From IMG/VR virus record IMGVR_UViG_3300025168_000752, positions 1 to 22,275 of that record: a stretch of DNA of 22,275 nucleotides. The stretch is one strand, 5' to 3'. Below the pieces are notes generated by a model. It did no database searches and was not told the origin of the DNA. It worked only from the letters and a program-made list of their open reading frames with translations. Below are positions 1-22,275 of this stretch, piece after piece. Made by a program: the position numbers and the translations under genes. Position 1 is the first letter of the stretch, and every line of letters starts with the position of its first letter. Source of the DNA: a virus.

Positions 1-668
1 ATAAAGAAAGAATGATGATGATGCCTGCTTCAAGTAAAAATTGGCACCATTCAGCATTTGCAGGTGGTTATACTAACCATGTTTTACGTGTGTATGATTG
101 TGCAAATTCGTTATATAAAACGTGGAAATCAATGGGTGGTGATATATCCACATATACTGTTGAAGAAATGCATTTCGCCGCTTTATTCCATGATTTAGGC
201 AAGATGGGTCAACAAGAAGGCGAGTACTATCAACCAAATGACTCACAATGGCATATGGATAAATTAGGCCAAATGTATAAGTTTAACACTGACATTCCAG
301 CTATGAAAGTCCCAGAACGTTCATTATTTATATTACAGGAAATTGGATGTAAAGTAACTCAAAATGAATTTATTACAATTAAAATTCATGATGGTTTGTA
401 TGATGAGTCAAATAAATTTTACTTTATGTCTGGTCAAAAAGAAACTAGACTAAGAACACACTTACCTTTATTAATGCATCAAGCAGATCATATGGCTGCT
501 CAAATCGAATTTGAGTTGTGGAATAATTCAGCTAATCCTTCTTCTAAACCAGCAAACGCTACTAAAGGTGATAAAACGCTTAGAGCAGCTAAAAAAGTAA
601 ATACACAAAATAACCCAAAATTAGCGTCAGCAACATTAGATGTTATAGATTCATTTTTTAAAGATTAA
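1..668 (+). CDS. HD-domain metal-dependent phosphohydrolase, 5' end outside window
   Basis: Probable HD-superfamily phosphohydrolase, which uses divalent metal to cleave phosphoester bonds in nucleotides or RNA; the substrate cannot be read from sequence. Counting from the first ATG at 12, the HD pair is H60-D61 in the segment ALFHDLGKMG, with an upstream H23 after a GGY turn, an HDG at 126-128 and a late aspartate at D159 in HQADHMA. This is the order of metal ligands expected of the family. The segment PASSKNWHHSAFAGGY resembles the start of the HD domain in YhaM-type exoribonucleases, where another domain precedes it. The frame is open leftward to base 1, so the true start is probably upstream and the four methionines at 12-23 may be internal. 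It uses CGT as well as AGA for arginine, unlike the structural genes downstream. It is followed closely by a small membrane protein. The fold is well supported; the role (RNA turnover, nucleotide pool or defence evasion) is open. Confidence 0.75.
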   Translation, partial: KERMMMMPASSKNWHHSAFAGGYTNHVLRVYDCANSLYKTWKSMGGDISTYTVEEMHFAALFHDLGKMGQQEGEYYQPNDSQWHMDKLGQMYKFNTDIPAMKVPERSLFILQEIGCKVTQNEFITIKIHDGLYDESNKFYFMSGQKETRLRTHLPLLMHQADHMAAQIEFELWNNSANPSSKPANATKGDKTLRAAKKVNTQNNPKLASATLDVIDSFFKD

Positions 669-670
669 TT

Positions 671-940
671 ATGTTAACACTTAGTATTATATTAACAGTA
701 ATATTTATTACTTCTTTTTTTATCATTAGAAATTTATTAAAACAAATAGAAAAATTAGAAGATATTCAAAAAGAATATGAAGATTTTATTACAAAACAAA
801 GTGAAGCTATTAATTCTTGTAATGTAAGATTAAAAGAAATAGATGATAGAGGTATATTTAAATCAGATGATGAAATAGGTTGGTTTTGGGATGAAATAAA
901 AAAAATACAAGAAGCTCTAAACGAGTTTACCCTTAAATAA
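671..940 (+). CDS. Small protein with N-terminal membrane anchor and coiled-coil region
   Basis: An 89-residue protein of unknown function. Residues 1-20 are almost wholly hydrophobic (Leu, Ile, Phe, Thr) and form one likely membrane anchor. They are followed by a charged helical region at about 22-60 with Lys/Glu spacing typical of a coiled coil. The tail holds an acidic-aromatic patch, DDEIGWFWDEIKKIQ, which looks like a conserved binding surface rather than a linker. It starts two bases after the stop of the HD gene and ends 17 bases before the sigma gene, so it is probably co-transcribed with both. The start has no Shine-Dalgarno sequence and is preceded by A/T, as elsewhere here. I do not recognise a named family. 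A role at the host membrane (holin accessory, superinfection exclusion) is only a guess from the topology. Confidence 0.7.
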   Translation: MLTLSIILTVIFITSFFIIRNLLKQIEKLEDIQKEYEDFITKQSEAINSCNVRLKEIDDRGIFKSDDEIGWFWDEIKKIQEALNEFTLK

Positions 941-957
941 AAATTAGTAAAAACCAC

Positions 958-1731
958 ATGTCAAAACTTAAGTATGCCCCTAAGCCCCCTCCAGAACCAG
1001 TAGTTATTGAATCTTCTGAATCAGGACCTAAAAAACGAGGAAGAAAAAGAACCAAAAAACAATATTTTACACCAGACACAGACGCAGCTATAAAAGAATA
1101 CTTAGCTTCATCTAATCAAGATGAACGAGATACTATTTTTGCAAGAAGAATACATTATCCTTTCTACAAATTAGCTGAAAATTTAATCCATACATTTAAA
1201 TTTTATTATACAGAAGTAGATGATTTAGAAGACTTAAAACATGAAGTAATTTGTTTTCTTTTAGAAAAATTAGATTATTTTAAACCAGAAAAAGGAACTA
1301 AAGCATTTAGTTATTTTTCAATTGTAGGTAAAAATTACCTTATATTATATAATAACAACAATTATAAAAAGAAAAAACAAAAAGCAGATCCTTTAGCGGC
1401 AGATGAAGACGAAGGAGTATTACGTCAATTAGGTAGAGATGAACGTAAACAAGAAATTAAAGATTTTATAGATTATTTTACAGAATATATTGATAAATAT
1501 ATGTTTACTATGTTTAAAAAAGATAAAGATAGAAAAGTATGTGATGCTATAAATGTACTTTTTAAACGTAGAGAAAATTTAGAAATTTTTAATAAAAAAG
1601 CACTTTATATCTATATACGTGAAATGACGGAAGTAGATACTCCTGTTATCACTAAAGTAACAAAAATACTTAAAAAACAGTATAAAAAATTATATATAGA
1701 ATATAATGAAACAGGGTATGTAAAAGTCTAA
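958..1731 (+). CDS. 55: Late-transcription sigma factor, T4 gp55-like
   Basis: Probable phage RNA polymerase sigma factor of the sigma-70 family, similar in role to T4 gp55, which redirects host RNA polymerase to late promoters that drive virion genes. Residues about 55-140 look like sigma region 2: a helical segment with FYKLAENLIHTF, the acidic EVDDLEDLKHEV, then KPEKGTKAFSYFSIVGKNYL. The last matches the conserved aromatic -10 recognition and melting helix. The protein is 257 residues against 185 for T4 gp55. The extra length includes a proline-rich and very basic N-terminus (KKRGRKRTKKQ at 25-35) and a C-terminal helical part. There is no obvious region 4 helix-turn-helix, as expected for gp55-type factors, which rely on a clamp-tethered co-activator. 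A candidate late promoter motif lies immediately after its stop codon. The sigma call is fairly firm; the late-gene specificity is inferred from the surrounding virion genes. Confidence 0.8.
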   Translation: MSKLKYAPKPPPEPVVIESSESGPKKRGRKRTKKQYFTPDTDAAIKEYLASSNQDERDTIFARRIHYPFYKLAENLIHTFKFYYTEVDDLEDLKHEVICFLLEKLDYFKPEKGTKAFSYFSIVGKNYLILYNNNNYKKKKQKADPLAADEDEGVLRQLGRDERKQEIKDFIDYFTEYIDKYMFTMFKKDKDRKVCDAINVLFKRRENLEIFNKKALYIYIREMTEVDTPVITKVTKILKKQYKKLYIEYNETGYVKV

Positions 1732-1738
1732 AAATTCC

Positions 1739-1752
1739 ATATTTATAATAAA
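1739..1752 (+). promoter_or_regulatory. Candidate phage late promoter, copy 1 (ATATTTATAATAAA)
   Basis: The string ATATTTATAATAAA lies in the short gap between the sigma gene and the gene starting at 1758, with its first base 19 bases before that ATG. Nearly the same 14-mer is found before the genes at 5077 and 17129. The three sites share ATATTTATAA, then C or T, then AAA. A 6-base inverted repeat, CCATAT (1737-1742) and ATATGG (1756-1761), encloses the motif and the start codon. T4 late promoters use TATAAATA, which is the reverse complement of the TATTTATA inside this motif, so the site is not simply the T4 element in the same orientation. Promoter function is inferred from recurrence and position only. 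Confidence 0.5.
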
Positions 1753-1757
1753 ACAAT

Positions 1758-2129
1758 ATGGATTCATTAAACCAAATATTATTCGATGATAAATCCTTTG
1801 GAGATTTATTAAAAGAAATTCACGGTAACCAAAAGAAAAAAGCTAAACAACTTGCATCTTTAATAGCGGAATTACGTCCTTTAGTTCAATCTTTAGGTGA
1901 TGCTACTGTAGTAGTTCCTTTAATTAAAGAATATATGGAAATCAGTGTTAAAAATGATGATCAATTAATTAAGATGGCGGCTATTGTACAACGTTTATCT
2001 TCAGGCGCATCTAATTCAGGAGATAGTGGATTATTGACATCTGAAGAAATGGATCAATTAATGGATGTAGCTGAGGAAATTGCAAAAACCGTTGAGAAAC
2101 CTAAACAAATAGAATCTCCTAAAGAATAA
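1758..2129 (+). CDS. Small acidic helical protein, unknown function
   Basis: A 123-residue protein with almost no predicted beta structure. It reads as several helices: residues 1-45 with a basic stretch NQKKKAKQ, a hydrophobic helix around LVQSLGDATVVVPLIKEYM, and a second helix covering about 70-85. A Ser/Gly-rich linker (SSGASNSGDSG) separates these from an acidic C-terminal helix with EEMDQLMDVAEEIAKTVEK. It follows the first candidate late promoter and precedes the hub-like protein by three bases, so it is probably made with virion proteins. It keeps CGT arginine codons, which become rare after this point. I cannot place it in a family. Late-transcription co-activator, assembly chaperone and minor virion protein all fit its size and position. 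I saw no resemblance to T4 gp33 beyond length. Confidence 0.7.
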   Translation: MDSLNQILFDDKSFGDLLKEIHGNQKKKAKQLASLIAELRPLVQSLGDATVVVPLIKEYMEISVKNDDQLIKMAAIVQRLSSGASNSGDSGLLTSEEMDQLMDVAEEIAKTVEKPKQIESPKE

Positions 2130-2132
2130 TAA

Positions 2133-3092
2133 ATGGATTATACACCAGCAAGAGTTCAAAGTGTTATTTATGATGAGTCTCATCCTCAATATGGGGGAGA
2201 AGCTACTATAGGTAGTATAACATATACTCTTATAGACCAAACTATTGTATATAATGATTTTTTAAAACAGACTAGAGCAAAACCACAAACTTATAATATA
2301 TCTCATTATCCCGTACCTCAAGAAATTGTCTTAATAACAGGTTGTCCTAAAGATGATTTTTTAGATAGTGGAAAGTTTGAAGCTTGTTATATAGGACCTA
2401 TTAATATTTTTAATAATCCTTCTTCAAACGGAATACCTACTATATTAGATGAAAATGGAGAATATTATGAGGGAAATTATTTTATAGGAGATAGATTATC
2501 AAAAATAAGACCTTTAAGACCTTATGAAGGAGATATAACTTTTGAAGGTAGATATGGGCAATCAATAAGATTTGGATCGACAATAGATAATACAAAAGCA
2601 GAACCTAATAGTTGGAGTAACACAGGTAAAATAGGAGATCCTATTGTAATTATAAGTAATGGACAAAAAATAGATTTTGATGAAGATTCAACTAAATTAA
2701 TTATAGAAGATATAAATGAAGATCCTTCAAGTATTTATTTATGTTCAAATCAACAAATTTCAAATTTTAAACCAGCATCTACCTATGATGCTTCTTATGG
2801 AAAAGATATATTTACAAATAATCAAGGTGAAGAAATAAACCATAGTAATAATGATATGGAATCAAATATGGAAGAAGACATATCATTAAATACAGCAGAT
2901 CCTTTACCAGCAAATGAATTAATAAAAACAGAAGAATTAGCACAACTTTCTAGTGGAGAAACAGAAGTAACTCATTATGATAACTCCCCTACAGAAGAAC
3001 AAGCAATAACAACTGATAATAATGATAATCTCTCATCCAATTATGAGGTTCCAAATTCTCAGTCAGGTAACCTTAACCAAGAATTAGGATAA
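2133..3092 (+). CDS. 5: Baseplate hub/spike protein with gp5-like OB-fold
   Basis: Probable central baseplate hub or spike-base protein, related to the N-terminal OB-fold part of T4 gp5. The best marker is at residues 132-150, EGDITFEGRYGQSIRFGST, followed by a GDPIVIISNG strand pair at 168-177 and the segment EDINEDPSSIYLCSNQQI around 192-209. This pattern of a Gly-Arg-Gly turn, then a small-residue strand, then SIYL is what I know from hub/spike proteins of T4-like phages. There is no lysozyme domain (the T4 protein has one inserted after the OB fold). Residues from about 225 to 319 form an acidic, Asn/Ser/Glu-rich tail of low complexity, probably disordered. The next two genes encode a peptidase and a beta-repeat needle-like protein, which could supply the parts missing here. 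Hub assignment is good; the gp5 equivalence is inference. Confidence 0.65.
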   Translation: MDYTPARVQSVIYDESHPQYGGEATIGSITYTLIDQTIVYNDFLKQTRAKPQTYNISHYPVPQEIVLITGCPKDDFLDSGKFEACYIGPINIFNNPSSNGIPTILDENGEYYEGNYFIGDRLSKIRPLRPYEGDITFEGRYGQSIRFGSTIDNTKAEPNSWSNTGKIGDPIVIISNGQKIDFDEDSTKLIIEDINEDPSSIYLCSNQQISNFKPASTYDASYGKDIFTNNQGEEINHSNNDMESNMEEDISLNTADPLPANELIKTEELAQLSSGETEVTHYDNSPTEEQAITTDNNDNLSSNYEVPNSQSGNLNQELG

Positions 3093-3093
3093 A

Positions 3094-3651
3094 ATGGCAA
3101 AATTTACAATAAAACATAATATAATAAGTAATAAAGCAAATGAATTAAATATAAATAATTTTCCTGGAGTAGACAATGAAAAAGATCCTTGTTTAACCTA
3201 TGATTATATAATAAATAATTTACAATTATTACATCAAAATTGTATAACTCCCTTAATGGAAGCTTTTGATGGAAATATAGCTATCACTTCTGCTTATAGA
3301 TGTATGGAATTAAATAGAGCTATTGGGGGTAATAATAATTCTCAACATATTAGAGGAAACGCAGTAGATATAATTAGTTTAAAATATGATTCATCTTTAA
3401 TATGGAATTGGTGTTTTCAAAATTTACCTTCATGGCATCAATTAATATGGGAATATCCTGAAAAAAGTACATATAATAATAATTCTAATTTTTCTTGGGT
3501 TCATATTTCGTGGATTGAAGGAAATAATCCTAAAACAACTTCTGTATCTTCTACAAGACCTGATATTCATGAAATGTATCAAGCTGAAAAAACAAAAAAA
3601 GTAGGAAACTACACACATAATATAATGTTAGCAGATCAAAATTTAATATAA
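3094..3651 (+). CDS. M15-family zinc peptidase (peptidoglycan-cleaving)
   Basis: Probable zinc metallopeptidase of the M15 (D-Ala-D-Ala carboxypeptidase / L-alanyl-D-glutamate peptidase) type, which cuts peptide stems in the host cell wall. Zinc ligands are visible: H85 and D92 in SQHIRGNAVD, the family's SxHxxGxAxD signature, and H137 in the strand SWVHISW. ITSAYRC at 64-70 is the usual strand and arginine before the active site. The length of 185 residues suits a single-domain enzyme. No signal peptide or membrane segment is seen. It begins one base after the hub-like gene ends, and its stop overlaps the next start (TAATG). Sitting between hub and needle genes, it is more likely a virion-borne enzyme that opens the wall during infection than a lysis endolysin. 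An endolysin role cannot be excluded. The upstream TTAGGATAAA gives a weak AGGA, unusual in this genome. Confidence 0.85.
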   Translation: MAKFTIKHNIISNKANELNINNFPGVDNEKDPCLTYDYIINNLQLLHQNCITPLMEAFDGNIAITSAYRCMELNRAIGGNNNSQHIRGNAVDIISLKYDSSLIWNWCFQNLPSWHQLIWEYPEKSTYNNNSNFSWVHISWIEGNNPKTTSVSSTRPDIHEMYQAEKTKKVGNYTHNIMLADQNLI

Positions 3652-4124
3652 TGGCCTATCTCCCTCTATCCCCAGACACATATCAAGGAAATCAAGTTCT
3701 ACTAAACTCAGACAGATTATTATTTAATGCTAAAACAGATAGTATTTTATTGTTTTCAAAAGAAGCTATTGGATTTAGCACAGAAGGAAGCTTTCATTTT
3801 GATACAAGTTCTGATAGTAGTAAAAGTAAATTTATTATAAATTCTCCAAAAATCTATTTAGGTTTAGAATTTAATAATGACTTACCAGAACAACCAGCGG
3901 TATTAGCAGATGATTTAATTTTATCTTTAACAGAAATATTAGATTTAATATCAAAAATATATTTAGATATAGCTTCTAATGTTTCTTTTTTATCTACTTC
4001 GGCAGGAACTCCAACAGGAGTACATACTAGCAATTTTGATTTAATGTTAAAAAGAAATAGAAAAATAGAAAAAGTAAAAGCTAGTCTTCAAGATATAAAA
4101 AGTAAAAAAGTTAAATTAGTATAA
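3651..4124 (+). CDS. Needle-like beta-repeat baseplate protein (gp5 C-terminal-like)
   Basis: A 157-residue protein. Residues 12-75 are built of short alternating strands: QVLLNSDRLLFNAKTD, SILLFSKEAIGFSTEGSF, then KFIINSPKIYLG. Repeats of this kind, with SD, NAKTD and STEGS turns, are typical of the triple-stranded beta-helix that forms the membrane-piercing needle at the C-terminus of T4 gp5 and of related Vgr-type spikes. The second half is helical: a hydrophobic helix at about 82-115 rich in Leu/Ile, then a basic C-terminus (KRNRKIEKVKASLQDIKSKK). The start overlaps the stop of the peptidase gene, indicating translational coupling. I infer that this is the needle or its tip adaptor, working with the hub and the peptidase encoded just upstream. 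A short baseplate structural protein of another kind is the main alternative. No PAAR-type tip protein was recognised nearby. Confidence 0.55.
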   Translation: MAYLPLSPDTYQGNQVLLNSDRLLFNAKTDSILLFSKEAIGFSTEGSFHFDTSSDSSKSKFIINSPKIYLGLEFNNDLPEQPAVLADDLILSLTEILDLISKIYLDIASNVSFLSTSAGTPTGVHTSNFDLMLKRNRKIEKVKASLQDIKSKKVKLV

Positions 4125-4125
4125 A

Positions 4126-5037
4126 ATGTCTACAATACAAGCAAGAAATATTTTAAATAACCAAATTGATAGGTTAATAGAAAAAGCTAAAGAAGAAATC
4201 AAAAATGAAGGTAGAAAAAAAATTGAAGAATTAAAATCTAAAATTCCTACTCCCCAAGAATTAGCAAAAAAACTACTAACGGATATTAACGCAGATACTT
4301 GTAGTCCTAAGGGAAATGAAAAATTTATGAGAATTTACAATAGTATCATAAGTAAAATTGATCCTTTAGAAAAAGTTTTAAATACAGCTTTAGAAAAAAT
4401 AGAAGGTGTAGAAAACACAATTAAACCTATAGTAGAAGAATCAGGACCTATAGGCAAATTAAAGGCATTAATGGAAATAATAAATCCAATAGTCCAAACA
4501 TTAAATATAATCATTTTAGCAGCACCCGCTTTATTTGCAGCTAATTCAGGTCCTACTGGTACAGGAACAGTGCAAGATCAAATTACTCTAAAAAGAGATA
4601 AAGCTTATTCTAAAGTTAGAGAATATAGTATGTTAATTTCAATGATTTCTCTTTTAATTACTTTTTATGCTAATGAAGCCCAAAAAGTATTTATACCTAT
4701 TAATTTATTAAAAAATAAACTAAAATTTATTAAAGAAGAAATAATCAAAATAAAAGCATATTTATTTGCTCTTTTATTACAATATCAAGGAGGATGTACA
4801 GTATTTTTAGATGCTCAAAATAACTCAAATCCAAACCCACCAATAGGCCCTCAACCACCAGATGGACCAACTCCTTTAGAAGAGTACCTAGCACAAATAC
4901 AAGAACATTATAATGATGTATATCAACAATTACAAACAGCAGGAAACACACAAGCAACTGAAATAATATCAGCTATAAATGAAGATACTTTTGAAAAACT
5001 TTATAATATTAGCTTTAAAACAAAAAATATAACATAA
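4126..5037 (+). CDS. Helical protein with hydrophobic segments, unknown; possible virion protein
   Basis: A 303-residue protein I do not recognise. Residues 1-50 form a long charged helix with coiled-coil spacing (EKAKEEIKNEGRKKIEELKSK). Two strongly hydrophobic stretches follow at about 119-138 (IVQTLNIIILAAPALFAA) and 166-182 (EYSMLISMISLLITFYA), with a shorter one at 211-219. They are separated by a Gly/Thr-rich loop. A proline-rich linker at 236-250 precedes a final helical segment. It sits at the end of the gene group that begins at 1758 and just before the second candidate promoter. The mix of coiled coil and membrane-compatible helices would fit a protein held in the spike or tail lumen and released into the host envelope during DNA entry. 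Another fit is a short tape-measure-like or chaperone protein. None of these is demonstrated by sequence. Confidence 0.65.
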   Translation: MSTIQARNILNNQIDRLIEKAKEEIKNEGRKKIEELKSKIPTPQELAKKLLTDINADTCSPKGNEKFMRIYNSIISKIDPLEKVLNTALEKIEGVENTIKPIVEESGPIGKLKALMEIINPIVQTLNIIILAAPALFAANSGPTGTGTVQDQITLKRDKAYSKVREYSMLISMISLLITFYANEAQKVFIPINLLKNKLKFIKEEIIKIKAYLFALLLQYQGGCTVFLDAQNNSNPNPPIGPQPPDGPTPLEEYLAQIQEHYNDVYQQLQTAGNTQATEIISAINEDTFEKLYNISFKTKNIT

Positions 5038-5051
5038 TTTAAAAACTTTTT

Positions 5052-5065
5052 ATATTTATAATAAA
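5052..5065 (+). promoter_or_regulatory. Candidate phage late promoter, copy 2 (ATATTTATAATAAA)
   Basis: ATATTTATAATAAA lies in the 39-base gap between the stop of the preceding gene and the ATG at 5077, with its first base 25 bases before that ATG. The copy at 17104 has the same spacing. It is preceded by a T-rich run (CTTTTT) and followed by an A-rich, G-free leader. It would drive the block containing gp25 and gp6. Function is inferred from recurrence. Confidence 0.5.
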
Positions 5066-5076
5066 CCTAAACAAAC

Positions 5077-5526
5077 ATGAAAGCAAAAACTTTTGAAAAT
5101 TTACTTAGAAAAATAGTAAGAGAAGAAATAGATTATGCGTTACGTAGAGAAATTAAAACTCTTAAAGAAGACTTACGTGATGAATTAAAACCTACAATTA
5201 TAGAACATACAGAAAAACCAGTAGAAATCTCTAATAATTCAATACCTGAAAATTTAAAAACATCTTTAAGAGAAAAAATTATGGGCAATACACCTATAAA
5301 ACAATCTCCTAAACATAACTTTACAGGAGATAGTGCTTTAAATGATTTATTAAATGAAACAGCAAGAGGAGACACTAATTTAGATTCAACTATGCCTTCA
5401 GTACAAGATCCTTTTAAAGCAGCAGGAGTATTACCAACAGAAGCAATGCCAGATCCTATAGCAAAAGCAGTAAATAGAGATTATAGAGATTTAATGAAAG
5501 CAATAAGTGGTAAAAAAGATAAATAA
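5077..5526 (+). CDS. Small virion-associated-type protein, unknown function
   Basis: A 149-residue protein. Residues 1-40 make a strongly charged helix (LLRKIVREEIDYALRREIKTLKEDL), probably a coiled coil or oligomerisation segment. The middle, about 45-110, is polar and proline-containing and probably flexible. The C-terminus carries a small ordered-looking segment with Pro-Glu-Ala-Met-Pro-Asp turns and NRDYRDLMKAI. Its start follows the second candidate promoter, and it precedes gp25 by only eight bases, so it heads the wedge operon. Two arginines in the first helix use CGT, while the later ones use AGA. I do not recognise a family. The position suggests a baseplate assembly factor or a small wedge subunit, comparable in place but not visibly in sequence to T4 gp53. 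Confidence 0.65.
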   Translation: MKAKTFENLLRKIVREEIDYALRREIKTLKEDLRDELKPTIIEHTEKPVEISNNSIPENLKTSLREKIMGNTPIKQSPKHNFTGDSALNDLLNETARGDTNLDSTMPSVQDPFKAAGVLPTEAMPDPIAKAVNRDYRDLMKAISGKKDK

Positions 5527-5534
5527 AACATAGA

Positions 5535-5939
5535 ATGGCAATAATAACAGGTAAAAGAAAAAATATTCTTGATATTAACGAAGATGTTACTATTGGAGTT
5601 GGCTTTCCATTAAATGAAATTAATTTATTTAAAGGTACAAAAACTACTCATGAACAAACAAAAGCTAATCTTCTTAATCTTGTTATGACTAACCAAGGAG
5701 AAAGAGTAAATTTACCTAATTACGGTATAGGATTAAAAAATCTTTTATTTGAACAAACTATAAATGAAGATAGATTAGAAGAAACAATTAGAAGACAAGT
5801 AGGTTTATATATCCCCTCAGTAAGAATTGATAATGTAAATGCAGAAAGAGATATAAATAATCAAACATTGTACGTACAAATAAGTTATACTTATTTACTT
5901 GATAATAGTACTAATAATATACAAATAAATTTTAACTAA
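5535..5939 (+). CDS. 25: Baseplate wedge subunit gp25 (GPW/gp25 family)
   Basis: Baseplate wedge protein of the gpW/gp25 family, the small subunit that links the wedge core to the first layer of the tail sheath. The length of 134 residues is nearly that of T4 gp25 (132). The conserved core is visible in the middle: QTKANLLNLVMTNQGERVNL, then PNYGIGLKNLLFEQ. The motif of an N-terminal helix, then GER and a PxxGxxLxxLLFE segment defines the family. The C-terminal half is strands containing NVNAERDINNQTLYVQISY, again typical. The stop codon TAA overlaps the ATG of the gp6 gene, so gp25 and gp6 are probably translationally coupled, in keeping with their making one wedge core. This is one of the firmest identifications in the window. 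Confidence 0.9.
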   Translation: MAIITGKRKNILDINEDVTIGVGFPLNEINLFKGTKTTHEQTKANLLNLVMTNQGERVNLPNYGIGLKNLLFEQTINEDRLEETIRRQVGLYIPSVRIDNVNAERDINNQTLYVQISYTYLLDNSTNNIQINFN

Positions 5940-7837
5940 TGGCTTACAATAAAGTATCAAATAAAACACAAAATAAAGATGTAAATTATTTAAGTAAAGA
6001 TTTTAATTCATTTAGAGATCAACTAATAGAATTTACAAGAGTATATTTTCCTAATCATTTTAATGATTTTAGTGAGGGAAATCCAGGAATGATGTTTTTA
6101 GAAATGGCCTCTTATGTGGGTGATGTATTATCATTTTACACAGATAACCAAATACAAGAAAATTTCTTAACTTTAGCTCAAGATAAAGAAAACCTATACA
6201 ATTTAGCTTATGCTATGGGTTATAAACCAAAAACAACATCAGCAGCTAGTGTAAATTTAACACTTACTCATTTAGTACCATCAAAAACAGTAGGATCTCC
6301 TACTACATATAAACCTGACTATGATTATGCTTTAAATATAAAATCAAATTCTACATTTATATCTAATGAAGGAGCAACATTTTACTTAGAACAAGATTGT
6401 AATTTTAATGTATCTTCTTCTTTTAGTCCTTTAACAACAAGTATATTTCAATATGATGGTTCAGGTAATCCTGAATATTATTTATTAGAAAAAAAAGTTA
6501 AAGCAATTTCAGGTTTTACTAAAACTCAAAAATTTACTATAGGTTCAGCTGAAAGATTTAGAAATATTACACTATTTGATACTAATATTATATCAATAGA
6601 ATCAATAATAGATTCAGATGGTAATGAATATTATGAAGTTCCTTATTTAGCTCAAGACACTATATTTGAAGAAGTTACAAATACTGCAGCTAATGATCCT
6701 GAATTATATGCCTATAATAATCAAACACCCTATCTTTTAAAACTAAAACAAGTACCTAGAAGATTTATAAGCAGAGTAAAACCAAATAACCGTACAGAAA
6801 TACAATTTGGAGCAGGTATAAGTGACAAAGCAGATGAACAAATTATTCCAAACCCAGATAATATAGGTTTAGGAATTAGAGATGGAAGAAGTAAATTAGA
6901 TATAGCTTATGATCCTTCAAATTTTTTATATACTAGAGCTTACGGTCAAGCACCCTCAAATACAACATTAACTGTAACTTATGTAGTAGGAGGAGGAATA
7001 GGGGCAAATGTAAATAGTAATACAATAACAGAATTAGGAACTGTTTTAAGAGACATAAATGTAGGACTAAATAGTGGAATGCGTAGTTTTGTTATATCTT
7101 CTCTTGCTAGTAATAATTTAGAACCTGCAAGAGGGGGTGGTGGAGGTGAAACTCTTGAAGAAGTAAGAATGAATACAATGGCTAACTTTTCAGCCCAAAG
7201 TAGAACAGTAACTAGAGAAGATTATATAGTAAGAACTTTATCTATGCCCCCTCAATTTGGTAGTGTAGCTAAAGCATATATAGTTCAAGATGATCAAATA
7301 TCACCCCTAACAACTGAACCTAATAGAATTCCTAATCCTTTAGCTTTAAATTTATATACTTTAGGATATGATCAAAACCTTCATCTAACAACCCTAAATA
7401 CAGCTACTAAAACAAATTTAGCAACTTATTTAGAACAATATAGAATGTTAACAGATGCGGTTAATATTAAAAATGCATTTATTATTAATTTTGGGTTAAA
7501 TTTTGAAATAACAACTTTTAAAAATTATAATAATGAAAAAGTACTATTACAATGCATTACAGAAATAAAGAATTATTTTTCTATAGATAAATGGCAAATA
7601 AATCAACCTATTATCATATCAGAAGTTAAAAACCTAATAGCAGCAGTAAATGGGGTACAAACAGTAGAAAATGTAGAATTTATTAATAAAAATAGTGAAG
7701 TATTAGGATATTCTCCTTATGGGTATCCTATGAACCAAGCAATAAGAAATGAAGTAATTTATCCTTCATTAGACCCAAGTATTTTTGAATTAAAGTACCC
7801 TAACCAAGACATTAAAGGACAAGTAACAACATATTAA
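5939..7837 (+). CDS. 6: Baseplate wedge subunit gp6 (baseplate J-like)
   Basis: Baseplate wedge protein equivalent to T4 gp6 / P2 gpJ. It forms the continuous inner ring of the baseplate and is the part that rearranges when the sheath contracts. The length of 632 residues is close to T4 gp6 (660). The N-terminus has the usual helical opening: YLSKDFNSFRDQLIEF, then FSEGNPGMMFLEMASYVGDV and a FYTDNQIQENFL segment. In the middle, a Gly-rich turn (EPARGGGGGETLEEVRMN) leads to SRTVTREDYIVRTLSMP, the hallmark of the baseplate J-like domain. The C-terminal part, DAVNIKNAFIINFGLNFEI onward, fits the family's last beta domain. The gene starts within the stop of gp25 and ends one base before the next start. 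Confidence is high. Confidence 0.9.
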   Translation: MAYNKVSNKTQNKDVNYLSKDFNSFRDQLIEFTRVYFPNHFNDFSEGNPGMMFLEMASYVGDVLSFYTDNQIQENFLTLAQDKENLYNLAYAMGYKPKTTSAASVNLTLTHLVPSKTVGSPTTYKPDYDYALNIKSNSTFISNEGATFYLEQDCNFNVSSSFSPLTTSIFQYDGSGNPEYYLLEKKVKAISGFTKTQKFTIGSAERFRNITLFDTNIISIESIIDSDGNEYYEVPYLAQDTIFEEVTNTAANDPELYAYNNQTPYLLKLKQVPRRFISRVKPNNRTEIQFGAGISDKADEQIIPNPDNIGLGIRDGRSKLDIAYDPSNFLYTRAYGQAPSNTTLTVTYVVGGGIGANVNSNTITELGTVLRDINVGLNSGMRSFVISSLASNNLEPARGGGGGETLEEVRMNTMANFSAQSRTVTREDYIVRTLSMPPQFGSVAKAYIVQDDQISPLTTEPNRIPNPLALNLYTLGYDQNLHLTTLNTATKTNLATYLEQYRMLTDAVNIKNAFIINFGLNFEITTFKNYNNEKVLLQCITEIKNYFSIDKWQINQPIIISEVKNLIAAVNGVQTVENVEFINKNSEVLGYSPYGYPMNQAIRNEVIYPSLDPSIFELKYPNQDIKGQVTTY

Positions 7838-7838
7838 A

Positions 7839-8993
7839 ATGGCATATTATTTTTTATTCCCCGAAATAGACACAACATTATACAGTCATCCAGACAGAAA
7901 AACAATGAATACTGGTGCTGATGAAATTTTAGAAGTTACTAAAGAAAAAGGAACTACAGATGATATACACTATCCTACTAGAATTTTAGTTAAATTTAAA
8001 AATGAAGAAATAAAATCAACAATATCCAATACATTAGGACATAATAGTTTTAATAATTCCTCAACAAAGGTTAATTTACAACTAACAGCAGCAGAACCTA
8101 AAAACTTAATCCAAACATTAAATTTAAACCTATTTGCAATATCACAATCATGGGACGAAGGTACAGGTAGATATACAAATATACCTACAGGTTCAAATGG
8201 AGCGAGTTGGCAATATAGGTTTAATTCTACTGTAAGTACAGAATGGGCTACTTCTAGTTTTGCAGTTCCTACAACAGGATCAATAGCATCTACCTTAATA
8301 ACTCAAGGAGGAGGAGTATGGTATACAGGTAGTGGTTTTGAATCAACACAGCAATTTTTAGTAGGAGATTCTTTAGACACAAATTTTGAAGTTACTGATA
8401 TAGTAAAAAAATTCAGTGAAAGTTTATTTAATAATAACACTCACCCCACAGGAATAGAAAATAATGGATTTTTAATTAAAAAACCAGATTCTATAGAAAC
8501 TAATGTTTCATTTAGTTTTGGTGAATTACAATATTTTTCAGTAGATACTCATACAATTCACCCACCAAAATTATGTTTTAAATGGGATGATAGTGTACAT
8601 AATAAACAATCTTCTGCTATTTTAAATGGAGACTTAAATGTTACTTTATATAGAAATCAAGAAAAATATAATCAAAACGATGAGGCAACTTTTAGAATAC
8701 ATGTAAGAGACAAGTATCCAACAAGACAATTTGCATCTTCATCTAATTATTTAGATATAGGATACTTTACAACATCATCTTATTATAGTATAAGAGATGC
8801 CCACACAGAACAAGAAATTATCCCTTTTGATGATACTTTTACAAAATTAAGTGCAGACAATGAAGGAATGTACTTTAAAATATTTATGAAAGGATTACAA
8901 CCTGAAAGATATTATCGTGTTTTATTTAAACATAAAAATAATGATGGTGTTAAAATATATGATGATAACTATTATTTTAAAGTTATAAGGTAA
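7839..8993 (+). CDS. Beta-sandwich tail/baseplate protein, DNRLRE-like
   Basis: A 384-residue beta-rich protein directly behind gp6. The first two thirds resemble DNRLRE-type beta-sandwich domains. A strand leads to SQSWDEGTGRYTNIPTG (about 102-118), then come a tryptophan-rich loop region, TNFEVTDIVKKF (about 182-193), NNGFLIKKPD, and a closing PPKLCFKWDD strand. Such domains are known from extracellular and polysaccharide-associated proteins. The C-terminal part (about 270-384) is a second beta domain with FRIHVRDKYPTRQF and an ending of GLQPERYYRVLFKHKN like a fibronectin-type strand pair. The stop overlaps the next ATG (TAATG). Position suggests a wedge-attached or peripheral baseplate protein, possibly contacting surface glycans. 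I see no resemblance to T4 gp8, which occupies a similar place. Virion role is likely; the DNRLRE resemblance is judged by eye. Confidence 0.6.
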   Translation: MAYYFLFPEIDTTLYSHPDRKTMNTGADEILEVTKEKGTTDDIHYPTRILVKFKNEEIKSTISNTLGHNSFNNSSTKVNLQLTAAEPKNLIQTLNLNLFAISQSWDEGTGRYTNIPTGSNGASWQYRFNSTVSTEWATSSFAVPTTGSIASTLITQGGGVWYTGSGFESTQQFLVGDSLDTNFEVTDIVKKFSESLFNNNTHPTGIENNGFLIKKPDSIETNVSFSFGELQYFSVDTHTIHPPKLCFKWDDSVHNKQSSAILNGDLNVTLYRNQEKYNQNDEATFRIHVRDKYPTRQFASSSNYLDIGYFTTSSYYSIRDAHTEQEIIPFDDTFTKLSADNEGMYFKIFMKGLQPERYYRVLFKHKNNDGVKIYDDNYYFKVIR

Positions 8994-10705
8994 TGGCTAA
9001 TAAAAGTTTTAAACTTGCAAAACAAGTAATTAGTAATAAACTTTCTAATGATCTTTATGGAAAAGATTTTAAAAAACTTTCTAAATCTACCCAACCTGTA
9101 GATATAAAAAAAATTAAAGAAATATATGATAGTTTATTTTATATTTTTAATAAAAAAGGTACAAATGCCCATTCTAGTATACATGAACAAAGTTATAATT
9201 ATATACACTATATTTATAATAGAGAATTAGAAAATGAATTAAACCAAAAAATAAATACTCAAAGCGAAAAAGAAGCAGAACTAAATAGACTTGAAACCTT
9301 TACACTTCCTGAACATCCTATATATTCTAATGGTTTATTTTTAATAGCAGGTGAAAATGGGGTAAAATATGAGGATATGCATACTGTGTATATTATGCAA
9401 GAAGGTAGAAGAAGAGCATTTAAAAATCGAAATACTTATTTGATGGTAAGAAGAGCAATGGGTCTTCCTGAAGATGACACAGGAAAATGGTTTCTTCTTG
9501 TTGATGAATTAAATAGTATAGATAAAGGAGCAGACATAAATAACACAAGTGATTTACTTTTAGAAGGTACAGATTTAATAGTAGAAGATGATGAAATTCA
9601 AGGTATATCAGCTACTATTACTGTTTTATTTACTTGTGATGGAAATGAAGTACAAGATCAATATAATCTTATTTTAGAAGAAGATGCAGACGCATCAGGA
9701 CAATTTTATTTAGGCAATGGGGGTTGCACAATAAAATATATACATGATCCCTATTTTACTGACGCATCAGGACCTACAATGAAAACAGTAAATCTTGCTA
9801 AAGGAGAAGAAATAGAATTAACAATACCAAGACCCACAGATGGTTTAAATAATGTAGTTAGTGATCCCCAATGGGCAAATACAATAGTTGTAAACGGTGT
9901 ATTACAAAATCCTTTTAATATTCCTCCCGCTATAACTTACAATGGTAATAGTATAAACAATTATTATAAAAATTGGGGTCCTGATGGAGAATACCCAGGA
10001 GTAATTTATGCAGAAGGAAGAATAAGAAGTACTGAAAGATATAACGCTCATGTAAGTATGAATTTAGGAATAGCACAAGATTTAACTACAAGATTATTTA
10101 ATGGTTTACCTTCTCGTACTTACAATCCTTTAGGAGGAGAATTTTGGGATGTAGTACCTATTCCTCCAAATTTAGGTTTTGAAGAAAGTAATTATGGTAC
10201 TAGAAAAATCTACCCTAACAGAACAGGTATGTGGGGATCTTTAGGCCAATCAGCCCATCTTCAAGAACATTTTAATAACATGGATTGGGGTTATTATAAA
10301 ACAACTGTGCACGGTCTTAGAATATATGGGCAACCTATATTATCGATAGATGATCGTCATCTTGTTATGTTAAAAGCTTTTGCTGATCATAGTGGTCCTT
10401 TTGGGATAATCTACAGATATTTTGGCTTTTGGGATTGTACTAATAAAAAAGTAATATACTACAGAAGAAAAAAAATAGACCATGTAATAACAATGCATTA
10501 TAAAGATTATTCAACAACAGTTTATAAGGTAAATTGGGGAAAATCAGGAAAAGAACACTATAACAGAATGATATTTCCTGGTCTTCAAGGTTATCAATTA
10601 AACCAATTCCAAGGAAATGGAAATCTTTATAACCCTACGGGTAATGGTGACAATTATGGAAAGGCTCCAGGAGGTTATAATTCTTACCCAAAATGGGAAC
10701 AATAA
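8993..10705 (+). CDS. Baseplate/tail protein with unknown C-terminal domain; shares a module with next gene
   Basis: A 570-residue protein with no family I recognise. Residues 1-105 are helical and charged, with coiled-coil character at about 75-103. Residues about 112-178 hold a compact module, GLFLIAG then VYIMQEGRRRAFKNRNTYL and KWFLLVDELNSI, which recurs in shortened form in the next gene (about 107-178 there). A beta-rich middle (about 185-290) follows. The final part (about 330-550) is rich in Trp, Tyr, His and Gly: FWDVVPIPPNLGF, then WGSLGQSAHLQEHFN and MDWGYYKTTVHGLRIYG. It ends in a run of Tyr/Lys strands and a flexible Asn/Gly tail. The composition resembles a folded carbohydrate- or envelope-binding head, but no catalytic motif is visible. 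It is coupled to the preceding gene by a TAATG overlap. A baseplate-attached fibre or adhesin is my inference. Confidence 0.6.
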   Translation: MANKSFKLAKQVISNKLSNDLYGKDFKKLSKSTQPVDIKKIKEIYDSLFYIFNKKGTNAHSSIHEQSYNYIHYIYNRELENELNQKINTQSEKEAELNRLETFTLPEHPIYSNGLFLIAGENGVKYEDMHTVYIMQEGRRRAFKNRNTYLMVRRAMGLPEDDTGKWFLLVDELNSIDKGADINNTSDLLLEGTDLIVEDDEIQGISATITVLFTCDGNEVQDQYNLILEEDADASGQFYLGNGGCTIKYIHDPYFTDASGPTMKTVNLAKGEEIELTIPRPTDGLNNVVSDPQWANTIVVNGVLQNPFNIPPAITYNGNSINNYYKNWGPDGEYPGVIYAEGRIRSTERYNAHVSMNLGIAQDLTTRLFNGLPSRTYNPLGGEFWDVVPIPPNLGFEESNYGTRKIYPNRTGMWGSLGQSAHLQEHFNNMDWGYYKTTVHGLRIYGQPILSIDDRHLVMLKAFADHSGPFGIIYRYFGFWDCTNKKVIYYRRKKIDHVITMHYKDYSTTVYKVNWGKSGKEHYNRMIFPGLQGYQLNQFQGNGNLYNPTGNGDNYGKAPGGYNSYPKWEQ

Positions 10706-10711
10706 TTTGCT

Positions 10712-11404
10712 ATGAGTGATTATACTAAAATAAATTTAAATAAAAAAGTGTATGGAATGTCAGATGCTTTAGAAGCATTAGATGAAGAATTTAAAGAATT
10801 TGCCCTCGACCAAAACACAGTAGAAGAATTTTTTAGCTTATATAATAAATTTTTTTATGATATGGATGAAGATACACATAAATATTTTATAGTTCAAAGT
10901 GGAAATTTAATTTATCCTTTTGGATATAAAAATCCTCTACTAACTGAAATAGAAACAGTAGAAAAAACTATAATTGAAACTAAAAAAGAAATAGATTCAT
11001 TACCTAAAGAAAACTTTTTCTTAAAAAATAATCTTTTTATAATGGATAATGATTATAAAGATAATCCTACATCTAAATTACAAGAAGGGAATAATGTGTA
11101 TATTATGCAATCGGGAAAAAAAAGAAAAATTAAAGATTATCAAGTTTATTTAAATATAAAAACACAACAAAGAGTAGCTATAGATGGTCAAGATTTAATA
11201 AATGATGAAGAATTTTTAATATTTATACATGGAAATACTATAAGAGACATACCTTCAGGACCTGATATAATATCAAACGATAATATTAATATAAGTAATT
11301 TAGAAATTAATATTTATCCCCAAACACTAGAAGAATACGATTTAGCTAATATGCATATAATAAACACAACAACAATAGACAGAACAGATTATGGTGGCTT
11401 ATAA
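10712..11404 (+). CDS. Baseplate/tail protein, short relative of the preceding gene
   Basis: A 230-residue protein that looks like a diverged, shortened relative of the N-terminal part of the protein encoded just upstream. Both have a helical start with a Tyr/Phe-rich segment (SLYNKFFYDM here, DSLFYIFNKKG there) and a charged coiled coil (about 76-100). Both then have a module of KNNLFIMDND, VYIMQSGKKRKIKDYQVYL and a hydrophobic strand EEFLIFIHG. The DNA of the VYIMQ part is identical over 16 bases (9385-9400 and 11095-11110). It lacks the Trp/Tyr-rich C-terminal half of its neighbour and ends in an Ile/Asn-rich tail. Its last 14 bases overlap the following gene. The pair may be an adaptor duplicated so that one copy carries a binding head and the other anchors the next protein. 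Function is not recognised. Confidence 0.6.
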   Translation: MSDYTKINLNKKVYGMSDALEALDEEFKEFALDQNTVEEFFSLYNKFFYDMDEDTHKYFIVQSGNLIYPFGYKNPLLTEIETVEKTIIETKKEIDSLPKENFFLKNNLFIMDNDYKDNPTSKLQEGNNVYIMQSGKKRKIKDYQVYLNIKTQQRVAIDGQDLINDEEFLIFIHGNTIRDIPSGPDIISNDNINISNLEINIYPQTLEEYDLANMHIINTTTIDRTDYGGL

Positions 11405-14400
11405 TTCAAATAATAATTTAACGTCTACACCTGCTCAAACACCTGCAGATAGTCCATCTTCTACTACAGGAAACAATAATACAAGTGTATCCCAACAGAT
11501 ATATTCTATAAATGCAAATGATGCAAATCAAGGATTAATAAATGTATCATTAGCAGAGGCAGATGAAATTGGTAATGCAAATCTTTTTATCGCAGATAAA
11601 GAAATATACGAAGTAGATGATAGCATTCAAATTGAAAAAATAGATTCTAAAGTTTTAGAAAAAACTTTTGGTAGACCAGATGATTATTTAGAATTACACA
11701 TATATAATAGTAGCAACCAAAAAATACACACAGAAGACAATTTCACAGACTTTGAAATACCTGAAGGACAAGATTGTGCTCCTTTAACAAAATTTATAAG
11801 AGTAAATCCTGAAAAAATACTTAAAGATAGAGGATACATAACAGGTATATTTAGATTAAAAATAAATATTTTTAAAAATAAAATATTTAATACTAATCAA
11901 TTTCCTTTTAATATAAAAGAAATATCAAGTGATAGAAGAGAAATAAGATCAATAACACCTACAGCTACCAATGCTATTTTTGATCCTGCAGTTAGTGAAT
12001 TTTTATCAGATTTAGAATCTTCTCTTTATTTTAAAGAATTTTCGATTAATTTAGGAAATGATAAATTAATACCTTGTATTAATGCTTTATTAAATAAAGG
12101 ACCCTATAAACATGAATTAATATTAAAAACTTATCAACCACTTTCTAGAGATATTAATAATGCATTATCTTTTAAAATAGTTGAAGAAATAGTAGATCCT
12201 CTTTTTATAGAAGTTAATTTAGGAGCCCCAGAACTTGTAGAAAATATAATCCCTTTAAGAGGGCCTAATTTTCATATAGATGTTAGACAACACAATTCAA
12301 TCCCTACAGATTTAAAAAATTATGACGACTTATTAAATTATAATTTAACTTCATCTTATCAACATCTATTAAATAAATTAGAAAATAACAGTGCAGAATT
12401 AAACATACAATATGATTATATAAGAAATGTCTCTGAAAGTTTAGAAGATGTAATCATACCTTATCATTTTGAGAATTTTACACATTTTAGTAGTGCTACA
12501 GAACGATTAAGAAATTTCCATTATAAGATAAAACTAATAGAAACTTATGATAAAGAAATATCAGAAATAAATTTAATAACTGGCCCCACATCAGCTTCTT
12601 TTACTACAGTAAAAGCTAAAGAAGATATAAATAAGAAAAAAGAAAATCTTATAAAAGGATTTGATGGATATGAACATTTTTTATATTATGAATCTTCTTC
12701 TTATTCATGGCCTAAAGATATTGTTAATGCTCCTGAAGGATTCTTATTAGGTAGTGATAATGTTATATTAGCTCATACAACTTCTTCAAAAGTTAAAAAT
12801 TGGTTAGGAGATGAAAGATCATCTTTTGCAAATTATGGAGGACAATTATTATCTGCTTCCTTATTTGATAGACAAAATGATTATAATTTACTTAAATTAG
12901 TCCCTACACATATTTTAGACAATTTACAAAATGAACTATATGTTAGTTTTGTAAATATGATAGGACAACATTTTGATAATGTATGGACGTATGTAAAAGC
13001 AATAACAGATATTCATGATGCTGATAACAATAGAGGAATCTCTAAAAATTTAGTTTACTATCAATTAAAAAGTTTAGGATTAGAAGCATTCGATCAATTT
13101 GAAAATTCAAATCTAGTAGAATATATATTAGGAGAAGGGACAGGAAGTGGTTATTATGATACAGATAATCTAAATGAAACTATGATTACTGCTTCAAATC
13201 ATGGTTCTATTCCTAAACAAGATATTTCAAAAGAAATTTGGAAACGTTTATATCATAATGCTCCTTATCTTTTAAAAACAAAAGGAACAGAAAGAGGATT
13301 AAGAGCATTAATGAGTTGTTATGGTGTACCCTCAACTATATTAAATGTAAAAGAATATGGTGGTTCTACACCAATAAGTGGTCCTTTAAAAGATTTAGAC
13401 ACAGCAGATACTTATAAAACTTTTACTTATGAAAAAGCAAGTTTAGCTTTAAAAGGAAATTCAGGAACAAATGGTTTTTTTATAAAAACAAATTGGTCTT
13501 CTTCTTTAAATTCTAACCAAGATACTAAAAAAACAATAGAATTTAGAATAAAACCCGCAAAAACAGATGCTAATTATCTTTTATTAGCGTTATCAGGTTC
13601 AACTAATTCTGTAGGTACTCAATTTCCTGATAGAGATAATATTTTAATATTAGAACCTTATTTAGGTAGTGATATTTCTTCCTCAGGAGACCATGATCAA
13701 TATGGAAGATTATCATTATACCAAGGTAGTACTATAAGAACGTCTACAAATTATTTTCCTGTGTTTAATGGTGATTTTTGGAATATACATTTATCAATAA
13801 AAGACATAACACAATCACCAACCACAGCTAGTTTTGGTGCATATCAAGCTAATTGGCTAAAAAATGTATCATATTATGTTACAGAATCTCACAATATTAC
13901 AACTCCTAAAAGAACATGGGGACATAATCAACAAGGAGCAAAACATGTTTATTTTGGAGGCGTACCTTTAAATTCATTTGCACAATATAATAACCATGAT
14001 GGTTTAATATATTCTGGTTCTCTACAAGAAGTTAGATATTACTTTGGTGAAGAGTTATCTCATTCAACCCATAAAAAACATGCCCTAGAACCTTTTATGT
14101 ATGCAGGTAATTCATTATCATCTTCTTATGATAATTTAGTTTTACGACTACCTTTAGGATCAAATGATCAAGCAGACAGTTCAAGTTTTCATCCTAATAT
14201 AGATTTAAATCCTTTCTTAGCCGCACCAGGTGTAGGAATAGGCTTTGGTATAATAGGAACATCAGGTTCATTTATAGTAGGTAATTTTAGTGCTTCAGCA
14301 ACAGTAGGTAGTAATATGGATTCACAAGTATGGGAAGAAGTAGTAGAACCCCATTATTTACCTACTCCTGACACTGTTGGTATTTCAATGACAAGTGAAA

Positions 14401-15281
14401 AAGTTAGAATTGATGAAGGAAACATAAATGGCAATGTATTATCTCCTTTTGTAAGATTAGAAACTTCAACATTAGATAGACAACCACAAGATTTTGAAGA
14501 TTTAGGGGTGTATTTTTCTCCAACCACAGAAATAAATGAAGATATAATTTATACTTTAGGTTCTTTTAGATTAGACGATTATATAGGTTCTCCTTTACCT
14601 TCAAACCAAACATCTTCTACTTATTCAAATTTAAAAATAGCAAAAGATTTATACTTTAAAAAAGTAAAAAGAAATAGATACAAATATGGTGATTATATAA
14701 AACAAATACAATATATAGACCATACATTATTTAAAATGATAGAACAATTTGTTCCTTTTAAATCAAACCTAAAAACAGGTCTTTTAATAGAACCTCATTA
14801 TTTAGAAAGAACTAAATTTGCAAGAGAATTACCTATTATAGATGATGGTCAAACAATGGTTACAGGTTCTTATCAAACTTTTGAAGTTGAAATAAAATCT
14901 AAAGACATATATAATGTAAATTCTGGATCTAAAGCTTTTGGTGTAGCTAATAATGTTAGAGAACAATGGGATCCAGGTACATATGTAACATATACTAGTA
15001 ATTTATCTCCTCTTTCTTCAAGTAAGGGAAAAAGAATAGAACAAGGAACAAACACCACTATAGAAATATTTGATGATTATTTAGATTCTTCAGGAAAAGA
15101 TCCTAATAGAGAAAACAATCAAGCATCACAAGCTCCAATAAAACCTTTTGTTACTTCAAAACCACTCAATTATATAGCACATCAATCATCTGTTTTATTA
15201 GGAAATGTAATGGGAGGAAAAAAGTCTAATAAGTATTATAAATACACAGAATATCGTTTGCAAACTTCAAGCCTGTATTAA
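11391..15281 (+). CDS. Large baseplate wedge protein: gp7/tail protein I-like with LamG-like insertion
   Basis: The largest protein here, 1296 residues. The N-terminus (1-45) is Ser/Thr/Asn-rich and disordered. The first half is mixed beta and helical, with coiled-coil-like helices at about 330-430. At about 614-660, KEIWKRLYHNAPYLLKTKGT, then ERGLRALMSCYGVP, matches what I know of phage tail protein I (P2 gpI) and its T4 equivalent gp7. That protein pairs with two gp6 copies in the wedge core, and gp25 and gp6 lie upstream. Directly after it, at about 710-890, is a LamG/concanavalin-like jelly roll: KKTIEFRIKPAK, FWNIHLSIKD and LIYSGSLQEVRYYFGEELS. Such domains often bind glycans. The C-terminal 350 residues are beta-rich then helical around NRYKYGDYIKQIQYI. 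The start overlaps the previous gene by 14 bases; a GTG one codon later would give VAYN and cannot be excluded. Confidence 0.7.
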   Translation: MVAYNSNNNLTSTPAQTPADSPSSTTGNNNTSVSQQIYSINANDANQGLINVSLAEADEIGNANLFIADKEIYEVDDSIQIEKIDSKVLEKTFGRPDDYLELHIYNSSNQKIHTEDNFTDFEIPEGQDCAPLTKFIRVNPEKILKDRGYITGIFRLKINIFKNKIFNTNQFPFNIKEISSDRREIRSITPTATNAIFDPAVSEFLSDLESSLYFKEFSINLGNDKLIPCINALLNKGPYKHELILKTYQPLSRDINNALSFKIVEEIVDPLFIEVNLGAPELVENIIPLRGPNFHIDVRQHNSIPTDLKNYDDLLNYNLTSSYQHLLNKLENNSAELNIQYDYIRNVSESLEDVIIPYHFENFTHFSSATERLRNFHYKIKLIETYDKEISEINLITGPTSASFTTVKAKEDINKKKENLIKGFDGYEHFLYYESSSYSWPKDIVNAPEGFLLGSDNVILAHTTSSKVKNWLGDERSSFANYGGQLLSASLFDRQNDYNLLKLVPTHILDNLQNELYVSFVNMIGQHFDNVWTYVKAITDIHDADNNRGISKNLVYYQLKSLGLEAFDQFENSNLVEYILGEGTGSGYYDTDNLNETMITASNHGSIPKQDISKEIWKRLYHNAPYLLKTKGTERGLRALMSCYGVPSTILNVKEYGGSTPISGPLKDLDTADTYKTFTYEKASLALKGNSGTNGFFIKTNWSSSLNSNQDTKKTIEFRIKPAKTDANYLLLALSGSTNSVGTQFPDRDNILILEPYLGSDISSSGDHDQYGRLSLYQGSTIRTSTNYFPVFNGDFWNIHLSIKDITQSPTTASFGAYQANWLKNVSYYVTESHNITTPKRTWGHNQQGAKHVYFGGVPLNSFAQYNNHDGLIYSGSLQEVRYYFGEELSHSTHKKHALEPFMYAGNSLSSSYDNLVLRLPLGSNDQADSSSFHPNIDLNPFLAAPGVGIGFGIIGTSGSFIVGNFSASATVGSNMDSQVWEEVVEPHYLPTPDTVGISMTSEKVRIDEGNINGNVLSPFVRLETSTLDRQPQDFEDLGVYFSPTTEINEDIIYTLGSFRLDDYIGSPLPSNQTSSTYSNLKIAKDLYFKKVKRNRYKYGDYIKQIQYIDHTLFKMIEQFVPFKSNLKTGLLIEPHYLERTKFARELPIIDDGQTMVTGSYQTFEVEIKSKDIYNVNSGSKAFGVANNVREQWDPGTYVTYTSNLSPLSSSKGKRIEQGTNTTIEIFDDYLDSSGKDPNRENNQASQAPIKPFVTSKPLNYIAHQSSVLLGNVMGGKKSNKYYKYTEYRLQTSSLY

Positions 15282-15292
15282 AGTTATAAATT

Positions 15293-17080
15293 ATGCCATT
15301 TTACCCACATACAACAACATTAGTAACCCACAGTTTTGCTGAAAGACTACTAACAGCAGAATTTGATGATGCTTTAGTAGATCAAGCTGCTTGGAAAAAT
15401 TCAAGATATGATGGTGCTAGATTAATTCAAAAAATAATAAATACCCATACAGATCCTGTTCCTGTAGGAATAGGAACAGCAAGAATAGGTACATCTTTTA
15501 AGGTAGGAAAATATTTTACGTGGGAAGGAGACCAATCATACCAAGATTTACCTGTAATAACTAACCAATCAACAGCACTTTACATAGCTAATTCATGTGT
15601 TGGTGGATTAGAAAATCCTCAATATGCTAGTATTAAAAATCACTCATATGTAGGAATTAATAAAATATTAATAATAGATCCAGATGAACAAACAGTTCAA
15701 ACTTTAGACAAAACAGTTGAACCCTACGATGAATTTCATAGGTTTATAACTAATGATTTCCCCACAGGTAATAAAGCTTATCTTAAAATTATAGATCAAA
15801 GCACCCCAACAGCATTAAAAGGTCATCATAGAATAAAAATGAATAAAGGATTTTTACTAAAAACCTTTAGTTTTAATTATGCAAATGAACCTTCAGGTTC
15901 TGCTAATGAAAGAGTCCTTCAAGAAAATAATTCTATGTATTTGTATAGAAAAGGAAATTTTCAAGACAATTATGTAGATGGTACTTTATTAGGTTCATCA
16001 TCAGAATTACCAGGAATAGAACAAGGAAATCAGTTAAGGTTTAGATACTCTGTAATGGAAATGTTTCCAAGTAGTACTGCAGGACAGGGGCAAAAATTTA
16101 GTATTAGACATGTAGGCCCTTCATTTGCTTCATCATCAATTCATCAAAACCAATACACACAACAATATTACACAGGAAGTTATGGCATACTAAAACATGC
16201 AGACATATCAGGATCTAATGTAACATCTACAGCAATGTTAAATGCTACAGCAATGGCATCAGCAAGTAGATTTATAGCACTTGACACTTTAAAACATTTA
16301 AGAGACAACGTAGAAGACACAACTTTAACAAATCAAGAAAAAACAGAAGTCCATCTTACATTTTTTCAAGGAACAAAAGATTTTGCTCCTGGATTTCATG
16401 ATGAAAGAAGTATTAGTACTTTTGAAGTAGACCAAAACCAAGCAGTATTAGGAGTTGAACAAGGAGGTGAATGTAATGCAAGTCTTCCTACTAACCATGA
16501 ATTAATATTTAAAGGGCCTAATGATAATAGATTTATGCCTACTACATCAACCTTTTTAGACAACATACAAAGTGCTCATTTAGTAGCAAGTTCTTCAGGT
16601 TGTGTGCCCCCAGAAACAAATGTTAGAGCAGGAGGTTTTGGTGCAGGTGAAGAATTTATACAATCCGGATTAACTTTAGATAAAATAGAAGATGCGGATA
16701 CTTATGTTCAAGGTGGAATATTAGGTCCTATAGGATATGAGGGGGCACAAACATCAAGCGCAGGAAGTTATGGGAATTCACAATTAGATAATATGGATTC
16801 ACAAAATTTCTATTCAGGATCATTTAATTATGAAATTTCATTTTTAAAAAAAGATCATACATTAATTTTAGATTTAGACAAAGAAACAGAATTAGAATTT
16901 GGAATAGGAAACCAAGGATTAGTAATAATTCCTCAAAATTCATTAGCAGCAGTTTGGACTAATATAGATTATTATTTACAATTAGCAGGAATAACAAATA
17001 TTACAAACCCACCACTTTCAAATCCTTCACCTCCACCAGGAACTAATCCTTTACCACCAAACACAACTTTTACAAACTAA
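15293..17080 (+). CDS. Large beta-rich tail structural protein, unknown family
   Basis: A 595-residue protein without signal peptide or membrane segment, rich in Ser, Thr, Gln and Asn. The N-terminal 30 residues (SFAERLLTAEFDDALVDQ) are helical and may anchor it to the baseplate. The rest alternates short strands and polar loops. Around residues 170-270 are strands KGHHRIKMNKGFLLKTFSFN and GNQLRFRYSVMEMFPSS. Around 400-500 is a Gly-rich region including NVRAGGFGAGEEFIQSG. The extreme C-terminus is a Pro/Asn/Thr-rich tail (PSPPPGTNPLPP), probably flexible. It comes 11 bases after the gp7-like gene and ends the operon that starts at 5077, since the third candidate promoter follows. By position and composition it should be a peripheral baseplate or short tail-fibre component. 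I found no enzymatic motif. Confidence 0.6.
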   Translation: MPFYPHTTTLVTHSFAERLLTAEFDDALVDQAAWKNSRYDGARLIQKIINTHTDPVPVGIGTARIGTSFKVGKYFTWEGDQSYQDLPVITNQSTALYIANSCVGGLENPQYASIKNHSYVGINKILIIDPDEQTVQTLDKTVEPYDEFHRFITNDFPTGNKAYLKIIDQSTPTALKGHHRIKMNKGFLLKTFSFNYANEPSGSANERVLQENNSMYLYRKGNFQDNYVDGTLLGSSSELPGIEQGNQLRFRYSVMEMFPSSTAGQGQKFSIRHVGPSFASSSIHQNQYTQQYYTGSYGILKHADISGSNVTSTAMLNATAMASASRFIALDTLKHLRDNVEDTTLTNQEKTEVHLTFFQGTKDFAPGFHDERSISTFEVDQNQAVLGVEQGGECNASLPTNHELIFKGPNDNRFMPTTSTFLDNIQSAHLVASSSGCVPPETNVRAGGFGAGEEFIQSGLTLDKIEDADTYVQGGILGPIGYEGAQTSSAGSYGNSQLDNMDSQNFYSGSFNYEISFLKKDHTLILDLDKETELEFGIGNQGLVIIPQNSLAAVWTNIDYYLQLAGITNITNPPLSNPSPPPGTNPLPPNTTFTN

Positions 17081-17103
17081 AATGCAATTTTTTAAAATAA
17101 TTT

Positions 17104-17117
17104 ATATTTATAACAAA
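17104..17117 (+). promoter_or_regulatory. Candidate phage late promoter, copy 3 (ATATTTATAACAAA)
   Basis: ATATTTATAACAAA lies in the 48-base gap before the ATG at 17129, starting 25 bases upstream, exactly as for the copy at 5052. It differs from the other two copies at one base (C for T). It would start transcription of the tail/adhesion gene group 17129-22023. Promoter function is inferred from recurrence and location. Confidence 0.5.
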
Positions 17118-17128
17118 ACACAATAACA

Positions 17129-17788
17129 ATGGGATATTTAGACAACAGTAGCATCACAGTAGATGCAATTTTAACAAAAAGAGGCCGTGAATTACTTTCT
17201 AGAAATGATGGAAGTTTTAAAATAACAACATTTGCCTTAGGAGATGATGAAATAGATTATTCATTATTTAATGAAAGCCACCCAAATGGTACTCAATATT
17301 CAGCAGAGGCAATTGAAAATATGCCTTTAATTGAAGCTATACCTAATGGTGCTAATTCAATGAACTCAAAATTAATTACATTAACAAGAGGAGCAAATGC
17401 AATTCCTTATATTACTACATCTTTTCCTGTTTCAGGAACTGAAATACAACAAGGATCTCCTCTTTCATTAACCCCTACAACATTTAATTTAAATGGAGGA
17501 AATTCATCAGCATCAGAAGAATATATATTTACTATATTAGATGGTAGATTAGTTGAACCAGGAAGTTTTGTAGGACAAGGAGGAACATCAGCAGCATCAG
17601 TTGCCGATTTAGCAGAATTCATGACAATAGCTGAATCAATATCAGTTAGAGGAGCAAGTCTTAATATGCAAGCTACAACTTCTAATGCATTATTTAGTGC
17701 AACAGTTACTTCTAGATCTACTCAAATTGTAATTGAAGGAGTAACATCTGGAGCCTTTTTAACATTTCCCCTTATAATTAAATCATAA
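17129..17788 (+). CDS. Phage tail structural protein, YLDNSSITVDAILTKRG-type
   Basis: A 219-residue protein. Its opening, MGYLDNSSITVDAILTKRG, then RELLSRNDGSFKITTFALGD and DEIDYSLFN, is a pattern I recognise from structural proteins of T4-like marine phages. I do not know a precise function for it. The N-terminal 60 residues look like a compact alpha/beta anchoring domain. The remaining part is beta-rich with Ser/Thr/Gly, including a Gly-Ser-Ala loop (LNGGNSSASEE) and an alanine-rich helix SAASVADLAEFMTIAES. It is the first gene after the third candidate promoter, so it may be produced in quantity. It is followed 12 bases later by a protein with a shared adhesion-type C-terminus. A tail-fibre connector or baseplate-peripheral subunit is the likeliest role. 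The structural-protein label is fair; the exact place in the virion is unknown. Confidence 0.65.
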   Translation: MGYLDNSSITVDAILTKRGRELLSRNDGSFKITTFALGDDEIDYSLFNESHPNGTQYSAEAIENMPLIEAIPNGANSMNSKLITLTRGANAIPYITTSFPVSGTEIQQGSPLSLTPTTFNLNGGNSSASEEYIFTILDGRLVEPGSFVGQGGTSAASVADLAEFMTIAESISVRGASLNMQATTSNALFSATVTSRSTQIVIEGVTSGAFLTFPLIIKS

Positions 17789-17800
17789 AAATAAAATAAA

Positions 17801-18871
17801 ATGTCATATACAAGATTTGGAGACAACGATATAGTTACTAGACAAGCAGCAGAATTAGTAACATCAACATGGACTAATAATTTAAATAATTTAACAACAG
17901 CACTTACTTCATCAGAACAAGCTACTTTTACTACATCAACAAGTTCTGGACAGTTTTTTATAGAAGTATATCAAACAGCTAGTGATTCTTCTGATGCAGA
18001 AGTACAATATTCAGTAGCTTATGGTCATAGAAATGGTTCTGGTTCTCCTGATTTTACAAATGACACAGGTTCATTTGGTTTAGGTGCTTCTAGAGTTATA
18101 TATAACCAATATAGACAATTAGTATTTGGAGATGATAAAAATTCTAGTGGAGTAACTCAGTTTTTTACATTTGGATCACACACACCTGATGATATTTATG
18201 TAATTAATATTAATAGATCAAGATACAAACAAAGATTAACACTAGGATCTTTAAACTTACATTTATCTGGTTCACAAGTAGGACAATTTCCAGCTCAAAA
18301 AGTAATACACCTAACAGACGATAGTGTCACAACTAGTGCAGGACAAGGAAACACTAATTTAGGTACATATTATAACATAGTATCAGGATCAAATGGCACA
18401 GTATTATCAGGAACAACAGCAGCCACTCAAGTAGGAGGAACAGGTTCATATGGTCATTTTTATCCAGAAGCAGGATTAATAATTTTAAACGCAGATGCTT
18501 TTAGTGGATCTTTAGATCCAGCAATAAATGATGGAGGACCTGTAGCTAATGTAGATAAAAACCATCAAGAATTATATGATTGTATATCAGCATCTGGTCA
18601 TTTTATAGTTGATACAACTGAAGAAATAAATTCTCAATTTTACTTTGTAAGAGCAAGAAATGATCAATTTAATTATACTAATAATGGATCTTTTGTAGAT
18701 GGTTCTAATAATATTAGATTTGAAACAATGAAATTAAATCCAAAAGTTTTTATAACAACAATAGGATTATACAATGATGCTCTTGAATTATTAGCTGTTG
18801 CAAAATTAAGTCAACCAGTTGCTAAAGATTTTACAAAAGAAGCACTTATTAGAGTTAAATTAGATTATTAA
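17801..18871 (+). CDS. Tail structural protein with shared C-terminal IGLYND module
   Basis: A 356-residue protein, beta-rich and Ser/Thr/Gly-rich, with no membrane segment. The N-terminus has a helical stretch (NDIVTRQAAELVTSTWTNNL). Residues about 50-130 form a beta domain with SGQFFIEVYQ and EVQYSVAYGHRNGSGS, then QYRQLVFGDD. The middle has an IYVININRSRYKQRLTLGSL strand set. The last 40 residues, KVFITTIGLYND, ELLAVAKLSQPVAKD and a final beta strand, match the C-terminus of the next protein (YITTIGLYNE, ELLVVGKLGQPIRKS). Both have Phe-Asn-x-Thr-Asn before that module, so the whole C-terminal 70 residues may be homologous. This probably represents a common docking or trimerisation end. I infer a tail or baseplate decoration protein. 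Confidence 0.65.
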   Translation: MSYTRFGDNDIVTRQAAELVTSTWTNNLNNLTTALTSSEQATFTTSTSSGQFFIEVYQTASDSSDAEVQYSVAYGHRNGSGSPDFTNDTGSFGLGASRVIYNQYRQLVFGDDKNSSGVTQFFTFGSHTPDDIYVININRSRYKQRLTLGSLNLHLSGSQVGQFPAQKVIHLTDDSVTTSAGQGNTNLGTYYNIVSGSNGTVLSGTTAATQVGGTGSYGHFYPEAGLIILNADAFSGSLDPAINDGGPVANVDKNHQELYDCISASGHFIVDTTEEINSQFYFVRARNDQFNYTNNGSFVDGSNNIRFETMKLNPKVFITTIGLYNDALELLAVAKLSQPVAKDFTKEALIRVKLDY

Positions 18872-18872
18872 A

Positions 18873-18935
18873 ATGCCTTCTAAATGGGTCTATCATATAT
18901 TTACAAAAAATTCACAGCTCAGGACAAAGCAATAG
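18873..18935 (+). other. Possible 20-codon leader ORF or decoy start before the LamG protein
   Basis: An ATG at 18873 sits right after the preceding stop in the TAAAATG arrangement used by most genes here. Its frame encodes only 20 residues (MPSKWVYHIFTKNSQLRTKQ) and ends at the TAG at 18933. The long gene starts at 18884 in another frame, and that frame has TAA directly before its ATG, so the long protein cannot begin at 18873 without a frameshift. A run of six A (18905-18910) lies where the two frames read nearly the same peptide (FTKN and YKKF). It could be a coupling peptide, a slip site or chance. Confidence 0.2.
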
Positions 18936-20803
18936 TCCCTTTTAACGCCCACAAACAATATAACTTTAGTTCAGGTTCGGCAGCGTCTAATCAAATAACT
19001 GTTACTAATACTAGTTATACGTCAGAATCTATATCTTTATATAGTTCTGCAAGTTCTATTTATGGTGGAGATTTAAGAAATGTAATAAAATATAATCAAC
19101 TAGATCATTTATTTTATAGAGATTATACAAAAAAAGCAGCATTAAAAAAAGATTTTATAAGTTTTTTAGAAAATAGAAGAGAATTATATGAAAAAAATCA
19201 AATAATATCTATTCCTTCAGGATTATATGGTTATGAAATTAAAAAATCATCTTTTTATTTAAGTGCAAGTGGTTATGAAATAGTAGATGATTCTAAAGGA
19301 AATTTAATTATTAGTGGTACTAATATAGATAATTATCCTAATGATGTACAACAAAATGTTTTTAGATTAGATCCAATTAAAGGGTTTAAAAAATATGATT
19401 TAAATGTTTATGATGATTATGTTGTAGTAGAAGGAGGAGCATATCAAGACACACATGAAATAGTTACCAAAAAATTCTATAGACAAGGATCTAAAATTCC
19501 AGGAGCTATAGGTACTTATACTACTCCTGGTCAAATAGGAATGGAAGAAACAACTCAATATCCTCGATCTTACTATACTCAAGATGAAGATGACAGTTAC
19601 TTTTTTAATAAATTAAATTATAATAATGTAAGATTTGAAACTTCTTCTTTAGGAAATGTACAACATCAATTTCCTTCTATTGTTTTTAATAGTTCTACTG
19701 GTTCTTATATAATGGTTCCTAATAAAAGAAGATTTAATTTTAATACAACTGAAGATTTTGCTGTATCTTTTTATATACACCCACAAGCAACAGGGTCAGA
19801 TGGTGATATGTCTAATTTAGAAAAAAGATATATTATAGCTAAAAGTGGTGAAAAGCATATAACACCTATTTTAAACGCAGGAATATCCACAACTCAAAGT
19901 CTTGCAGGTCCTCAATATCCATTTGAAATTTACATGAGAAGCCAATCTTTATATTTTTCAAGATCAGATGGAAAAACAACAGATAGTATATTTGGAGAAA
20001 TAACATCTAGCCACACAGCTCAAAGAAAATCACATATACTATGTCAATTATCTTCTTCGGTAATGGAATTATGGTTTAATGGAACTAAAATAGCAAATAA
20101 AACTATAACCACTAAGGGACCAACAAAAAATGACGCAAATTTATATATAGGTTCAAAAGGAACAATATCTACATCAGCAGACGATAGTGGACTTAATATG
20201 AGACCTTATTTTTTTAATGGAAAACTTAATAATATTAATATTTGGTCAAAGTCTTACAATTCAGATCAAATAACAAACATATCCGAAAGTGTAAATGCTT
20301 CTCCTTATGTTGGAAATATATTCTATCAAAGTGGTTTAGCTACAATTACTCATCCTAATCATTATCGTATTTTAGACACTAATGGAATAGGAAATATGAC
20401 TATAGCAGGTTATGGAATAGGAAATATGACTATAGGAACTCAAGGAATACCTGGATTTACAGTAAATCATACTAATCTACCAGGTGGGTTTATAGTAGGT
20501 AAAAATAATAATATAAATACAATACAATTCCAAGGATCTCATTTAATTTATGAGCATGAATATCAATGTGATATCCAAGAATATGAATTTAATAGTACAA
20601 CAAACATATCGGCAAGAAATACAACAGGTACTAATCCCCATGAACTAGCAGGTTTTACAACTAGTTCACATTTTCAACCTTATATTACAACAATTGGTTT
20701 ATATAATGAAAACCATGAATTATTAGTAGTTGGAAAACTTGGCCAACCTATTAGAAAATCAGAAAAAACAGATATGACGTTTGTACTTCGCTGGGACACT
20801 TAA
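18884..20803 (+). CDS. Tail adhesin-like protein with LamG-like domain and 10-residue repeats
   Basis: A 639-residue probable receptor-binding or peripheral tail protein. The N-terminus (YIYKKFTAQDKAIVPFNAHK) is basic and probably the attachment end. At about 280-470 there is a LamG/concanavalin-like jelly roll: FNFNTTEDFAVSFYIHPQA, MELWFNGTKIANKTI, NLYIGSKGTI and FNGKLNNINIWSKSYNSDQI. The order of strands ending in W-S-x-x-Y is characteristic, and such domains commonly bind sugars. Just after it, at about 499-528, is a 10-residue repeat (xGIGNMTIxx twice, then QGIPGFTVNH). The C-terminal 45 residues match the module of the preceding gene: YITTIGLYNENHELLVVGKL. The start at 18884 is fixed by an in-frame TAA immediately upstream. 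LamG is well supported; receptor binding is inferred. Confidence 0.75.
   Translation: MGLSYIYKKFTAQDKAIVPFNAHKQYNFSSGSAASNQITVTNTSYTSESISLYSSASSIYGGDLRNVIKYNQLDHLFYRDYTKKAALKKDFISFLENRRELYEKNQIISIPSGLYGYEIKKSSFYLSASGYEIVDDSKGNLIISGTNIDNYPNDVQQNVFRLDPIKGFKKYDLNVYDDYVVVEGGAYQDTHEIVTKKFYRQGSKIPGAIGTYTTPGQIGMEETTQYPRSYYTQDEDDSYFFNKLNYNNVRFETSSLGNVQHQFPSIVFNSSTGSYIMVPNKRRFNFNTTEDFAVSFYIHPQATGSDGDMSNLEKRYIIAKSGEKHITPILNAGISTTQSLAGPQYPFEIYMRSQSLYFSRSDGKTTDSIFGEITSSHTAQRKSHILCQLSSSVMELWFNGTKIANKTITTKGPTKNDANLYIGSKGTISTSADDSGLNMRPYFFNGKLNNINIWSKSYNSDQITNISESVNASPYVGNIFYQSGLATITHPNHYRILDTNGIGNMTIAGYGIGNMTIGTQGIPGFTVNHTNLPGGFIVGKNNNINTIQFQGSHLIYEHEYQCDIQEYEFNSTTNISARNTTGTNPHELAGFTTSSHFQPYITTIGLYNENHELLVVGKLGQPIRKSEKTDMTFVLRWDT
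20382..20435 (+). repeat. Tandem direct repeat, 24 identical bases at a 30-base period
   Basis: Bases 20382-20405 and 20412-20435 are identical over 24 positions, separated by 6 bases. The period of 30 bases equals ten codons, so the protein repeats GIGNMTI in frame. A third unit, QGIPGFTVNH, follows with the same glycine and beta-strand spacing but diverged DNA. The first two units appear recently duplicated. Confidence 0.9.
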
Positions 20804-20851
20804 TTTTATTATATGTATCAATGTCAAACAAATTTAAAATAATAATATACA

Positions 20852-21256
20852 ATGGCTATAAATTTTAACGCAGTAGAAGGTCTATCATGGCCACAGTGGT
20901 TAAAAATACCACACAACAAACAGCTTTTTGAAAATAATCCAAATAAAGCGAGAGCAAGATATATGGAGGAAGAGGCTGAATTAATAGAAACTATGATGCT
21001 CCAGGAAAGAATGAGAGCAGATGCTGAACAAAGACAAAGAGAACTTTCTCAAGTGTTAAGAGAAGTAGTTACAAATGAAAGCCTTAATGCAACACCAGCA
21101 GGAGCAGCAGGAGCAGGTGGTGGGTTTAGCCAAAACATAGGTATTGGAAATTTTGCAATAGGAACTTTCCTTAATGTAGAAAAAGAACAATTCGATATAG
21201 CACAAGATGGCGGTTTCTTAAGATTTAGAGTTGGAAACCAAGGTAAAACAAGATAA
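20852..21256 (+). CDS. Coiled-coil protein with Gly/Ala hinge, unknown; possible fibre or collar component
   Basis: A 134-residue protein. Residues 1-24 include a tryptophan-rich segment GLSWPQWLKIPHNKQLF, which looks like a binding or docking element. Residues about 30-75 form a long charged helix (NKARARYMEEEAELIE, then MMLQERMRADAEQRQREL), very probably a coiled coil. A Gly/Ala hinge (TPAGAAGAGGG, 81-91) leads to a small beta part with GIGNFAIGTFLNV and GGFLRFRVGNQG. The segment GIGNFAIGTF at 97-106 resembles the 10-residue repeat GIGNMTIGTQ in the preceding protein. A trimeric coiled coil followed by a small beta cap would fit a whisker- or fibre-type virion protein. I do not recognise the family. 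It is spaced 48 bases from the preceding gene by an AT-rich leader. Confidence 0.65.
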   Translation: MAINFNAVEGLSWPQWLKIPHNKQLFENNPNKARARYMEEEAELIETMMLQERMRADAEQRQRELSQVLREVVTNESLNATPAGAAGAGGGFSQNIGIGNFAIGTFLNVEKEQFDIAQDGGFLRFRVGNQGKTR

Positions 21257-21303
21257 ATAATAAACAATAATAAATAATAACAACAATTAAAATTAATTAA
21301 AAA

Positions 21304-22023
21304 ATGGCAACACAAACAGGAACAACTTTAAAAACGTACTTCAACACAGGAGACCAACCAACTGAAGCTCAGTTTGGAGATTTAATCGACAGTAAATTAA
21401 ACTTAACAGACGGTGGAACAGTAGCAGGAGCTACTACATTCAGTGGTGCTGTTAAAGTAGTAGGAACAGGAGCAAGTTTAGCACACAAAAGACCAGTATA
21501 TAATAGTGTAGCTCAAACAGCAGCAAAAACACTTACAACAGATGACAGTGGTACATTAATTGTATTAGGAAGTACTGCAGCTCAAATTCAAGTATTTAAT
21601 TTACCAACTATCCCAGATGCAACTTATATCGGAACATTTTTCGATTTCGTAGTTACTGTAACAGGAAATAGTGGAGCAGCTGGATCTTACACAATTAACA
21701 CAGGGGGTCATGCTTCAGATTTAACAGCAGCACCAACAGCAGGATATGATGATTTCCATTTAGCTTCAAAATTATTAATTTTAGAACCAACAATTGTAGC
21801 TACTGGTGATAAATTATTAGTATCTCCAACAAATGGTGATGGAGCTCTAATATTAGCAGCTAATACAACTAATGCTATAATTGCAACAGGTACTACATTT
21901 AGACTAACTGCAGTTGCAGCTTCTACTACTACAGCATCTACAGATGTATGGTTATTAGAAGGTAATTTAATGACAACAGAAGCAACTGGGTTCGTTACTA
22001 CAAACTTATTTACAGCACCATAA
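21304..22023 (+). CDS. Fibre- or decoration-type structural protein, probably abundant
   Basis: A 239-residue protein. The N-terminus, TTLKTYFNTGDQPTEAQF, then GDLIDSKLNLTDGG, is of a kind often seen at the start of phage fibre and tail proteins (an AQFxDLIDS segment). It is followed by a short VAGATTFSGAVKV strand-turn repeat. The remainder is beta-rich, with many Ala, Thr, Gly and Val, no cysteine and very few charged residues, as in stable beta-sandwich or jelly-roll virion proteins. It uses C-ending codons (ATC, TTC, GAC) more than its neighbours. Its leader is long, A/T only, and free of G and C apart from a few C. A strong terminator follows 27 bases after the stop. Together these suggest a highly expressed virion protein such as a head fibre, capsid decoration or tail-fibre tip. 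I cannot decide which. Confidence 0.65.
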   Translation: MATQTGTTLKTYFNTGDQPTEAQFGDLIDSKLNLTDGGTVAGATTFSGAVKVVGTGASLAHKRPVYNSVAQTAAKTLTTDDSGTLIVLGSTAAQIQVFNLPTIPDATYIGTFFDFVVTVTGNSGAAGSYTINTGGHASDLTAAPTAGYDDFHLASKLLILEPTIVATGDKLLVSPTNGDGALILAANTTNAIIATGTTFRLTAVAASTTTASTDVWLLEGNLMTTEATGFVTTNLFTAP

Positions 22024-22050
22024 TAAATAACACTTATTAAATAATATTAA

Positions 22051-22078
22051 AAGGCCTTGGTTTTCCAGGGCCTTTTTT
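22051..22078 (+). terminator. Rho-independent terminator closing the structural gene block
   Basis: Bases 22051-22060 (AAGGCCTTGG) pair with 22065-22074 (CCAGGGCCTT) across a TTTT loop. This gives a ten-base-pair stem with one G-U pair, followed by a run of six T (22073-22078). It is the only GC-rich hairpin with a T tract seen in the window. It ends transcription of the genes before it and separates them from the nuclease-like gene that begins at 22092. Confidence 0.92.
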
Positions 22079-22090
22079 GTACATTGTACA
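22078..22090. promoter_or_regulatory. 13-base palindrome TGTACATTGTACA, possible operator
   Basis: Two copies of the self-complementary hexamer TGTACA flank a single T, between the terminator tail and the ATG at 22092. A one-base loop cannot form an RNA hairpin, so if it matters it would be as a DNA-binding site for a dimeric regulator of the downstream gene. It could equally be chance. Confidence 0.2.
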
Positions 22091-22091
22091 T

Positions 22092-22275
22092 ATGCAATGG
22101 TACTATCAAAACGAACTTATACAAGAAATTAGCGATCTCCCAGAGAACGCATTTGGTTTCATCTATCAAACAACCCACACCCCAACGGGCAAAAGGTACA
22201 TTGGTAAAAAATCTTTAATTTACAATTTAAAGAAAAAATTAGGTAAAAAAGAAAAAGCCCTATATGAAGGTAAAG
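22092..22275 (+). CDS. GIY-YIG-like nuclease, N-terminal part (cut by window edge)
   Basis: The first 61 codons of a gene that continues past the right edge. The peptide begins MQWYYQNELIQEISDLPE. It then has the core GFIYQTTHTPTGKRYIGKKS at about 22-41, which matches the opening of GIY-YIG nuclease folds: a GFIY strand, a T-x-x-G-K turn and a YIGKK strand. Related proteins in T4-like phages include endonuclease II (DenA), the Seg homing enzymes and stand-alone proteins of unknown role. The conserved catalytic arginine and glutamate would lie downstream and cannot be checked. A lysine-rich helix (LKKKLGKKEKAL) follows the core. It starts after the terminator and is therefore a separate transcription unit. 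GC content and codon use (CTC, ACC, ACG, GGC) are richer than in the structural genes, consistent with a different history. Confidence 0.65.
   Translation, partial: MQWYYQNELIQEISDLPENAFGFIYQTTHTPTGKRYIGKKSLIYNLKKKLGKKEKALYEGK

Follow-up and report, generated by a model that had tools for sequence, protein, structure and literature searches.

In a marine T4-like phage, two neighbouring genes, here termed A and B, encode tail proteins with the same C-terminal ending, and this raises the question of whether that ending is an exchangeable piece mounted on unrelated bodies or a part of one common scaffold. The former had been proposed in an earlier note on the window, that is, the whole stretch of 22,275 nucleotides analysed here. 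The reading that is considered likely at the present state of analysis is a different one: A and B constitute an ancient tandem paralogue pair, most likely of the baseplate periphery of Far-T4-like phages, in which the core of B accepts internal insertions. No description of such a pair was found in the literature. The two genes and their terminal modules are located as follows.

17801..18871, + strand: A, a tail protein of 356 aa and the insert-free paralogue consisting of the core only (open reading frame, relatives and AlphaFold2 model)
18884..20803, + strand: B, a tail protein of 639 aa comprising the core of A plus insertions (open reading frame, Pfam and AlphaFold2 model)
18749..18868, + strand: C-terminal module of A, residues 317-356 (sequence and AlphaFold2 model)
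20681..20800, + strand: C-terminal module of B, residues 600-639 (sequence and AlphaFold2 model)

The common ending itself, as first noticed, is confirmed: the motif ITTIGLYN occupies residues 318-325 of A and 601-608 of B, and blastp aligns A 266-342 with B 534-625 (E 2e-7, 36% identity). Upstream of the ending, a further motif is found at A 290-295 and B 569-574 alike, but it reads FN-x-T-x-N, while the spelling FN-x-T-N given before is absent from B. In the AlphaFold2 models, the module of A is a beta-meander with strands at residues 315-324, 330-343 and 348-355, and the strands of the B module lie at 600-607, 613-624 and 631-638. Pairwise alignment of the A body with the B body gave no significant match (local score 43). 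At the profile level, the picture extends considerably. The close match over about 26 residues described in the earlier note holds, yet comparison by hhalign enlarges the common region to A 212-355 and B 471-638 (P 98.9, E 1.4e-17) and finally to the whole core, of which the following segments can be delimited.

18434..18868, + strand: C-terminal half-domain of A, residues 212-356 (hhalign)
20294..20800, + strand: C-terminal half-domain of B, residues 471-639 (hhalign and short-B HMM)
18092..18334, + strand: N-terminal core segment of A, residues 98-178 (colinear with B 67-140)
19082..19303, + strand: N-terminal core segment of B, residues 67-140 (short-B HMM, and hhalign of short B against long B)

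The N-terminal segment carries the motifs QYRQLVF, IYVININ and LTDDS in A and KYNQLDHLFY, ISIPSGLYG and VDDSKGNL in B, and the C-terminal half of A features YG-FY-P-G-IIL, EFN-S-NP, YITT-GLYN and LLAVAKL in succession. In the A/B core family as defined in this analysis, the N-terminal core and the C-terminal half are colinear in both proteins. The decisive comparison makes use of the short B family, which comprises the relatives of B that are free of LamG and smaller than 430 aa. The A family profile matches the short B profile over columns 50-386 of 387 and 1-287 of 289, respectively, with P 99.8 and an E-value of 1.2e-29 that, like all HHalign E-values given here, refers to a single comparison; the controls, one reversed and five column-shuffled profiles, remained at P 0.2 or below. 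The N-terminal halves alone still match (P 95.9, E 5e-9; reversed P 0.1), and this runs counter to the previous impression that the two bodies look unrelated. Paralogy throughout had been named in advance as the outcome that would speak against the exchange model, and it is what the profiles reveal across the core.

Since direct comparison of A with the N-terminal parts of long B proteins is weak (P 12), the N-terminal homology between A and B is visible by profiles only and rests on the short B family as a bridge, which for its part matches the long-B N-terminal parts at an E-value of 8e-16. In the sequence clustering, the A and B groups are joined by one link from an A-type to a short-B protein. 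In addition, the AlphaFold2 monomer models (mean pLDDT 82.2 for A and 79.7 for B) present the main elements in the same order outside the insert: a helix (A 96-109, B 67-78), a strand (A 131-136, B 104-109), two further strands (218-221 and 226-230 in A, 475-480 and 485-488 in B), another strand (A 271-285, B 546-564) and, last of all, the meander. A Foldseek search of BFVD with the A model retrieved the LamG-bearing B-type proteins A0A6J5N9K5 (E 1e-7) and A0A218ML58 (E 4e-4), both at probability 1.0, and several BFVD neighbours are common to the A and B models. Judged from the profile comparisons, A and B are thus paralogues along the whole core, derived from one ancestral gene. That the likeness might be a short-motif coincidence or a convergent beta-hairpin could be suspected from the default pairwise search, which aligns 39 residues only; the probability of this is practically nil, as the whole-sequence Smith-Waterman score of 102 exceeds the maximum of 89 among 500 shuffles (mean 47), relatives number in the hundreds, and the controlled full-length profile match refutes it.

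The apparent dissimilarity of the two proteins finds its explanation in the architecture of B: a single insertion slot accommodates some 320 residues, among them a Laminin_G_3 domain, and makes B look unrelated to A.

19334..20293, + strand: first insertion slot of B, roughly residues 151-470, with the LamG domain and a linker (gapped in short B)
19697..20272, + strand: Laminin_G_3 domain of B, residues 272-463 (Pfam PF13385, E 2.3e-9)
20384..20518, + strand: second insertion slot of B, roughly residues 501-545 (low-confidence model, inserts in long B)

Residues 151-470 of B are wholly or mostly gapped among the short relatives, and residues 6-202 are covered by the short-B HMM. In nearly all long B proteins (538-1657 aa), the match to the short-B profile, which has 284 positions, is interrupted at about position 157, just after the motif D-D-x-x-G-N-L. 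The insert is a clear member of the Laminin_G_3 or concanavalin-like domains, with 38.0 bits compared to a Pfam gathering cut-off of 27.6, and the likeness is limited to the insert and does not extend to B as a whole. It is the only Pfam match in A and B, so the assignment of a LamG domain to B alone stands, and PDB sequence searches with B returned LamG-type domains only. Two scans of further long B proteins detected LamG in eight of eight and in four of five, respectively. The second slot contains a repetitive stretch in which GIGNMTI occurs twice and which is modelled at a pLDDT of 39-46 (AlphaFold2); a further large insert is located here, near profile positions 183-190, in several B proteins that are among the longest (1300-1608 aa). 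Across 40 LamG-bearing relatives, mean identity to B of the window amounts to 54% in the N-terminal core, 42% in LamG, 57% in the middle part and 73% in the last 49 residues. Hence, LamG diverges faster than the core, and the terminal residues are the most conserved region of B.

Taken together, A and B have in common a core of about 290-350 residues, the most conserved part of which is the C-terminal half ending in a beta-hairpin of the type YITTxGLYNDxxxLLAVAKLxQP. A usually consists of this core only, and B takes up extra domains at the slot after D-D-x-x-G-N-L. In most cases this is a LamG (concanavalin-like) domain, and the second slot occasionally receives large inserts as well. The core may serve as the scaffold or docking part, either towards the baseplate or between A and B. 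The inserts, in turn, may bind glycans of the host surface, such that B would display variable adhesin domains.

If the C-terminus were instead a mobile docking cassette, swapped between unrelated tail proteins, it should be found on different bodies, and a profile search for the module on unrelated N-terminal parts had been suggested as a check. The corresponding census encompassed 698 open reading frames with the module at 356 loci, some of which overlap. The module ends 0-14 residues from the C-terminus in all reading frames with an intact 3' end, a strictly terminal placement that a cassette would also show. The upstream core of A or B was matched in 531 of 540 unique complete proteins, and in the other nine no such core was recognised. 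Eight of these nine form a group of 818-887 aa without a recognisable N-terminal half of A or B; in both of the two that were scanned, FG-GAP repeats were detected, at E 2e-22 and 5e-23. The alignment of all eight retains the C-terminal half of B (P 99.7). These eight relatives probably carry an FG-GAP-type body in place of the N-terminal half of B, which means that other bodies, too, can bear the C-terminal half, although the FG-GAP forms keep about 130 core residues and not the hairpin alone. The idea of one platform bearing different heads survives in another form. One of the FG-GAP forms, a protein of 884 aa (locus L215, 7031-9682) with FG-GAP repeats and a B-type C-terminal half, exhibits a weak dockerin-like stretch between its EFN and GLY motifs. 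Two A-type cores of Microcystis phage Mel-JY01 with long N-terminal extensions, for which no Pfam match was obtained, might also be cited in favour of a cassette.

The module tree, built from the last 80 residues of 102 rows and coarse in its details owing to few columns, requires three changes of the A/B label, compared to 34 in shuffles, and does not reject a single A clade (p-AU 0.91). The A and B modules thus fit a single split, and there is no sign of swapping between them. The gene order was AB in 207 loci and AX in nine, along with few ABA, AAB and longer arrays. By the evidence of census and tree, the module stays with the body it belongs to, and what varies lies internally. A mobile cassette is accordingly an unlikely explanation and, as regards the window pair, has largely been refuted. 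The common A/B scaffold is at its most conserved in the shared C-terminus, which is not a separately swapped end piece.

With regard to the function of the terminal hairpin, a lead towards an attachment-related role, though not family membership, comes from the tail-collar fibre domain of P2 gpH. PF12571 (Phage_tail_fib) is the leading Pfam family for the module: three of 20 module sequences match it, more than match any other family, at a best E-value of 0.012, which is below significance; several PHROG tail-fibre families are also among the matches. Against a gpH-type profile built from 11 phages, the module profile scored 45.3 in hhalign (P 93.6) over 34 columns, compared to 21.6 or less in 30 shuffles, while none of eight other families from these loci exceeded 20. 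The likeness, weak but specific, consists of GLYD/N followed by L-I/L-A-V-A and lies above these controls, yet it is short, and the PF12571 domain is N-terminal in a fibre with a following shaft, whereas the A/B module is at the extreme C-terminus. By analogy to the P2-type tail-collar fibres, a role of the hairpin in docking or assembly is plausible.

Folding and oligomerisation elements are known in many phage fibres, and the hairpin, being the most conserved part and predicted to be a beta-meander, might be such a trimer element devoid of any docking role. This is a possible but clearly less favoured reading, as the gpH likeness fits an attachment-proximal role better. Strict C-terminal placement would, moreover, suit a cleaved maturation or chaperone tail. 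Such a tail is nonetheless highly improbable, given the sequence conservation and the predicted structure, both of which are continuous with the rest of the domain, and the resemblance to the retained hairpin of gpH-type fibres.

A neighbouring gene joins the comparison with gpH.

17129..17788, + strand: upstream protein of 219 aa, a conserved neighbour (profile comparison)

The first 39 residues of this protein resemble the start of the gpH domain (ILTxxGxxLL...ITxFAxGD), and among nine families its own is the only other one to match gpH, at P 61-70 as opposed to 0.7 or less for the remaining eight. A tail-collar-like domain divided between neighbours, with the 219-aa protein corresponding to gpH 2-36 and the C-termini of A and B to gpH 91-128, is conceivable, albeit improbable; the proteins might then complete one another's sheet on assembly at the baseplate.

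The preferred reading of A and B as a paralogue pair of the baseplate periphery draws on their genomic surroundings. IMG/VR scans with A and B yielded 117 loci, 67 of them with relatives of A, and relatives in named records occur in Immutovirus of Flavobacterium, Mel-JY01, Rhodothermus phage RM378 and an uncultured phage of 484 kb, with A homologues in Immutovirus (E 3e-77), Mel-JY01 and RM378. Genes 164 and 165 of Flavobacterium phage immuto (Immutovirus) are direct homologues of A and B in an isolated phage and have the same gene order, although B of immuto, with 357 aa, is devoid of the LamG-sized insert. The same order of direct homologues is also encountered in the isolated phage Mel-JY01 (WWT39513-39517), which, unlike the window, features five tandem copies of the family (locus L121, 18046-26989). 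RM378 p128, of Far-T4 type, is an A-type homologue (E 8e-14) and, unlike the A/B pair, the single copy found in the stretch examined. RM378 is the sole Far-T4 isolate named, and Far-T4 phages have been linked to marine Bacteroidetes (PMC7198788).

A and B adjoin gp25- and gp6-like genes, and the neighbours common to the window, immuto and Mel-JY01 comprise these two as well as proteins of 384, 1296 and 219 aa. The homologues in RM378 and related phages suggest that the phage is Far-T4-like; no gp23 was recognised in the 22-kb record. Hosts are probably mainly aquatic bacteria of the Bacteroidota: three of seven genome-contig matches lie in metagenome-assembled genomes named Flavobacteriales, Winogradskyella or Flavobacteriaceae, while the remaining bins are a mixture and may contain errors of binning. 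In the widest module alignment, no stretch was conserved enough for a scan of genome contigs. A match in Yersinia phage phiR1-37 (E 0.1) spans a gene boundary, with reading frames lacking a module match, and was dismissed as chance.

In phage T4, gp10, gp11 and gp12 are neighbouring baseplate-periphery proteins that arose from one primordial fold and gained or discarded subdomains and inserted loops (PMC3004832). Their place in the operon is similar to that of A and B downstream of the gp25- and gp6-like genes, and A and B are most likely part of the baseplate periphery, too, as far as gene order and homologues indicate. Neither A nor B matched T4 chains in the PDB by sequence, and the A monomer model matched no PDB fold at E <= 0.001; gp10, gp11 and gp12 are trimers. 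The correspondence with T4 would hence be a likeness of logic rather than demonstrated homology. Two 84-column Foldseek matches of A to neck or connector proteins in the PDB (probability about 0.8, E 0.45-0.54) were not relied on, and PDB sequence matches to A were chance only.

The pair represents a conserved and so far unnamed tail part of a phage group with a wide distribution in aquatic environments. Paralogy in conjunction with a defined slot allows hundreds of hypothetical proteins to be assigned to one family, and the slot marks the segment of B that most likely decides to which host surface binding takes place. Moreover, the pair provides a clear test case for domain insertion, rather than end swapping, as the process that diversifies phage adhesins.

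Elsewhere in the window, a LamG-like appearance of the 1296-aa protein (11391-15281) at about residues 715-860 had been perceived by eye, and no match to the LamG profile of B was obtained. The proteins of 570 aa (8993-10705) and 230 aa (10712-11404) share a common N-terminal part (blastp E 7e-4, 25% identity over 123 aa) and may, by this alignment, form another tandem pair of paralogues within the operon.
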